In this document: positions 1 through 64,000 of the stretch, in pieces
Position numbering within the stretch: position 1 is the stretch's first letter
Layout of the letters: each line of letters opens with the position of its first letter
Origin: Bacteroidota bacterium
GTDB lineage: Bacteria; Bacteroidota; Bacteroidia; Bacteroidales; JAADJA01
Direction of reading: 5' to 3'
Assembly: GCA_020444515.1 (NCBI GenBank)
Contig: JAHLKX010000002.1
Coordinates: 310,001 to 374,000 of the forward strand
DNA length: 64,000 bases
Position numbers and translations under genes: made by a program
Notes under the pieces: generated by a model
Database searches by the model: none
Seen by the model: the letters and a program-made list of their open reading frames with translations, nothing else
What the model was told of the DNA's origin: nothing

Positions 1-2
1 CG

Positions 3-44
3 GCCTATGCTTTTGCTTATATTTTCAGGAAACTTTGGATTTAG
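3..44 (+). CDS. 3' end of an upstream membrane-protein gene (partial)
   Basis: Frame 3 stays open from the window edge to a TAG at 42-44 and reads as a short hydrophobic, aromatic stretch ending in a basic tail (AYAFAYIFRKLWI). That fits the C-terminus of an integral membrane protein. The YeeE/YedE gene starts 16 bp further on. Such half-transporters are often encoded in pairs, so the missing gene may be the partner half. Other frames also end in this stretch, so the assignment is tentative. Confidence 0.35.
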   Translation, partial: AYAFAYIFRKLWI

Positions 45-60
45 ATAAAAAATTGAAATT

Positions 61-651
61 ATGGGACCATTAATTCCACTCGATATCATTCCCGAACAAT
101 GGAACAACGTAATTGCTGTCATCATTGGAATGGCTTTCGGATTTATCATGGAGGGTTCAGGGTTTTCCTCTTCCAGAAAAATTGTCGGACTTTTCTATGG
201 TTATGATTTTACGGTTCTCCGGGTATTTTTTACGGCTACCGTTACAACAGCCATTGGCCTGTACTATTTCAGTTATCTTGGCTGGATCGACATGTCATTG
301 GTTTATATTCATCCAACTTATTTAACTGCAGCCATCGTGGGCGGTCTCATTATGGGTGTTGGATTTGTAGCTGGGGGGTATTGTCCCGGAACGAGTCTTA
401 TCGGTGCAGCCATTGGCCGCATTGATGGAATGGTATTTACCCTAGGATTAATGATTGGGATTTTCTTTTTCAGTGAGGGCTTTTCGATTTTTGAAGGTTT
501 GTATAATGGAGGTTTTATGGGATACATAACCATCACGGAATATTTCAATATATCATCCCAATTATTCATATTTCTTTTTACGGTTGTTGCCGTTGCAGCC
601 TTTTATTTTACTACGTTGATCCGCAGAAGAGTAAAGCAGGTTAATTATTAA
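61..651 (+). CDS. YeeE/YedE-family sulfur-compound transporter
   Basis: This 196-residue polytopic inner-membrane protein has about five hydrophobic segments. Near residue 31 it has an EGSGF motif and around Cys108 the GGYCPGTSL motif. These glycine-rich, Cys-containing signatures are typical of the YeeE/YedE (DUF395/DUF6691) family, in which known members import thiosulfate through membrane-embedded cysteines. The length matches a half-size family member. The ATG at 61 is the only sensible start. It is followed 11 bp later by a rhodanese-like gene and then by a second one, so the three form an apparent sulfur-uptake or sulfur-relay operon. Substrate identity is inferred from the family. Confidence 0.85.
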   Translation: MGPLIPLDIIPEQWNNVIAVIIGMAFGFIMEGSGFSSSRKIVGLFYGYDFTVLRVFFTATVTTAIGLYYFSYLGWIDMSLVYIHPTYLTAAIVGGLIMGVGFVAGGYCPGTSLIGAAIGRIDGMVFTLGLMIGIFFFSEGFSIFEGLYNGGFMGYITITEYFNISSQLFIFLFTVVAVAAFYFTTLIRRRVKQVNY

Positions 652-662
652 TTATTGTTATC

Positions 663-1280
663 ATGTCGAAAGTATATATCATATTTGCATCGTTACTGAT
701 CCTGGTTGCCTTTGGACTTGTTTTGTTGCCAGACACAGAGCATGAAGATCAAATTCCACCTGAGGCGTTGTTAAAGGAAATCATGAATCAGTCCCGATTC
801 CTGTCGGCCGACCTAATTGCTGCCCGCATCATTGATGAGGATCCTTCCATTATGCTCGTTGATGTTAGAACAGCTGAAGCATACAATTCTTATTCACTTC
901 CTGGTGCCATCAATATCCCCCTGAAAGAAACCCTCGATGAAGAATGGCAACCCTACTTGAACCAAAGGGGTGTAGATGTCGTTTTTTTCAGCAATGGCGA
1001 TCTTTTTGCCGATCAGGCCTGGATTCTTTGTTCCCGGCTGGGCTATAAAAATTTGTATGTGATGGAAGGAGGTTTAAATCAGTGGTTTACCCAAATTATG
1101 CAACCAACAGTACCTCCGGACACTTCCCCGAATGAAGATTTTGATCTCTACTCATTTCGGAAGGCAGCAAGCATCTATTTTGGTGGAGGGGCCCCTGCGC
1201 AATCCACTCAGGATATAAAGGGAGAAAACATTCAGATTATCAGAAGGGAGAAAAAAACTGCAACAGCAGGAGGATGTTAA
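663..1280 (+). CDS. membrane-anchored rhodanese-like protein with TAGGC C-terminus
   Basis: This 205-residue protein has one N-terminal transmembrane helix (about residues 4-22) followed by acidic residues, which predicts a periplasmic body. The rhodanese fold is recognisable from LVDVRTAEAYNSYSLPGAINIP (in two parts, residues 65-86) and EGGLNQW near 135-141. The active-site loop that normally starts with the persulfide cysteine is SNGDLFAD (110-117), so the catalytic Cys is missing. The remaining cysteines are Cys123 and the last residue, Cys205, in a basic tail ending TATAGGC. Cotranscription with a YeeE-type transporter suggests a role in sulfur transfer after uptake. It is probably not a classical thiosulfate sulfurtransferase. 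Confidence 0.85.
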   Translation: MSKVYIIFASLLILVAFGLVLLPDTEHEDQIPPEALLKEIMNQSRFLSADLIAARIIDEDPSIMLVDVRTAEAYNSYSLPGAINIPLKETLDEEWQPYLNQRGVDVVFFSNGDLFADQAWILCSRLGYKNLYVMEGGLNQWFTQIMQPTVPPDTSPNEDFDLYSFRKAASIYFGGGAPAQSTQDIKGENIQIIRREKKTATAGGC

Positions 1281-1295
1281 TTTAAGTATTACCCA

Positions 1296-1934
1296 ATGAA
1301 AGAACTCACAAAAACACGCAGGCTTACCATTGCTTCGGTCATATTTGTTTTTATCCTGGTCATCGGATTTGTCACTTTCAGGTCCCCGGACTTTGTTTAC
1401 AAACTTTCCACGAAGGCAACCCTGGAAGAATTAACAAACCCGGCAAATATTGTAAGCCCGGTTGAGGCGCGTGAAATGATCAACGGAACTAAATCAGGAG
1501 CAGTTATGATTGATCTGCGAAATACATATGATTACAACAAAGGAACACTATTTGGCGCTATTAATATTCCGGTTTCGGATATTATGGAAAAAGAGGTGAT
1601 TGAAATGTTTGATGACTGGCAAATGCAATCAAAAACTGTCATCCTTTTTGCTGAGGATCAGCAGGCTGCTAATGCTCCATGGATGATCCTAAGGCAATTA
1701 GGCTATTCCAACATGAAAGTCCTGTCCGGAGGTTATGCAATCGCCATGGATCAGTATACCAATGGTATCATTGACTCCACTGATTATCAGTATAATGGAG
1801 AAAGGCCGGTCATGGATTTTGCAGGATTTATCCAAAAGATGAGTGGAGGGGAAGTTGTTAAACCCAACCCAGGTCCTGCTCAAATTGAACCCATCAAACG
1901 GAAGAAGAAGTCTGTGACTGCCGGTGGCTGTTAA
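1296..1934 (+). CDS. second membrane-anchored rhodanese-like protein with TAGGC C-terminus
   Basis: This 212-residue paralogue of the preceding gene starts 15 bp after it. It has a basic N-terminus, a transmembrane helix at about residues 10-29 and a rhodanese-like domain (VMIDLRNTYDYNKGT, then FGAINIPVSD). The active-site loop is AEDQQAAN (119-126) with no cysteine. The only cysteine in the protein is the final residue, Cys212, in a lysine/arginine-rich tail ending SVTAGGC, nearly the same as in its neighbour. The sole cysteine being terminal implies that any thiol chemistry happens on this flexible tail. The function is inferred from context with the YeeE-type transporter. Confidence 0.85.
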   Translation: MKELTKTRRLTIASVIFVFILVIGFVTFRSPDFVYKLSTKATLEELTNPANIVSPVEAREMINGTKSGAVMIDLRNTYDYNKGTLFGAINIPVSDIMEKEVIEMFDDWQMQSKTVILFAEDQQAANAPWMILRQLGYSNMKVLSGGYAIAMDQYTNGIIDSTDYQYNGERPVMDFAGFIQKMSGGEVVKPNPGPAQIEPIKRKKKSVTAGGC

Positions 1935-2213
1935 ATCATGGTTTAGAACGATCACGTATACTTCCTTCATTAAATTCATTTATATTCCTACGAAAGCGGA
2001 GATACAAGCAAGTTTATCAATTAATAGACTGGTTTGTAACTGACTCTTTTCCAGATGCTTGTATTATTAGGCCAATCTGGTTTTTTAAACTCATTCATAA
2101 GTACTCACTTTTTAGCCTTTGTAATGTGCTGATAAAAAGGACATTGTGAACTTTGGTATAAACCTTGAGTGCAAGTTGTGCCATTAAATAGTATAAAACA
2201 GTTGTCCAGAATT

Positions 2214-2981
2214 ATGCGGCACAGTCGAACTAAAAATATCATTTTTCTCCTTTTGTGGAATATTCTATTGATCACATTGGTTTTGCTGATTCAAAACAAA
2301 TCATTTGGTCAATATTATCATGCACCCACAACCTGGTCATCCATTATGAAAAACTGGACAGTGAATGTGAATGGTGGACGCACTTCCTTTTTCGGAGATG
2401 TAAGTTTATACGACCATGAATTTAACGAAAAAATGAAAAAAGATGGTTCCTGGGCCTGGGGTGTTGAGGTGGGTCGAAACATGACGCCTGTTATCTCACT
2501 CAGTGCTCAATATCTCATGGGGCAATTGGCCGGATCCAATTCCAAATCCCATTTCGTTTCGGATATTCGTGAATTTACAGTTAATGGAAGTCTTGACCTG
2601 TTAAATATGCTTATTCCTGATAATGATGCCGGCTTGCATCCATATATAAAAGGAGGAATGGGTCAATTTACTTTTGATACTAAATTAATCTATAATGATC
2701 CCGATGTGGCCGATGTTACCGCTGAATCCAAGTCTCCGGAGTTTATTATTACTTATGGAGGGGGCGTTTATTATTTGCTCACCAATTCCTTCGATGTGAA
2801 TGTGGAATTTATGGGCCGCAGAATGGACAATGATCGCATTGACGGGACCAAAAACAGTAAAAACAATGATACCTATTCGTACTTGTCATTGGGCATAACG
2901 TATAAAATAAATAATGTACCACGTGATACCCGCTATTATAAACGGATGGGAATGAAATCACCATTGATACGAAGACGTTAA
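2214..2981 (+). CDS. outer-membrane beta-barrel protein, paralogue 1
   Basis: From the ATG at 2214 the product has 255 residues and begins with a signal peptide (MRHSRTKN, a hydrophobic core, then SFGQ). The reading frame can be extended to a GTG at 2169, but the ATG puts the basic n-region directly before the hydrophobic core and is preferred. The body has alternating hydrophobic and aromatic strands (NWTVNVNGGRTSFFGDVSLY, YIKGGMGQFTFD, YSYLSLGITYKI) typical of 8-stranded porin-like barrels of Bacteroidota. It is a close paralogue of the next gene, sharing the sequence pattern N.N.G.TSFFGDVS.YD near the N-terminus. It ends in IRRR, an unusual basic C-terminus for a barrel. The cargo or function is unknown. 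Confidence 0.75.
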   Translation: MRHSRTKNIIFLLLWNILLITLVLLIQNKSFGQYYHAPTTWSSIMKNWTVNVNGGRTSFFGDVSLYDHEFNEKMKKDGSWAWGVEVGRNMTPVISLSAQYLMGQLAGSNSKSHFVSDIREFTVNGSLDLLNMLIPDNDAGLHPYIKGGMGQFTFDTKLIYNDPDVADVTAESKSPEFIITYGGGVYYLLTNSFDVNVEFMGRRMDNDRIDGTKNSKNNDTYSYLSLGITYKINNVPRDTRYYKRMGMKSPLIRRR

Positions 2982-3046
2982 AGCAAATCAAAAAAATCAA
3001 TAAATCAAGGGAATTAATTTAAAGGTAAACTACAAAATTTTTAATC

Positions 3047-3817
3047 GTGAAAAAATCAATTAAACTTCTGGTGTTCGCAGTATTACTAACAGGATTAGTA
3101 TTACCCGAATATGTTTCAGCACAATCCTGGGGGGGACGAAGAAAACCAGGTTTTTGGGATAACTGGTCGATAAATGCAAATGCTGGCCTCACGTCATTTT
3201 TTGGCGATGTTAGTATTTATGACACTGAAATTATTGACAAATTTACCAAAGAGAGCGGACCGGCGTTCGGTGCCATTTTATCCAAACATTTCAGTCCGAA
3301 AGTGAGTGTTGCCGGACAGCTTTTATATGGAGGTTTTAAAGCCGAAAACTTGACAGGCCGATCATTTGAAGCCAGTTTTATGGAATATAATTTTCATGCA
3401 AGACTCAATCTTGTCAATGTATTTTGGCCCTATAACAGGTCTAACTTTGGATTTAACGCCTATGGGGGATTGGGTCAATTTGTCTTTAATACCACTGCCC
3501 ACGACCAAACACAGGAAGGGACTGAAACAATTGAAACCAGCACCAGTGTCCCTGAATTTGTTTACTTCATAGGACTTGGAATGTCTTATAAATTTAACGA
3601 TAAACTCGGGGTAACAGCTGACTTGGCATTGCGTCAGGCTCAGAATGATAAAATTGATGCCTTGACAAAAAATGATAATTATGATTATTATACCCATTTT
3701 AGTATAGGCTTGACCTATTACATCGATTCCTTCAAAAAAGGAAACCACTATACCCGTGGTGGTGGAAATACCAAGGGAAGATTTCCTGGACGTCTACCAA
3801 TGCGTCGCAGAAGATAA
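3047..3817 (+). CDS. outer-membrane beta-barrel protein, paralogue 2
   Basis: The 256-residue product starts at a GTG followed by a classical signal peptide (MKKSIKLLVFAVLLTG ... SAQS). The mature part repeats the strand pattern of the preceding gene (NWSINANAGLTSFFGDVSIY; FNAYGGLGQFVFNT; HFSIGLTYYI). It ends in a glycine/arginine-rich tail, GRLPMRRRR. The 65-bp gap to its paralogue contains no recognisable terminator, so the pair is probably cotranscribed. Known relatives are outer-membrane beta-barrel domain proteins of undefined role. Tandem duplication is the simplest origin. Confidence 0.75.
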   Translation: MKKSIKLLVFAVLLTGLVLPEYVSAQSWGGRRKPGFWDNWSINANAGLTSFFGDVSIYDTEIIDKFTKESGPAFGAILSKHFSPKVSVAGQLLYGGFKAENLTGRSFEASFMEYNFHARLNLVNVFWPYNRSNFGFNAYGGLGQFVFNTTAHDQTQEGTETIETSTSVPEFVYFIGLGMSYKFNDKLGVTADLALRQAQNDKIDALTKNDNYDYYTHFSIGLTYYIDSFKKGNHYTRGGGNTKGRFPGRLPMRRRR

Positions 3818-3853
3818 GCTTCGTAAATTACGATTGGGTATTCCCGAGGGCGA

Positions 3854-5254
3854 TTAAAATTTGTAGTTTATTCCGGTGAACCACGATAGATAGTAAGGAT
3901 GATAATATACCTTACTATCGTTGTTTATAGGACTTAATGAATATTTAAAAGTAGGTTCCAGACTAAAGGTAAGTTTCTTTGAAATTTTATATCCAATTCC
4001 CAGCCCAATGGATGAATTTATAAGGAGATCATTGAGGTTGGCAGCATCCCCGATTTCATATTTATTTGATTCATACTCAAGGTAAGTATTGTTCTTAACA
4101 AGGTATGCCGGGCTTAATCCTCCAGCCACATTGATGCTCAGTTTTTTATTGAGGAGGTGATATTTCACCATAAACGGGATTTCAAATAAATCAAAATTCT
4201 GAATGACTTTAATATTACCGGTATTGAGAAAATCAATGGTATCTTTTGGGGCTGTGATTTTCCTTACATCATCCGGAACCCTGTCAAAAGCAATATCGAT
4301 TATTCCTGTTGATGTATTGATTGCATAAAGGATATACTCATCTTTTTCCTGCCGGAATTCGAGTGCATCACTGTTCACCTGTCCGATGCGTGAATAATAC
4401 ATACCTGAGTTAAGGCTCCATTTCGAATTGAAGGCGTAAGCAATGTTTACACCACCAGCATAAGATAGTAGTGCTTCTTCAGCATTGTTAAGGTCATCAA
4501 CATAATCGCTGTTTTGTCCGGCATTATAGTTCGTGCTTATCTCGCGGTATGAGTAAGTGGGTGCAAATTGAGCGCCGATGGTCCACTTCAAAGTCCGGCT
4601 ATCGGCAGGTGGGGTATAATAATCTTCGGAATGTATGGTTGTAATGACCGGGAAATTGTCAGGCGCAGGATCAGTGACCGTGGTTTTCGATTCGCTCGGT
4701 TGCCAAAAGTTTTGCTTTACAACGGCAATTTCCCGAACTGGAATCAGTGACATTTCCTGAAAGGAAGCAATATCCTTCCTATATGAAAGTGCAGGATCCT
4801 GTTGCCCGGGCAAATGAGGTTCCATTGAAGGACCATTGACAACAGAAGTTACCTGTTGGGTTAGGATTATCGGATCTTTTGCAACCGCTTTTGCAGATAT
4901 GTTTTTTTCAGGAATTGATTCAAGATCTTCAGAAGATACAGAAGTTTGCTTTTCCGGAGTATTCCCTGATTCAGCAGGGGAGGCGACCATATCCGGCGTA
5001 GTTGCTGAATCTGATTCGGAGAGAACGGGACCTTGAGCAAAATAAGTGGCATAATAATAGCCTGCACCAAAAGCAATGAGAATGAGTAAGGATGCAGCCG
5101 CCCATCGCAAGATCACCAGACTTTTTTTCCTCTGGACAAGGTTCAGATCATGATGGAGTCGATTCCAAGCATCTGATGGTGCTTGTTTCCGAAACCCACC
5201 GAGCCCTTTTTCAAAAAGCTTATCTATGTTTTTGTGATCCATTTTATTGAGCAT
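3854..5254 (-). CDS. anti-sigma-factor-like protein fused to a C-terminal outer-membrane-type barrel
   Basis: This 466-residue protein has a short cytoplasmic N-terminus (residues 1-46, including FRKQAPSDAWNRLHHDL) and one transmembrane helix at about 51-70. A long Ser/Thr/Pro/Glu-rich linker follows to about residue 200, and then a barrel-like domain (WTIGAQFAPTYSYRE, WSLNSGMYYSRIGQ, LSWFTGINYKF). This is a known Bacteroidota layout, in which the gene follows an ECF sigma factor and the N-terminus is thought to hold the sigma factor. It overlaps the sigma gene by 11 bp if it starts at 5254, or lies 1 bp after it if the ATG at 5242 (MDHKNIDK) is used. Either way the two are translationally close. 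The signal it senses is unknown. Confidence 0.75.
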   Translation of the reverse strand: MLNKMDHKNIDKLFEKGLGGFRKQAPSDAWNRLHHDLNLVQRKKSLVILRWAAASLLILIAFGAGYYYATYFAQGPVLSESDSATTPDMVASPAESGNTPEKQTSVSSEDLESIPEKNISAKAVAKDPIILTQQVTSVVNGPSMEPHLPGQQDPALSYRKDIASFQEMSLIPVREIAVVKQNFWQPSESKTTVTDPAPDNFPVITTIHSEDYYTPPADSRTLKWTIGAQFAPTYSYREISTNYNAGQNSDYVDDLNNAEEALLSYAGGVNIAYAFNSKWSLNSGMYYSRIGQVNSDALEFRQEKDEYILYAINTSTGIIDIAFDRVPDDVRKITAPKDTIDFLNTGNIKVIQNFDLFEIPFMVKYHLLNKKLSINVAGGLSPAYLVKNNTYLEYESNKYEIGDAANLNDLLINSSIGLGIGYKISKKLTFSLEPTFKYSLSPINNDSKVYYHPYYLSWFTGINYKF

Positions 5255-5807
5255 CCTTAATCGTAGAAGGGTTATAAAAATATTTTTTTACCTTTTTCTG
5301 CAAAATACTGCGTGCCCTGGCCAGGTTGGATTTGGAAGTTCCCTCAGAAATGCCCAGCATTTCAGCAATTTCTTTATGAGCATATCCATCAATAGCATAC
5401 AAGTTAAAAACCATCCGATATTGAGGTGATAAGTCTCGTACCATTTTTAAAAGGTCATCAGCTGATAAATCACTTGTCACCCGTTCTTGTTCAATATCAC
5501 TTCCCGGATCAAGATCATCTCCTAAAGCATACAAGGGAGCTTGTTTCCTGAACTTTTCAAGTGCCGTATTGATCATGATCCGTTTTATCCATCCTGCCAA
5601 AGAACCTTTGTGCTGAAACTGATCAATTTTGGCGAATACCTTCATAAACCCCTCGTGCAATGTATCTTCTGCCTCGGTATAGTCTTTTGAATAATATAGG
5701 CAAACACCAAACATCTCATCCGAAAACATATTGAACAGGTGTTCCTGTGCTTTACGCTTACCGGATTTACATTTTCTTATTATATCATCAAGTTCAGCCT
5801 GATCCAT
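5244..5807 (-). CDS. ECF RNA polymerase sigma factor
   Basis: This 187-residue protein has the two ECF domains. Region 2 spans about residues 22-88 (YYSKDYTEAEDTLHEGF and GWIKRIMINTALEKFRK). Region 4 spans about 115-175 (LSPQYRMVFNLYAIDGYAHK, then EIAEMLGISEGTSKSNLARA). Region 4 carries the helix-turn-helix that reads the -35 element. It is the first gene of a two-gene operon with the anti-sigma-like membrane barrel, which probably controls its activity. A TACTTTTG element lies just upstream of the start. The regulon cannot be told from the sequence. Confidence 0.92.
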   Translation of the reverse strand: MDQAELDDIIRKCKSGKRKAQEHLFNMFSDEMFGVCLYYSKDYTEAEDTLHEGFMKVFAKIDQFQHKGSLAGWIKRIMINTALEKFRKQAPLYALGDDLDPGSDIEQERVTSDLSADDLLKMVRDLSPQYRMVFNLYAIDGYAHKEIAEMLGISEGTSKSNLARARSILQKKVKKYFYNPSTIKDAQ

Positions 5808-5823
5808 TTGGTTTTACTGGTAT

Positions 5824-5855
5824 CAAAAGTAAACAGTAAAACCTCTAAGATAAAA
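5824..5855 (-). promoter_or_regulatory. candidate promoter of the sigma/anti-sigma operon
   Basis: On the minus strand TACTTTTG (5831-5824) fits the Bacteroidota -7 consensus TAnnTTTG. Twenty bases upstream there is TTTT (5855-5852), a 3-of-4 match to TTTG. The start codon at 5807 would give a leader of about 10 nt. Confidence 0.4.
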
Positions 5856-6015
5856 AAAAATTGTGTTCAACTGAACAATCAATAGATGTGGAGAGGAATA
5901 CAAGGGTTGCGTTCACAAATATTTTATTTTTTTGCCCATACGCAACCCCAGCGAGAGGATTCCCATCTAAATAGAAAAGCAACCAAATTTTTATAAATAA
6001 TAAAGAGAGATTGTG

Positions 6016-6165
6016 ATGAGTAGTATGAAGAAATTAATCATGAATGCCAACAAGTTTTTCGTCAGAATAGATCCACATTTTGTATTACTGATTTTAGTTA
6101 TCATGTTTGTGGTATTGTTATTTGCCGCAGAAAACGTCGTTAAACTTACCATTCTACCTCAATAG
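6016..6165 (+). CDS. 49-residue single-pass membrane protein
   Basis: The ORF ATG 6016 to TAG 6163-6165 encodes 49 residues. It has a basic N-terminal part (MSSMKKLIMNANKFFVRIDP), one strong transmembrane segment at about residues 22-38 (FVLLILVIMFVVLLFAA) and a short polar end. A purine-rich AAGAGAGA lies 5-12 bases before the ATG, and a strong terminator follows directly, so it sits as a complete small transcription unit. I do not recognise a family. The basic N-terminus and acidic flank after the helix suggest N-in topology. Confidence 0.55.
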   Translation: MSSMKKLIMNANKFFVRIDPHFVLLILVIMFVVLLFAAENVVKLTILPQ

Positions 6166-6203
6166 CACTTTTTTTAATGCCAGATAAAAAGTCTTCTTCA
6201 ATG

Positions 6204-6239
6204 AAAAAATGCCCGGATTCAAATCCGGGCATTTTTTTT
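6204..6239. terminator. bidirectional rho-independent terminator
   Basis: GCCCGGATT (6211-6219) pairs perfectly with AATCCGGGC (6222-6230). The flanking A-run and T-run extend the stem and give a U-tract on both strands. It lies between the plus-strand small gene ending at 6165 and the minus-strand HMA gene ending at 6245, so it can end both transcripts. Confidence 0.9.
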
Positions 6240-6244
6240 AAGTT

Positions 6245-6631
6245 CTAATTGTGCTCATGCTCATGATCATGGTCATGCCCTCCCTTTTTACAACATTCGG
6301 GTAATTTCTCGTAAGCCCTGGCATCTGCCATAACATCATCGGCATCATATCCAATTTTTGAAACTGCTTTTCGGAGTTTTTCAGGATCTGTCTTATCTTT
6401 TTTGTAATGAAGGGTTAATACTTTTGTTTCCAAATCAAGATCAACATATTTCACTCCTTTTTCAAAGGCCATGTTTTTTTCGAGACGCTCTTTACACTCT
6501 TCACACTGGGCAGAGGTCTGAATGTCAATGGCTTCGACTCCTTTGGGCAGTTCTTTTTGTTTTTGCTGCGCTGTGACTGTCAAAGCAAATAAACAAATCA
6601 TTAGTGTAATATGGATTTTTAATGTTTTCAT
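6245..6631 (-). CDS. exported heavy-metal-associated (HMA) domain protein with His-rich tail
   Basis: This 128-residue protein has a signal peptide (residues 1-21, ending TVTAQ) and an HMA-type beta-alpha-beta-beta-alpha-beta domain at about residues 31-105. The metal-binding CxxC is Cys43-Cys46 (AQCEECKERLEKN). The tail at 111-128 carries a Cys pair and a GGHDHDHEHEHN stretch, which can bind Cu, Zn or Ni. It is located 13 bp after the TonB receptor gene and is most likely cotranscribed with it. It probably acts as a periplasmic metal carrier or sensor partner of that receptor. Which metal is not shown by the sequence. Confidence 0.85.
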   Translation of the reverse strand: MKTLKIHITLMICLFALTVTAQQKQKELPKGVEAIDIQTSAQCEECKERLEKNMAFEKGVKYVDLDLETKVLTLHYKKDKTDPEKLRKAVSKIGYDADDVMADARAYEKLPECCKKGGHDHDHEHEHN

Positions 6632-6644
6632 TGTATTTGATTTT

Positions 6645-8873
6645 TTAATTGATACTAAATTTTAGTCCTGCATATATTTTACGACCCATAATGGGGCCCC
6701 AAACAATAGAACTATCGAAATAAGGACCAAATGGGTCATCCGCTGCAATAACGGGATCGTCCTGCACGAAATTCGTTAGGTTCTCAACACCTACATATAT
6801 ATTCCATTTTCTGAAATACTTTGTGATTTGGGTATTGAGGATGGTATAAGCGGGTGCATTATCAGGCCGTTGATACTGCAATGGATTTGAGCTTGTGTTG
6901 GGCAATCGTGAATCCCCGTTTAACTGGGTTGTAAAATCAAATTGCCACTTGTCAAGGTTCGTTTTATAAGAAAGGTTCAATAGTCCTTTGTAGCGATTGA
7001 CGAGTGGTTCGCGCTCAAGTTTTCCATCGTAAGTCATTTTCACGTCATTGTATCTAAAAGCTGCCACCACATCCAAACGTGGGATCAGTTCATAACTGAT
7101 TTCAACCTGGTAGCTGTTAGAAAATGATTTTCCATTCAGATTGTAAATATTTATTTGTGAAACATTCTGATCACGGTCAATTACCATTTGATTGATAAAA
7201 TCGGTTCGATAGACTTCAGCATTGATATTCATTTCCCTGTCAGCAATGTCGATAATGCGGGTAAGATTAATCCCGTAATTCCATGCTTCTTCCTGCCGAA
7301 TATCAGATTGGACAATCAATTGCCTGGAACTGGCAAGCAGATAGCTGTTTTCAGCAATGATATTGGGTGTACGATAGCCTTTACCAGCGGATGCACGAAG
7401 GATCGTATGCTCATTCAGGTTATATTTTGCATGAAACCGGGGGGTATAAAATGTTCCCCAGATATTGTGAAAATCGCTGCGGATACCAAGCAAAACAGTG
7501 AGGTTTTTTTCATTGGAATAGGTATACTGGAAAAACAGTCCTGGCACCTGCTCTGTTCGGTTGAAAGTGCTATCGTTGAGCATTTCGCGGTATGCATCAT
7601 AATTGTAGCTGGCGCCGGTACTGTATTTATGGCGGTGATTACCAATGACCGACTGAAAGATCAGGTTCGCATAATAATTGCTCTCGGTTCCGGTGTAATC
7701 GTTTAATCCAAAGTAAGAATCCTGCTCATGCCAGGTGTATGAATTCACAAATCCCAGGCTGGTTTCTTCCATGCCTTGAAAAACATATCCTGCTTTTCCC
7801 CAGGCTTCATATCGTCTGGTTTTAATATTGATTCCATAATAATTTGGAGTTTGAGGCATTTCTTCAGGATCAAAACCCTCCTGACCACCGGTTCTGTTTT
7901 CATCCAAAACCTTAAATCCAAATTGTGCCATGTAATGATCTCCAACGTATTTCCAGCGATTGAAGACATTGTACTGACGAATAAGCGGTTCATCCAGAAA
8001 TGAATCTCCATTGTGATCCACTTTATTGCTGAGGTTTTCAACATGGGCATACAACATGGTCGACCATTTTTTATTCAATTGTACAGCACCATTGAAATTC
8101 CCTTCGAGTTTGCCAATATGGTTCGCATATGCATTCAAAAATGCCTTTTCCGAATCATCGGGTTTTTTGTATTCAATATTTATTTGTCCGGTAACGGATT
8201 CATAACCATTAACCACAGAGGCTGCTCCTTTGGAAACCTGAATCGACTCCATCCATGTTCCGGGTATATATCCCAGTCCATAGGTCGTTGAAAGTCCCCG
8301 GAGATTGGGAATGTTTTCTGTCATCATCTGACTGTATTTGCCATGCAATCCCAGTAGCTCAATTTTTTTTGCACCGGATACAGCATCGCTGTACGAAACA
8401 TCTACCGATGCATTGGTTTCAAAACTCTCAGAAAGGTTGCAGCAGGCAGCTTTCTGAAGTTCAGCACTTGTAATTGTTTGTACTTGTACCGGACTTATTT
8501 GTGACACAAAACTGCTTTGTTGTCGTTCGCTCACAACATATTCATCCAGGGTTGTATTGGTAGCCAGCAATATCTCAATATCACCCTTGATATCATGCAC
8601 ATTAAGGGTGTCATTATCATACCCAACAAAGCTTGCAACCAAAAGGCTGTGATCATGATTATGCCCGGGCTGCTGACCCTTTATTGTAAAACGTCCATGT
8701 TCATCTGTAACAGTACCATGTTGCGATCCTGCCCAATAAATATTTACTCCTGGTAGCGGGATTTTGCCATGGTTTTCATCTTTACCGAAAACGGTTCCTT
8801 GAAGGTCCTGACCCATTACCTGAATTGATAATGAGGCCAGCATTATTATAAAAATCCGAATGAAATATTTCAT
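6645..8873 (-). CDS. TonB-dependent receptor, probably for metal handling
   Basis: This 742-residue protein has a signal peptide (to about residue 21) and an N-terminal carboxypeptidase-regulatory-like domain at about 23-110 (LQGTVFGKDENHGKIPLPGV, HGTVTDEHGRFTIKG). A His stretch, GHNHDHS, interrupts that domain. A TonB plug at about 125-235 (AACCNLSESFETNASVDV, SKGAASVVNGYESVTGQI) is followed by a 22-strand-type barrel to the C-terminus. It lies between an HMA protein and a Cys-rich HYC_CC_PP protein, a known Bacteroidota association with copper or other heavy metals. The CC pair in the plug and the His insertion support metal or metallophore binding. Direction and substrate are inferred. Confidence 0.9.
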   Translation of the reverse strand: MKYFIRIFIIMLASLSIQVMGQDLQGTVFGKDENHGKIPLPGVNIYWAGSQHGTVTDEHGRFTIKGQQPGHNHDHSLLVASFVGYDNDTLNVHDIKGDIEILLATNTTLDEYVVSERQQSSFVSQISPVQVQTITSAELQKAACCNLSESFETNASVDVSYSDAVSGAKKIELLGLHGKYSQMMTENIPNLRGLSTTYGLGYIPGTWMESIQVSKGAASVVNGYESVTGQINIEYKKPDDSEKAFLNAYANHIGKLEGNFNGAVQLNKKWSTMLYAHVENLSNKVDHNGDSFLDEPLIRQYNVFNRWKYVGDHYMAQFGFKVLDENRTGGQEGFDPEEMPQTPNYYGINIKTRRYEAWGKAGYVFQGMEETSLGFVNSYTWHEQDSYFGLNDYTGTESNYYANLIFQSVIGNHRHKYSTGASYNYDAYREMLNDSTFNRTEQVPGLFFQYTYSNEKNLTVLLGIRSDFHNIWGTFYTPRFHAKYNLNEHTILRASAGKGYRTPNIIAENSYLLASSRQLIVQSDIRQEEAWNYGINLTRIIDIADREMNINAEVYRTDFINQMVIDRDQNVSQINIYNLNGKSFSNSYQVEISYELIPRLDVVAAFRYNDVKMTYDGKLEREPLVNRYKGLLNLSYKTNLDKWQFDFTTQLNGDSRLPNTSSNPLQYQRPDNAPAYTILNTQITKYFRKWNIYVGVENLTNFVQDDPVIAADDPFGPYFDSSIVWGPIMGRKIYAGLKFSIN

Positions 8874-8949
8874 TGTAATTCTCCCTTAAGAATTTGAAAA
8901 TTAAAGATTAGATAAAAAGTTTAGGATTTCCTGTAATTCAAAATTTGAA

Positions 8950-9423
8950 TCAGGAAACAATAGGGAGATCGATCTTTAATTGCTGAAGTTCGCACAACAG
9001 CATTTTGCCATAGCTTGGAGGCGGAATTTCGCTGGAAACATCCATAAACTTAAATTCCTTGTGATCAAAACCTTCTATTCCGGCCTTCACATCCTTTTCA
9101 TAGGCAATGATAAATTCAAATGAATTTTTTGGTGATTTGGAATAGTCGTACTGGTCGGTTTTGAAGAAATAATACTCTTCGCTGCAACATTTATGGTCCG
9201 ATTCACACTTGCTATGGGATTCGGTTGATCCCATTACGTTTGATGAACAACAAGCCATTTGCTCCGCACCATGATGACCACATGCTGTATCATCCACAAA
9301 AACTGATTGTAAAGTTTGACCGGTGCACAAACAATAATGCTTGTAGAGGTTAATACCTCCGGTGGCAAAGGTAATCAGCATTGCCATCAACACTGGAGTT
9401 ATTTTTTTGAGGATGTTCAACAT
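8950..9423 (-). CDS. HYC_CC_PP-family Cys-rich protein
   Basis: From the ATG at 9423 the product has 157 residues. It has a hydrophobic N-terminal segment (about 8-24), then YKHYCLC (HYC at 29-31), two CC pairs (58-59 and 79-80) with neighbouring His and Cys residues, and an EIPPPSYGK motif near the end. This is the motif set from which the Bacteroidota HYC_CC_PP family is named. An in-frame ATG at 9459 exists, but a promoter-like element covers it, so 9423 is preferred. Its neighbours are a TonB receptor and an HMA protein, so a role in periplasmic metal binding is likely. The biochemical function is not established. Confidence 0.8.
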   Translation of the reverse strand: MLNILKKITPVLMAMLITFATGGINLYKHYCLCTGQTLQSVFVDDTACGHHGAEQMACCSSNVMGSTESHSKCESDHKCCSEEYYFFKTDQYDYSKSPKNSFEFIIAYEKDVKAGIEGFDHKEFKFMDVSSEIPPPSYGKMLLCELQQLKIDLPIVS

Positions 9424-9429
9424 TACTGG

Positions 9430-9460
9430 CAAAATTATACAAGTATATATTTTAAACAAA
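9430..9460 (-). promoter_or_regulatory. candidate promoter of the metal-handling group
   Basis: Read on the minus strand, TTTG (9460-9457), a 19-base spacer and TAATTTTG (9437-9430) match the Bacteroidota -33/-7 consensus exactly. The expected transcription start would fall at or next to the ATG at 9423, which would give a nearly leaderless mRNA and exclude the ATG at 9459 as start. Confidence 0.5.
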
Positions 9461-9500
9461 ATTTAGGATACAAATATTGTTAAAATAAAGTTAAAGTCGG

Positions 9501-9532
9501 TCTGTTGCTGATGAGTAGGATTCATATATTTG
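9501..9532 (+). promoter_or_regulatory. candidate promoter of the YCF48-like lipoprotein gene
   Basis: TCTG (9501-9504), 20 bases, then TATATTTG (9525-9532), which is an exact TAnnTTTG match. The ATG at 9552 follows after 19 bases, leaving a short leader. Confidence 0.5.
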
Positions 9533-9551
9533 TCTCTTATTACTGCATAGC

Positions 9552-10523
9552 ATGAATTATTACAGACTCTCATACTTATTATTCTTCATGTTAACCTTGT
9601 TTGCATGTCAGAAGGAAGAGGTGAAGCCTGACCTTATGACGGATGTTGTTTCTCCTGATTTAAACCTTCGATCGTTATTTTTACTGAACGATACAAATTG
9701 GTTTGTTGTCGGGGGTAAAGCGAATACAGAGGGCTATATTTATAAATCAATTGATCAAGGAATGTCATGGACAAAACTGTATGAATGTGGCTGGAATATT
9801 CATGATATTAGCTTCCTGAATGACAATTTGGGTCTTGTTTGTGGCGACGAATTAAACATTTTAAAAACCACCGATAAAGGTAAAACCTGGAATAATCTGC
9901 CATTATCATGGTTTCCGGCCGATGCCTATTTTATTCCTTTAAAACACATCGAATTTGTTAATGATACGGCCTGGTATATCACTGGTGGCCAGTACTATGA
10001 TCGCGGAATCAATATTCGAACCCGAAATGGGGGCCTGTGGACCGATGTAACCGTTTTTCAAGTTGAGCTGAACACAAGTTTTTTCAAAAATCCGCAACAA
10101 GGAATTTTGGGAGGATATGGAATTATCTATCAAACTTCAGATGTGGCCGTCACATTCACTCCGGTGGATTTTGCAGGCGATAATTTTACCGGATTGGCTT
10201 TTTCAGGATCGGACTACGGACTCGCTTCGGGATACGATGGGGGCATTTACAAAACCACCAATGGAGGACTCAACTGGGAAACTGTTTTAAAGCCTCAGAT
10301 CCCATTGGCTCAAAGGAATCATTTTAACGATATAGCGGCTCACGGAGACCTGGCGGTGGCTGTAGGAATGAATGGAATCATTTATCTTTCATATGATGAT
10401 GGTGATACATGGAAACCTGCTGTTACGGGTACCGATAAGAATTTACTGGATGTAGATGCTGGGGAAGAAGGGAAATTTTATATCTGCGGTGAAAATGGCA
10501 TTTTTATGACAATAATGCCCTAA
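9552..10523 (+). CDS. lipoprotein with YCF48-like / sialidase-type beta-propeller
   Basis: This 323-residue protein has a lipoprotein signal peptide with lipobox LFAC and Cys19 as the predicted lipidated residue. The rest is a propeller built from repeats with Asp-box-like motifs (SIDQGMSWTK, TTDKGKTWNN, TTNGGLNWET, SYDDGDTWKP). This matches the YCF48-like/BNR repeat group, which includes photosystem assembly factors in phototrophs and many surface proteins of unknown role in Bacteroidota. Outer-membrane anchoring is likely. The stop codon overlaps the stop of the converging PagL-like gene by 4 bp. No catalytic residues of a sialidase were identified. Confidence 0.8.
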   Translation: MNYYRLSYLLFFMLTLFACQKEEVKPDLMTDVVSPDLNLRSLFLLNDTNWFVVGGKANTEGYIYKSIDQGMSWTKLYECGWNIHDISFLNDNLGLVCGDELNILKTTDKGKTWNNLPLSWFPADAYFIPLKHIEFVNDTAWYITGGQYYDRGINIRTRNGGLWTDVTVFQVELNTSFFKNPQQGILGGYGIIYQTSDVAVTFTPVDFAGDNFTGLAFSGSDYGLASGYDGGIYKTTNGGLNWETVLKPQIPLAQRNHFNDIAAHGDLAVAVGMNGIIYLSYDDGDTWKPAVTGTDKNLLDVDAGEEGKFYICGENGIFMTIMP

Positions 10524-11716
10524 AATGCACATCCTATGCTGATCTCCACAAAATCAGCCTGTCCTGCATTGGTTTTCAGAAAGAGCCCGATCCAGGGATT
10601 GAATTTGGTAGTTTGAAGGGTATTGAATACATAAAATTGTGAACCAAGTTTTAATGTTAAATATTCTTTCGAAACATTTTTAAATCCGGTATTTTCATTT
10701 CTTATTTTTTGAATTTCTTTTAAAAAAGGATTGTATAGATTAATACCAACCTGACCGCTAAATGCCAGATGACCAAATAAAAATTCAATACCTCCGAAAG
10801 CTATTATACTGAACGATTTACGTCGCATATTTTTTTCATAGAGCTCCTGAGATCGAATAAAATCATAAAAGCTGGTATAATAATTAAAATGAAATCCAAC
10901 GGTAAAATTTGTGACGACACCGGTTCTTTTTGAAATATAGACCGATCCATTGTATACAGGATATTTCGGCCCTCCGGTAGGTTTTACAGGATCGCCAAAC
11001 TCATGCAAGCCCATTCCAATACGGACATTCAGCAGCCAGTTTCTATTGAAATCATGTGTTGAGTCGGAATGAATGAACTTATCCGGGAACCTGCTCGGAA
11101 AATATTTTAATCCAATCTGAAAGCCGGGAATATTTATACCAACATTGGGCAACTGATAATGGCCATTGGAATAATGCATATAGGATATGCCCGTGGAAGC
11201 AGTCAGAAAATCACACAATTCATAATCCAAATCCAATCCCAGAATTGTTTTATTGGTCAAACGCGATCCAACCATTTTGTTATTGGGATTTTCAATGCGG
11301 TCGTAAGGTTTGTTAAACCAGGCAAATCCCAGCCCGATAAAACCATAAAAATTAAATTTTCCAAATTGCTTAAAACGATATGATATGTTCGGAACCACCG
11401 ACAATTCATAGCCAAGCTCCCCCGGGTTTCCAAGATAGGTGCCGGATAAAAGTACACCCGTTTGCGGAAACCGATAATATTGGTTCCAGTATTGTTTTCC
11501 GGCCGTTTGCCATGCAATATTTACTTCCAATGCCCTTGCCCAGCTATGATCCGGAAGATTTGAATAGATATCAAGAATATTACCGGTTCTGAATAGGGGT
11601 TCAATGATCAACCGGTTTCTGATGGGCTGCTCAGGCAATTGCCCATTTGCAGGAATTGATTGTAAAAGAGCCAGTAACCCGGTCAGTAAAAACACCATCC
11701 AAAATCGCACAACCAT
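10520..11716 (-). CDS. PagL-like lipid A 3-O-deacylase / acyloxyacyl hydrolase family protein
   Basis: From the ATG at 11716 (MVVRFWMVFLL) the product has about 398 residues with a signal peptide ending near ANGQ. An upstream in-frame ATG at 11743 is also possible. The key motif is SYMHYSNGHYQLPNVGIN, which resembles the His-x-Ser region of PagL, an outer-membrane enzyme that removes a 3-O-linked acyl chain from lipid A. Barrel strands surround it (YRFKQFGKFNFYGFIGLGFA). It is longer than PagL (about 170 residues), so it has extra strands or an added C-terminal barrel part. The enzyme activity is inferred from the motif. Confidence 0.7.
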   Translation of the reverse strand: MVVRFWMVFLLTGLLALLQSIPANGQLPEQPIRNRLIIEPLFRTGNILDIYSNLPDHSWARALEVNIAWQTAGKQYWNQYYRFPQTGVLLSGTYLGNPGELGYELSVVPNISYRFKQFGKFNFYGFIGLGFAWFNKPYDRIENPNNKMVGSRLTNKTILGLDLDYELCDFLTASTGISYMHYSNGHYQLPNVGINIPGFQIGLKYFPSRFPDKFIHSDSTHDFNRNWLLNVRIGMGLHEFGDPVKPTGGPKYPVYNGSVYISKRTGVVTNFTVGFHFNYYTSFYDFIRSQELYEKNMRRKSFSIIAFGGIEFLFGHLAFSGQVGINLYNPFLKEIQKIRNENTGFKNVSKEYLTLKLGSQFYVFNTLQTTKFNPWIGLFLKTNAGQADFVEISIGCAF

Positions 11717-11776
11717 GTTCAAAGATAGATATTTCAGTATCAATGTGATTTTATTGTTGTTAAATCATTCACAGCA

Positions 11777-11808
11777 TTTCGTGGTTAAGGTAATTTTCCA
11801 TAAATTTG
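11777..11808 (+). promoter_or_regulatory. candidate promoter of the beta-oxidation operon
   Basis: TTTC (11777-11780), 20 bases, then TAAATTTG (11801-11808), an exact TAnnTTTG match. The ATG at 11845 lies 36 bases downstream. Confidence 0.5.
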
Positions 11809-11844
11809 AAAGCTTAATGAACTTTCCAAAAATAAGATTTCAGA

Positions 11845-12621
11845 ATGGAATATAAAATATTAAAACTTGAACTATTGGATGATGGGATCGCCCTCGTCAC
11901 CATTAACCGGCCGGAAGCAATGAATGCACTGAACACCTTGTTTTTTCAGGAAATGGACCGGATGATCGAAACGCTATCCAACAATACGGATGTAAAAGTG
12001 ATGGTCATTACCGGATCAGGAAAAGCCTTTGTTGCTGGTGCCGACATTGCTGAGATGGTCAATAAAACCCAGCAAGAAGGTTCCGATTTTTCACGTATCG
12101 GTCAACAAACATTCCGCAGCCTTGAAAAGATGGATATACCGGTAATTGCTGCCATTAATGGTTTTGCATTGGGTGGCGGTCTGGAATTGGCCATGGGCTG
12201 TGATTTCAGGATCGCCTCCGCCAAAGCTAAATTTGGCCAGCCTGAAGTCAATCTCGGTTTGATCCCTGGTTATGCAGCCACACAGCGTCTGTCACGTTTG
12301 GTTGGATTAGGCGATGCCCTTTATCTTTTAATGACTGCCGATATGATCGGGGCGGAGGACGCCCTGCGAATCGGACTGGTACAAAAGGTCGTGGAACCGG
12401 ATCAATTGATGGAGGAGGTGTTGAAGATCGCCCGCAATATTGTTTCCAAAGGACCGCAGGCTGTCAGGAAAGTTAAAGCAGTTACACGGAAAGGATTTTT
12501 TATGGATTTCGACAAGGGAAGTGAACTGGAAGCCGAGCAATTTGGAACCCTATTTGGCAAAGGCAGTGAAGGTGAAAAGGGAATGAAGGCCTTTCTTGAA
12601 AAACGGAAACCGGAATGGTAA
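11845..12621 (+). CDS. enoyl-CoA hydratase / crotonase family protein
   Basis: This 258-residue protein of usual crotonase length has the N-terminal TINRPEAMNALN motif, the oxyanion-hole loop GKAFVAGADIAEM (about 66-78) and NGFALGGGLELAMGCDFRIA with the second oxyanion glycine. The catalytic glutamate region FGQPEVNLGLIPG is also present. It hydrates trans-2-enoyl-CoA to 3-hydroxyacyl-CoA, possibly acting as crotonyl-CoA hydratase. It is the first gene of a likely operon with a 3-hydroxyacyl-CoA dehydrogenase and a thiolase. Together these give the core of beta-oxidation or the reverse C4 route. Chain-length preference cannot be told. Confidence 0.93.
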   Translation: MEYKILKLELLDDGIALVTINRPEAMNALNTLFFQEMDRMIETLSNNTDVKVMVITGSGKAFVAGADIAEMVNKTQQEGSDFSRIGQQTFRSLEKMDIPVIAAINGFALGGGLELAMGCDFRIASAKAKFGQPEVNLGLIPGYAATQRLSRLVGLGDALYLLMTADMIGAEDALRIGLVQKVVEPDQLMEEVLKIARNIVSKGPQAVRKVKAVTRKGFFMDFDKGSELEAEQFGTLFGKGSEGEKGMKAFLEKRKPEW

Positions 12622-12703
12622 ATCTTCTCTGTATAGGTATTGACAAGGATAATTTTTTAAAATTTATATAGTTTTACACATCAGTTAATTTAGATAGAAA
12701 GCA

Positions 12704-14041
12704 ATGAATTACGACGAAAGATTACAAAACGTGACGGTTTTGGGTGCCGCCGGCAAAATGGGCAGTGGGATTTTACTGCTTACCGCCGTAGAAATGGCTG
12801 ACCTGAGCCTGAAGCCAGAAAACAAGGGAAAAACATTTTGCCTCAATGCGATGGATGTTTCGCAGCAAGGACTGGCCGGATTGATGCGTTACCTGAAAGA
12901 TCAGGTTCGTAAAGTCGCTGAAAAGAAAACGGTATTGCTCCGTCATCTTTATGAAGACAGGGCTGATCTGATCGAAAACGAAGACGTCATTGATGAATAT
13001 GTTTTTGATGTCATGAATATTGTGAGGCCGGTAACGACAATTGAATCTGCCTTTGATTCCAATCTGGTTTTTGAAGCCATTATTGAAAACGAGGATCTGA
13101 AAACGAAAATATTTTCACAGATCCACCAAAACAATCCGGATGCATGGTTTTTTACCAATACATCCTCCATCCCGATTCATATTCTGGATGAAAAAGCCGG
13201 ATTGAATGGAAATATTCTCGGATTTCACTTTTATAATCCTCCGGCTGTTCAGCGCCTGGTGGAGTTGATCACCATTGATGCAAACAGTGATGAAATGGTA
13301 GAATTTGCCAAAGCCTATGCCAAAAATCTTCGCAAAGTGGTAGTTCCTTCCAACGACAAAGCGGGTTTTATCGGTAATGGTCATTTCATGCGCGATGCAC
13401 TGCATGGTATTCATGAAGCCGAACAATTGGCCAATGAGATGCCCCTGGTCGAAGCCATATACATGGTCAATAAAGTCTCGCAGGATTATCTTGTAAGGCC
13501 CATGGGGATTTTTCAACTAATCGATTATGTGGGCATTGATGTAGTAAGGTTTATTATGAATGTCATGAATCCACATCTGCCCAATGAGGACCTGCATAGC
13601 GACCTGCTTGATAAATTATTTGATATGGGCATTAAAGGTGGCCAGAATTCAGATGGCTCTCAAAAGGACGGATTTCTTAAATATGAGCGTGGTAAACCGG
13701 TGGCTGTTTTCAACCCGGAAACCAGCGAATATGTAGATATCTCCGGAATGCAGGCCCGAATTGACGGATTACTGGGCGAATTGCCGGCATCCTGGAACCC
13801 GTGGAAAAAAGTTAATTTCAGCCGCGGTGGTAAAGATGCCATGCTTGAAAAATATTTCTCTGAACTCCGGAGCATGAATTCACTGGGTGCTCAATTGGCG
13901 AAAAAGTACATCACACGGTCGAATGAAATAGGTGATTACCTGGTTACAAGTGGTGTTGCCAGTACAAAAGAAGATGTGAATACGGTGATGTTGACCGGAT
14001 TTTATCATGCTTTTGGCCCCATTAATGAGTATTTAAAATAA
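12704..14041 (+). CDS. 3-hydroxyacyl-CoA dehydrogenase family protein
   Basis: This 445-residue protein begins with a Rossmann nucleotide-binding motif, TVLGAAGKMGSGIL (about 11-24). The NAD domain shows VFEAIIENEDLKTKIF and NTSSIPIHIL. The catalytic His region is GFHFYNPPAVQRLVELI, followed by a C-terminal helical domain (RPMGIFQLIDYVGIDVV). The reaction is NAD-dependent oxidation of 3-hydroxyacyl-CoA to 3-ketoacyl-CoA. It is longer than the usual 280-320-residue single-function enzyme and has a roughly 130-residue C-terminal extension without a hydratase domain. It follows the crotonase by 82 bp and precedes the thiolase by 31 bp. Confidence 0.9.
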   Translation: MNYDERLQNVTVLGAAGKMGSGILLLTAVEMADLSLKPENKGKTFCLNAMDVSQQGLAGLMRYLKDQVRKVAEKKTVLLRHLYEDRADLIENEDVIDEYVFDVMNIVRPVTTIESAFDSNLVFEAIIENEDLKTKIFSQIHQNNPDAWFFTNTSSIPIHILDEKAGLNGNILGFHFYNPPAVQRLVELITIDANSDEMVEFAKAYAKNLRKVVVPSNDKAGFIGNGHFMRDALHGIHEAEQLANEMPLVEAIYMVNKVSQDYLVRPMGIFQLIDYVGIDVVRFIMNVMNPHLPNEDLHSDLLDKLFDMGIKGGQNSDGSQKDGFLKYERGKPVAVFNPETSEYVDISGMQARIDGLLGELPASWNPWKKVNFSRGGKDAMLEKYFSELRSMNSLGAQLAKKYITRSNEIGDYLVTSGVASTKEDVNTVMLTGFYHAFGPINEYLK

Positions 14042-14072
14042 TCAGCATCTGTTAACAGAAAAAAACAACAAA

Positions 14073-15323
14073 ATGAGTAAGCTAAGACGTAAAGTATATA
14101 TGACCGCCGGTTACAATACTGTATCGATGGGTACCGGCCGTAGCGAGTTCAACCCTAAAAAAGCCCGACCGGGTCTTGAACACTACATCAAGGAGGCAGG
14201 ACAGGGAACCCTGGCAAAAATTGGTGGTGCTAAAAATGTAGATGAAGGTGCCATTGGAAATTTTATGGCTGCCCGATTCAATAAACAAGGCCATCTTGCC
14301 GGGTTTATTCCTTATATCGACGAAGAATTGCAATACAAACCCTGTATCCGCACAGAAGGTGCGTGTGCTTCCGGAGCCCTTTCACTGGTAGCCGGCATGA
14401 AGTCCGTTCTGGCTGAAACCGCTGATGTGGTGCTGACCATTGGTGTGGAAGTTCAAAATACCATGAAAGCCATTTATGGTGCCGATGTACTGGCCGGAGC
14501 CGGTTGGTTTCAAAAGCGTAAAAACGGCCATGCCTATTTTTTCCCCGGTCAGTTCAGCGATAGGGCCAAAGCGTATTATGAAAAATACGGGATGGAATAT
14601 GCCCGTAAAGGGATGAAACAATGGTTTATCAATGCGGTTGAGAATGCCCGCCTTTGTCCAACAGCCCAGGAATATGAAAACAAAGTGGATGATCTCGGAG
14701 GTTTGTATGATAAAATGACGCCCAACGGAAAAGCATTTGTTGACAGTTTGAATGTGCTGGATTGTTCCAAGGTTTCTGATGGCGCTTCAGCCATTGCAAT
14801 CATGTCGGAAGAAGGTCTTGAGCGCTGTGGTATCCCCAAAGACCAGGCAGTACAGATAGTGGGTTATGCCCAGGTTGAACGCAATATCACCAATGATCCG
14901 CCCGATAAAACGGAATTAACAGCCATTAAAAAGGCTGTAAAACAAGCCCTGGATATGGCAGGTATCACCAAAGATGATCTGGCTACTGCTGAGATTCACG
15001 ACTGTTTTTCCATTGCCGGCATCCTTACAACCGAAGCCCTCGGTTTTGCTGAACCCGGTAAAGGTGCAGAATTTGTTGCCAACAAAAATACGGCCCGCGA
15101 TGGTATCATCCCAATGAATACAACAGGAGGATTAATTGGTTGGGGCCATCCAACTGGCGGAACCGGCGTTCATCAAGCAGTAACCATCTGGGAGCAGCTT
15201 ACTGGTAATGCAGGCGAAGCTCAGATCAACATAAAACCCGAAAAACCGTATGGCATGACCATCAATATGGGTGGCGATGATGTAACGGTGGTAGCAATTG
15301 TCTACAAACGGGGGGATTTTTAA
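14073..15323 (+). CDS. thiolase family protein (acetyl-CoA acetyltransferase / SCP2-type)
   Basis: This 416-residue protein carries the nucleophile motif EGACASGALSL (Cys near residue 95), EIHDCFSIAG with the active-site His, and the GGLIGWGHPTGGTGVHQ motif near the C-terminus. The second catalytic cysteine of biosynthetic thiolases is not seen at its usual CxG place (the sequence there is TINMGGDDVT). This, with the HDCF motif, places it with SCP2/SCPx-type or non-degradative thiolases. It is the last gene of the operon with the crotonase and dehydrogenase, and a terminator follows. It probably cleaves 3-ketoacyl-CoA or condenses acetyl-CoA units. Confidence 0.87.
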   Translation: MSKLRRKVYMTAGYNTVSMGTGRSEFNPKKARPGLEHYIKEAGQGTLAKIGGAKNVDEGAIGNFMAARFNKQGHLAGFIPYIDEELQYKPCIRTEGACASGALSLVAGMKSVLAETADVVLTIGVEVQNTMKAIYGADVLAGAGWFQKRKNGHAYFFPGQFSDRAKAYYEKYGMEYARKGMKQWFINAVENARLCPTAQEYENKVDDLGGLYDKMTPNGKAFVDSLNVLDCSKVSDGASAIAIMSEEGLERCGIPKDQAVQIVGYAQVERNITNDPPDKTELTAIKKAVKQALDMAGITKDDLATAEIHDCFSIAGILTTEALGFAEPGKGAEFVANKNTARDGIIPMNTTGGLIGWGHPTGGTGVHQAVTIWEQLTGNAGEAQINIKPEKPYGMTINMGGDDVTVVAIVYKRGDF

Positions 15324-15351
15324 GACAAATTTTGGTTAATAATGTTAAGAG

Positions 15352-15387
15352 ACATCCGGTAGACTTTGTTTGCCGGATGTTTTTTTA
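15352..15387 (+). terminator. rho-independent terminator after the thiolase gene
   Basis: ACATCCGG (15352-15359) pairs with CCGGATGT (15373-15380) around a 13-base loop and is followed by a run of T. It ends the crotonase-dehydrogenase-thiolase transcript. Confidence 0.85.
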
Positions 15388-15441
15388 TGGGGTTAGTGGG
15401 TTCTGGCTTTTTTGATGGAATAGAACTTTGATCACTTGAGG

Positions 15442-17403
15442 TTATCGCGTAATTACCCGCCCCAACTGGCTGTTGATGGACTTGCTGATGGCCTTTAGAT
15501 CCTGTTGTTTTTTCATCAGAATGGCTAAATCCTCGTATTTTTCCTGTTCTTCAGCCTCCTTAATTTCCTGCTGATTGTCATTGATGAGTTGTTCGATCTT
15601 TTTGGCCTTAAAAGAGAGTACGGAATTAATGACTGCTATTTTGAGCCGTTGTGCTTCTGTTGTGACTTCAATGCGGGCTTTCGATTCCCATTTAGAACTC
15701 AGCTCATAAGGAGATGTTAAAAGATCAATGGCCTGGGATGCCAGGTTCCGGCTATTATGATTGATAAAATATTTTTCATCTGGAAGCGAATCTTCCTCCC
15801 TGATCTTTTCTGCATATTCATTAAAAATTCGCTGGAATTGTTGATTGCTGAATTGTATTTCATCCCGCTCCAGATCTCCCACGATAAATTCGGCAACCTT
15901 CACAGGCACCTGAATTTTCTGATTGTCTTCATCTTCTCCTTCAAATTCGATGGTTTCATTGCCATAATTTAACAGTAACCTGATCACATCCCTTTCCTGG
16001 AAGGCCGTATCATTCAGGTTGACCTCCATCTGCTTTTCCTGGATGATTTCGGGAGCTTCAACCATCTCTTCCGGAATATGTTGTTGGGTTTGTTGCCTGA
16101 ATCGTTTCCGCAACAACTTGTTCAATTCATTCATCAGGGTTTGCTCGGCCATCTCCATCATCACCGAACATTCACGCACATAAACCGAACGGGTGATCTG
16201 ATCCGGGATCACCGAAATGGTCTGAACGATCTCTTTGATCAGTCCGGCTCTTTTCACCGGGTCGTTTTTTACATCTTTTAAAAGGATATCGGTTTTAAAC
16301 CGGATGAAATCTTTGGCTTGAGCAGTGATGAACTCTTCCACTTCAACAGAGCGATGAGTGCGCACATAGGAATCAGGGTCTTCACCCTCGGGGAACATGA
16401 CTATTTTAACATTCATTCCCTGCTCCAAAATCATATCGATGCCCCGAAAACTGGCCTTGATCCCGGCTTCATCACCATCATACAAGATGGTGATATTGGG
16501 TGTATACCGTTTGATGAGTCGGATCTGGTCGGTGGTGAGCGATGTTCCGGAAGAAGCCACCACATTTTCAAACCCCGCCTGGAACAGGGAGATCACATCG
16601 GTGTATCCTTCAACGAGGTAACAATTGTCCTTTTTGATAATGGCATTCTTGGCGAAATAAATGCCGTACAATACCTGGCTTTTATTGTAAATATCCGACT
16701 CGGGTGAGTTGATGTATTTCGCCTTTTTCTCATCCTTTTTCAGGATGCGACCACCAAAACCGATGACCCTTCCTGATAGGTTGTGAATCGGAAAGATTAC
16801 ACGTCCGCTGAACCGGTCAAAATGGTTGCCGTTTTTTTCGATGGTCAAACCTGATTTAACAAGGAATTCATCTTTATATCCATTTTGTCGGGCATTCAGG
16901 GTAAACGCATCCCATGAATCGGGGCTGTAGCCAAGCTGAAACTGTTCGATGGTGTGTTCCCGAAGATCACGATCTTTAAAATATCCCAGACCTATGGATT
17001 TACCCTCATCGGTTTTAAAAAGCTGATCGGAGAAATATTTTTGGGCATACGCCGAAACTGCATAAAGGCTTTCCTTTTCATTCATTGCAGCGATCTGCTC
17101 GGGTGTTTGCTCCTCTTCCTCAACTTCGATGTTGTATTTTTTTGCCAGGAACTTCAAGGCTTCGGGATAGGTGTAATGCTCATGTTCCATGATGAAATTC
17201 ACCGAATTGCCGGCTTTGCCGCACCCGAAGCATTTATAAATACCCTTGGCCGGTGATACCGTAAACGAGGGTGTTTTCTCATTGTGGAACGGGCATAACC
17301 CGATCAGGTTAACACCTCGTTTCCGTAGCGTAACAAATTCACCGACAACCTCTTCCACGCGGGCGGTCTCGATGATGGTCTGTATGGTATCGCGGGGGAT
17401 CAT
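15442..17403 (-). CDS. dnaG: DNA primase DnaG
   Basis: This 653-residue protein has the usual DnaG order. The CHC2 zinc finger is at about residues 37-62 (LCPFHNEKTPSFTVSP, then YKCFGCGKAGN). The primase core includes LGYSPDSWDAF and GFGGRILKKDEKKAKYINSP. The Toprim domain is at about 260-345 (NCYLVEGYTDVISLFQ, TILYDGDEAGIKA). A C-terminal helical region probably binds the replicative helicase. It makes RNA primers at the replication fork. The ATG at 17403 begins with MIPRDTIQTI, typical for the family. The intergenic stretch just upstream is filled with a heptad repeat, and no housekeeping sigma operon neighbours are present. Confidence 0.97.
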   Translation of the reverse strand: MIPRDTIQTIIETARVEEVVGEFVTLRKRGVNLIGLCPFHNEKTPSFTVSPAKGIYKCFGCGKAGNSVNFIMEHEHYTYPEALKFLAKKYNIEVEEEEQTPEQIAAMNEKESLYAVSAYAQKYFSDQLFKTDEGKSIGLGYFKDRDLREHTIEQFQLGYSPDSWDAFTLNARQNGYKDEFLVKSGLTIEKNGNHFDRFSGRVIFPIHNLSGRVIGFGGRILKKDEKKAKYINSPESDIYNKSQVLYGIYFAKNAIIKKDNCYLVEGYTDVISLFQAGFENVVASSGTSLTTDQIRLIKRYTPNITILYDGDEAGIKASFRGIDMILEQGMNVKIVMFPEGEDPDSYVRTHRSVEVEEFITAQAKDFIRFKTDILLKDVKNDPVKRAGLIKEIVQTISVIPDQITRSVYVRECSVMMEMAEQTLMNELNKLLRKRFRQQTQQHIPEEMVEAPEIIQEKQMEVNLNDTAFQERDVIRLLLNYGNETIEFEGEDEDNQKIQVPVKVAEFIVGDLERDEIQFSNQQFQRIFNEYAEKIREEDSLPDEKYFINHNSRNLASQAIDLLTSPYELSSKWESKARIEVTTEAQRLKIAVINSVLSFKAKKIEQLINDNQQEIKEAEEQEKYEDLAILMKKQQDLKAISKSINSQLGRVITR

Positions 17404-17435
17404 CTGAAAGGCGAAATTACGAAAAAGGATACTTA

Positions 17436-17620
17436 GTTTGAGGTTTGAAGTTCGAAGTTTGAGGCTCGAAGTTTGAAGCCCGCATGTTGTATCGCAGGAT
17501 CAGAATTCTGGATTCATTGTGGGTGGCTCCCTTTAGGGACTTAGGGGTGCGGAGAGAGGTTTAAAGTTCCGAGTTCTGGGCCTGCCTGCTGGCAGACAGG
17601 TTCTGGGTTCTGAGTTTATC
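17436..17620. repeat. heptad (GTTYGAA-type) intergenic repeat with embedded hairpin, copy 1
   Basis: Six perfect-length 7-bp units run from 17436 to 17477 (GTTTGAG, GTTTGAA, GTTCGAA, GTTTGAG, GCTCGAA, GTTTGAA). After a spacer, further 7-bp units follow at 17559-17579 (GTTTAAA, GTTCCGA, GTTCTGG) and 17600-17620 (GTTCTGG, GTTCTGA, GTTTATC). Between these blocks lies the imperfect inverted repeat CCTGCCTG/CAGACAGG (17581-17600). The last unit overlaps the stop codon of the T9SS gene at 17616. The same composite occurs at 37056-37178. Confidence 0.8.
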
Positions 17621-19385
17621 GCATTACCATTTTTTTGGTACAGGAATAATCTCCGGCGGTGATAGTATAAAAATACATTCCGGGTTTGAAATTTTTTCTT
17701 GAAACTATAAATGAGTTTCTGCCAGTTTTACCCTTCATATAAGATTGATAAAGCAGTTGCCCGGCCGGGTTGAAGATTTTAAGATTTATTGTTGATGGCT
17801 GATGTAATTTTATTAAGATGGATGTTTTGTCTGAAAACGGATTGGGCACATTTTGACTAACCAAAATACTGTTATTTTGTAGCACATTGTTTTCAATTCC
17901 TACAACAGACTCTTTGGCCACCCTGGCAAAATGAACCCAATGCAAGTAATCCTTTCCGCCAACATTATATATATCCAGACCCGGTTCATAGTCCTGGTGA
18001 TAATAGAAATATATATAATCATCCGAATTGGCAGCCAATGAGGGATAAAAATATTCATTAAAAACTGTTGTATTGTCTTCTCCTGCAAAATGATAGAACG
18101 GTCGCCAGCTTAATCCACCATTCAATGAAGACCGCATCCAAATACGGCGATAATCCTGAAGACCATTATCATAAGTTTCAGTTATAGAACAAAACAGCAG
18201 AAATATACAATTCATTTCGTCGATCAATATTTGAGGCATGGTAGAGATTCCTCGCATGGGATATAAACCATTTTCTTCCAGGATATCAAACTGCCCATTC
18301 CCATTGATATCTTGCATATATCCAATCAGGTTGTAATTTTTTACCAATTGACTTTCAGGGTGATTGTTCGGGTTTAAAGAATTGGGATTCTCTGCAAATG
18401 TTTCCATGCCCTCATTCCAGTAAACGATCCCATCCACGGTATCCGGGTGGGTCCGTTCTGTGCCGTTCCAGCCTGTTGAGGCAATGCTGAAAACCACATG
18501 TACTTTCCCTGAATTATCAATGGCAGCATGCATGGAACCATCGGGGCAATAAAAAAAATTGGTTGGGATTGTATCCAGCTCAGGGTCATAAGGGTGATCC
18601 CAGATCACTGTTTTTTCAAAAGTCAGTCCTTCATCGGTTGATTTCATCAGGAAAAGGTCATGATCATAAGAGCCTGTAACAAAAGCCACCACGTTGTTTT
18701 TGGGTTCAGCCCATGCATAACAATCACCAGTAAAGTGTGTGTATTCTGAAGAATCCATTCCGGGTAAGATTTCATTTTGAATTTCCCAGGTTTGAGCCCC
18801 ATCGATTGAAAGAGAATAAACAATGGCACCATTCAGTCCCATATAAGGATTTCCACCATTTGCAATAGGCCTTGTTAATGAAATCAAATAAACGCGGTTA
18901 TGATCCGCACCTCCCGTGACCATGCGTGGCCAGAGCAGACCCTCATGATCAGGTGGGCCAAAATAGTCGGTTTGTTGCCATTCGCCGGTACCTTTTTCAG
19001 TTCGCACCAAATAAGATAAGCCGTCCTGATCAGCCCAGGAATAATGGCTGAAAATGATCTCACCCGATTCACCCAATGGAGCATAGGATGGCCAGCCGGT
19101 TCTTTCGCTTTCTATTCTAGCGGTATCCCAAATATTCCAGTTGGCACCATCAAAATAATTATACCCGGTTCCGCGATCATAATATCCCGAAAACATTTCA
19201 TTGCTAAAAGTGTATGTTACGCCAATGGTTCCATCATCATACAGGTAAATCCTGTTTTGGCAGGCGCCGTTGGACTGCAGGTCGTAGGTTGTGGTTCCTA
19301 TTATCGTATCATACGATTCCATGATTTGTGAAAATCCAATAAAGGGTAATATCGTGAATAAAACAGATTGTAAAAATATTTTCAT
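17616..19385 (-). CDS. secreted sialidase-fold protein with T9SS type A sorting domain
   Basis: This 589-residue protein has a signal peptide (MKIFLQSVLFTILPFIGFSQ). A long region has sialidase/BNR-like segments (YSLSIDGAQTWEIQNEI, LMKSTDEGLTFEKTVIWD, RSSLNGGLSWRPFYHF). The C-terminal about 85 residues form a T9SS sorting domain (SQNVPNPFSDKTSILI, LKIFNPAGQLLYQSY, GMYFYTITAGDYSCTKKMV). The T9SS exports it across the outer membrane and usually anchors it to the surface. No enzyme active site was identified. It starts 6 bp after the next T9SS gene upstream, so the two are cotranscribed. The stop codon lies inside a heptad repeat. Confidence 0.85.
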   Translation of the reverse strand: MKIFLQSVLFTILPFIGFSQIMESYDTIIGTTTYDLQSNGACQNRIYLYDDGTIGVTYTFSNEMFSGYYDRGTGYNYFDGANWNIWDTARIESERTGWPSYAPLGESGEIIFSHYSWADQDGLSYLVRTEKGTGEWQQTDYFGPPDHEGLLWPRMVTGGADHNRVYLISLTRPIANGGNPYMGLNGAIVYSLSIDGAQTWEIQNEILPGMDSSEYTHFTGDCYAWAEPKNNVVAFVTGSYDHDLFLMKSTDEGLTFEKTVIWDHPYDPELDTIPTNFFYCPDGSMHAAIDNSGKVHVVFSIASTGWNGTERTHPDTVDGIVYWNEGMETFAENPNSLNPNNHPESQLVKNYNLIGYMQDINGNGQFDILEENGLYPMRGISTMPQILIDEMNCIFLLFCSITETYDNGLQDYRRIWMRSSLNGGLSWRPFYHFAGEDNTTVFNEYFYPSLAANSDDYIYFYYHQDYEPGLDIYNVGGKDYLHWVHFARVAKESVVGIENNVLQNNSILVSQNVPNPFSDKTSILIKLHQPSTINLKIFNPAGQLLYQSYMKGKTGRNSFIVSRKNFKPGMYFYTITAGDYSCTKKMVMR

Positions 19386-19391
19386 AAGCCT

Positions 19392-21470
19392 TTATTTGAT
19401 CACCAGTTTTTGAAAACTTCTTCCTTTTTCTGTTTCCAGAACCAGGAAATAGCAGCCAGGATTTAAATCCGATACATCTATGGTTTTGTGAGTGAATTTA
19501 TGACTGAGCTGCACAATGCCAGAGAAATCATAAATGGTAATTGATGAAACAGCGACATTTGAGCTTATTGAAATTTCGTCTTTAGCAGGATTTGGGAAAA
19601 CATGGGGTTTTATCTGATTTGTTTCTCCAATAGAAGTTTCTTCCCAGATAAAATAAAAAGATTCACACGGATCCGATTCACCAAAGTAGTATTGCGCTGT
19701 GATGTAATATTCATAATATCCTGGTGAAAATAGTGTATCGCAATAACTATTGCTTGTTGTTTCGGCGATCAAATTATAATCTTTGTAAATTTTAAAATAT
19801 TCAGGTGCAATACAGGCCCCTGTTGTCCAGTTGAAACAAATAATGGAGTCGGCCGGTGGAAATGTTAAGGAAATATCGGATGGTACCAAATCCTCAGGAG
19901 CACCAAGAAACACGTTCTCTACATTGGTTGCATTCGATTCCCACCCATTGAAGAAATAACCTGTAACATAGTAATCATGAAATTCTCCGGGCATTTGCAT
20001 GGAATCTGTAAACTGAAAATCATAGGCTGTTACATAATAAACGCTATCCTTATAGATATGAAAACTATCAGCCAGGAATCCTGGTGGTATGGTTTCCCAA
20101 ACCAGGTCAATATCTGTACAAGTCTGGTCTGTCTCCAGCCAGGCCATTCCTGGTTGCCCTTCAATGGTCATCTCAACGTCTACTGTTGGTGAAGCGACAT
20201 TCGGAATAGTAGAAAAGTTTATTTCAGCCTGATAAGCCCACTGAAGTAAACCTGTTGCATCAAAATGAACTTCAACTTCTTCTGTTTCTCCCGGATTTAC
20301 TGTACCGGAGGTAGGTTCAATGGTTAACCATTCCCAAACTTCAGCCAGTTCAACGGTCCACATCCACTCGCCCTGCACGATGCCACCCAGGGCACAAATA
20401 CCGTCCACAACATTGGTGCTCACAAATAAACCCCCTGAACCATTATTCAAAGGTCCATTAAGGATTTCGTTCATATTGGCTGTGAAGCTTGCCAGTTGGA
20501 GTGAAGGAATTTGGTAGAGGTGAATGATGTGCGTTTGAGCACCCACCGATCCATAGGCCCACAAAAAAGGTCCGTCAGGACTGCACTCATCAAAAGCAAG
20601 GCCGGTATAAACGGGGTTATCAGGTGGAAGGGGAGCGCTGTTGATCAGGGCGCCACTGGCATCAAATACCATGAGGTCTTCATTCCAGCTGGTTCCATAA
20701 AACACGTCATCAATCGGATTATATGCCAGGGTGCTTACATTTCCGGGGGCTGTAAACGTACTGACCACAGCCTGGGCGCCCAGGTCAAGCTGGGTAATGT
20801 TGGAGGAGCCGTCGCATCCATAAAAATAATAGCCATCCCAGGCCAGGTCATCATATCCGCCCAATGCAAGCAGTTCGATGAACGTCCCGTCCATAGCGTA
20901 TCGACGGATAGAACCAAAAGGATCTGTTGTATAAATATAGTCATCATCGCAAGCTACCCCTTTTTCCATAGCGGTTCCATCAAGTGGGACCTGGAAGATC
21001 AGGTCGAAAAAATCCTCAGAACTATTTCCCGTCAAAATATCCACTTCTGCTGACCATTGAACAGGAGCTGCACCGGTATTGGAAAGGGTGAGAATTTCGG
21101 TTTCGGTGGCATTGGGTTCAAGAACCACTTCTAGATTCAATGGGACAACCGAAAAATTCCCGCAGTTAATAATAAAATCCAAAACGGTTGTTTCCCCATC
21201 GACTAAAATGACCGGGGCAGAAGCAGGAGGGAATCCGGGAATGTTAAAATAAACAGTATAAGTACCGCCGGGTATTCCGCTGATAGAATAGTTGCCATTG
21301 ATATCTGTCGTATCAGCATAAGAACCGCAGGTGACAATGGTTCCAACAAAAGGAGGGCCACCCATACATCCGGTATAACCTTCGAGGGAAGCCTGGGCTA
21401 ACAGTTGTGTTAATGATAAAATCAGAAAGCCCATTAAGGCAACAAGAACTTTTTGGAATTGTGTTTTCAT
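19392..21470 (-). CDS. T9SS-exported surface protein with carboxypeptidase-like, propeller-like and Fn3-like modules
   Basis: This 692-residue protein has a signal peptide (ending LLAQ) and a carboxypeptidase-regulatory-like domain at about 27-100 (DTTDINGNYSISGIPGGTYT). Next come a short Ig-like stretch, a propeller-like module at about 155-390 (AWDGYYFYGCDGSSNITQLD, STLAYNPIDDVFYGTSWNED) and a second Ig-like/BACON-type stretch (TIEPTSGTVNPGETEEVEV). Two Fn3-like repeats and a T9SS type A domain (FPNPAKDEISISS ... FLVLETEKGRSFQKLVI) end the protein. It is a paralogue of the two T9SS genes at 21566 and 24302, sharing the propeller-like module. Its own promoter lies just upstream. Confidence 0.85.
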   Translation of the reverse strand: MKTQFQKVLVALMGFLILSLTQLLAQASLEGYTGCMGGPPFVGTIVTCGSYADTTDINGNYSISGIPGGTYTVYFNIPGFPPASAPVILVDGETTVLDFIINCGNFSVVPLNLEVVLEPNATETEILTLSNTGAAPVQWSAEVDILTGNSSEDFFDLIFQVPLDGTAMEKGVACDDDYIYTTDPFGSIRRYAMDGTFIELLALGGYDDLAWDGYYFYGCDGSSNITQLDLGAQAVVSTFTAPGNVSTLAYNPIDDVFYGTSWNEDLMVFDASGALINSAPLPPDNPVYTGLAFDECSPDGPFLWAYGSVGAQTHIIHLYQIPSLQLASFTANMNEILNGPLNNGSGGLFVSTNVVDGICALGGIVQGEWMWTVELAEVWEWLTIEPTSGTVNPGETEEVEVHFDATGLLQWAYQAEINFSTIPNVASPTVDVEMTIEGQPGMAWLETDQTCTDIDLVWETIPPGFLADSFHIYKDSVYYVTAYDFQFTDSMQMPGEFHDYYVTGYFFNGWESNATNVENVFLGAPEDLVPSDISLTFPPADSIICFNWTTGACIAPEYFKIYKDYNLIAETTSNSYCDTLFSPGYYEYYITAQYYFGESDPCESFYFIWEETSIGETNQIKPHVFPNPAKDEISISSNVAVSSITIYDFSGIVQLSHKFTHKTIDVSDLNPGCYFLVLETEKGRSFQKLVIK

Positions 21471-21489
21471 GACCGGAACTTTGGAAGTT

Positions 21490-21521
21490 CAAATATACAA
21501 AATCAATGAATGTCTTGCAAT
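21490..21521 (-). promoter_or_regulatory. candidate promoter of the 19392-21470 / 17616-19385 operon
   Basis: Read on the minus strand: ATTG (21521-21518), 20 bases, TATATTTG (21497-21490), then the ATG at 21470. The -7 element and spacing match the Bacteroidota consensus, and 3 of 4 bases match at -33. Confidence 0.6.
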
Positions 21522-21565
21522 GTCAAAATAATCTCGACCAAATGAAAATTTAATAAACGGAAATT

Positions 21566-24169
21566 CTATTGAAGAATGATTTTCCTGATTACGGAAGAAT
21601 CTTTCCAGTCTATTCTCAGGAAATAAAGTCCCGTTGCCATTCCTGAAACATCAATTTTTATTTCCTTTCCGGGCTTCTCGATTTCATAGACGGGTTTCCC
21701 CTGGTTATTTATCAAAGTTAATTTTTGAATAGCAGTTTCTGCGTAAACATTCAACTGATCAGCTACCGGATTGGGATAAATGTTAAAGGAGGCTTGATCC
21801 TGCTCTTCAATACCTGTGATTAATACTGAATTAGAAGGCCCTGACTCACCAAAATAATAAAGGGCCGTGACCATATATTCATACAATCCCCACTCAATGG
21901 GCACCGGACTGCTAATCGTGCCGATCAGATTGCCGTCTCGATAAAGATTGAAACCATCAGGGGCAAGACAACCCGTTGGTGGATTGAAAACCAGGTAGGG
22001 ATCTCCACTGATTACCTCAACATGGAGGTTTGTTGGCTCCAGGTTTTCAGGCAATTGCACTTCAATTTCCTCTGTTGGAGAGGGCATACTTTCATCTCCG
22101 CCAAACATGGCCGTGACTTCATAAGCATAAGTTGTTTCGGGAATCAGGAAAAGATCATTGTATTCCTGCTCTGTAACATTGGCAATCAATTCATCATCCC
22201 GGTAAATATTATAACTGTCGGGGTCAGGATTTCCAGCCGGACATAATTCCCAGGTCAGATAAATATCTGTACAGGTAATTACACCCTGTAAATTACAGGG
22301 GTGAACATATCCACCCAATACCGTCAATTCAACATCCACCACCGGACTTCCCACATCTGGCCAGGAAGTAAACTGGATCTGAGCTTCATACACCCCTCCC
22401 TCCAAATCGGTGCTGTTAAATTCCACGTCAATATCGGTATTGGTTCCGGGAGCGAGCACTCCCGAATTGGGCGAAATATTCAACCATGTTTGAGAATCCC
22501 CCATATCGAGTCCCCAGATGTATTGGTTTTGAACAAGGCCGCCCAGGGTCCAGAGCCCATATTCCAGGTTGGATTCCATAAAAAGGCCACCGGCCGAATT
22601 GTAAAGAGTCCCCGCTAGTTTATCAGCAATATCAATGGTAAAACCGGTTTCCGATCCTGAAGGCAGTTGCATTTGGATCAGGTGATTTTGGGAAGTTCCC
22701 GTTTGGCCATATCCCCAGAGGAAAGGTCCACCCGGAGTGGAATCATCATAGGCAAATCCATAATAATTTTCGCCCACCGGACCGGTGATGAAACTACCCA
22801 GTGTATTGCCTGATTTATCAATAATCGTGACCGGATCGCTCCAGTTGTTCACATAAAAAGCATCCTGATTTTCATTGTAAGCAATGGCCCGGATATTCAC
22901 CGGTGAGGTGATGGAGCTGATCAGTGTTTTATTCTCAAAATCCATTTCATTTAATACGGGAATTCCCGCAGAGCCATAAAAATAGGTTCCGTCAAATGCA
23001 AGGTCGCGAAGGCCAAGCACACCCGGAATGGTAAAAGTTTCGAGGAGGTTTCCATCCAAATCGTATTTCAAAATTTGAGGACCGTTCCATTTGGTAGTAT
23101 AAATAAAATCACCGTCTGATTCTATTCCGGCTTCCCCGCCTCCGCCACTGACCGGATATTGAAACTGCAAGTCATAAAGGTCATCTGCTGAATTATTTAA
23201 TATTGCAATGGATGCAGACCAGTTGAGTTCTCCGTCTCCATCGTTCAGGATATTCAATGTTTCAGTGGTGGTGGTGTTTTGTTCCAGTTCAACAGATAAT
23301 GAAATCGGAGAAACGTTGATCTGGGGATGGGTCAACTGGAAATTCTGGTTCAGTAACACATCTTCTTCAATGGTCACCGATGTTGTTTCTGTATTATATC
23401 CTTCCTTATAGCATGTCACGTCATAATCGCCCACCATGATCTCGTCAAGGATGTAAATGCCGTTGGAACCTGTCATCACCTCGTAATTTGTAAATTCACC
23501 GGTCATTGTGATGGTTGCATTCTCCACCGGAATGCCACCTGTAAGCAATGTTACGGAACCACCCATTGATCCAAATGCGGCTTCCCCCACCTGTACCATA
23601 TAATCTTCGGCTTCTCCGTAGCCATAGTTTTCGCAAGGATCGGAAGCGGGGTTTTGCCAGTTGGTGCGGGCCCGCATGATGTGCAGCCCGGGTTGAGCAT
23701 TACTGGGAATGGATACCGAGGCCGTATACATGGTTCCCACATCCTCCATGATAAAATCGATAAGCACTCTTTCATCCGTGGTAAGTATAAAGTCATCGTT
23801 AAAGTCGATCCAAATCGTGACATATTGATTGCTGTAACCGGTTTGCATAAAACAGTCGTAAGCATTTCCCGGCAACAAAATGGCCGGCCCCAATTCAAGG
23901 TATTCGCTCCAGCCGTCGTAACCCGTATTATCCTCACAATTGGAATTATAGTTTTCGATTTCCGCAATGGCAAAATCTGTAAAACCATCGCCCATGGAAC
24001 AGCCCGTGTTATATTCCGGAATGCATAAATTTCCTGATTCGGGAACCGGTTTTTCAGATAGATTTTTTTCAGTTTGATTGATTGATTTTCGGGTTTGTTC
24101 CTGTGCCAATAAATTGGAATGAATGAATAAACAAGCCAGGAATAATAGGGGTAACAGATATTTTATATG
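21566..24169 (-). CDS. T9SS-exported surface protein with GEVED, carboxypeptidase-like and propeller-like modules
   Basis: From the ATG at 24169 (MHIKYLLPLLFLACLF) the product has about 867 residues. An upstream ATG at 24205 would put 12 polar residues before the signal peptide and is less likely. The order is: signal peptide; GEVED domain (about 23590-24030, NQYVTIWIDFNDDFILTTDE ... YGYGEAEDYMV); carboxypeptidase-regulatory-like domain (ENATITMTGEFTNYEV); Ig-like stretch; propeller-like module (LRDLAFDGTYFYGSAGIPVL, IRAIAYNENQDAFYVNNWSD); Ig-like stretch; two Fn3-like repeats; T9SS type A domain (YPNPVADQLNVY). It is the middle member of a tandem family of three. An adhesive or matrix role is likely but unproven. 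Confidence 0.85.
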   Translation of the reverse strand, partial: HIKYLLPLLFLACLFIHSNLLAQEQTRKSINQTEKNLSEKPVPESGNLCIPEYNTGCSMGDGFTDFAIAEIENYNSNCEDNTGYDGWSEYLELGPAILLPGNAYDCFMQTGYSNQYVTIWIDFNDDFILTTDERVLIDFIMEDVGTMYTASVSIPSNAQPGLHIMRARTNWQNPASDPCENYGYGEAEDYMVQVGEAAFGSMGGSVTLLTGGIPVENATITMTGEFTNYEVMTGSNGIYILDEIMVGDYDVTCYKEGYNTETTSVTIEEDVLLNQNFQLTHPQINVSPISLSVELEQNTTTTETLNILNDGDGELNWSASIAILNNSADDLYDLQFQYPVSGGGGEAGIESDGDFIYTTKWNGPQILKYDLDGNLLETFTIPGVLGLRDLAFDGTYFYGSAGIPVLNEMDFENKTLISSITSPVNIRAIAYNENQDAFYVNNWSDPVTIIDKSGNTLGSFITGPVGENYYGFAYDDSTPGGPFLWGYGQTGTSQNHLIQMQLPSGSETGFTIDIADKLAGTLYNSAGGLFMESNLEYGLWTLGGLVQNQYIWGLDMGDSQTWLNISPNSGVLAPGTNTDIDVEFNSTDLEGGVYEAQIQFTSWPDVGSPVVDVELTVLGGYVHPCNLQGVITCTDIYLTWELCPAGNPDPDSYNIYRDDELIANVTEQEYNDLFLIPETTYAYEVTAMFGGDESMPSPTEEIEVQLPENLEPTNLHVEVISGDPYLVFNPPTGCLAPDGFNLYRDGNLIGTISSPVPIEWGLYEYMVTALYYFGESGPSNSVLITGIEEQDQASFNIYPNPVADQLNVYAETAIQKLTLINNQGKPVYEIEKPGKEIKIDVSGMATGLYFLRIDWKDSSVIRKIILQ

Positions 24170-24220
24170 CATGGAATTCAGAATTTGCCCGGAGTAAATG
24201 TACAAAAAATTGGATAAAAT

Positions 24221-24252
24221 AAGGCCGGTCCGCCAACTGGCGGACCGGCCTT
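24221..24252 (-). terminator. strong hairpin terminator after the 2000-residue T9SS gene
   Basis: AAGGCCGGTCCGCC (24221-24234) and GGCGGACCGGCCTT (24239-24252) form a perfect 14-bp stem with a 4-base loop. On the minus strand it is followed by TTATTTTATCC. It ends the transcript of the gene whose stop is at 24302 and isolates the next gene. Confidence 0.88.
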
Positions 24253-24301
24253 CAAGGTTATTTTGAACTCAGGATGACTAAATCATCCGTCTTTCAGTTA
24301 A

Positions 24302-27300
24302 TTATTTAACTGCAATTTTCCTGAGCGCAATGCCATTGGAAGTTTGAAGCTTGATATAATAAATACCACGCTCGTACTGTCCGACATTGATCTGGAAGTT
24401 ACGTGCATCAACATCTGTGGTAAATACCACCTGACCGGCATTATTCAGTACTTCATAAGAAGTTACCGTATAGTCAGATTTAACATTTACAACATCCGTT
24501 GCAGGATTCGGGTACATCTGGAATTCATCAGCTCCCAGCTCGTTGATACCGGTAATAACCAGTACATAAGCAGGATCGGAGTTGCCTGATTCGCCGAAAT
24601 AATATACAGCTACAACATAATATTCGTAGAACCCGGCAGCAAGACCTTCATCTGTATATTCAAGGTCACTGGTGGTTCCAACATAAGCATTGTCTCTGTA
24701 AACATCATATTCATCCGGGGCAACACATCCAGCTGGAACTTCCCAGATCAGATGAACTGTGCCACCACCCATATCAGTTGCCTCTGCATTGAGCGGCTCA
24801 AGATCGTCGGGAATCGGAACGGTGATCAGGAATGCCGGACATGGCTGTGATTCTTCACTTCCATAAACAGCAGTTACAGTATAGGAATACTCAACCTCAG
24901 GATCAACCATTGGGTCGGTATACATCATTTCCGTTACGTTGTCAAGAAGTGTTCCATCTCTGTATACATTCCAGCTATCAGGATCTCCACCGGTAGGCAT
25001 TTCCCATTCCAGTTCAACATCGGTACAGTCATACATCCCACTCAGGTTAACAGCCGGGATAAGACCTTCAACCGTCATCGTAACATCAACAACCGGCGAA
25101 CCTACGTCCGGACTGGTTGAGAAGTTGATGGTTGCTTCATAAACACCCGGCAATAATCCGGTAGCATCGAAGTCTACATCCATTGTTTCAGAAGCACCGC
25201 CAGCCAGTGTACCACTGGTCGGAGAAATGGTGATCCATGATTGTGCTTCGGTCAGCTCGAGTGCCCAGATGTTAACATTCTGAGAAGTACCGAGGATAGC
25301 CCACAGGCCGCTAGCAAGGTGATCGTCGATGGCCAGACCACCGGCAATACCTGTGCCGACTGCTGCAACGGTTCCTACATCAAAATAGGTTCCTGTTTCA
25401 GTTCCGTCGGGCAACTGGATCTGGATCAGTTCGTTTTGTGTTGTACCTACCTGAGCATAACCCCACAGGTATGGACTACCTGAACTATATCCATCAAAAG
25501 CAAAACCATAATAACTGTCGCCAACAGGGCCAACTGGGAATGAACCAAGGTTCGCCCCAGCTTTATCAAATTTGGTGATGGCAGTACCCCAGTTATTGGC
25601 GTAGAATGCATCATCATTTTCGTTATAGGCAATGGCCCTAACTTGTGTTGGAGCGGTAAATGTACTGATCATAGTAGCATTGGCGAGGTCCATTTCAAAT
25701 ACAGTCGTACTTGCTGCACCACCATAGAAATAGGTTCCATCCCAGGCGATGTCGCGGCATCCTGTAGATCCGGCAACTGTAATGGTTTCTACCCAGGTGC
25801 CGTCAAGGCTGTAACGCTGGAATTCACCACCACCGTTCCACATGGAAGTATAGATATATTGTCCGTCGGTTTCGATACCGGCTTCACCACTACCATCATA
25901 CACGGGATAATCAAAGATCAGGTCGAAGAGATCGTCACCGTTTCCTTCGCCGACAATACTCAGAGAGGCACTCCAGCCCACTGAACCATTTCCAGGATTG
26001 TTAATGTCAATGGCCTCGGTGGCCATGGCATTGGGTTCCAGGGTAACTTCAAGGGTGGTTGGATCAACATTGAAATCAGGAGCAGCTAATTCGAAATCCT
26101 GAACAGTTAATTGATTTTCAAGGATCTCTACTGATTCAGTCTCCGGATTGTATCCTGCAGCACTTGCGGTAACATCCCAGGTTCCTGTAAATACTTCTTC
26201 AAAATAATAATAACCATCACTACCGGTGGTTGTCTGGTACAAACCTGCAACATCAATTTCAGCGCCTTCGATTGGGTCACCAGAACCAAGCTCAGTTACA
26301 AAACCTTCCAGTTCACCATAAGTACCTGCACCCACTAAGAGGCTGTATTCCTCAACTTCACCATATGTTGATTCACCACAGGGTACAGGAGGAGTTGAAT
26401 AAGTCATTCTAACCCTCATTCTAACCATGCCTTCGGGAGCATTAGCTGGAGCAGTTATCTGACCAGTAAATGTCTGACCTGTTCCACCCACATTTGTAAG
26501 CTGGAATTCTTCTTCAGGCACGTCAAATTCACAATTCATGTTCCAGTCAACCCATACATAAACGATATCACTCGCCCATGCATTACCATTTTCTACAGTA
26601 ATATCTTCTGATAAACCAGGCAAAATGAGTGTAAATTGGTCAGTATAGTCAGCAATACCACCTTGCCAGCCAGTTCCAAGATTTTGAATAGTACCACACA
26701 TTACATCCGTGATATACTCGTCCTGAATTGCTGTAGTGGCATCACAATAGTCACATGAGTATTCCAATTCGAAATCCTGTTGTGTATCTGTTTCGGCAGT
26801 GATCACAACACTTTCAAGGCCAGTGATATATGTAGGATGAGTAGCCTCCACATCGTAAGTACCTTCTTCGATGAAGAACTCATAGGTACCATCGGCACCT
26901 GTCATCATTTCAAAATCAGTATCCAAAACTGCAACAGTAGCATTTTCAATGGGGTCTCCTGAATCAATATCAGTAACTGTACCAAACAGATATCCCATTA
27001 CACAAGGCATGGTGAAATCGATTCCGGAAACCGTTCCGGCTGCAGTAACGACAATATCCGGGGTTGTTTGCGTGGTGTATCCGTATAAGGTAGCTGTTAC
27101 ATCATATGTGCCCGGGTAGGCAGTAATGGTGTAATCACCGCTTGCATCCGGGTTAGTAAAGTAAGGTCCGGCTTCAACCAGTACATTGGTAACATCTTCA
27201 AAGTTATAAGGAGCAGCTCCGTCAAGAATGACATTACCTGAAATATATCCAAATTCTTCGTCACCAACGGTCATGGATACAGGAACAGTCACCATTCCAA

Positions 27301-30300
27301 CATCAGGATCTGACATGAAATGAATATTGGCTGTTTTTATGGTACCCGGAACAATGTCGGTAGCATCGAAACTAACGGTCATCTGATCGGCATTACCCGG
27401 ATCAACATCACCTGAGTTAGGATCGATGGAGATCCAAATAGCACCAGCAGGAGCAAATTCATACACGAAGAATACATCAGGAGTTCCCTGCAACAATCCT
27501 CCTATGGTCCACAATCCGGGATATACATTATCCACCATGAATAAACCACCGGCAATAGCTTGTGCATTGGGTCCTAAGTCGGTCAGCACATCATAAGTAA
27601 AGCCGGTTGGCATCAATGTATTCAAGTCTACCTGGTGGATCAATTGAGCAGTACCTGCACCTAAACCCTGATCAAATATCCATAAATAGGGTGTTCCGGT
27701 GGTATTATCGTATGCAGAACCATACATGCCTGATAAACCAAGGTTGCTGTTGGGTATGGTGTTTAGGGTAGCACCAGTTTTGTCAATCAACCAAACATCT
27801 GAACCAAAGTTAGAGATCCAGAATGCATCGTTATCGGCATCATAAGCGATACTTCTTGCCTGTCCGGCATTGGAAATTGAACTGACCAGTGTTTTGGTTG
27901 TAAAATCCATTTCATAAATAATACCAGCAGCAGCTCCACCATACATGTAATTACCATCATAAGCCAGGTCACGCAGACCTGTAACACCTGGAATGGAGAA
28001 TTCTTCAATCAGGTTGCCATCGAGGTCATATTTATGAATAAGATTGGAGGCCCAACGTGTTGTATAATAGTAGTCGCCATCACATTCGGCACCGGCATTA
28101 CCAAGAGCACCAGTGGCAGCTTCTACGTCAAATGAGAATAACAGATCCCAGGCATCTTTAGAAGCTCCTTCATCGGTCAACATCTCGAGGTTTGCGTCCC
28201 AGCTCAAAGGACCATCACCATTGTTGGCAATATCAATAAATTCCGTTGCTTGTGTATTGGGATCTATTGTGATATTGATAGCAGTTGGTGTGATATCCAT
28301 TGTAGGAGCAGTCATTGCAAAGTCTTCTTGCGTGGTGTTACCAGTCGTAATGGTTACGGTTGAACTTTGAGGATTGTATCCTTCTTTTGTACAGGAAACC
28401 GGCCAATCACCTACCAGAACATCCAGTATTTCATAAGTCCCGTCTGAACCTGTCATTGCTGTGAATGCACCATTATTAACACTTACCATCGCATTTTCAA
28501 TAGGAGCACCGCCTGTATTCTCAGTAACAGTGCCTACAAGGTCGCCATATTCGGCAACACCAATAAATACTTTGTAATCTTCAGCTTCTCCATATGAATA
28601 AGAACCACAAGGATCAGTAAATGCATTCAACCACACAGCCATTACACGCATGACGTGTTCTCCTGGAAGGGCAGTTCCCGGAATCTCAATATCCACATCA
28701 TACAATACACCAGCAGCTGCCATCACATAATCCTCAAGGATCAGTTCATCGGAAGTTAGATCCAGGTCATCATTGTAATCAATCCAAATGTTAACATGTT
28801 GGCTTGAATATCCTGTTCCCATCTGGAAAGTATGTGTATTTCCAGGGATGAGTATGGCAGGGCCTAAACCAAAGTATTGGCTCCAACCGGTTGCCATATT
28901 GTTTTCACATCCATTGTTTAGATTTTGAATTTCCTCAACAGCAAAATCAGTGAATCCATCACCAACTACACATCCTGATGAATAGACAGGTGCACAAAGT
29001 GAAGGTTCTTCATTTTCAACCATTTTGGTTTTGCAGTCATTATCCGGATTTTCATCACCTGCCAGATCGGTACATGCTTCAAAATCATATGTTCCGTAAG
29101 CTGATAAATCAACGGTTGTTGCAAAGGTATGCTCGTATGATTCACCTCCGTTAATGGTAGCACTGATGGTTTCAACCACCGGTGTTCCACCGTCGAGGGT
29201 AAAGGAAACATCAAAGTTACTCTGAGCATTGGTGCCGTAGTTTTTCACCATAATGGTCACGGCTTCGGCATTGGTGAGATTAACACCGGTTGATGGGGCA
29301 GTAATGGACTGAACGCCTACATCATCACCAGCAGCTGGTCCTGAAGTACACAATTCGAGACCCCAGATGTTCACATTCTGAGAAGTACCCATAATGGTCC
29401 AATAACCAGAAACAAGGCCATCGGAAATAGCCAGACCACCGGCAATACCGGTTCCAACGGCAGCAACAGATCCTACATCAAAATAGGTTCCGGTTTCCGC
29501 ACCGTCAGGAAGTGAAATCTGGATCAATTCGTTTTGTGTGGTACCCACCTGGGCATAACCCCAGAGGTAAGGTCCGTCACCGCAATAGGTCGAGCCTTCA
29601 TAGGCAAAACCGTAGTAGCTGTCTCCTGTCGGGCCAACCGGGAATGAACCCAGGTTTGCACCGGCCATGTCAAATTTGGTGATGGCAGTACCCCAGTTGT
29701 TGGCATAAAAAGCATCGTCTTCTTCATTGTAAGCGATGGCCCTTACTTGAGTTGGTGCAGTGAAGGTACTGACCATACTGGCTGAACCGAAGTCCATTTG
29801 AAATACCGTTGTGGATGCGGCACCACCATAGAAATAAGTTCCGTCATAAGCGATGTCACGGCAACCGGTTGAACCGGCAACGGTAAAGGTTTCAATCCAG
29901 TTACCATCGGTGTCGTACTTCTGGAATTCACCGGCTCCATTCCACATGGAGGTATAGATGAAGTCTCCGTCGGTTTCAATACCGGCTTCACCACTACCAT
30001 CATACACGGGCCAGTCGAATTGCAAGTCAAACAAATCATCCGATGGAATGGGCACGGCCTTGGCATTGATGTCAACATCTGACGGCCAATACGAAAGTGA
30101 CACATCCCGGTCAGGATTTGCCTGTTGCATTTGTTGCATAGGAGAAGGGGCTTGTTCCGCCGTTCCCTGGCTTTGCAGCATTTGCTCGGGTATAAGCGGT
30201 TTAACTTTCTTCTCTAATTGATTTTTTAATTTCGGTGACATCTCACTTTGGGCTAATAGGCCAGAGCTGATGAAAACTACCGAAATCAATACAATCAATA

Positions 30301-30325
30301 CTTTGTTCAGGTTTTTCATACGCAT
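24302..30325 (-). CDS. giant T9SS-exported modular surface protein (about 2000 residues)
   Basis: Starting at the ATG at 30325 (or 30319, MKNLNKVLIVLIS), the product has about 2005 residues. An ATG at 30358 also exists. After the signal peptide (ending GLLAQ) come: propeller-like copy 1 (29345-30045); a CARDB-like segment; a GEVED domain (28560-28990, YSYGEAEDYKV); a carboxypeptidase-regulatory-like domain; copy 2 (27450-28145); two more carboxypeptidase-like domains; a second GEVED domain (26330-26760, YGEVEEYSLLVG); another carboxypeptidase-like domain; copy 3 (25255-25945); Fn3-like repeats; and a T9SS type A domain (YPNPATDVVNVKSDY). Copies 1 and 3 are nearly identical over long stretches. 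It was probably built by duplication and acts at the cell surface. The ligand is unknown. Confidence 0.87.
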   Translation of the reverse strand: MRMKNLNKVLIVLISVVFISSGLLAQSEMSPKLKNQLEKKVKPLIPEQMLQSQGTAEQAPSPMQQMQQANPDRDVSLSYWPSDVDINAKAVPIPSDDLFDLQFDWPVYDGSGEAGIETDGDFIYTSMWNGAGEFQKYDTDGNWIETFTVAGSTGCRDIAYDGTYFYGGAASTTVFQMDFGSASMVSTFTAPTQVRAIAYNEEDDAFYANNWGTAITKFDMAGANLGSFPVGPTGDSYYGFAYEGSTYCGDGPYLWGYAQVGTTQNELIQISLPDGAETGTYFDVGSVAAVGTGIAGGLAISDGLVSGYWTIMGTSQNVNIWGLELCTSGPAAGDDVGVQSITAPSTGVNLTNAEAVTIMVKNYGTNAQSNFDVSFTLDGGTPVVETISATINGGESYEHTFATTVDLSAYGTYDFEACTDLAGDENPDNDCKTKMVENEEPSLCAPVYSSGCVVGDGFTDFAVEEIQNLNNGCENNMATGWSQYFGLGPAILIPGNTHTFQMGTGYSSQHVNIWIDYNDDLDLTSDELILEDYVMAAAGVLYDVDIEIPGTALPGEHVMRVMAVWLNAFTDPCGSYSYGEAEDYKVFIGVAEYGDLVGTVTENTGGAPIENAMVSVNNGAFTAMTGSDGTYEILDVLVGDWPVSCTKEGYNPQSSTVTITTGNTTQEDFAMTAPTMDITPTAINITIDPNTQATEFIDIANNGDGPLSWDANLEMLTDEGASKDAWDLLFSFDVEAATGALGNAGAECDGDYYYTTRWASNLIHKYDLDGNLIEEFSIPGVTGLRDLAYDGNYMYGGAAAGIIYEMDFTTKTLVSSISNAGQARSIAYDADNDAFWISNFGSDVWLIDKTGATLNTIPNSNLGLSGMYGSAYDNTTGTPYLWIFDQGLGAGTAQLIHQVDLNTLMPTGFTYDVLTDLGPNAQAIAGGLFMVDNVYPGLWTIGGLLQGTPDVFFVYEFAPAGAIWISIDPNSGDVDPGNADQMTVSFDATDIVPGTIKTANIHFMSDPDVGMVTVPVSMTVGDEEFGYISGNVILDGAAPYNFEDVTNVLVEAGPYFTNPDASGDYTITAYPGTYDVTATLYGYTTQTTPDIVVTAAGTVSGIDFTMPCVMGYLFGTVTDIDSGDPIENATVAVLDTDFEMMTGADGTYEFFIEEGTYDVEATHPTYITGLESVVITAETDTQQDFELEYSCDYCDATTAIQDEYITDVMCGTIQNLGTGWQGGIADYTDQFTLILPGLSEDITVENGNAWASDIVYVWVDWNMNCEFDVPEEEFQLTNVGGTGQTFTGQITAPANAPEGMVRMRVRMTYSTPPVPCGESTYGEVEEYSLLVGAGTYGELEGFVTELGSGDPIEGAEIDVAGLYQTTTGSDGYYYFEEVFTGTWDVTASAAGYNPETESVEILENQLTVQDFELAAPDFNVDPTTLEVTLEPNAMATEAIDINNPGNGSVGWSASLSIVGEGNGDDLFDLIFDYPVYDGSGEAGIETDGQYIYTSMWNGGGEFQRYSLDGTWVETITVAGSTGCRDIAWDGTYFYGGAASTTVFEMDLANATMISTFTAPTQVRAIAYNENDDAFYANNWGTAITKFDKAGANLGSFPVGPVGDSYYGFAFDGYSSGSPYLWGYAQVGTTQNELIQIQLPDGTETGTYFDVGTVAAVGTGIAGGLAIDDHLASGLWAILGTSQNVNIWALELTEAQSWITISPTSGTLAGGASETMDVDFDATGLLPGVYEATINFSTSPDVGSPVVDVTMTVEGLIPAVNLSGMYDCTDVELEWEMPTGGDPDSWNVYRDGTLLDNVTEMMYTDPMVDPEVEYSYTVTAVYGSEESQPCPAFLITVPIPDDLEPLNAEATDMGGGTVHLIWEVPAGCVAPDEYDVYRDNAYVGTTSDLEYTDEGLAAGFYEYYVVAVYYFGESGNSDPAYVLVITGINELGADEFQMYPNPATDVVNVKSDYTVTSYEVLNNAGQVVFTTDVDARNFQINVGQYERGIYYIKLQTSNGIALRKIAVK
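25255..25945 (-). repeat. internal repeat, propeller-like copy 3
   Basis: This module is nearly identical in protein to that at 29345-30045, sharing blocks such as VAGSTGCRDIA, TYFYGGAASTTVF, FTAPTQVRAIAYNE and DDAFYANNWGTAITKFD. At the DNA level it includes a shared stretch of over 30 bases ending at about 25910 and 30009. A more diverged copy lies at 27450-28145. Confidence 0.75.
29345..30045 (-). repeat. internal repeat, propeller-like copy 1
   Basis: This partner of the module at 25255-25945 begins with DDLFDLQFDWPVYDGSGEAG and ends with GTSQNVNIWGLELC. Related single copies occur in the two neighbouring paralogous genes at 21566 and 19392, where the similarity is much lower. Confidence 0.75.
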
Positions 30326-30565
30326 AAAATTTAGGTTAGTAAAAATTTTGATTTTCATAATAATTATCTTGAATAAACTAATTATTGTCGGGCATGCTTA
30401 GTGCATTTCGGAGATTTAATGATTGTACTAAATTATAAAATTTCTCAATAGTTGAAACACCTCTACCTATATATCCTGTATTTTTTTGAGGATAAATATG
30501 CAAGATTTTGAAAATCAATACTTAGTAAATTTGAAATCCAGGATATTTTTTTTTAAAAAAATTAC

Positions 30566-31987
30566 CTAATCGCGATTTTTTACCAGAATTTTTGTTTCCA
30601 TCATATCCATCATGGCATATTTTACCCCTTCCCGTCCCAATCCTGAATCTTTCATTCCACCATATGGCATATGATCAACTCTGAAAGTAGGCACATCATT
30701 GATCACAACGCCCCCGACTTTCAAATCGTTGAAGGCCACGTTCATTTCATCAATGTGATTGGTAAATACACCGGCCTGAAGTCCATAGCGGCTGTCATTT
30801 ATTTTTTCGATGGCTGAAGCAAAATTTGAATAGGGTTCCAGCACCACAACAGGACCGAATACTTCCAGGGCGCAAACCTTCATATCCCGCTGGGTTTCTG
30901 TAAGTACGGTAGGCGGAAAATAAGTCCCTTCCCTTTTCGCACCCAGCAAGGCTTTCGCGCCACCATGGATCGCCTCCTGTACCCATTCTTCAACCCGTAA
31001 AGCATTGTCTTCATCGATCATAGCCGAAATATCCGTGTCGGGATTCATGGGATTGCCAGTGGTTAATTTTTTGGCAGCATCGATAAATTTTGTAGTGAAA
31101 GTTTCAAACACATGATCATGCACATAAATGCGCTGGGCATGAATACAAACCTGCCCCGAGTAGGCGAATCCTCCAACAAGGCATTTATTGACAGCCAGGT
31201 CCATATCAGCGCTTTCCGTGACGATAACACCGGCATTCCCGCCCAGTTCCAAAATGGTCTTTTTTTTGCCGGCCTCTTTTTTCATTTCCCAACCCACTTC
31301 CGGCGATCCCGTGAAGGACAATAATTTAAATCGTTCATCTGTAACCAGGTGATTGCCGGTATTGCGGTCCATGGGTAAGATGGAGATCGCTCCTTTTGGA
31401 AGGCCTGATTGGTCAATGATCCCGGCGAGCATCAGGGTCGACAGGGGTGTTGAAGTAGCCGGTTTAAGAATGATGGGACATCCGGCCGCAATGGCGGGTG
31501 CAATCTTATGAACCGCCAGGTTGAGGGGGAAATTGAACGGCGATATGCCAGCTACCAGACCGATGGGGAAGTGCCTGACAATCCCTTCTTTGCCTTTTCC
31601 AGCCGGTGTCCAATCAAGACTCATATACTCACCGGGCAGTCGTTTGCTTTCTTCTGCAGCCACGGTAAAAGTCTGGATGGCCCGTTCGACTTCTGATTGT
31701 GCATATCGCCAGGGTTTGGCCGACTCCTGACAAAGGATTTTTGTAAAGTCCTCTTTTTTTTCTGATATCTGTCGGGCTATTGTTGAGAGGATCCCGTACT
31801 TTTCAAACACCGGTAACCGGGCCAATTCTTTTTCTGTTTCCTGTGCTTTTCGGATGGCGAGATCCAGTTCATTGTTGCTGGCCAGCCAGGTTTTGGCTAT
31901 TGATTTTCCATCAAAAGGATTGATGACCTCAAAGGATTTTTGGGTGGTAATGAATTGTCCCCCGCAGTAAATTTTAAACGCCTTCAT
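30566..31987 (-). CDS. NAD(P)-dependent aldehyde dehydrogenase
   Basis: This 473-residue protein of normal ALDH length has the cofactor region GLVAGISPFNFPLNLAVHK, then PIILKPATSTPLSTLML. It has a nucleotide-binding SFTGSPEVGW, the general-base Glu in ILELGGNAGV and the catalytic Cys in AYSGQVCIHAQRIYV. The C-terminal oligomerisation part has PYGGMKDSGLGREG. It oxidises an aldehyde to a carboxylate. The sequence type resembles non-phosphorylating glyceraldehyde-3-phosphate, lactaldehyde or succinate-semialdehyde dehydrogenases, and the substrate cannot be fixed from motifs. It stands alone between two surface-protein genes, with no operon partner seen. Confidence 0.93.
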   Translation of the reverse strand: MKAFKIYCGGQFITTQKSFEVINPFDGKSIAKTWLASNNELDLAIRKAQETEKELARLPVFEKYGILSTIARQISEKKEDFTKILCQESAKPWRYAQSEVERAIQTFTVAAEESKRLPGEYMSLDWTPAGKGKEGIVRHFPIGLVAGISPFNFPLNLAVHKIAPAIAAGCPIILKPATSTPLSTLMLAGIIDQSGLPKGAISILPMDRNTGNHLVTDERFKLLSFTGSPEVGWEMKKEAGKKKTILELGGNAGVIVTESADMDLAVNKCLVGGFAYSGQVCIHAQRIYVHDHVFETFTTKFIDAAKKLTTGNPMNPDTDISAMIDEDNALRVEEWVQEAIHGGAKALLGAKREGTYFPPTVLTETQRDMKVCALEVFGPVVVLEPYSNFASAIEKINDSRYGLQAGVFTNHIDEMNVAFNDLKVGGVVINDVPTFRVDHMPYGGMKDSGLGREGVKYAMMDMMETKILVKNRD

Positions 31988-32018
31988 GTTGATATTGAAT
32001 ATGTATTTCCCAATACAG

Positions 32019-32044
32019 AAAAGGAGGGCTATTGCCCCCCTTTT
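32019..32044 (-). terminator. probable terminator after the 32064 T9SS gene
   Basis: AAAAGGAGGGC (32019-32029) pairs with GCCCCCCTTTT (32034-32044) with one mismatch and a 4-base loop. On the minus strand it continues into TTTTCTGT. It lies between the T9SS gene stop at 32064 and the aldehyde dehydrogenase start at 31987. Confidence 0.6.
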
Positions 32045-32063
32045 CAGCTGTTAAAATTATGTA

Positions 32064-34499
32064 TTATTGAACGGTTACTTTTTGTGTAATCTCTCCACGA
32101 TCGGTTCTAATTTTCAGGATATAAATGCCTGAATCGAGGTTGCCGGAATTGATCCGGAAGGAGTCGTTATCAACATTGAAAAAGTTGACTTGCTGTCCCA
32201 TCAGATTTAATAGCTCTATGGTTTGAATGGTGGCATCCGATTTTACATGGATATTTTCTGTAGCCGGGTTGGGATAAATCATGACGGCTGTTTTTTCCGT
32301 TTCATAGATGCCAACTGTAACATCAAGGGTCACAGGTACAATCATTTGGTCATTATCGGGGTCATTGTTATTGATGACCAGCTCAGCATAATACTCACCG
32401 GCTTCAAGGTTAGTGGCATCGAAATCAACCATTACATCCTCATTTTCACCAACGGCAACTGTTCCTGACATGGGTGAAACGGATAGCCATTGAACAATGG
32501 GGTCACCGGTAAGGGTTGCCCTGATATTCCAGTTGTAATCCAATGCGGCATTATCGGATAAGTGACTCCAGCCTGGTCCGGTTGAGATCCAGTCGCCCTG
32601 CGGATGGTGAGGTCCGGCATCGGTACCAGCGGGGAAAGTTCCGGCATCATGGTCGACCCAGTAACCTACCCAGACATCACCACCTGAGATCATAACCGGT
32701 TCATCGAGGTTAATGGTATTCCACGAAATCTGGACCGGTGTAAATTCTTGTTCAACCAGCATTTCGCCCGGACCGGGAATATTGGCCAGTCCATAGTTAT
32801 AAACCTGCGCTTTGGTCTCAAGCGGTTGATCATTGATATATACATCTATTGAACTCAATTGCATACCAATATAATCCTGAACGAAATCGGAGGTGAAATT
32901 CGCTGCCACGCGCATCGGACCGCCATCGGTCAGACCAACAGCAGAGAAATTGTCGCCATCATAATTTAAAATTACATCATCTGTAGGTTCCGGTGAGCCG
33001 CCTGGCTTGGCTGCAGGTGCTTCAACAGGCATGCTTAATACGACCTTTTGAGTGCTATTTCCTGCAGTTTTTGATTTGGCATTTTTACTCATTTCCGGAT
33101 AGGTAACCATGATGGAGTAATCCAGGTCAGCTTCACCGTTATTGGCAATGTTCAGATTTTGCGAACTGGTTCCACCGGGGTTCAATCCCTCAGTAATGAC
33201 TGTTGGATCGATATTGATCAAAGGTGCTCCCGTACCAGCTTCCAGTTGAATGAATTCAACATCATCAAAGTAGAACATGGGGGTGTCTCCGGTAGGCGCT
33301 CCGGCATAAATATCCACTCCTCCGAGTTGCAATGTTCCGGATGTACCAGTGGATTGATAACTAAAAGGCCATTCATAAATCATGTTCCCATCAATGTACA
33401 GTGTGACCAGGTCATTGGACACATCTATAATTTGATCCACGAGGAACCAGTCGCCAATGGGGAATGAAAAAGTAGCAGCGCTGGCAACACCGGCATCAAG
33501 GTTTCCGGTTCCGTTGGATCCGAAATAAACTTCATAGGCCCATTCGATACCCGGGCTCTCAAAATGCTGAACATTATAATAACCACCAAAGCCTGTTGGG
33601 ATATAATAGTAGAATTTCAATTGATATTTTCCGGAAGTTTTATCACCCAGCTTTAGGACCAGATCAGTAACTCCTTCCACTTTGACCGATTGGGATCCGC
33701 TGTTGGCGACATCGTCAGAGATCAAAGCATCTTCAGTTCCACCGGGTGCATTGCTCCAGGTTGTCCACCAATCCGGATTCTGAACGGCAAGGTATTCACC
33801 AACATTGTATGATTCCATGTCATCTTCGTACAGCGCTGATGGGATTGATTCAAAGGAAAGATCTTCCAGATAATAAAGGGGTGTATCTCCGGTAGGGGCG
33901 CCGGCCCACACATCCATACCACCCAGTTGCAGGGTTCCTGTTTGGCTGTTAAACTGCCAGCTAAAGGGCCACTCATAAATCAGGTTGCCATCAATGTACA
34001 ATTGGGTCCAGTCGTTATCGAGGTCGATCACATTTTCAATTTCAACCCATGTGTCATTGGCAAAGGTAAAATTGGCAACTTGCTCGCTTCCGGCACTTAG
34101 ATATCCTGCTCCGGCGGAGCCAAAATAAACTTCGTAAGCCCATTCGATACCGGGGCTTTCAAAGTGTTGAATGTTATAATATGCACCATAACCTGATGGA
34201 ACATAGTATTTGAATGAAAGTTTATACTTACCAACCAGCTTATCGCCAAGCTTTAATATCGCATCATTGGAGCCTTCAACTTTCAATGAAAGCGAACCAC
34301 TGGAAGCCTGCTCATCTGATACAAGGAGGTCTTCAGCGCCTCCGGGTGCTCCACTCCAGGTGGTCCACCATTCGGGGTTGGCTACAGCAATGTAGTCTCC
34401 AACATTGTAACTTTCGAAATCATCTTCATAAAGTACTTGTGAAAATGTAGCTGTAAGCCCTGTCATCAAAGCTACAGCCAATAGTAAAATCCTTTTCAT
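32064..34499 (-). CDS. T9SS-exported protein with two tandem jelly-roll-like repeats
   Basis: This 811-residue protein has a signal peptide (MKRILLLAVALMTGLTATFS) and two tandem repeats of about 195 residues (34440-33850 and 33830-33240). The repeats share YEDDFESYNVGDY/YEDDMESYNVGEY, HFESPGIEWAYEVYFGS and LYIDGNLIYEWPFS. Their pattern resembles concanavalin-like/LamG-type carbohydrate or protein binding modules. An Ig-like stretch (DPTVITEGLNPGGTSSQNLN), a further beta domain (VWVGYWVDHDAGTF) and a second Ig-like stretch (VSPMSGTVAVGENEDVMVDF) precede the T9SS type A domain (IYPNPATENIHVKSD). It is exported and probably cell-surface attached. The ligand is not known. Confidence 0.83.
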   Translation of the reverse strand: MKRILLLAVALMTGLTATFSQVLYEDDFESYNVGDYIAVANPEWWTTWSGAPGGAEDLLVSDEQASSGSLSLKVEGSNDAILKLGDKLVGKYKLSFKYYVPSGYGAYYNIQHFESPGIEWAYEVYFGSAGAGYLSAGSEQVANFTFANDTWVEIENVIDLDNDWTQLYIDGNLIYEWPFSWQFNSQTGTLQLGGMDVWAGAPTGDTPLYYLEDLSFESIPSALYEDDMESYNVGEYLAVQNPDWWTTWSNAPGGTEDALISDDVANSGSQSVKVEGVTDLVLKLGDKTSGKYQLKFYYYIPTGFGGYYNVQHFESPGIEWAYEVYFGSNGTGNLDAGVASAATFSFPIGDWFLVDQIIDVSNDLVTLYIDGNMIYEWPFSYQSTGTSGTLQLGGVDIYAGAPTGDTPMFYFDDVEFIQLEAGTGAPLINIDPTVITEGLNPGGTSSQNLNIANNGEADLDYSIMVTYPEMSKNAKSKTAGNSTQKVVLSMPVEAPAAKPGGSPEPTDDVILNYDGDNFSAVGLTDGGPMRVAANFTSDFVQDYIGMQLSSIDVYINDQPLETKAQVYNYGLANIPGPGEMLVEQEFTPVQISWNTINLDEPVMISGGDVWVGYWVDHDAGTFPAGTDAGPHHPQGDWISTGPGWSHLSDNAALDYNWNIRATLTGDPIVQWLSVSPMSGTVAVGENEDVMVDFDATNLEAGEYYAELVINNNDPDNDQMIVPVTLDVTVGIYETEKTAVMIYPNPATENIHVKSDATIQTIELLNLMGQQVNFFNVDNDSFRINSGNLDSGIYILKIRTDRGEITQKVTVQ

Positions 34500-34572
34500 G
34501 ATTATAAAAATTTAGTTGTTAATTATTTTAATTTATTAAATTCCTGAATCCTCTTGTTTTGATCGTCAGATA

Positions 34573-34604
34573 CAAAAATACCACTATATACACTGCTTTG
34601 CAAT
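34573..34604 (-). promoter_or_regulatory. candidate promoter of the 32064-34499 T9SS gene
   Basis: Minus strand: ATTG (34604-34601), 20 bases, TATTTTTG (34580-34573). Its layout is the same as that of the element at 21490-21521, with a leader of about 70 bases before the ATG at 34499. Confidence 0.6.
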
Positions 34605-34663
34605 GTTATCCCTCATTTTTTTACAGAATTTAAAGATATTTAACAATCCAGGTCTAAGAAGGG

Positions 34664-35179
34664 TTAATTTCTTCTAATCATTGGGGTGGTGATGACATTG
34701 CTTTTATGCAAAGCGCGATCTACCAGGTAGACGCTGTACATGATGGTATCAAAATCAGAATTCGGATTGTATACAAACAATGTATCTTCGATTTCGCCCT
34801 TGATGGATTTGTTGTTTCCCTCCGGAGTCAGAATGGGCACCCTTGCATGAAAGTTAGAAGTGTCTCCCGAAACAGGATCCACTAAAAATACTTCTATAGT
34901 ATCCCCATATTGAATTTCGTAATAGGTGATAAATAAATTATAGTCATAAGGCGGGGTGGTTTCATTTTGCCGCAGACCGATATCTCCATCCCCGTCCTTG
35001 AATGATATTTTTAAGACACCCCTTTCAATAATTCCGCTGGCCGGATTGTATAGTAAAACAAAATCCTCATATTTGATCTCCGGAATGATCGGGTACTGCT
35101 CTTCATCCTGACACGAATAAAGCATCGTCGCCATGATGATGAGGACTGCAGTTGTTTGTATGAATGATTTCAAAGCCAT
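34664..35179 (-). CDS. small lipoprotein with DGDGDIG motif
   Basis: From the ATG at 35179 (MALKSFIQTTAVLIIMATML) the product has about 171 residues with lipobox LYSC and Cys23 as the predicted lipidated residue. The frame extends to 35221, but that start would precede the signal peptide with unneeded residues. Near residue 60 it has ISFKDGDGDIGLRQ, an acidic loop like those that bind calcium, and the rest is beta-rich. Lipoproteins with this DGDGDIGL signature are common in Bacteroidota and of unknown function. It is divergent from the LuxE-like gene, with 70 bp between the starts. Confidence 0.7.
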   Translation of the reverse strand: MALKSFIQTTAVLIIMATMLYSCQDEEQYPIIPEIKYEDFVLLYNPASGIIERGVLKISFKDGDGDIGLRQNETTPPYDYNLFITYYEIQYGDTIEVFLVDPVSGDTSNFHARVPILTPEGNNKSIKGEIEDTLFVYNPNSDFDTIMYSVYLVDRALHKSNVITTPMIRRN

Positions 35180-35249
35180 CGGTGCCTGTAAAATTATGTA
35201 TTTTAAACAATCGTTCGGCAAATCATCTTAATTTTACGATTCAAATTTG

Positions 35250-36236
35250 ATGCGTGTGAACCCGTTAAAAATCAGTAAAGCAATTTTTTCCATTCGAACG
35301 GAACAAGAATTTAACGTGTTATGCCTCGAAATATTTCGTTTCCAGTCTCGGAGCAATAACATCTATAAATCCTATCTTAAGGCTTTGGGTATAGATGTGA
35401 AAAAAATTAATCATTTTTCAAAGATCCCTTTTATACCCATAGAATTTTTCAGGGATCACCTTGTTTATGCAAGTCAGGAGCCGCCCGAAATGATTTTTAA
35501 CAGCAGTGGCACCTCCGGAATGCCAAGCAGCCGACATGCGGTTGCCGATGTGAGTTTATACGAACAGAGTTTTAACCTTGCTTTTGAGCGGTTTTATGGG
35601 GATCCTGCAGACTACAGGATACTGGCATTGCTGCCTTCGTATTTGGAGCGGACCGGTTCTTCACTGATATACATGGCCCAAAAGCTGATTGAAAAAAGCC
35701 GTTTTCCTGAAAGCGGGTTTTACCTGGAGCATACCGGTGAATTGATCCACTACCTGAAACAATCTTCTAAAAAGACCATCTTACTGGGGGTGAGTTTTGC
35801 ACTGCTCGATCTTGCTGAAGTTAAGATGGTGAATAATCCTGAATTGGTGGTCATGGAAACCGGAGGCATGAAAGGCAGGCGTAAGGAGATTGTCAGGGAA
35901 GAATTGCACCACATTCTCAAAACCGGTTTTGGTGTTGAGACGATCCATTCGGAATATGGGATGACGGAGATGTTAACGCAGGCTTATTCTCAGGGTGAAG
36001 GTCGGTTCAGAATGCCTCCATGGGCCAACATATTGATCCGGGATACCAATGATCCGCTATCGTTAATGAGTCATGGAAAAACGGGAGGCATCAATGTGAT
36101 TGATCTGGCCAACCTGTATTCCTGCTCCTTCATTGCCACACAGGATTTGGGCAAAACCCACCCCGACGGCTCCTTCGAAGTGCTCGGTCGTTTTGATACC
36201 AGCGATATCCGGGGGTGTAACTTGATGGTGTTATAG
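35250..36236 (+). CDS. acyl-protein synthetase LuxE-like family protein
   Basis: This product of about 328 residues starts at the ATG at 35250 (a TTG at 35247 is in frame and adjacent). It contains an AMP-binding-type P-loop, NSSGTSGMPSSRH (about 87-99), and the ANL-like motifs SEYGMTEMLTQAY and GRFDTSDIRGCNLMVL. These match the LuxE/acyl-protein synthetase group (PF04443), which activates a carboxylate as acyl-adenylate or transfers acyl groups. No luciferase or fatty-acid reductase gene is nearby, so it is not bioluminescence. In Bacteroidota such orphans occur near cell-envelope genes. The substrate is unknown. Confidence 0.8.
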   Translation: MRVNPLKISKAIFSIRTEQEFNVLCLEIFRFQSRSNNIYKSYLKALGIDVKKINHFSKIPFIPIEFFRDHLVYASQEPPEMIFNSSGTSGMPSSRHAVADVSLYEQSFNLAFERFYGDPADYRILALLPSYLERTGSSLIYMAQKLIEKSRFPESGFYLEHTGELIHYLKQSSKKTILLGVSFALLDLAEVKMVNNPELVVMETGGMKGRRKEIVREELHHILKTGFGVETIHSEYGMTEMLTQAYSQGEGRFRMPPWANILIRDTNDPLSLMSHGKTGGINVIDLANLYSCSFIATQDLGKTHPDGSFEVLGRFDTSDIRGCNLMVL

Positions 36237-36280
36237 ATTTTTCATTATTTCTTTTGTCTTGATACCTAAATCATAGGAGC

Positions 36281-36305
36281 TTCCCGGGATTTATAATCCC
36301 GGGAA
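36281..36305. repeat. perfect palindrome hairpin without U-tract
   Basis: TTCCCGGGATT (36281-36291) and AATCCCGGGAA (36295-36305) form an 11-bp stem with a 3-base loop. It lies 45 bases after the LuxE-like stop and 75 before the next gene's stop. Neither strand has a T-run after the stem, so it may be a processed mRNA end, a repeat element or a weak terminator. Confidence 0.6.
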
Positions 36306-36379
36306 AATAGCATCGGATTTTAAAATCTGAAAAACATTGGCCTGAAAATCCTTAAAAATATTAAAATGTTCAACATACA

Positions 36380-37048
36380 TTATTCTTCATACGCCACATG
36401 CTCAAACACTTTTGGCGAGTCATTCACCGGGGTATTTACCAGTTTGGAGATGGTATAGGCGGTCATTTTGCCGGCATCGTAAGGAACCAGCAAGCTCTCC
36501 AGCATATCGGTGTCATTTTCTTCCAGCCACAATTTTTCATGCTTCCTTTCCAGGATCACCGGCATGCGGTTGTGGATCTCCTCCATCAGTTCATTGGGAG
36601 TGGTGGTTAATATCGTAAATGAATTGAGCAATTCCCCGTTCTCATTCTTCCAGCTATCCCACAAACCGGCTAGTGAAAACAGGCTTTCATCCTTCATCAG
36701 AATGCGGTAAGGGATCTTCAGCTTAGCGTCTATCTTTTTCCATTCGTAAAATCCATCCACCGGAATAAGACACCGCTTCCGTTTAAAGGAATTTTTAAAA
36801 GAAGGTTTTTCCATCACCGTTTCTGCTTTGGCATTGATCATTTTGTTCCCGATCTTTTTATCCTTTGCCCAGAAAGGGATGAGCCCCCAGCGGTAATAAC
36901 TGAGCTGTTCCGGGTTGGCATTGGAGATCACCGCCACCTGCTGACTCGGGGCAATGTTATACCGCGGTTTGTAATTGCTGTCCACCTTCACATCGAATCG
37001 GTCTTCGATGATCTTGGCCAGGGGTGAGAATGAGAATCGTCCGCACAT
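36380..37048 (-). CDS. yedK: SOS-response-associated peptidase (SRAP / YedK-HMCES family)
   Basis: This 222-residue protein starts with MCGRFS. After removal of Met, Cys2 is the catalytic nucleophile that forms a covalent bond with abasic sites in single-stranded DNA. Other family residues are visible: YNIAPSQQV (Asn), VDGFYEWKK (Glu) and IHNRMPVIL (His). It protects abasic sites at replication forks and so limits mutagenic or breaking repair. It lies downstream of, and on the same strand as, the UmuC-type polymerase, with a 194-bp gap holding a heptad repeat. The pairing with a translesion polymerase suggests a DNA-damage tolerance pair. Confidence 0.93.
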   Translation of the reverse strand: MCGRFSFSPLAKIIEDRFDVKVDSNYKPRYNIAPSQQVAVISNANPEQLSYYRWGLIPFWAKDKKIGNKMINAKAETVMEKPSFKNSFKRKRCLIPVDGFYEWKKIDAKLKIPYRILMKDESLFSLAGLWDSWKNENGELLNSFTILTTTPNELMEEIHNRMPVILERKHEKLWLEENDTDMLESLLVPYDAGKMTAYTISKLVNTPVNDSPKVFEHVAYEE

Positions 37049-37055
37049 AGGGTTA

Positions 37056-37178
37056 GTTTGAAGTTCGAAGTTTGAAGTTTGAAGTTCGAAGTTGTCTGCC
37101 CGACTGCGTCATGCAGGCGGGAAAGTTCGAAGCCTGCCTACCGAAGGCAGGTTCTGAGTTCTGGGTTCAGAGTTGATC
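37056..37178. repeat. heptad (GTTYGAA-type) intergenic repeat with embedded hairpins, copy 2
   Basis: Five 7-bp units run from 37056 to 37090 (GTTTGAA, GTTCGAA, GTTTGAA, GTTTGAA, GTTCGAA). An inverted repeat CCCGACTGC/GCAGGCGGG and the stem CCTGCCT/AGGCAGG follow. Then come 7-bp units from 37151 (GTTCTGA, GTTCTGG, GTTCAGA). The order heptads, Cys-Gly-type hairpin, GTTCTGN heptads is the same as at 17436-17620. Confidence 0.8.
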
Positions 37179-37242
37179 AACTTGCAACCCGAACCCAGTT
37201 CCGAAGGTAGCTAAATTTTTGTGAGCTGTGAATTGAGGTTAA

Positions 37243-38523
37243 TTATTTTTTTCCTAATTTATCCAGGTCCACGATCAGTAGATCCTCCCAACGGGTGGTG
37301 TAGTGGGGGGAGAGGTTGTGCTGCCGCATTTTCCAGCTTTCGTCGGTGCCTTGTATGGCAAACTTTACGGTGTCGATGCCTTCCTGCTCATTGATCCGGT
37401 CGATCACCTCCGTTAACCGGGTGTTTTTCGGTTTTTGGGTTTCGTCCCACAGGCCGGTTTGTTGTCCGCTTTGGGGGATCACATCCGACACAATGATCCC
37501 CGATTTTTTATATTTAAATCCTTTTTTGTAAAGCGCTTTCAGGGCGATTACCGCGTAGTGGATCAGTGCCGCGGTTTGGTTGGTAGGGCCGGGGAACTTC
37601 ACAATTTTATAATTGACATACTGGGGCCCGCGGGCGTATTTGTTGGTCATCACAAACACCAGCATGGAATTGGCCAACGATTTTTCACGCCGCAGTTTTG
37701 TGGCTACCTTACCGGCATAGGTGGTGGTGGCTTGTTCCAGCTCTTCATAAGTTTCAATGGGATGACCGAAGGAGCGCGAGGTGCAGATCTCCTTTTTTAC
37801 ATCAGGGTTATCGTTGAGGGGGTAACAAACCGTGCCGTTCAGCTCAAGCACCAACCGCTGACCCACAATGCCCAGGTGCTCCCGGATGCGGTTGGGGTCG
37901 GCTTGTTTCAGGTCCAGAGCACTCAGAATACCGGCTTTCTTGAAGAAGGCTTCATACTTTTCACCTACGCCCCAAACTTCCTTTACCGCTGTTTCGGAGA
38001 GCATTTCCTCCGAATTTTTATCATCCTTTAAATAAAGCACACCCTGGTATTGATCATTGCTTTTGGCGAGGTGATTGGCGGTCTTGGCCAGTGTTTTGGT
38101 AGCAGCAATGCCAATGGAAACCGGTATACCGGTATGTTTCATCACCGTTTCGCGGATTGTTCTTCCAAAAGCTTCCAACTCTTCCGGTTTTTTGAAAGAA
38201 ACATCCAGAAAAGCTTCGTCGATGCTGTAGATCTCCATGTCGGGGACAAGCTCCGCCAGGGTGCTCATCACCCTTTGTGAAAAGTCGCCATACAGGGCAT
38301 AATTGGTAGAAAATACATGCACGTTATGCCGGTCGATGAGTTCTTCAATTTCGAAAACCGGCACGCCCATTTTGATCCCTGCCTGCTTGGCTTCTTCAGA
38401 GCGGGCGATGATGCAGCCGTCGTTGTTCGACAGCACCACCACCGGTTTGCCTTCGAGGGCCGGGTAGAAAACCTTTTCGCAGGAGCAGTAAAAATTGTTG
38501 CAGTCGACCAGGGCGAATAACAT
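37243..38523 (-). CDS. umuC: Y-family DNA polymerase UmuC
   Basis: This 426-residue protein has family motifs in order: ALVDCNNFYCSCEKVF with the first metal Asp, VVLSNNDGCIIARSEEAK, NYALYGDFSQRVM and EIYSIDEAFLDVS with the catalytic Asp-Glu. A thumb/helix-hairpin part (VGEKYEAFFKKAGI) and a little-finger domain (CTSRSFGHPIETYEEL) follow. The length matches UmuC rather than DinB. It copies past DNA lesions. No umuD homologue lies within the window next to it, although a UmuD' partner is normally required for polymerase V. It may be encoded elsewhere or be dispensable here. Confidence 0.95.
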   Translation of the reverse strand: MLFALVDCNNFYCSCEKVFYPALEGKPVVVLSNNDGCIIARSEEAKQAGIKMGVPVFEIEELIDRHNVHVFSTNYALYGDFSQRVMSTLAELVPDMEIYSIDEAFLDVSFKKPEELEAFGRTIRETVMKHTGIPVSIGIAATKTLAKTANHLAKSNDQYQGVLYLKDDKNSEEMLSETAVKEVWGVGEKYEAFFKKAGILSALDLKQADPNRIREHLGIVGQRLVLELNGTVCYPLNDNPDVKKEICTSRSFGHPIETYEELEQATTTYAGKVATKLRREKSLANSMLVFVMTNKYARGPQYVNYKIVKFPGPTNQTAALIHYAVIALKALYKKGFKYKKSGIIVSDVIPQSGQQTGLWDETQKPKNTRLTEVIDRINEQEGIDTVKFAIQGTDESWKMRQHNLSPHYTTRWEDLLIVDLDKLGKK

Positions 38524-38666
38524 TGTTTATTATTAATTATTCTTGAAGAATTAAAAGTAAGTAATTTTCCAGGATTTGATTTTCACACTCCCTTTAGGGT
38601 AGGGGCAAATGTGAAAATCAAATTATGAATTCAATGTTAATTCAGCTTTACATTTTTTCTTTTGTC

Positions 38667-38674
38667 TATCTTTG
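38667..38674 (+). promoter_or_regulatory. candidate -7 element upstream of the aminopeptidase operon
   Basis: TATCTTTG is an exact TAnnTTTG match, although no good -33 element lies at the expected distance. It overlaps a possible TTG start at 38662, so the real translation start is the ATG at 38716, 42 bases downstream. Confidence 0.45.
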
Positions 38675-38715
38675 CCCCGGGTTTAAGAACCTTAAAATCA
38701 ACAATTCATATTGAC

Positions 38716-40155
38716 ATGCAGACCATTATACATAAAACCGACAGTTATTCTGATACCGACAATGTGGTTTTTCCGGTAACCGACCTGAAGAACCTTGAAA
38801 CAGAACTCTTCAGTACCGATGAGTTGTCGTACATGGAAACTTTTTATAAAGAACACAAGCAGCGATTTTTTACCTTTAACAGGCTGTCGAATGTGCTGTT
38901 TGTCTGCCTGCTGGATAAAGAACGAGATGAAAATCAGCGCTTGCAGAATTATCGGGAACAGGGAGCCAAACTTCAGGCTGAAGCCAATACCCATAAATTG
39001 AATGCCCTTGTTATTGTTGATCGTGAGAAAAAACCTGAAGAAATCATGGCATTTGCCGAAGGTCTTGCCCTCCGGAATTACCAGTTCCTGAAATATAAAA
39101 CCAAGGCTTCTGAACAGATCAATGCACTGGGTTCTATATACATTTTGAGTAAAGGTTTGAGCGATGAAAAGGTTGAAACCATGAACATACTGGTGGATGC
39201 CTGTTCCCGTTCACGCAATATGGTGAATGAACCGGTAGCTTATATGAACGCTTTAAAAATAGCTGAAGAGTTTGAAAAAATGGGTAAAGATGCCGGGGCC
39301 CGCGTGGAGGTGCTCAATAAAAAGAAAATTGAAGCACTGAAAATGGGTGGTTTACTGGCTGTAAACAAGGGCAGTGTTGATCCGCCCACATTCACCATCA
39401 TGGAATGGAAACCGAAAGATGCCAAGAATAAAAAACCATTTGTTTTTGTTGGGAAGGGTGTGGTTTATGATACGGGTGGTATGAATATCAAAACCGGTAA
39501 TTTCATGAATGATATGAAGATGGATATGGCAGGTGGTGCTGCTGTTGCCGGCGCATTGTACGCCATCGCCCGTGCCCGGATACCCATCCATGTCATTGCG
39601 ATCATACCGGCTACCGATAACCGCGTGAATGGTAACGCCTACGTGAGTGGTGATGTGATTACCATGCATGATGGAACCACGGTGGAGGTGATCAATACCG
39701 ACGCGGAAGGCCGCATGCTACTGGCAGATGCTTTGAGCTATGCTAAAAAATATAAACCACAATTGGTGATCGATGTGGCCACCCTTACCGGGAGCGCCAT
39801 GCGTGCCATCGGGATATATGGCATTGCAGCCATGCAATCAAAAGCCAGGAGTGAATATAAAAAGCTGGCAGAAAGTGGTGAAAAGGTATATGAGCGGTTG
39901 GTCGAACTGCCTTTCTGGAAAGAATATGAGGAGGAGTTGAAATCCGATATTGCTGATATCAAACATTTAGGTGGTGCCAATGCAGGGGCCATTACCGCCG
40001 GTAAATTCCTGGAACATTTCACCGACTATCCCTATGTTCATCTCGATATTGCCGGCCCGGCCTACCTGGAAAAACCGTTCAGTGTTTATACCGCCGGAGC
40101 TACCGGTATGGCCGTCAGGTTGCTATTCCAATTTATTAAAAGCAAATCATTGTAA
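38716..40155 (+). CDS. pepA: leucyl aminopeptidase (M17 family)
   Basis: From the ATG at 38716 (MQTIIHKTDSYSDTDNVVF) the product has 479 residues, typical for M17. Metal-binding residues are visible in FVGKGVVYDTGGMNIKTG (Lys, Asp), MNDMKMDMAGGAAV (Asp) and the signature NTDAEGRMLLADALSYA (Asp, Glu, catalytic Arg). The usual signature has NTDAEGRL, so R-M is a small change. It removes N-terminal amino acids from peptides in the cytoplasm and usually forms a hexamer. It is the first gene in a row with pdxA, murF-alr and a GT2 glycosyltransferase, with gaps of 9-14 bp. Confidence 0.93.
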   Translation: MQTIIHKTDSYSDTDNVVFPVTDLKNLETELFSTDELSYMETFYKEHKQRFFTFNRLSNVLFVCLLDKERDENQRLQNYREQGAKLQAEANTHKLNALVIVDREKKPEEIMAFAEGLALRNYQFLKYKTKASEQINALGSIYILSKGLSDEKVETMNILVDACSRSRNMVNEPVAYMNALKIAEEFEKMGKDAGARVEVLNKKKIEALKMGGLLAVNKGSVDPPTFTIMEWKPKDAKNKKPFVFVGKGVVYDTGGMNIKTGNFMNDMKMDMAGGAAVAGALYAIARARIPIHVIAIIPATDNRVNGNAYVSGDVITMHDGTTVEVINTDAEGRMLLADALSYAKKYKPQLVIDVATLTGSAMRAIGIYGIAAMQSKARSEYKKLAESGEKVYERLVELPFWKEYEEELKSDIADIKHLGGANAGAITAGKFLEHFTDYPYVHLDIAGPAYLEKPFSVYTAGATGMAVRLLFQFIKSKSL

Positions 40156-40164
40156 CTTCCAATC

Positions 40165-41274
40165 ATGAACAAACAAAGTCAAAATCTGATTAAAATAGGG
40201 ATTACCCATGGTGATTTTAATGGCATTGGTTATGAGATCATCATCAAAACACTGGCTGATAAACGAACCCTTGAAATGTTCACCCCGGTGGTATATGGCT
40301 CTTCGAAGATCGCTTCATACTATCGGAAGGCTCTTGATCTGTCGGATGTGAACTTTAACCTTGTGAAGAAGGCTGATTTTGCCAATCCCAAGCGGGTGAA
40401 CATCATCAATTGTTTTAATGATGAGGTGAAAATTGAAGTTGGAAAGTTATCACCAGTAGCCGGTGAACTCGCTTTCCTTGCCCTTGAAAGAGCCATCGAA
40501 GACATCAACTGGGGTAAGCTGGATGTTTTGGTGACCGGTCCGATTAATAAAAGCAACATTCAGTCGGAAAACTTTCAGTTTGCCGGTCATACCGATTACC
40601 TGGCCAGTAAATTCAACACAGAGAATTACCTCATGCTGATGGTCAGTGGCGATATGCGGGTGGGAATGCTAACCGGACATATTCCGGTGAAGGACATTGC
40701 TGCAAAAATTACGAAAGAATTGATATTAAATAAGGTGCGGGTGATGAATCAAAGTCTGAAGAAGGATTTTGGCATTAGAAAACCAAAAATTGCCATGCTT
40801 GGATTGAACCCTCATGCCGGTGATAATGGATTGATCGGTGCAGAGGAAACGGAGATCATTCATCCTGCCATTGAAATGGCCAATGAACAAGATATCCTCA
40901 CATTCGGGCCTTATCCCGCTGATGGATTCTTTGCTTCCAGCAATTTTCGGAACTTTGATGGGATTCTGGCCATGTATCATGATCAGGGTATGTTGCCTTT
41001 TAAAACCCTCGGTTTCGAAAACGGTGTCAATTTCACGGCAGGTTTACCTATTGTTCGTACCTCCCCAGCACATGGGACAGCCTTTGCCATCGCCGGTAAA
41101 AATATGGCTTCACCGGATTCTTTCAGGCAGGCAGTGTATCTGGCCATTGATATTTATAATAATCGGATGGAATATGAGGAGTTGATTAAGAATCCGCTTG
41201 AAGCGCAAGAAGAGAAACAACAGGACCCCTCTCGCGATCATCGCCACAACGGACAACAGAATTCCGGACAGTAA
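40165..41274 (+). CDS. pdxA: 4-hydroxythreonine-4-phosphate dehydrogenase PdxA
   Basis: This 369-residue protein carries the PdxA features IGITHGDFNGIGYEIIIK near the N-terminus, VTGPINKSNIQ, FAGHTDYLA (metal-binding His) and GLNPHAGDNGLIGAEE. The conserved C-terminal region is YHDQGMLPFKTLGFENGVN with RTSPAHGTAF. It oxidises 4-phosphohydroxy-L-threonine in the deoxyxylulose-5-phosphate-dependent vitamin B6 pathway. The last about 20 residues (from EAQEEKQQDP) are a polar extension beyond the family end. It starts 9 bp after the aminopeptidase and ends 14 bp before murF-alr, in which alanine racemase needs the PLP product. Confidence 0.94.
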   Translation: MNKQSQNLIKIGITHGDFNGIGYEIIIKTLADKRTLEMFTPVVYGSSKIASYYRKALDLSDVNFNLVKKADFANPKRVNIINCFNDEVKIEVGKLSPVAGELAFLALERAIEDINWGKLDVLVTGPINKSNIQSENFQFAGHTDYLASKFNTENYLMLMVSGDMRVGMLTGHIPVKDIAAKITKELILNKVRVMNQSLKKDFGIRKPKIAMLGLNPHAGDNGLIGAEETEIIHPAIEMANEQDILTFGPYPADGFFASSNFRNFDGILAMYHDQGMLPFKTLGFENGVNFTAGLPIVRTSPAHGTAFAIAGKNMASPDSFRQAVYLAIDIYNNRMEYEELIKNPLEAQEEKQQDPSRDHRHNGQQNSGQ

Positions 41275-41288
41275 CATGCTTTATTTCT

Positions 41289-43775
41289 ATGCAAACATTT
41301 CCTTACAACATTCAAGCGATTACCGAAATCATCGGTGGAGAGCTAATCTGCAGCGATTTTGAGGACCCCGTTGTAACGGATATCCTGATCGACAGCCGGC
41401 GGCTGATTTCACCCGAAAACTGCCTTTTTATTGCTCTGGTTACCAAAAAAAATGATGGACACCGGTTTATTGAAGAGCTCTATGGCAAAGGGGTCAGAAA
41501 TTTCATCATTTCCAATCCGGAATACAAACCCGAAAAAAGCAATTGCATCCTGGTGACCAATACCCTGCAGGCATTGCAAAAACTCGCCGCCAATCATCGA
41601 AAAGGATTCAATATACCGGTTATAGGAATTACCGGAAGCAATGGAAAAACCATCGTCAAAGAATGGTTGTTTCAGTTATTTTCACCCGAATATACCATCA
41701 CCCGTAGTCCCAAAAGTTATAATTCCCAGGTAGGCGTTCCGCTTTCGGTATGGCAATTGAAAGAGGAAAGCCAGATGGGAATCTTTGAGGCAGGGATCTC
41801 CGAACCCGATGAAATGGATAAACTGCAGGCCATCATCAATCCCTCAGTCGGTATCTTTACCAATATTGGTCAGGCCCACGGCGAAAATTTCATTACCCTT
41901 ACCCAGAAGGCCGGAGAAAAGCTGAAACTTTTTACCAGGGTAAAGACCCTGATCTATAGCCCGGACTATCCTGAGATTCAGGAAACGATCATTCGCAGTG
42001 AATTGCTGCGAAAGATCAAAGCGTTTACCTGGAGCCGCAAACAGGAAGCTGATCTGCGCATTAGGACAGTGACCCGGAACAAGGACAATACATCAATTAT
42101 TTCAGCTACCTACAATGAGCAGGAAATATCCATCAAAATTCCTTTCGCCAATGAGGCTTCGGTGGAGAATGCCATTATTTGCTGGGCCACTTTATTGCAC
42201 TTCGGATATAAAAATGAAGTGATCGCCAATAGGATGATACTCTTGCAACCCATAGCCATGCGCCTGGAAATGAAGGAGGGGATCAACCATTGTTCCATCA
42301 TTAACGATAGTTACAATTCGGATATCAACTCTTTAAACATTGCGCTTGACTTTTTAAATCAGCAGAATCAGCATCAAAAGAAAACAGTGATCCTTTCAGA
42401 CATCCTTCAAACAGGAATGAATGAAAATGAACTCTATGGCGAAATCGCCAGTCTGCTTAAACAGAAAGGGATCAGCCGCATCATCGGTATCGGTCCGGCT
42501 ATCAGCAAACAGGCATCACAGTTCGATCTGGAGAAGTTATTCTTTGCTGATACCAATGATTTTATAACAAAATTTTCATTTGCTGACTTTCAAAATGAAA
42601 CGATTTTGTTGAAGGGCGCACGGATTTTTGAGTTTGAACAGATCAGCCAGGCCCTCCAGCAAAAAGCCCATGAAACCGTATTGGAGATCAACCTGAATGC
42701 CCTGGTTCATAACCTCGATTATTTTCGAAAAAAATTAAACCCGAATACCGCTATCATGGCTATGGTCAAAGCTTTTTCATATGGTAGTGGTAGTTTCGAA
42801 ATTGCCAATATTTTGCAGTTTCATCGGATTGACTATCTGGCTGTAGCCTATGCCGACGAAGGTGTTGAGTTGCGGAAAGCAGGGATTAAGACGCCCATTA
42901 TGGTGATGAATCCTGATGAACAGAGTTTTGATGCCATTATCAAACACAATCTTGAACCGGAGATCTATAATTTCCGCTCCTTAAGTCTTTTGGAAGAAGC
43001 CACCCGTGCCAATCTCATCCCGGACAATAAACCGGTGAAAGTTCATTTAAAGGTTGATACGGGGATGCATCGGCTTGGCTTCAGCAAAGAAGAGATCGAT
43101 CCATTGATTGAACGACTGCATAAGATGCAATCCATTTATGTTCAGTCAATTTTTTCACACCTGGCCTCCAGTGAAGATCCGGCCGATGATGAATTTACAC
43201 GGCAACAGATTGATTTGTTCCAGCAAATGGCTTTTCGAATTATGGAGCACTCCAATCATTACATTTTGATGCATATCCTTAATTCGGCAGGTATAAGTCG
43301 CTTCCCCGATGCCCAGTTTGATATGGTAAGGCTGGGAATCGGATTGTATGGCATTCCCACTACAGCTGAAGAAAAAGAGCAACTGGAAAATGTGAGCACC
43401 CTAAAGTCAACCATATCACAAATTAAAACCATTCCGGCAGGTGAGACGATCGGCTATAACAGGCAATGGAAAGCAGATCGCGATATGCAGATCGCGGTAA
43501 TTCCTGTGGGATATGCCGATGGCCTTAACCGAAAACTGAGTAACGGAAAAGGACAATTATTTATCCATCATAAACCGGTTCCCATTGTGGGCAATATTTG
43601 TATGGATATGTGTATGGTAGATGTTACGGATATTGATGCCAGGGAAGGCGATGACGTGATCATCTTTGGAAATGAATACGCAGTGGGGGAGATGGCCAGG
43701 CAGCTGGATACCATACCCTATGAGGTTTTAACCAGTATCTCCCGACGGGTCAAACGGGTGTATTATCATGAATAA
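41289..43775 (+). CDS. murF-alr: fused MurF / alanine racemase
   Basis: This 828-residue protein is a fusion typical of Bacteroidota. Residues 1 to about 455 are a UDP-N-acetylmuramoyl-tripeptide:D-Ala-D-Ala ligase, with ATP P-loop GITGSNGKTIVKEW and NDSYNSDINSLNIALDFL. Residues about 460-828 are an alanine racemase, with PLP lysine in MAMVKAFSYGSGS, HLKVDTGMHRLGF and GYADGLNRKLSNGKG with VGNICMDMCMVDVT. One polypeptide so makes D-alanine and adds D-Ala-D-Ala to the peptidoglycan stem. It sits in the aminopeptidase-pdxA operon. PdxA makes the PLP cofactor precursor used by its second half. Confidence 0.96.
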   Translation: MQTFPYNIQAITEIIGGELICSDFEDPVVTDILIDSRRLISPENCLFIALVTKKNDGHRFIEELYGKGVRNFIISNPEYKPEKSNCILVTNTLQALQKLAANHRKGFNIPVIGITGSNGKTIVKEWLFQLFSPEYTITRSPKSYNSQVGVPLSVWQLKEESQMGIFEAGISEPDEMDKLQAIINPSVGIFTNIGQAHGENFITLTQKAGEKLKLFTRVKTLIYSPDYPEIQETIIRSELLRKIKAFTWSRKQEADLRIRTVTRNKDNTSIISATYNEQEISIKIPFANEASVENAIICWATLLHFGYKNEVIANRMILLQPIAMRLEMKEGINHCSIINDSYNSDINSLNIALDFLNQQNQHQKKTVILSDILQTGMNENELYGEIASLLKQKGISRIIGIGPAISKQASQFDLEKLFFADTNDFITKFSFADFQNETILLKGARIFEFEQISQALQQKAHETVLEINLNALVHNLDYFRKKLNPNTAIMAMVKAFSYGSGSFEIANILQFHRIDYLAVAYADEGVELRKAGIKTPIMVMNPDEQSFDAIIKHNLEPEIYNFRSLSLLEEATRANLIPDNKPVKVHLKVDTGMHRLGFSKEEIDPLIERLHKMQSIYVQSIFSHLASSEDPADDEFTRQQIDLFQQMAFRIMEHSNHYILMHILNSAGISRFPDAQFDMVRLGIGLYGIPTTAEEKEQLENVSTLKSTISQIKTIPAGETIGYNRQWKADRDMQIAVIPVGYADGLNRKLSNGKGQLFIHHKPVPIVGNICMDMCMVDVTDIDAREGDDVIIFGNEYAVGEMARQLDTIPYEVLTSISRRVKRVYYHE

Positions 43776-43789
43776 CATAACATAGAAAA

Positions 43790-44512
43790 ATGACAGCAAA
43801 AAAACTTTCTATCCTGATCCCTGCTTATAATGAATCCAATACCATCCATGCCATCCTGGACAAAGTGATTGCTGTTGAGCTAATCCACGATACGAAAAAG
43901 GAGATCATTCTGATCAATGATTTTTCAACAGATGATACGGCCTCTAAAATTAAATCCTATATTGACCAATATCCAGATATTGATATCCGGCTTTTTAACC
44001 AGCCCCATAATCAGGGAAAAGGGGCTGCCATTCATAAAGGAATTGAGCTGGCTACCGGTGACTACCTGATTATCCAGGATGCCGATCTTGAATATGATCC
44101 TGAAGAATATAACCGATTGCTTCAACCTGCCCTGGATGGTTTTGCTGATGTCGTTTACGGGTCACGTTTCATCGGGGGTCATCCGCATCGCATCCTGTTT
44201 TTCTGGCACACCCGTGGCAATAAATTCCTCACGCTCCTGTCGAATATTTTCACAGGCTTGAACGTTTCGGATATGGAAACCTGTTACAAACTTTTCCGGT
44301 CAGACATCATTAAAAATTTACCGCTAAAGGAAAAACGCTTTGGCTTTGAACCGGAAGTTACCGCTAAAGTTTCCAGGGTTAAAGGCATCCGAATATATGA
44401 AGTTGGTATTTCCTACTATGGCCGGACCTATTATGAAGGAAAGAAAATAGGCTGGCAGGATGGATTCCGGGCCATCTGGTGTATTTTGAAATATAACCTT
44501 TGGAGTCGATAA
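43790..44512 (+). CDS. family 2 glycosyltransferase (dolichyl/polyprenyl-phosphate mannosyl- or glucosyltransferase type)
   Basis: This 240-residue GT2 protein has [18 protein letters not shown] at the N-terminus, [32 protein letters not shown] carrying the DxD metal site, and [14 protein letters not shown]. No transmembrane segments are seen, so it works at the cytoplasmic face. By similarity it transfers a sugar from a nucleotide sugar to polyprenyl phosphate. It is the last gene of the aminopeptidase-pdxA-murF operon. It lies tail-to-tail, 50 bp away, with the exosortase gene, which may connect it with surface-polysaccharide or exosortase export. The sugar is not known. Confidence 0.9.
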
Positions 44513-44562
44513 GATTTTGAGATTATGGTGATTGTATTACGGGTTAATTCGGGTCCTGTTCA

Positions 44563-45180
44563 TTAACTTTTCGCAGTCTCTTTGGCTTTTTTCGACTTGA
44601 GATAGATTTTCTCATTCCACCAAACCCACAAGAAAAACATCACGACATAAAAGAAAGGACGCATTACATAATCATGCATGAAATCCCAATGTTCGGGGAT
44701 ATTCATGGTAACCACCACCATGCCGATTATTCTGAAAACATTCACAATGTGAATAATGATCAGTCCCAGGGGAATGAACCACAATTTATGTTTCCATGGA
44801 CCGGGATAAAGCAGCATCAGGAAAAACCACTGGTAAAACTGCTTCAGGCCGGAACAGCTCAGATTCACATATACGTAGCCATTGGTTTCTGCGTAAAAGA
44901 ACACATTGTCGTGCATGCTGTTAAATATCTTGATTTGATCAAATGCAATGACATTCATGCCGGTTACATGAAAAAACCATTTGCTGGTTTCATAAACGAC
45001 ACCTGCCAGCCAGTGAGCTGAATTGCGAATGAAATCCACAGCGAGGATATCGGTAACAAAAATTTTCCACAGAACATGAAAAGCCAGTAGAATGACCATG
45101 AAGATGATGACGTCTTTAAACGCATACAAATGATATTTTTTGATCAGATCATTCAATTTATTCAACAGCGGATGACTCAT
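44563..45180 (-). CDS. exosortase/archaeosortase family protein
   Basis: This 205-residue polytopic protein has about six hydrophobic segments. The three catalytic residues of the exosortase family are visible: Cys109 in VNLSCSGLKQFYQWF, Arg150 in IHIVNVFRIIGMV and a His in PEHWDFMHDYVMRP (His164 or His169). Exosortases are thought to cut PEP-CTERM-like sorting signals, and in several bacteria their action is linked to exopolysaccharide. It is shorter than the usual 280-residue forms and matches the compact Bacteroidota variants. Nearby tiny proteins with PVGG-P(I/L) motifs are the best candidate substrates. The flanking genes are a GT2 glycosyltransferase and a divergent membrane protein. 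Confidence 0.85.
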   Translation of the reverse strand: MSHPLLNKLNDLIKKYHLYAFKDVIIFMVILLAFHVLWKIFVTDILAVDFIRNSAHWLAGVVYETSKWFFHVTGMNVIAFDQIKIFNSMHDNVFFYAETNGYVYVNLSCSGLKQFYQWFFLMLLYPGPWKHKLWFIPLGLIIIHIVNVFRIIGMVVVTMNIPEHWDFMHDYVMRPFFYVVMFFLWVWWNEKIYLKSKKAKETAKS

Positions 45181-45257
45181 GAATACTTAATATTGATAAT
45201 AATAACAATTGGGAAATTTAATTCAAGTATCACATGGCTAAAATAACAAAACTTTAA

Positions 45258-45279
45258 TACATTTGTATATCCAAATATA
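45258..45279. promoter_or_regulatory. overlapping candidate -7 elements between the divergent exosortase and membrane-protein genes
   Basis: On the plus strand TACATTTG (45258-45265) fits TAnnTTTG, 27 bases before the TTG start at 45293. On the minus strand TATATTTG (45279-45272) faces the exosortase start at 45180, about 90 bases away. Neither has a clear -33 partner, so support is moderate. Confidence 0.35.
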
Positions 45280-45292
45280 ATTTCCTAATCGA

Positions 45293-46594
45293 TTGAGTTC
45301 TCACAGACGAGTAAAACATAAGCGGAAGAAGGGATCAACAGCTGGAATTATCCGTAGCGTCAAAAAGTTTTTAACGGAGCTTTTTGCCAGAAGTGCACCC
45401 CCAAAAGAATACCGGCCCTTCCTGGGTCCGGAAGCCAGTCCGGAAGAAATAGAACAATTAAAATTTGAAAATACGCGGGCTTCTAAGAAAAAAATGCACC
45501 ACCACAGAAGCAGCTCCAAAAGGAGGAGCTGGTTATCATTTTTAAGTTTAAAGGAATTTAAGCGCTGGCAGGAAAGAAGACTTGAAGGCCGTAAGAGACG
45601 CAAAGCGCGGCGAAAAATGAAGGCCAGGAAGCGTAAGCATGATAGGATTAGTCGTCGCCGCGATTTTATCCGGCGTTTTTTCCCCAACTATAAAAAAGAA
45701 CGGGCCATCACCATTGAACTGGCTCAGGATGAATCGGAGGATCGGGTAAAACACGGGAAATACCTGACCTATACCATCAATTCAACCATCCTTTATATCA
45801 TTGCTTACCTGGCGGTGTATATGACCTACCAGATAACCGTATTGGTCATGGCCTCCCGCTGGCGGCTCGATTCGGTATTCTTTTATTATGATCTGCAATT
45901 CAATGATTTTTCACCCCTGTGGACGCCTTTGAACATCATCATCATTACCCTTTCGGGGCCTTTGATATCTCTGATCATAGGGATCCTGTTCCTGCGATTG
46001 CTGGCCAATCGATTTCATCTCCGCAAACACACCAAATTGTTGATGCTGTGGATCGGATTGCATGGATACAATCTTTTCCTGGGAGCATTTGCCTCCGGTA
46101 CTTCTTTCGATGAAGGCTTCGGATATGTTGCAGCCTGGCTCTACCTGAATATTTTCTGGAAAATCCTTATCTCTCTTGTGTTCCTGTTCCTGTTGGGATG
46201 GATCGGTTTTGCCTCTGCCTCGAAATTCCTGGATACGAGTTACTCCGTAACCCGGGTGAAGGCCGAAAACAAAGTGAAGTTCCTTTTTTATCAATCCTTT
46301 CTGCCCTGGCTGATTGGGGGATTGGTGCTGTTTTTGGTAAGGATCCCCAACAATGTACCCTACGATACGGGTAACCTGATCACCATGTTGTTTGCCGTAT
46401 CACCCATGTTGTTCAACAGGGCGGCCAAGCCCACCAAGAATTTCAGGGTTGAACGCAAACAAAACCGCATCAAATGGCTGATCTTTATAATCATGTTCAT
46501 TCTGGTGCTGGCCTATCGCCTTGGTTTGGACAACGGCCTGCATGTTCAGCTTTATTACCGGTTTATTTTTAACCTGAACATTACCCCCATTTAG
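45293..46594 (+). CDS. polytopic membrane protein with highly basic cytoplasmic N-terminus
   Basis: This 433-residue protein appears to start at TTG 45293, since no in-frame ATG precedes residue 68. Residues 1-145 are extremely rich in Lys and Arg (many KRKK, RRKARRKMKARKRK runs). About seven to eight transmembrane segments follow from about residue 165. Within them lies LWIGLHGYNLFLGAFASGTS (near 250-270), with His and Gly residues that recall membrane-embedded enzymes. No family was recognised. The positive N-terminus should be cytoplasmic and might bind nucleic acid, ribosomes or acidic lipids. It is transcribed divergently from the exosortase and converges on rnr with a 4-bp stop overlap. 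Confidence 0.7.
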   Translation: MSSHRRVKHKRKKGSTAGIIRSVKKFLTELFARSAPPKEYRPFLGPEASPEEIEQLKFENTRASKKKMHHHRSSSKRRSWLSFLSLKEFKRWQERRLEGRKRRKARRKMKARKRKHDRISRRRDFIRRFFPNYKKERAITIELAQDESEDRVKHGKYLTYTINSTILYIIAYLAVYMTYQITVLVMASRWRLDSVFFYYDLQFNDFSPLWTPLNIIIITLSGPLISLIIGILFLRLLANRFHLRKHTKLLMLWIGLHGYNLFLGAFASGTSFDEGFGYVAAWLYLNIFWKILISLVFLFLLGWIGFASASKFLDTSYSVTRVKAENKVKFLFYQSFLPWLIGGLVLFLVRIPNNVPYDTGNLITMLFAVSPMLFNRAAKPTKNFRVERKQNRIKWLIFIIMFILVLAYRLGLDNGLHVQLYYRFIFNLNITPI

Positions 46595-48747
46595 GCCAAT
46601 TCGAAATCCATCTGTTTTTTGGACAGGTCAATGCGTTTTACCCGGATACGGATGGGATCACCAAGCTGAAACTCTTTACCTTGCTGGGCTCCAACCACTT
46701 TGTAATTATCTTCATCCAGGTAGTAAAAGTCATCATCCAGGTAACGAAGCGAGATCATTCCTTCACATTTGTTGCCATCCAGTTCAACGAAAATTCCCCA
46801 TTTACTAACTCCTGAAATCAGGCCATTGAACTCCTGTCCGACTTTATCAAGCAGGAATTCAGCCTGTTTGTATTTGACGGAGGCACGTTCGGCTTCCAGG
46901 GCTTTGCGTTCCATTTCAGAAGAATGTTTGCATTTTTCTTCATATTCATTGGGATTCACGGACTGGCCACCATGAAGATAGAGATCTAACAAACGATGCA
47001 CCATCAGGTCGGGATAGCGGCGAATGGGTGAGGTGAAATGGGTATAATATTGAAACGCCAAACCATAATGCCCAATGTTCTGAATGGAATATTCGGCCTT
47101 GGCCATGGTCCTAACAGCAATGGATTCGATCATATTTTCCTCACCCTTTCCCTTGATCTGCTCGAACAGATTATTCAGGGAAGAGGAAATGGACTTCCTT
47201 GAGCCGACATGCAGTTTGTACCCGAGCTTACCGACAAACTCTGCAAACGTTTGCAGTTTTTCGGGATTGGGAACATCATGGATCCGGTAGACAAAGGTTT
47301 TGGGTTCCCGGTTGCCCTGTTTTTTGCCCACCTTTTCTGCAACTTTTCGGTTGGCCAGTAACATAAAATCTTCAATCAAACGGTTCGAATCCTTCTGCTC
47401 CTTAATATAGGCTTCAATAGGTTTCCCATCTTCGTCGAGTCTGAACTTAACTTCCTGGCTGCTAAAAGCAATGGCTCCTTTTTCGAAGCGGATCTTCCTG
47501 AGTTTGGAGGCCAGGTCATGCAGCACCATGATCTCCTTCTGATACGGATCGTTGCCTCCCTCAATAACAGCCTGAACCTGGTCATAATTATACCGGAAAT
47601 CGGAATTGATGACCGTACGTCCAAACCACTCTTTTTTAACGGAAGCATTTTCATCCATTTCAAAAACCGCCGCATAACAGAGTTTGTCTTCATGGGGCCG
47701 CAGCGAACAAACGTTGTTCGACAAACGCTCAGGCAGCATGGGGATCACCCTGTCAACCAGGTAGACTGAAGTTGCCCGGTCGAAGGCTTCTTTATCAATG
47801 GCGTTTCCAGGTTTAACATAGTGCGACACATCAGCAATATGGATCCCAACTTCCCAATTGCCATTTTTTAGTTTTCGCAGGGAGAGTGCATCATCAAAAT
47901 CTTTGGCATCTTCCGGGTCGACCGTGCAGGTGAAAACGTTTCTGAAATCTTTGCGGCCTTTGATCTCTTCCTCTGTAATGGTTACATCAATCCTGTCTGC
48001 TTCCGCTTCCACATGCTTTGGAAATCCAACCGGGAAACCCACATCGGCCAGGATGGATTGCATTTCCACCTCATGTTCACCGGGTTTGCCCAGCACATTG
48101 ATCACCTCACCAAACGGATTTTTAGAATGTTCGGGCCAGTCGGTGATCCGGGCAACGGCTTTTTCTCCGTTTTTTGCACCTTTGAGACTATCACCAGGGA
48201 TATAAATGTCGATGGGAATGGATACATCATCAGGAATCAAAAAAGCATATTTACCGGAATGTTCGATCACACCGACAAATTGTTTCCGCTTGCGCTCAAT
48301 GATCTCTATGATCCGGCCTTCAATCTTTCGTTCTTTTCGTTTGGGAAACAGCCTCACTTTTACGATGTCGCCATTGAGTGCATGGTAGGTGTTATTGGCA
48401 GCAATAAAAACATCATCAGTCAGTTCATCGGTTATGATATAGGCTTTTCCTGTTTGTTTCATATCGACCCTGCCGGTGATGACATTGCTGTTGATCCCGG
48501 GACTGATACTGGCCGGATTCAATTTATACTTTCCCCGGTTCATTTCGACAATCTCATTGGCTGCCGAAAGGTCATCCAGGATCTCTTTTACCAGTTCTTT
48601 GCTGGCTTTGTCGCTGACTCCAAGGGCATGTGCCAGCTGTCTGAAATTAAATCCCTTGAATGGATTTTGCCTGAATACATCCAATACTGCTTTTGCAAAT
48701 GAATGGGCACTGCTTTTATTGCGCCTTTTTTTTCTCTTTTTAGCCAT
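46591..48747 (-). CDS. rnr: ribonuclease R
   Basis: This 718-residue protein starts with a basic MAKKRKKRRNKSS segment and a winged-helix-like part. Two cold-shock-type OB domains follow (about 80-240, GRVDMKQTGKAYIITDE, VGVIEHSGKYAFLIPDD). The RNB catalytic domain comes next, with TVDPEDAKDFDDALSLR holding the metal-binding aspartates and FTSPIRRYPDLMVHRLL. A C-terminal S1 domain (EFNGLISGVSKWGIFVEL) ends it. It is a 3'-to-5' exoribonuclease that degrades structured RNA. Its stop overlaps that of the converging membrane-protein gene. A TAATTTTG element lies upstream of its start. Confidence 0.96.
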   Translation of the reverse strand: MAKKRKKRRNKSSAHSFAKAVLDVFRQNPFKGFNFRQLAHALGVSDKASKELVKEILDDLSAANEIVEMNRGKYKLNPASISPGINSNVITGRVDMKQTGKAYIITDELTDDVFIAANNTYHALNGDIVKVRLFPKRKERKIEGRIIEIIERKRKQFVGVIEHSGKYAFLIPDDVSIPIDIYIPGDSLKGAKNGEKAVARITDWPEHSKNPFGEVINVLGKPGEHEVEMQSILADVGFPVGFPKHVEAEADRIDVTITEEEIKGRKDFRNVFTCTVDPEDAKDFDDALSLRKLKNGNWEVGIHIADVSHYVKPGNAIDKEAFDRATSVYLVDRVIPMLPERLSNNVCSLRPHEDKLCYAAVFEMDENASVKKEWFGRTVINSDFRYNYDQVQAVIEGGNDPYQKEIMVLHDLASKLRKIRFEKGAIAFSSQEVKFRLDEDGKPIEAYIKEQKDSNRLIEDFMLLANRKVAEKVGKKQGNREPKTFVYRIHDVPNPEKLQTFAEFVGKLGYKLHVGSRKSISSSLNNLFEQIKGKGEENMIESIAVRTMAKAEYSIQNIGHYGLAFQYYTHFTSPIRRYPDLMVHRLLDLYLHGGQSVNPNEYEEKCKHSSEMERKALEAERASVKYKQAEFLLDKVGQEFNGLISGVSKWGIFVELDGNKCEGMISLRYLDDDFYYLDEDNYKVVGAQQGKEFQLGDPIRIRVKRIDLSKKQMDFELA

Positions 48748-48790
48748 AATAGTAGAATGAAATAGGATCTTTTCGGTTCATTTCAATACC

Positions 48791-48832
48791 CAAAATTAAC
48801 ACATTATCAGACGGATATTTTTTTTATTTTTG
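48791..48832. promoter_or_regulatory. divergent candidate -7 elements between rnr and comF
   Basis: On the minus strand TAATTTTG (48798-48791) faces rnr. On the plus strand TATTTTTG (48825-48832) ends 7 bases before the ATG of comF at 48839, so the comF mRNA could be nearly leaderless. No clear -33 elements were seen. Confidence 0.35.
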
Positions 48833-48838
48833 AATGTG

Positions 48839-49528
48839 ATGAACCTAATGGAGGATTTTATAGCATTATTTTTTCCCGTAACCTGCGCCATATGTGGAAA
48901 AAGCCTTTTCAAAAATGAATCGGTGATTTGCACCGCATGTCTTTCGCACCTTCCTGAAACCAATTTTCATAAACAAAAAGAGAATCCGGTTAGCCGTGTA
49001 TTCTGGGGTCGGGTTCCCCTTGAAACAGGAACTGCTTTGTATTTTTATAAAAAAGGAGGAAGTGTTCAAAACCTCATTCATGAGATGAAATACCGGGGGC
49101 ATAAAGAGGTCGGGACCTTCCTGGGACGGATGTATGGGGCGCAACTGGCTGAAGTTGACCACTATCAATCACTTGAAACCATCATTCCCATACCCCTCCA
49201 CAAAAAGAAACTAAAAAAAAGAGGGTTTAACCAGGCGGCTTTGTTTGGTCAGGGACTGGCCGAAGCTTTGAACATCAAAATGGATACACAGAGCGTGGTT
49301 CGGAGGGTAGCGACTTCCACTCAGACCAAAAAGACCCGCTATAAAAGATGGGAGAATGTCAGTGAGATCTTTTATATCGACAATCCCTCAGCACTGGAAG
49401 GAAAACAGATTTTACTGGTTGATGATGTCATCACCACCGGTGCTACCATGGAGGCCTGTCTGCAAACTTTAATCAAGGTGCCTGGTGTAAAGTTAAGTGT
49501 TGCATCCATTGCTTTTGCACAACATTAA
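48839..49528 (+). CDS. comF: ComF family phosphoribosyltransferase-like protein
   Basis: From the ATG at 48839 (MNLMEDFIALFFPVTCAICG) the product has 229 residues. A TTG at 48830 and an ATG at 48848 are also in frame. A four-Cys zinc-binding part is at the N-terminus (CAICGKSLF ... CTACLSHLPE). The C-terminal PRTase-like domain has HKKKLKKRGFNQAALFGQGL and the PRPP-binding motif ILLVDDVITTGATMEAC. ComF proteins take part in natural DNA uptake and link to the replication-restart helicase PriA. It is a single gene here, with no other competence gene nearby. Confidence 0.92.
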   Translation: MNLMEDFIALFFPVTCAICGKSLFKNESVICTACLSHLPETNFHKQKENPVSRVFWGRVPLETGTALYFYKKGGSVQNLIHEMKYRGHKEVGTFLGRMYGAQLAEVDHYQSLETIIPIPLHKKKLKKRGFNQAALFGQGLAEALNIKMDTQSVVRRVATSTQTKKTRYKRWENVSEIFYIDNPSALEGKQILLVDDVITTGATMEACLQTLIKVPGVKLSVASIAFAQH

Positions 49529-49573
49529 CATCCGAAGATGAATATTTCCAGGCTCCTTCTTAAATCCGGAAAC

Positions 49574-49798
49574 TTAATTTCCTTTCCTGAAAAAAAGAAG
49601 CATTTTCCGGAAACCATATATCATACCATACAACAACAGGGTTAACAATCCGCTGCCAATGGGAGAGCCTCCAACCGGTGTCCCTCCGCCGGTATTGGGA
49701 TCCCCGCCCGGATCAGGCGGCGCATCAGCCATAACGGGAAATACCATAAAAACAATCAGGATAACCAATATGACAAGAACATGGGTGTGGTTTTTCAT
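49574..49798 (-). CDS. tiny exported protein with PVGG-type C-terminal sorting-like signal, form A1
   Basis: This 74-residue protein has a signal peptide to about residue 25 (ending PVMADA) and a Pro/Gly-rich stretch (PPDPGGDPNTGGG). The motif PVGGSPIGSG (41-50), a short hydrophobic segment (51-64) and a basic end (FRKMLLFFRKGN) follow. The layout motif + short transmembrane + basic tail is that of PEP-CTERM-like exosortase signals. I recall a Bacteroidota domain called PID-CTERM with this look, which I could not check. It begins 5 bp after the stop of the giant lamin-tail T9SS gene, so it is the last gene of that operon. Almost nothing is left as a mature domain. Confidence 0.75.
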   Translation of the reverse strand: MKNHTHVLVILVILIVFMVFPVMADAPPDPGGDPNTGGGTPVGGSPIGSGLLTLLLYGMIYGFRKMLLFFRKGN

Positions 49799-49803
49799 AT
49801 CCC

Positions 49804-52800
49804 TTATTTTATGTGGATTTTACGATTGATCAACTGAGAATCGGTCAGGATGGAAACAATGTAATAACCCGTTTCTACATCCAATCCAATTGTTAAATAG
49901 CGAAGGTTATTCATCTTGACACTGGCCACCTTTCTCCCCATCAGGTCAAATACCATCACGTTTCCAGACAATTCATTTTCGGAGGCGATGACGACTTCCT
50001 GACCTTTGGAAAAAACCAGCATATCTTCTGAACCTGTCCCTTCATTGGCACCTGGCATCTCGTTATAGCTGAAGTGCAGTTTAAAACGGGCCGGGTCATC
50101 CTGTGCATTCGCATGGAACTTATAGTGTGGGTTGGATTTGAGGTTTACAACGATGTGTTCCTTTTTATCTTCCAGGAATATGGGTATTCCATCCAATCCA
50201 TTGATACTTGCAAGATATAATTCGAAAATTCCATCTATTCCGGCCTCAAATGACAAATTCACTGCATTTTGCGGGATCACCGGAATGGCATGGATGGCAA
50301 GCTGATGGCCTTCTTCTGATCGAGTGTAAAACTGAGGGGATGCTTCAGAACCTTGCAGTTTATATGCATCAAGCTGGCTGTCGAATCCGGTACTGGCTTC
50401 ATCTGAAAAATAAATGACGGTTTCATCCTGCCCATCCATTCCCGAAACTGTCAACTGCAATGATTCAAAAATACTTTCACTTTTCAGGTTGTTCTGGGTG
50501 GTATGGATGCGGGTGGCATCTGAAATGCTCAAAGTGGCCCCACCCGTTCCGCAATGGATGAAAAATCCCTGGTGCGGTGGCAATTGGTTGGTGAGACCAT
50601 TGACACTGAATCCATTCACATAAGCGCCGTATTGTGAACCGTTCCAGGCATAGATAGCATTGTCGATATTGGATTTGGTCCAACCCGGTCCCTCCCAGTC
50701 AATACCTGAAGGATAGGGATTACCGATCAGGTTATAGCCCGGCCACTCAAAAGCGGAAGCGGGTGAATTGGTTACGGATATTGACCTGTTTCCGGCATTC
50801 ACTGTTCCGGTAAAAAGAAAAGTAGCATCGGATTGCGGCCAAACCGAATAACCTTGAAGGTCCATGGCAAGGGTAGAATCAGAACTCACAACCCATTGCC
50901 AGGTACCCGAGATTTCATCCCACCATTTCAGAAAATGACCTGTAAATATCCCCGTATTGGGGTCGTCGATGGGTGAACCAATAAAATGCCAGTCGGAGGC
51001 AGGAACATAAGCCTCAACAGTCGCATGAATCCCGGAGGGTTCAATGAGGGACCCATTTCCGATAGCATCCGATCTTACAATCACTGACCCATTACTGGTA
51101 AAGGACCCATAAACAGTCAGCGCACCTGATGCAGCAATTTCTAAAGTCGCTCCTGATGAAACGGTTAGTTGAAAACAGTTTGCAAACCCATTGATCACAG
51201 GTGATGGGGCCTTTGTACCACTTACATCTGGAATGAGTGCATTGCCCGAGGCGATGGGCACTTCGGCATCCCAATTGCCACCATTGTCCCAATCCGAATC
51301 CGAAGCGCCATTCCAGACCGTTCCACCAAATCCGAGGTTTGTAAAATAGTTTTGCTCTTTCACAATCCACTCCGAATTGGAAGCATCGGTGCCGGCAGAA
51401 CTGATCCAATCGGTATTTCCGGCAGTTATGGAGGTCTTGCGGATGAGGGTATGTTCTTCCGTAGCTTCGGTAATACCGGCAACATTCCAACCATTCCCGG
51501 GGTCTTCCCCTTCAATGCCAATCACATCAATGAGAAGGGTTGAATAAAACAATCCCAGGGCATCATTCCCATTGAAGAAGGTCACATCCGAAGTTATATC
51601 TCCAACCGCCTGAATGGCAGGGTCGGCACTGGCATTGTAGATGACATAAACATCACCTGCTGTCAGGATACCTGAAAGGGTAATGGCATTTCCCCATGGA
51701 TTTCCATTGGAAGCCAGTTTTACCGTAAAATCGGATAGATCAATGTCGGAGCCACTACCATTGTATACCTCAATGGCTTTGTTATTGCCCGAGCCTTCAA
51801 TGTATTCCGAAAAAAATACAGCAGGAGAAGCGGGTGGATCACCGGTGGTCGCCTCATCCTGTGGAACCGTTCCATCGGTTTTATAATTAATGGATGCGTT
51901 TGAACCATTATAAGGGTAGATTTTAAAATAGTAGTTGGTGGAGGGCGTTAAATCAATAAACTGGTAAATTTCAACTCCGGGAGCCACATTCTGAACCAGA
52001 AAATCATTGATTTCAGGGATTCCATCCTGGGGAACTGTGATATCACCATAGTTTACATCACTTCCTTTGAGGAGGTAACCTTCTGCTGCAGGATCGGCAT
52101 CGGTCCATGAAACCGTGATTTCAGTAAAGGAATCTGCACTGGCTGAGAATCCTGTAGGGTGATTGGACGGTTCGCCTGAGGTCACATAGCCGTTGCAGGC
52201 AACAAATTGACTTGTCGCACCAGCCGAAGAAATTTCGATGTTCTCACTGTAAGTCCCGGCTCCTAAACCGGCTTTCAGCCTCACATAAACCGGGGTTGAG
52301 TTCACCGATCCTCCGGATTGAAAGAGCGTTATACCCGTGGATTGAAAGGCTGAATTATCCAGTGATATTTCATAACTGGTTGACGGGGTGATAAGGATAT
52401 CATCCGTGAGCTCAACACCACTCACATTCATGCTTTGGGAGGTGGAGGGACCCGAACCCAGGGCATATGCAAAATCTTCTAAAGCCCCGGGAGAAACAGT
52501 GATAACAGGGGTAGCAGGTGCAACCGGTGCGATCCCAAAACCTGCCAGTCCTCCACTGGCAGATGGTGTTGTGCTGACGGTTTGAAACCGTTCACTGGGA
52601 TCGGTCCAGCCATCCAAATCACCACTGAAAATTCCGGTAAGTAACTCAATGTTTTGATTGGCTGTGGATACACCGTTCCCCGACCAGGATGAACCAGGAT
52701 CTGAGCCGGGTGTTCCAAATACATCGGTAGTGGTTCCCCCATATTGTACCACCAGTGCATCATCACCGTTAAATTGAAACGGTTCGCTATAGTATGTGGA

Positions 52801-53106
52801 TCCATTGCTAATGGTGATGCTTTCCATATCGGAAGTGCCGATCACGATCACTTCGCCTATACTGAGCGTTCCGGTATTGAGGCTAAAAACCGAAACCGGA
52901 CTGCCGCCATTGGTGCCCTGTAAAATATCCAGGGTCTGGCCTGAAAAATCGAGAGGCGATCCGGTATTGTTCCAGATTTCAATTCCTTTCGGGCTTGTTC
53001 CCGAATCGGTTTCAACATATTGACTGATGATCTGACCATGTATGGGTAGTGTTGCTATGAGTAAAAGCAAGCTTATGGAGATTCCTGTTTGTATGATACT
53101 TTTCAT
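49804..53106 (-). CDS. T9SS-exported protein with two lamin-tail-like domains
   Basis: From the ATG at 53106 (MKSIIQTGISISLLLLIATL) the product has 1100 residues. An ATG at 53130 lies 9 bp after the endonuclease stop. The order is: signal peptide; lamin-tail-like domain (SPKGIEIWNNTGSPLDFSG, VIVIG); Ig-like stretch (SPGALEDFAYALGSGPSTSQ); Fn3-like domain; second lamin-tail-like domain (VFFSEYIEGSGNNKAIEVYN, NASADPAIQAVGD); a large beta-rich region (NPYPSGIDWEGPGWTKSN, PPHQGFFIHCGTGG); and a T9SS type A domain (VMVFDLMGRKVASVKMN, TGYYIVSILTDS). The Fn3-like part resembles the C-terminus of the neighbouring endonuclease. Lamin-tail domains in secreted bacterial proteins often go with nucleases or adhesion. 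Confidence 0.85.
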   Translation of the reverse strand: MKSIIQTGISISLLLLIATLPIHGQIISQYVETDSGTSPKGIEIWNNTGSPLDFSGQTLDILQGTNGGSPVSVFSLNTGTLSIGEVIVIGTSDMESITISNGSTYYSEPFQFNGDDALVVQYGGTTTDVFGTPGSDPGSSWSGNGVSTANQNIELLTGIFSGDLDGWTDPSERFQTVSTTPSASGGLAGFGIAPVAPATPVITVSPGALEDFAYALGSGPSTSQSMNVSGVELTDDILITPSTSYEISLDNSAFQSTGITLFQSGGSVNSTPVYVRLKAGLGAGTYSENIEISSAGATSQFVACNGYVTSGEPSNHPTGFSASADSFTEITVSWTDADPAAEGYLLKGSDVNYGDITVPQDGIPEINDFLVQNVAPGVEIYQFIDLTPSTNYYFKIYPYNGSNASINYKTDGTVPQDEATTGDPPASPAVFFSEYIEGSGNNKAIEVYNGSGSDIDLSDFTVKLASNGNPWGNAITLSGILTAGDVYVIYNASADPAIQAVGDITSDVTFFNGNDALGLFYSTLLIDVIGIEGEDPGNGWNVAGITEATEEHTLIRKTSITAGNTDWISSAGTDASNSEWIVKEQNYFTNLGFGGTVWNGASDSDWDNGGNWDAEVPIASGNALIPDVSGTKAPSPVINGFANCFQLTVSSGATLEIAASGALTVYGSFTSNGSVIVRSDAIGNGSLIEPSGIHATVEAYVPASDWHFIGSPIDDPNTGIFTGHFLKWWDEISGTWQWVVSSDSTLAMDLQGYSVWPQSDATFLFTGTVNAGNRSISVTNSPASAFEWPGYNLIGNPYPSGIDWEGPGWTKSNIDNAIYAWNGSQYGAYVNGFSVNGLTNQLPPHQGFFIHCGTGGATLSISDATRIHTTQNNLKSESIFESLQLTVSGMDGQDETVIYFSDEASTGFDSQLDAYKLQGSEASPQFYTRSEEGHQLAIHAIPVIPQNAVNLSFEAGIDGIFELYLASINGLDGIPIFLEDKKEHIVVNLKSNPHYKFHANAQDDPARFKLHFSYNEMPGANEGTGSEDMLVFSKGQEVVIASENELSGNVMVFDLMGRKVASVKMNNLRYLTIGLDVETGYYIVSILTDSQLINRKIHIK

Positions 53107-53139
53107 AAACCTTATGCCTGGATTGTTCATGATTCCTGT

Positions 53140-54285
53140 TTAATTTGCCTGGATGCTGATTTGCTGAATGGTCCCATCGGTTTTATAGTCGATGGCTGTC
53201 CCGGCGCCGGTATATCCGAATATTTTAAAATAATAGAGGGTTCCATCCGTCAGTCCGCTGAAAGTGCAGGTTCCTTCGCCATAGACTACATTGCGATTCC
53301 AGAAGTCGTCACTCACCGGGTTTCCATCGGTGGGTGTTACAATGTTTTCAAAACCGGTATCGCTCATTCGGATGAGGTATCCGTTGGGCACCACCGGCCC
53401 TGTTGCATCGGTCCAGTTCAACGTAATGGTATGGGCCGAGAACTGGGTCACATGTTGTTCGGGTTCAGGAGCAAATCCGGTACCCCAGATCAGTCCGACA
53501 TATTCGGGATGATCAATGAACGGGTTCCGGTTATTCTGAATGGCATACACCGCATTGTTGCGGTCAATTTCTTTCTGGCTCACCGGATCACCGGCATGCC
53601 AGCTCATGATCAGGTTCAGGAACCAGGATTCAAACGCCGGGTAGGAACTTCCGTCGAGTACGACATCGCCGTTGGCATCATTGTTTTCCCAGCCGGCAAT
53701 GATATCGGCATAGCGGGTAGCCATGTAAAAATAGTTTCTTGCAAAATCACCCTTGTATTCATCAGCCGGTTCAAATACGGTACCAGTGTAGCCCGGAAAA
53801 TTGCAGGGACCCAGTTTGGAATCGTTGCTGGAGGTGTAGCTGGGCGCATTGGTTTCGCCATAAGGAAAACTTCCACGGACACCGTTTACGTAGCCATCCG
53901 TTGGTACCAGTTGAAACAGGTCCGTGTACATGGGGGCTGCATCATCAAACCAACTGGACGGAAAAGAGTGCTCGCGGTTATAACAGTCACATTCTCCGGA
54001 ATAGGTGCCGCATTGATCGGAGATAAAGGTGAAGTTGCATGCTGTATACATGTCCCATACCTCCCCGCTGCCATTGGCATCGGTTGATTGAAAGGCTGTC
54101 CACACATTGCTGTAGGATATGGAGTTGTGATCATCAATGATATTGTGAAGGGCCAGTTGCAGGGGTTCTCCGCTCAGACCGGCTGCATCGTCATAATATC
54201 CCGGCGGAATCTGGCCCATAACGAGGGTACTGATCAGAACAACCATTCCTGCTGACAGGGATTTCAGATTTTTTAATGTCATCAT
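53140..54285 (-). CDS. secreted endonuclease I family protein with C-terminal Fn3-like domain
   Basis: This 381-residue protein has a signal peptide (MMTLKNLKSLSAGMVVLIST, ending VMGQ). It has an endonuclease I (EndA/NucM) domain with the catalytic ECDCYNREHSFPSSWF (His-Asn metal region), TDLFQLVPTDGYVNGVRGSF and ARNYFYMATRYAD. After about residue 290 there is one Fn3-like domain (YFKIFGYTGAGTAIDYKTDG). It has no T9SS sorting domain, unlike its neighbours. It should degrade extracellular or periplasmic DNA for nutrients or biofilm turnover. It precedes the lamin-tail T9SS gene by 9-33 bp on the same strand, so the two are likely cotranscribed. A TAGTTTTG element lies just upstream. Confidence 0.9.
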   Translation of the reverse strand: MMTLKNLKSLSAGMVVLISTLVMGQIPPGYYDDAAGLSGEPLQLALHNIIDDHNSISYSNVWTAFQSTDANGSGEVWDMYTACNFTFISDQCGTYSGECDCYNREHSFPSSWFDDAAPMYTDLFQLVPTDGYVNGVRGSFPYGETNAPSYTSSNDSKLGPCNFPGYTGTVFEPADEYKGDFARNYFYMATRYADIIAGWENNDANGDVVLDGSSYPAFESWFLNLIMSWHAGDPVSQKEIDRNNAVYAIQNNRNPFIDHPEYVGLIWGTGFAPEPEQHVTQFSAHTITLNWTDATGPVVPNGYLIRMSDTGFENIVTPTDGNPVSDDFWNRNVVYGEGTCTFSGLTDGTLYYFKIFGYTGAGTAIDYKTDGTIQQISIQAN

Positions 54286-54380
54286 TTTATCGGGTAAAAA
54301 AGGAATTCAAAACTAATAAAAGGCTTGCAGAGGGCCGCTTTCAGGTAGCTTAAATTTTACTTAATTATTAACAAAGAATA

Positions 54381-54412
54381 AAAAGCGCATGTGGAGAACC
54401 ACACGCGCTTTT
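54381..54412 (-). terminator. terminator after the mini-protein B1 gene
   Basis: AAAAGCGCATGTGG (54381-54394) pairs with CCACACGCGCTTTT (54399-54412) with one G-T pair and a 4-base loop. On the minus strand it is followed by TTTTTATTC. It ends the 54696/54439 transcript and separates it from the endonuclease operon. Confidence 0.82.
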
Positions 54413-54438
54413 TTGTTAAAAGTCTGCTACAATATGTT

Positions 54439-54669
54439 TTAATCGTCTTTTCCGAATTTCCAGACTTTCCTGGCACCATAGGCCGAACCCATGGCGATTA
54501 ACATGATCAGACCACCATCAATGGGTGCTCCTCCACCTACAGGGATGTTGGTGGTCCCTGAGTTGGGAGCATTGCCACCATTGGGATGCGGAGGATTTTG
54601 CGCTAACAGGAATAAAGGTGCTGTCATCAGAATTGCAACGATCAGAATATTTTTTATTGCTTTTTTCAT
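54439..54669 (-). CDS. tiny exported protein with PVGGGAPIDGG sorting-like signal, form B1
   Basis: This 76-residue protein has a signal peptide (MKKAIKNILIVAILMTAPLF, ending LLAQ) and a short Asn/Pro/Gly part (NPPHPNGGNAPNSGTTN). The motif PVGGGAPIDGG (43-53), a hydrophobic segment of about 12-14 residues (LIMLIAMGSAYG) and a basic end (ARKVWKFGKDD) follow. It shares AYG and the two basic residues with the 59806 protein. It begins 26 bp after the giant lamin-tail T9SS gene and is followed by a terminator, so both form one operon. The layout suggests an exosortase-type substrate rather than an enzyme. Confidence 0.78.
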   Translation of the reverse strand: MKKAIKNILIVAILMTAPLFLLAQNPPHPNGGNAPNSGTTNIPVGGGAPIDGGLIMLIAMGSAYGARKVWKFGKDD

Positions 54670-54695
54670 TGTTCTTCGCTTTTTATGGTTAATAA

Positions 54696-57600
54696 TTATT
54701 GAATGAAAACTTTCTCTGATGAAATGCCTTTGTCACTCACCACATTCACAATGTAGTATCCTGTTCTGTCGATGGATACCCTGGTTAATTCATTGTTCAG
54801 TTGTTTTTGGGTGATTTCCTGTCCCATCAGGTTGTATACATGAATGCTTCCGGTCGCCAGTTCGCTGGAGGAAACATACACTTCACTGCCAAATGAATAA
54901 ATATTGAATAGTTCACTGGCATTGTTTTCAGAAATACCAAGCGTTGTGAAATGCAATAAAAAGCGGTTTTCATCTGCCACATTATAATTAAATGTATAAG
55001 AACTGTTAAGCAGATCTGTTGTTTCACCTGTGAATAAATCTTCAAGGATCAGGGTTTCACCAGTCCCGGTTTCCAGCGCCGAAATAGTAAAAGAATCAGC
55101 CTGACCAGCTTTTACATCTATTGGAACCACATTGGTTTGTGGCAATGAATTGATCGATAGATATCCATTGAGGTTAGAGAAAATCTGCGGTGCTTCGGGT
55201 GTAAAAGCAAACAATTTATGAGCATCCCAATCAGCATCAAATTCAGCGCTAGCACTTTCAACGAAACGAATAACCGTTTCATCAGCATAACCGTTGCCTG
55301 ATACCTGCAGCCTTACAAGCTCGCCTGTAGCTTCAGTACTCTTATAGAAAGTGGAACCCATGGCAGTCCTTACAGCATCAGTCATTATTAGTGTTCCATC
55401 TTCTGGATATGCTCCACCGCCATCCATAACCGAAACAAAGAATCCCTGTCCGGGGGCGATGTATTGTGAACCACCATTTGCTTGGGCTCCGTTAATATAG
55501 GTTGCCCAGGTTGATGAATTTACATGGATATAAGTAGCGTTATTGAGATTTGTTTTTGTCCATCCGGCAGCATCCCAGTCAATGGTAGAGGGATAAGGAT
55601 TACCCACCAGGTTCCATCCGAAGTTATCTTCTGTCGGACTAGCCGGCGCTCCTGAGCGTTTAAGGTTATTTCCGCTTCCACTTGATCCAGCTTTGAAAGT
55701 GCCAGTGAAATTAGCTGTGGCAGTAGCATCATTCCATAAAGCATATCCTTGCATCTCATTTAAAGTTGTTGCCGGATCAATAATATCAGTGTAAGCATTG
55801 GTTGATTCTGTGTGGTATTGGAGGTATAAACCTGTAAACATACCAGCTTGTGCTTCACTTTGTATAGGAGAAGAGATTAAGTGCCATTCACTGCCTTCAT
55901 AATAGCGTTCCATTGTACCATAGACACTGGATGTTGTAACCAATGAACCCGTTCCTGAAGCATCAGATTTGATGGTTAAATCGCCATTATTGGTATAAGT
56001 TCCATTTACAGTAAGACTGCCGCTTGATGCTATTTCTACGCTTGCACCTGCATCCACAGTTAAATCAAAAGTAGCGCTCTCTCCATTGATAACAGGCTGA
56101 TTGAGAGGACCCGCAGAAACAAGAACATTGTCAGAAGCATCCGGAATATAACCATAAGTGCCGTCCCAGTTCGTACCTTTTGAATTCCAATCTGTTGAGA
56201 TTGTCCCCTGCCAGTTCTTAGTTTGCATGTGTAAGTCTGGTGTCATATCACTCGTACTTGCTGACATCGATACATGCCATTCTGAAGCAGTCCAGGTTGC
56301 ATTTCCTGTAGATACAGAGCGTAACCTAACCGCTTTCGAATCCAGGTATTCCCAGGGTTTATTTGTTCCATCTTCATCAATTACCCCATAGCTATCAACT
56401 AATGTTCCCGTGACATGATCACCGTTTGTGTAAAGGTAATATCCATCATCTCCATTTCCTGTAATAGCTCCATTATATAAATCGGCTTCAAAACCAAAAT
56501 TGGATGTGAAACCTGATTGATTGTATGCAACTATATAACACTCACCAGGGTTTAGAATGCCAGTAAGGAGTACATCTGCCCAGGAAGTAGGACTGCCATT
56601 TGCCTGTCTTGAAAGATACCATATCTGAGAACCAAAATCAATAATTGAACCGCTTGCATTATACAATTCAACATATCTTGCGGTAAAATCATCTAATGGA
56701 TCGACAACTTCAGAGATAAAAATATCAGGTAAAGTAGGATTATCTGCATTTAGAACACCTGAAACATTGGTAATACCATCCCAGAAGCCACCACCTCCAC
56801 CATTGTATCCGCCGTAAACATAATCAGATACATCGAGTTTAAAACGACTGGCGTAATAATACGTCCCTGGTCCTGGGATTACGGAGCCCAAATTGGCAAC
56901 GTATTCATCATTATCTCCAATATCTGTATTATACGAAGCTTCTACCCAATCAGTCCAGGTTGATGGATCAGTATCTGTAGTGCTAAATCCTATCCATGCT
57001 GTGATACCTGCTCCTTGTCCTGGTGAATTTGTTATTCCATCTTCATTAACTTGAGCATATACATCATAATCTCCGCCAAATGTAATTGTGCCTGAACCTG
57101 GCCACTGTAAATTGCACCAGTCAATTTGCACTCCTGAAGGATTTACAAATAAAACTCCGGACACATTAGTTGTTCCATCCCAGAAGCCACCACCACCAAC
57201 ATTGTATCCACCATAAACAAAAGGACCCGCACCATATTGGAATCGGCTGGCATAATAATAATTTCCGGATGTAAGAATACTACTACCTATTTCAGCCATG
57301 TATTCATCGTTATTGCCAGCGTCGGTATTATATGTAGCAGGTACCCAATCTGTCCACGTAGAAGGGTCTGTATCAGTTAAACTGTAACCTATCCAGGCAG
57401 TGATATTTGATCCCTGTCCACCCGGTTCGGTAACACCTGATTTAAATATTTGTGCATAAACAGTATAGCTATCGCCTAATGTAATTGTCCCCGATCCTGG
57501 CCATTGCACATTCGCCCATTCAATTTGATCAGCTATTGATACATCATCAATATTCCAATAACTTAATCTGTCGGTATTGTTCTGGTAGAAAAACCACCTC

Positions 57601-58940
57601 ACATAAAATGTTTCTGAACCAACACCATCCGCAGCATCTAGTGTGACAATTTTCTGAGCTGATTCGTCAGCCGCAACAACTTGGTCCCATGCAACATTTG
57701 AAAAGTTTGAACCATCAGTGCTAGTTAATACTTGAACAGTAAAATCTGCACCAGAACCACCTTCGTAGAAATCAACACTTTGGTTCCATGAAAGAATTAA
57801 TTCTGTTTTTCCAGTACTATTAATGGGTGGAGTAGTAATTTGACTTGTACCAGCATTTGCATTATAAAAAGCTAATTCAGCTTCGTTTGGGGTACCTCCA
57901 GCATTTGCTGAATTCTCTATAGTAAAATCAGCAGAGCTCCAACCTGTAGGTAAGGCTGAATCATCAAAAGATTCTGAAAAAGGCAATGCTTCAATTGCTA
58001 TTACACTACCTTCGCAAGAAACGGTTTTATCGGTAGCATCAGTACTTGACATAACAATATCTTCAATATAGTCACCAGCAGCTAATCCAGCTTTCAAACG
58101 TGCATAAATTATTGTTGTTGTGACAACACCGCCTGATTCCGTTAAGGTTATTGAAGTACTCTGATAAGTAATATCATCTGATGATATTTCATAATTATTA
58201 GTTGGAGGAGTAACAACAATATCATCTGTTAAATCAGTACCTTCAACAGTGAATGATTGTGAGACAGAAGGTCCTCCAATTGATTCAATATATGAGAAGC
58301 CAGATAATGAGTTTGGTGAAACGGTTATTACAGGACCTGCTGCAGCACCAATCCACGCTCCGGGATCAAAATCATCAGGTGCATTTTGAGGTAAATTTGT
58401 AGTTCCTGCACCACCTGTGTCATTCCAAACGTTCCATTCACTAAAATCATATGTTGCATTTCCAGCAGTAACAGTTGCTTTCCGCTCTGCCCTGCCATCT
58501 TCAAATTCATGATTTGTACCAGAACCATCTTCACCAGGAACACCAAAAATATCAACAATTACATCTGATGGATCTCTCAGAGCAATTTGGTCATCTCCAT
58601 TACTATCAGCTGGTCCATTAGTGCCTATATTTTGGTCCGCAGCAAAACCATAGGTATCGGTAAAAGTTGTTTGGTTGGCACATACAATATAAAAACCTCC
58701 GGCAGGAATAGTCCCAGTCAACTCAACAGGACTTTGTGGGTCTGTGTAATCGTTAGTCCATCTCTGTAAATCCCATCCTGTACTCAGATCTACAGCTGAA
58801 GCTCCTGCATTATAAATTTCAACAAAGCGGGCTCCTGCTTCATTATCAGGATCTGCAAGTTCTGTCAAAAATAATTGTGACCATCCCTGATATGTGAGTG
58901 ATATCAGAGATAAGGTCAATAATAACGTAATCCTTTTCAT
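54696..58940 (-). CDS. giant T9SS-exported protein with lamin-tail domains and tandem repeats
   Basis: This 1414-residue protein has a signal peptide (MKRITLLLTLSLISLTYQG) and a first lamin-tail-like domain (LFLTELADPDNEAGARFVEI, GGFYIVCANQTTF). An Ig-like stretch (SPNSLSGFSYIESIGGPS) and a MAM/jelly-roll-like domain (PTGWSSADFTIENSANAG) are next. Two tandem repeats of about 130 residues (56745-57515, QWPGSGTI, DTDPSTWTDWV, YYYASRF, GGGGFWDG) follow, then a second lamin-tail domain (IFISEVVDPLDDFTARYVEL). A beta-rich region and a T9SS type A domain (VYNLMGQEITQKQLNNE, TGYYIVNVVSDKG) end it. It is probably a large surface structural or adhesive protein. It is transcribed together with the mini-protein B1 gene. 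Confidence 0.87.
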   Translation of the reverse strand: MKRITLLLTLSLISLTYQGWSQLFLTELADPDNEAGARFVEIYNAGASAVDLSTGWDLQRWTNDYTDPQSPVELTGTIPAGGFYIVCANQTTFTDTYGFAADQNIGTNGPADSNGDDQIALRDPSDVIVDIFGVPGEDGSGTNHEFEDGRAERKATVTAGNATYDFSEWNVWNDTGGAGTTNLPQNAPDDFDPGAWIGAAAGPVITVSPNSLSGFSYIESIGGPSVSQSFTVEGTDLTDDIVVTPPTNNYEISSDDITYQSTSITLTESGGVVTTTIIYARLKAGLAAGDYIEDIVMSSTDATDKTVSCEGSVIAIEALPFSESFDDSALPTGWSSADFTIENSANAGGTPNEAELAFYNANAGTSQITTPPINSTGKTELILSWNQSVDFYEGGSGADFTVQVLTSTDGSNFSNVAWDQVVAADESAQKIVTLDAADGVGSETFYVRWFFYQNNTDRLSYWNIDDVSIADQIEWANVQWPGSGTITLGDSYTVYAQIFKSGVTEPGGQGSNITAWIGYSLTDTDPSTWTDWVPATYNTDAGNNDEYMAEIGSSILTSGNYYYASRFQYGAGPFVYGGYNVGGGGFWDGTTNVSGVLFVNPSGVQIDWCNLQWPGSGTITFGGDYDVYAQVNEDGITNSPGQGAGITAWIGFSTTDTDPSTWTDWVEASYNTDIGDNDEYVANLGSVIPGPGTYYYASRFKLDVSDYVYGGYNGGGGGFWDGITNVSGVLNADNPTLPDIFISEVVDPLDDFTARYVELYNASGSIIDFGSQIWYLSRQANGSPTSWADVLLTGILNPGECYIVAYNQSGFTSNFGFEADLYNGAITGNGDDGYYLYTNGDHVTGTLVDSYGVIDEDGTNKPWEYLDSKAVRLRSVSTGNATWTASEWHVSMSASTSDMTPDLHMQTKNWQGTISTDWNSKGTNWDGTYGYIPDASDNVLVSAGPLNQPVINGESATFDLTVDAGASVEIASSGSLTVNGTYTNNGDLTIKSDASGTGSLVTTSSVYGTMERYYEGSEWHLISSPIQSEAQAGMFTGLYLQYHTESTNAYTDIIDPATTLNEMQGYALWNDATATANFTGTFKAGSSGSGNNLKRSGAPASPTEDNFGWNLVGNPYPSTIDWDAAGWTKTNLNNATYIHVNSSTWATYINGAQANGGSQYIAPGQGFFVSVMDGGGAYPEDGTLIMTDAVRTAMGSTFYKSTEATGELVRLQVSGNGYADETVIRFVESASAEFDADWDAHKLFAFTPEAPQIFSNLNGYLSINSLPQTNVVPIDVKAGQADSFTISALETGTGETLILEDLFTGETTDLLNSSYTFNYNVADENRFLLHFTTLGISENNASELFNIYSFGSEVYVSSSELATGSIHVYNLMGQEITQKQLNNELTRVSIDRTGYYIVNVVSDKGISSEKVFIQ
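56745..57515 (-). repeat. two tandem 130-residue repeats inside the lamin-tail giant
   Basis: The units at about 57140-57515 and 56745-57115 share W(P)GSGTIT.G, AWIGYS/FS..DTDPSTWTDWV, YNTD.G.NDEY, YYYASRF and YGGYN.GGGGFWDG in the same order. About two in three residues are the same. They probably come from an in-gene duplication. Confidence 0.75.
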
Positions 58941-59111
58941 AACAATAAATTTTTATTTATAATTTGTTTTTATGTTGCAAATGAATAATTTCAATGTAAA
59001 TCAGTGGTTAACAAAAAGTTAATTTTAGTCTTCATCAGTGGTTTAAATAGGGAGGATAAAAGTAGTAAAAAAGGTGTTTGAAAAGGAAGTTTTTTTGAAA
59101 AAAATTGACAT

Positions 59112-59735
59112 TTATTTTCGGCCAAAATCTGCGGGGATCTCTCCCCAGTATTCGGTCTCCCATTTGATTATTGGATTTGCATAGGTATTATTATGTAACC
59201 AATATAGGGCCCGATCGACCAATTGGAACAATTTTTCGTTTTTCGGGGTCCGCTCGAGTTTGGTCTTTACCTTTTTATTTTTCACCCAGCTGATAGCCGT
59301 CCGGGAGTCGGTATACACCGGCACTTTGCGGTTTTTTTTCTTGAGGTAGGCCAGTCCATGCACCAGGGCCAAAAATTCACCGATGTTAACGGTCCCTTCC
59401 GGGAAAGGTCCCTGCCGGAACAATTCCCTGCCGGAGCCGGTAAACACACCCCGGTATTCGAGGATGCCGGGGTTGCCACTGCAGGCGGCATCCACGGAGA
59501 GGCTGTCGGCTATGGGATCACCCACACGCGCCCGGTCTTCGGGTTTGAAGTTGAGTTTGCGTTCATCAAAACCAATGTAATATTCCCAGCCTTCTGAAAA
59601 GGCTTTATGGGCCAGCGCTTTGTCTTTAAATGATTTGTAAACAGCCTGCGGAAATCCTGCAATTTGTTTTTGACATTCTTCCCACGACTCATAAACACCG
59701 GGTGTATTTCCCTTCCAGACAACATAATACTTCAT
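59112..59735 (-). CDS. rnhA: ribonuclease HI with N-terminal viroplasmin-like domain
   Basis: This 207-residue protein begins with a caulimovirus viroplasmin-like RNA/DNA-hybrid binding domain (YYVVWKGNTPGVYESWEECQ, then VYKSFKDKALAHKAF). An RNase H domain starts at about residue 78, with SVDAACSGNPGILEYRGVF (first Asp), VNIGEFLALVHGLAYL (Glu) and PVYTDSRTAISWVKNKK (Asp). It cleaves the RNA strand of RNA-DNA hybrids. This layout is common in Bacteroidota. It stands alone between the lamin-tail giant and the mini-protein pair. Confidence 0.92.
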   Translation of the reverse strand: MKYYVVWKGNTPGVYESWEECQKQIAGFPQAVYKSFKDKALAHKAFSEGWEYYIGFDERKLNFKPEDRARVGDPIADSLSVDAACSGNPGILEYRGVFTGSGRELFRQGPFPEGTVNIGEFLALVHGLAYLKKKNRKVPVYTDSRTAISWVKNKKVKTKLERTPKNEKLFQLVDRALYWLHNNTYANPIIKWETEYWGEIPADFGRK

Positions 59736-59750
59736 GGTGCAAAAATAAAA

Positions 59751-59784
59751 AAAGCTTTGCTGGTATGATAACTTGCAAAGCTTT
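59751..59784 (-). terminator. terminator after the mini-protein A2/B2 pair
   Basis: AAAGCTTTGC (59751-59760) and GCAAAGCTTT (59775-59784) form a perfect 10-bp stem with a 14-base loop. On the minus strand the stem runs into TTTTTTTATTTTTG. It ends the transcript of the genes at 59806 and 60017. Confidence 0.85.
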
Positions 59785-59805
59785 TGAAATATCGTTTGTT
59801 ATTTT

Positions 59806-60030
59806 TTAATCTGCTTTTCTGAAGGATATTATTTTCTTCGATCCATAAGCGGCTCCTGCGATCAGCATGATGATCAATCCACCATCCAAGGGCGCTCCGC
59901 CACCCACGGGTATGTTGGTGCCTGACCCTGGTACACTGCCACCATTGGGGTGAGGCGGATTTTGTGCCTGCAAGCCAATGGCCAGAAATGTAAATGCCAT
60001 CGTGAATAATATTCTTCTAATCAGCCTCAT
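59806..60030 (-). CDS. tiny exported protein with PVGGGAPLDGG sorting-like signal, form B2
   Basis: From the ATG at 60030 the product has 74 residues. A longer frame to 60102 exists, but it overlaps the next gene and would put 24 polar residues before the signal peptide. It has a basic n-region and signal peptide (MRLIRRILFTMAFTFLAIGL, then QAQ). NPPHPNGGSVPGSGTNI, the motif PVGGGAPLDGG (41-51), a hydrophobic segment and SKKIISFRKAD follow. It is a close relative of the 54439 protein. Its start overlaps the end of the form A2 gene by 14 bp, so translation is probably coupled. Confidence 0.78.
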   Translation of the reverse strand: MRLIRRILFTMAFTFLAIGLQAQNPPHPNGGSVPGSGTNIPVGGGAPLDGGLIIMLIAGAAYGSKKIISFRKAD

Positions 60031-60256
60031 CGGATTGGTTAAAGCGATACACTTTCTTAATTCCATAAGCTGCGCCCAGCGACATGAGCAATACCATACC
60101 ACTGCCTATCGGTGAACCACCAACGGGAGTTCCTCCACCCGTTCCATTCGGGTCACCACCCGGATCGGGGGGAGCATCGGCAAAAACACTGTTGATAAAA
60201 ACAGGGGATAGGAGCAGAAGAAATGAAGAGATTAAAATGATAATTATTTTCTTCAT
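60017..60256 (-). CDS. tiny exported protein with PVGGSPIGSG sorting-like signal, form A2
   Basis: This 79-residue protein has a signal peptide (MKKIIIILISSFLLLLSPVF, ending VFADA) and a Pro/Gly part (PPDPGGDPNGTGGGT). PVGGSPIGSG (44-53), a hydrophobic segment (54-66) and the basic end IKKVYRFNQSDEAD follow. It is the near twin of the 49574 protein (shared DAPPDPGGDPN and TPVGGSPIGSG). It is the first gene of a two-gene operon with form B2 and has a near-consensus promoter upstream. The two forms therefore appear once each here and once each after a T9SS giant. Confidence 0.78.
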   Translation of the reverse strand: MKKIIIILISSFLLLLSPVFINSVFADAPPDPGGDPNGTGGGTPVGGSPIGSGMVLLMSLGAAYGIKKVYRFNQSDEAD

Positions 60257-60318
60257 ATACTGTACATTAGTTGTTATTCCTTTGTTCTTTAGGTTTTAAT
60301 TTGGCTAAAAACGAACGA

Positions 60319-60350
60319 CAAATATAATCCCTTTCCAATTGTTTTCCAAA
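60319..60350 (-). promoter_or_regulatory. near-consensus Bacteroidota promoter of the mini-protein pair
   Basis: On the minus strand TTTG (60350-60347), exactly 20 bases, TATATTTG (60326-60319). Both elements match the consensus fully. The ATG at 60256 gives a leader of roughly 55 bases. Confidence 0.72.
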
Positions 60351-60472
60351 TTTAAGATAAAAAAAGTTTGTCGACACATTTATTTTTCAAAACCTTTTAA
60401 TTCAAGCTGTATTGCCATATTTAACACTTGTTGACTGATTTGGTTCAATCCTGTAACCAACTTAAAATTGAT

Positions 60473-60480
60473 TAGTTTTG
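60473..60480 (+). promoter_or_regulatory. candidate -7 element upstream of the pseudouridine synthase gene
   Basis: TAGTTTTG matches TAnnTTTG, 17 bases before the ATG at 60498. A -33 element at the usual spacing is not evident. Confidence 0.4.
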
Positions 60481-60497
60481 CATTAAAATTCCCAGAC

Positions 60498-61328
60498 ATG
60501 GAATCTGATAAAAATTATCGTAAGTCATCCGGCAGAAAACCGGGAGGCCGGAAAGCAGCAGGACCCCGTAAACCGGGACCCGGAAAAACGACTCATCATC
60601 GTGAAAACCGGGAGCCTGAAAAAATCAGGTTGAACCGCTATATCGCCAATGCGGGTGTATGCAGCAGGAGGGATGCAGATAAATTGATCGAATCGGGTGT
60701 GATCAAAGTGAATGGCAAGGTGGTGACCGACCTGGGTGTAAAGGTCGACATACGGGATAAGGTGCAGTATGATGGTGTTACCCTGCGACCGGAAAAAAGG
60801 CATTATGTCTTATTGAATAAACCGAAAGGGTACATCACCACTACGGAGGATCCGTTTAATCGCAAAACCGTCATGTTCCTGGTGCGCAATGCCTGTCGCG
60901 AAAGGATTTATCCGGTGGGACGCCTCGACCGGGATACGACCGGATTGCTGTTGTTGACCAATGATGGTCAACTGGCTAAAAGACTAACCCATCCCAAACA
61001 CAAGATCAATAAGATTTATGCAGTGACCCTGGACAAAAATCTTAAAAAGCCGGACTTTGAAACCATTGCCAGGGGAATGGAGCTGGATGACGGTTTTATA
61101 AAAATTGATCAGATTGCTTTCATGAAGGATGCCGAAAGTAAAAAAGAGATCGGATTGGAAATACATTCGGGCCGGAACAGGATTGTGAGAAGGATTTTTG
61201 AATCGTTGGGCTATAAGGTGATGAAACTCGACCGGGTATCCTTTGCCGGGTTGACCAAAAAAGATATTCCCCGCGGTAAGTGGCGCCATCTCAATGAAAA
61301 GGAAATCAATTTTCTGAAAATGTTGTAG
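60498..61328 (+). CDS. 23S/16S rRNA pseudouridine synthase (RluB/RsuA family)
   Basis: From the ATG at 60498 (MESDKNYRKSSGRKPGGRKA) the product has 276 residues. A TTG at 60468 is in frame but lies ahead of the promoter-like element. A basic, disordered start of about 45 residues is followed by an S4 RNA-binding domain (RLNRYIANAGVCSRRDADKL). The catalytic domain has VGRLDRDTTGLLLLTNDGQL with the active-site Asp, THPKHKINKIYAV and HSGRNRIVRRIFESLGY. It isomerises a uridine in rRNA. Which rRNA position is modified (RluB, RluE, RluF or RsuA type) cannot be decided here. Confidence 0.92.
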   Translation: MESDKNYRKSSGRKPGGRKAAGPRKPGPGKTTHHRENREPEKIRLNRYIANAGVCSRRDADKLIESGVIKVNGKVVTDLGVKVDIRDKVQYDGVTLRPEKRHYVLLNKPKGYITTTEDPFNRKTVMFLVRNACRERIYPVGRLDRDTTGLLLLTNDGQLAKRLTHPKHKINKIYAVTLDKNLKKPDFETIARGMELDDGFIKIDQIAFMKDAESKKEIGLEIHSGRNRIVRRIFESLGYKVMKLDRVSFAGLTKKDIPRGKWRHLNEKEINFLKML

Positions 61329-61653
61329 GATGGACCTGCCATAATGTAACCGTTTTATTCATGTTGTTCCCGGAGGTCAAAATCCTTACCAATCTTAGTA
61401 AATACAAGCTTATCATCACTTTTCATAAATTTTTAGAGGTGAAATTTTTTATATTGTAAAAAATTTATAACTTGCACCCTTTAAAATGAACTAAGAGGTA
61501 AATTACACGAACCCCAATCTTCTACCAAAGAGCACATTGCTACCCTCCGCGCTTGAGGTTGGTGGTCCGGGCAAAGTCAAGGTTAAGGATAATAAATGGT
61601 TTCTACAGGAGCCCAGTTTTGCATGACAATGCATGGTAATACCATTTTAATAT
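61329..61653. other. intergenic stretch between the pseudouridine synthase and PAS sensor genes
   Basis: These 325 bases are AT-rich and have no ORF of gene length. A weak TATAACTTG element lies around 61466-61474, ahead of a tiny ATGAACTAA frame. No convincing hairpin terminator, repeat or RNA gene was recognised. Confidence 0.6.
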
Positions 61654-64000
61654 ATGTCGCTTCAGGAGTTTGAAGATAATCATATTGACGACCAAAACAC
61701 GAAGGGGGATCAAAACCAGTTCTCATCTCCGGATCAGTCGAACCGACCCAATAAGAAGTTTTTATTGGGAACGGTGCAGTTTTATGAAGACCTTCTCGAT
61801 TCCCTGCACGATATGTATATTGCCGTCCTGAGTGCCTCCGGCAAACACATAGAAGTATGGGGCAATCCCCGGCTGCAATCCCGGTTGGGATTTCTTCCAG
61901 CTGATTTCAAGGGAAAAGACCTCCAAGAAACGTATGATCAGCAAACCGCAACCCTGCTGAAATCAAGGCTTGAAGATGTGTTGCAAAAGGCCGAACCGGT
62001 CCTGTTCAATTTCCGAACCAACTTCCCGGCAGGCATGGTCTGGATGGAAGTCAATATGGTACCCTTAAAGAGCGAAAAAAGCCTGTCGTCTAACGTTGTG
62101 GCATATTTCAGGGATATCACTCCTAGCATGGAACATGAAGTCCAGCTCTCCCACTTGAAAGAGAAAGTCAGGCATCTTTATGAGCATGGCAATGAAGGCA
62201 TTATCCTGACCAACCCAAAAGGGATCGTCACTTCGGTGAACCAGACCCTGAATGAGATGTCGGGTTTCGCGGTTGATAAATTCATTGGGTTTAAGCTTTC
62301 ACGCATCCCACTGGCATCTTCGAAAAATATACATTTTCTTGAAAGTCTCATTCAGGCCATGGACGACAGCAGGCGAACGCCGGCTTTTGAAATGGAGTGG
62401 ACCACTGCATCCGGATTGGATAAGTGGAGTGAAGTCACGGTTGATCTTCAATATCACCACGGTCGCTTATCGGGAATGCAAATCAGGATGCGGGATATCA
62501 CTGAACGCAAATTGATCGAGCAGGATCTGATGAAGAGCAAGCAGACCTATAAGATCATCATCGAAAATGCCAATGAAGCCATTGCCATCATCCAGGAAGA
62601 GAAAGTGGTTTTTTGTAATTCCCGGTTACTCGACCTGATGAATGTTACCCTGGACGATTTGTTTCAAAGAAAATTTCAGCACTTTGTTCATCCGGAAGAC
62701 CAGGCCCAGGTATCCCGATTTCTCTCTGAAGCCAGTATACGGAGTACCATTCAGGGTCCCGGGATGTACCGCATCGCAAGGGGTGAAAATGCATATCGAT
62801 GGATCGAGTGTAAAAATGTTCAAATTGACTGGAATGATTTGCCTGCATCACTCTTCTATATGTATGATATCAATCAAAGAAAGGAAGAGGAGCAAAAGGT
62901 TGAAAGCAACATTCACCAGTATAAATTCATTGCAGAGCGGGCTGCAGAGTTCGGTCAGTTAAGCGATACCGACAATGTTTTCGCTTTTATTGCCGAAAGG
63001 TTTAAAATGATTGCCGGTGTCAGGGCCGTTTTGATGATATCCCATGAACCCGGAACCAACTTTCCGGCGATTGAACATATTGATGGTTCTGAAGAAATTG
63101 TTGAATCCCTGAATTCCATCCTGAAAAATCATGAACATTATCTATCAGGCCGCATCAACCAGGAATTGATCAAAAGCCTGTCATATGGGAACCTGATCAA
63201 ATATTATGATGGGTTATTTGAGAAAGGGTATAACCTGTTTCCGCGCAATACCCTAAACGTGATCCAAAATTCACTGGATGTGGGTGGCATATATCTTTTG
63301 GGATTAAAACACAATCAAACGGTGTATGGAAATGCCATGATCTTTATGGCCGAAGGACATAAACCGGATCATCCTGAAGCCTTTGAAACGATTGCCCGGT
63401 TTGGATCCTCGGCGCTTCACCGGCAACATGCCTGGAAACAGCTTGCTGAAAGGGAGCGCAAATACCGTCATATTTTTGAATCTTACCAGGATATTTACTT
63501 TCGGGTGGATATTGATGGAACCATCTCTGAAATAAGCCCATCTGTCAGAAAAATCGGAGGTTATGAACCGGAAGAGGTGCAAGGTCGCTTTATCAAGGAA
63601 TTCCTGAAAAAGCGTTCTTTAATTTATGGATATACGCGGATGTTGCTTAAGGAAGGATCCCTAAAAGACAAGGACCTGAACCTGAAAAGAAAGAATGGAG
63701 AAGTTTTTCATGCATCACTCAATGCCCGCCTGCTTCATAATGAAAAAGGGGTACCAGCCGGTGCGGAAGGATTTATCCGTGACATCAGCCAGCGGCGCAT
63801 GATGGAGGAACGATACCAGCGAAGTGAAGAAAAGTTCAGAACACTGGCAGACTTTACCTACGATTGGGAGTACTGGATTTCTCCGGAAGGAGAAATGATC
63901 TATATGTCCCCGTCCTGCGAGCGAATATCAGGATATGGACCTGAGGAGTTCTACAAAAATCCGGGGCTGCTTGAACAAATCACCTACAAAGAAGATCAGG
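61654..64000 (+). CDS. multi-PAS/GAF signal-sensing protein (3' end outside window)
   Basis: An open frame from the ATG at 61654 (MSLQEFEDNHIDDQNTKG) continues to the window edge, giving over 780 residues and no stop. It contains a series of PAS-type domains, each ending in a typical motif: FRDITPSME near residue 150, MRDITERKLI near 280, YDINQRKEEE near 405 and IRDISQRRMM near 710. A GAF-like region lies at about 420-600, and another PAS domain begins at about 725. No kinase, cyclase or output domain is reached. No transmembrane helix is seen so far, so it may be cytoplasmic. It is likely a histidine kinase or similar sensor. Confidence 0.85.
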   Translation, partial: MSLQEFEDNHIDDQNTKGDQNQFSSPDQSNRPNKKFLLGTVQFYEDLLDSLHDMYIAVLSASGKHIEVWGNPRLQSRLGFLPADFKGKDLQETYDQQTATLLKSRLEDVLQKAEPVLFNFRTNFPAGMVWMEVNMVPLKSEKSLSSNVVAYFRDITPSMEHEVQLSHLKEKVRHLYEHGNEGIILTNPKGIVTSVNQTLNEMSGFAVDKFIGFKLSRIPLASSKNIHFLESLIQAMDDSRRTPAFEMEWTTASGLDKWSEVTVDLQYHHGRLSGMQIRMRDITERKLIEQDLMKSKQTYKIIIENANEAIAIIQEEKVVFCNSRLLDLMNVTLDDLFQRKFQHFVHPEDQAQVSRFLSEASIRSTIQGPGMYRIARGENAYRWIECKNVQIDWNDLPASLFYMYDINQRKEEEQKVESNIHQYKFIAERAAEFGQLSDTDNVFAFIAERFKMIAGVRAVLMISHEPGTNFPAIEHIDGSEEIVESLNSILKNHEHYLSGRINQELIKSLSYGNLIKYYDGLFEKGYNLFPRNTLNVIQNSLDVGGIYLLGLKHNQTVYGNAMIFMAEGHKPDHPEAFETIARFGSSALHRQHAWKQLAERERKYRHIFESYQDIYFRVDIDGTISEISPSVRKIGGYEPEEVQGRFIKEFLKKRSLIYGYTRMLLKEGSLKDKDLNLKRKNGEVFHASLNARLLHNEKGVPAGAEGFIRDISQRRMMEERYQRSEEKFRTLADFTYDWEYWISPEGEMIYMSPSCERISGYGPEEFYKNPGLLEQITYKEDQ

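Follow-up and report, generated by a model that had tools for sequence, protein, structure and literature searches.

RemA/RemZ-type T9SS cargo genes are paired with genes for short predicted exosortase targets in several classes of Bacteroidota

Several described systems resemble in part the locus reported here. The targets of the PEP-CTERM/EpsH system (PMC1569441) have a signal peptide and a C-terminal signal composed of a motif, a helix and a basic segment, and they co-occur with an exosortase and with exopolysaccharide (EPS) genes, all of which also applies to the small proteins (minis) that are the subject of this study; however, the classical targets are diverse and mostly encoded in single-gene operons, whereas here a bare peptide is encoded together with a T9SS adhesin. 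The PID-CTERM proteins (NF046080) and exosortases X and Y (NF046081 and NF046083) provide the same motif, helix and basic tail, with an exosortase in the genome that is sometimes the direct neighbor of the mini, the differences being that one mini of the locus (A1) is not recognized by the model and that its own exosortase is XrtX-like rather than a scored XrtX. For type B T9SS cargo, the cargo gene is followed by the gene for a cognate PorP/SprF shuttle, and this partner decides the location of the cargo (PMC12618676). We propose a comparable order here, a cargo gene and then the gene for a location-setting partner, although the cargo is of type A and the partner, a peptide that carries an exosortase signal, is no PorP/SprF-like shuttle. 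RemA and RemZ of Flavobacterium johnsoniae (8gl6, 8gl8; PMC10994853) have the same ~300-aa module directly before a type A C-terminal domain (CTD) as the cargo described below, but differ in their N-terminal domains, and the Flavobacterium-like module genes that were sampled have no mini behind them. In the XrtF system (TIGR04128/TIGR04127; PMC10936215), xrtF and its partner gene are required by F. johnsoniae for sand colonization, as are T9SS genes; at loci of our sample such as L264 and L311, the genes for XrtF and its associated membrane protein likewise stand near EPS genes, a giant cargo gene and a variant mini, all on one strand, the difference being that a PI[ST]GIE peptide is the candidate target here.

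The stretch of DNA that was analyzed (the window; 64,000 nucleotides, positions 310,001 to 374,000 of contig JAHLKX010000002.1, Bacteroidota bacterium assembly GCA_020444515.1) contains two units in which the gene for a giant protein is followed by that for a mini (Table 1). The order of giant and then mini, the positions, the gaps of 5 bp (giant 1 to mini A1) and 26 bp (giant 2 to mini B1) and the terminator after B1, as given in a preliminary description of this DNA, were all confirmed. The open reading frame of giant 1 runs from 53130, and an ATG at 53106, its ninth codon, is an equally plausible start. Both giant-linked minis of the window are 74–76 codons in length. Between the two units is a gene for an endonuclease I-fn3 protein, and a protein of like size and ending is encoded at the equivalent spot in G011 and G014 (L060 and L064).

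Table 1. Coordinates of features of the window and of the variant and solo minis at sampled loci
Feature	Position	Strand	Description
Exosortase/archaeosortase family membrane protein, XrtX-like	44563-45180	-	205 aa; TIGR04178 63.9 bits (cut-off 23)
Membrane protein beside exosortase	45293-46594	+	433 aa
Mini A1	49574-49798	-	74 aa; signal peptide, Pro/Gly-rich segment, PIGSG motif, hydrophobic helix, basic tail
Giant 1	49804-53130	-	1108 aa; T9SS cargo: LTD, fn3, RemA-type module, C-terminal type A signal
RemA-type module, giant 1	about 50041-50946	-	~300 residues
Endonuclease I-fn3 protein gene	53140-54285		
Intrinsic terminator 3' of mini B1	54380-54413	-	strong; 15-pair stem, then T run
Mini B1	54439-54669	-	76 aa; PID-CTERM protein, PIDGG motif
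Giant 2	54696-58940	-	1414 aa; T9SS cargo: LTD, RemA-type module, type A signal
Type A signal, giant 2	54699-54932		
RemA-type module, giant 2	about 54933-55838	-	~300 residues
Mini B2	59806-60030	-	PID-CTERM protein; solo, not behind a giant
Mini A2	60017-60256	-	solo; 14-bp overlap with B2
PI[ST]GIE minis	L264 7893-8090; L311 7730-7945; L347 1477-1680; L348 1495-1689; others		behind RemA-module T9SS genes
Flavobacterium-like solo minis	L350 1483-1692; L351 1486-1695; L352 1483-1701; L353 1498-1713; L356 1480-1677		

The view that the giants are T9SS cargo was supported by the type A signal model TIGR04183 (cut-off 23 bits), against which giant 2 scored 26.7 bits and giant 1 fell just below the cut-off (21.4 bits, E 2e-4), with a tail that aligns with those of other mini-linked cargo. 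The lamin-tail domain (LTD), which the preliminary description had taken to define the mini partner, was rejected as the determinant: only two of the 11 LTD proteins above cut-off here have a recognized mini, and in mini-linked giants elsewhere the domains include LamG, cohesin, CBM and fn3. The LTD is incidental, and what the mini-linked giants have in common instead is a module of ~300 residues immediately before the T9SS signal. No Pfam entry was found for this module. In a profile search of the PDB it matched RemA (E 7e-32) and RemZ (E 3e-31) of F. johnsoniae and, more weakly, Mfa5, with the profile A2 covering residues 1050–1348 of RemA and 835–1026 of RemZ. By this common pre-CTD module the giants are classed as RemA/RemZ-type adhesins, for which a role in surface adhesion or gliding is predicted. 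The predicted structure of the last 460 aa of giant 2 had a pLDDT of 90, and its modelled CTD superimposed on the RemA CTD (8gl6) with Z 9.9 and rmsd 1.8 over 72 residues. The model of the module (pLDDT 84) had no convincing match of known fold in the PDB (best Z 5.7), and the missing match of this model is no evidence of a new fold; in the structure of the RemZ-bound translocon the cargo is well resolved in the CTD only (PMC10994853). The RemA/RemZ-type module is widespread across the phylum. At L169 (G000:C9:79306-80208) the gene for a module protein is broken by an in-frame TGA, with an LTD match below the cut-off nearby. Three PorU-type T9SS sortase genes of the own genome, two of them in tandem, score above the curated cut-off (G000:C3:843315-850482 and C10:320570-323176).

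The minis share one layout, in which signal peptides and helices were assigned by eye: a hydrophobic N-terminal signal, a Pro/Gly-rich stretch of ~14–24 residues, a PI-[DGS]-[GS]-G motif, one hydrophobic helix and a basic tail. Past the signal, 83 distinct minis from within the genus give the consensus A-Q/D-x-P-P-[HD]-P...P-V-G-G-G-A-P-I-G/D-G-G, and with cysteine nearly absent they are not lipoproteins. That the minis carry an exosortase-type signal was borne out with the NCBIfam model PID_CTERM (NF046080, cut-off 26 bits), which B1 and B2 passed at 28.9 and 31.5 bits; A2 scored 24.4 bits as a protein and 26.2 bits in the genome search. There was no match of A1 to NF046080, and it is designated as PID-CTERM-like only, having the architecture of the other minis and the type-A sequence of A2. 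A secreted product as short as this, with its N terminus conserved (Q/D-x-P-P-[HD]-P) and several copies per genome, could also be thought of as an exported pheromone-like signal that is freed by the exosortase, with the adhesin merely a co-regulated neighbor. We consider this improbable, given that the minis are linked to RemA-module cargo and EPS genes and not to sensors, and that solo and giant-linked copies are very similar in sequence.

The exosortase of the window scored 92.1 bits against the XrtX model NF046081 and did not reach its cut-off of 170 bits. Its putative catalytic residues, Cys109, Arg150 and His169, were invariant in 15 of 15 relatives. The adjacent 433-aa membrane protein had no NCBIfam or Pfam match, and whether it is part of the system is uncertain; a 447-aa protein of similar look adjoins a solo mini in G055 (L116), and neighbors of similar size occur at L070 and L080. 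In a sample of 395 genomes from across the phylum, PID-CTERM proteins were found in 62 genomes and exosortases in 115, the latter being present in all 62 mini genomes versus 53 of the 333 others (Fisher 1.1e-40, a value that ignores shared ancestry). Among the close relatives, the mini/exosortase table was 26/2/6/26, and when each family outside the genus was reduced to a single genome it was 10/1/6/26 (p 4e-5). The minis are accordingly classed as predicted targets of the exosortase, and their cleavage is likewise a prediction.

The claim that giant and mini form a unit depended on their adjacency not being absent from related genomes; this was checked, and the adjacency was found to be conserved. 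Minis were searched for in the own genome and 59 relatives and were identified in all 16 genomes of the same genus and in 11 of 43 other relatives, so that the 28 mini-bearing genomes comprise the own genome, 16 of the same genus and 11 of other families. In the stretches that were fetched, 115 minis were examined and the upstream gene was visible for 110 of them; for 62 of the 110 it was a same-strand RemA-module gene directly before the mini, at a median gap of 34 bp. The tails of 62 of the 79 same-strand upstream genes matched the T9SS type A model, these two sets of 62 having been counted independently and their members not matched one by one. None of the divergent upstream genes had the module. 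T9SS tails number at least 150 in the ~4,300 genes of the own genome, or at most ~7% if all 316 candidates are counted, and from a T9SS-tail rate of 3.5–7% no more than ~8 T9SS neighbors would be expected by chance, compared with the 62 observed (base rates and gene counts are approximate, and related genomes are not independent). Outside the genus, eight of the 11 mini-bearing families of the order have at least one pair of module gene and mini. Small open reading frames behind large genes might, on account of their size alone, be taken for products of chance or annotation; this explanation, to which we give practically no weight, is refuted by protein-level conservation of more than 100 copies in several classes, by the existence of a curated NCBIfam model and by an adjacency far over expectation.

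In the own genome, four of the eight minis are directly behind a T9SS gene. The remaining minis of the genomes searched are solo and include tandem pairs before an RNase H gene, a locus beside radA and divergent loci; in G026, G033 and G051, minis are directly before an exosortase gene. The pair A2/B2 of the window is among those that stand before the RNase H gene, where a tandem pair or a single mini is kept across the genus. The mini beside radA (L013, 8669-8899, and orthologues) lies between outer-membrane-protein-like and radA-like genes and is retained by many members of the genus.

At the scale of the phylum, 28 minis of the 395-genome sample were readable, and 23 of their 26 same-strand upstream genes had a T9SS tail; the module was likewise found in 23 of 26, with a profile for which sequences of the own genus alone had served as training set. 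Several classes of Bacteroidota have such a RemA-module T9SS gene paired with a mini, and the proposal that the two form a conserved unit is upheld in genus, order and phylum. A strong preference for the module was also apparent within the own genome, where there are 13 module proteins and no fewer than 150 T9SS tails: each of the four T9SS genes with a mini behind it encodes a module protein (chance about 4e-5), and a profile built without the own genome ranked precisely these four first (1 in 715). The idea of one mini per giant holds for both giants of the window and does not extend to the module proteins as a whole, since nine of the 13 in the own genome have no mini behind them; none was recognized in at least 45 of 75 loci of the named sample described below. 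On a tree of 121 module proteins, at least 14 changes between having and lacking a mini are needed, compared with 30 in shuffles (a count that predates the recognition of some variant minis), and the mini is therefore a clade-level trait with gains and losses. The Flavobacterium-like genomes sampled had RemA-module genes and XrtF-like exosortases with no mini behind the module genes, and an extension of the pairing to these genomes was rejected.

Nearest-partner matching of minis and giants was at chance (102 of 309 versus 98 expected), whereas the two are correlated in coarse distance (r 0.54; 0 of 2000 within-genome permutations). One-to-one specificity was not retained and we do not claim fine coevolution; the peptide therefore seems generic rather than giant-specific, and this weak tracking speaks against a dedicated one-to-one chaperone. 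We think it quite unlikely that the mini acts as a membrane-tethered escort or regulator, retaining or freeing the giant in the periplasm ahead of export and being switched off by the exosortase cut. Such a role would suit a gene directly behind the giant, a product with a signal peptide and a membrane helix, and the precedent of the downstream partners of type B cargo (PMC12618676), but the mature segment is just ~14–24 residues, Pro/Gly-rich and near-constant whatever the giant, and the solo minis would have no client.

A further sample was blind to the minis and consisted of 80 loci in named records, mostly metagenome-assembled Bacteroidota, that were fetched by module similarity alone; the contig profile search used the closer subset of a 39-row alignment, and many of the loci are from fragmented metagenome assemblies. 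A mini was identified downstream by pattern at 21 of the 75 loci with a readable downstream region. Direct reading of the downstream open reading frames at selected loci added at least seven, bringing the number to 28 of 75, and L292 and L312 contributed two more. The minis found by reading, outside the first pattern, included the PI[ST]GIE and PINGLG types. At L292 and L312 a T9SS giant is followed by a 96-aa mini and this in turn by an exosortase, the gaps being about 40 and 9 bp, and these two loci apparently hold the whole system as one operon. Minis with the motif P-I-[ST]-G-I-E, which were not recognized by PID_CTERM, were found at L264, L270, L278, L290, L295 and L311, with relatives in G108, G205 and G245. 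They immediately follow RemA-module T9SS genes and precede an EPS dehydratase-like gene, which is UDP-sugar 4,6-dehydratase-like in L278, where it was scored. The gene order at L264 and L311 is XrtF-type exosortase, XrtF-associated membrane protein, aminotransferase (LegC/PseC-like in L264), giant, variant mini and EPS gene, closely spaced and all on one strand. At least five loci, L264, L270, L290, L295 and L311, have an exosortase upstream of the giant, and the two that were scored, those of L264 and L295, were XrtF by model. The PI[ST]GIE peptide is a candidate XrtF target.

Counting as support from sequence the adjacency, the module, the layout of the minis, the co-occurrence with exosortases and the three-gene loci, we hold with about even confidence that the peptide is processed by the exosortase and acts on behalf of the RemA-type adhesin, its probable role being that of a partner in surface or matrix attachment; the preliminary description had offered attachment partner, chaperone and tag as examples of what a mini might be to its giant. 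The pairing points to cooperation between two surface-sorting systems that have been regarded as separate. Each giant–mini unit would be a two-gene operon for a RemA/RemZ-type adhesin exported through its T9SS type A signal and for a peptide substrate of the exosortase. The mini would leave the cytoplasm through Sec and stay anchored in the inner membrane through its C-terminal helix, as inferred after the PEP-CTERM/EpsH system (PMC1569441), on established knowledge of which the proposed processing of the peptide is based. The exosortase would then cut at the PI(D/G/S/T)G motif and join the Pro/Gly-rich peptide of 14–24 residues to a lipid or glycan carrier, and the carrier-borne peptide would reach the surface or the exopolysaccharide, where RemA-type adhesins may use it as a partner for attachment or as a link to the matrix. 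Counted against attachment are the common solo minis (A2/B2, the RadA-side locus and others), the module proteins that mostly have no mini, the lack of minis behind the module genes of Flavobacterium, and the nearest-partner matching at chance.

The main rival is co-expression only, in which adhesin and peptide belong to one matrix or biofilm program and one operon, are sorted separately and never interact. We regard this as possible, though doubtful. It would account for the existence of solo minis, for the absence of fine tracking between mini and giant, for the solo exosortase–mini pairs of other families (G026, G033 and G051) and for the EPS genes within giant–mini operons, but not readily for the repeated placement of the mini, in several classes, behind one module class alone while most T9SS genes of the own genome lack it, nor for a link that is kept within clades, as judged by the changes in the tree relative to the shuffles. 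A more specific version of the joint-sorting proposal is that the peptide conjugate made by the exosortase is the acceptor to which PorU or another step joins RemA-type cargo, the two sorting systems acting in series and the peptide replacing or supplementing the A-LPS anchor. This anchor is known from Porphyromonas gingivalis. We consider the acceptor version unlikely, and keep attachment, in the broader sense given above, as the preferred reading.

The individual parts of the system, namely PID-CTERM, exosortase, the T9SS type A signal and RemA, are already known by name. No paper mentioning "PID-CTERM" was found in the literature searched, a scope outside which most subscription papers and the NCBIfam model notes lie, and the parts seen of the literature on both exosortases and T9SS do not report a giant–mini pairing. 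Within the same literature, no published description was found of an exosortase-type signal combined with T9SS export, in agreement with the preliminary description, nor of the fixed pairing, the module-defined partner, the one-operon cassettes or the PI[ST]GIE class. The pairing bears on how type A T9SS adhesins are held at the surface outside Porphyromonas-like species and on the targets of the F. johnsoniae exosortase, deletion of whose xrtF gene has a phenotype (PMC10936215). To both questions it offers a concrete answer in the form of peptides of ~60–95 codons that are often encoded directly behind a recognizable class of adhesin. The peptide family includes the PI[ST]GIE class that is missed by current models, and the RemA-type module, absent from Pfam, gains a phylum-wide genetic partner.

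A Flavobacterium-like solo mini of ~65–72 aa (e.g. ...PAPIDGVGLLILLLAAILLGIYVIYKHKLK) was also observed beside riboflavin synthase-like and pdxA-like genes. The genomes of L350–L353 and L356, in which it was located (Table 1), have an exosortase and mostly no PID-CTERM match, and this solo mini is a candidate XrtF substrate.
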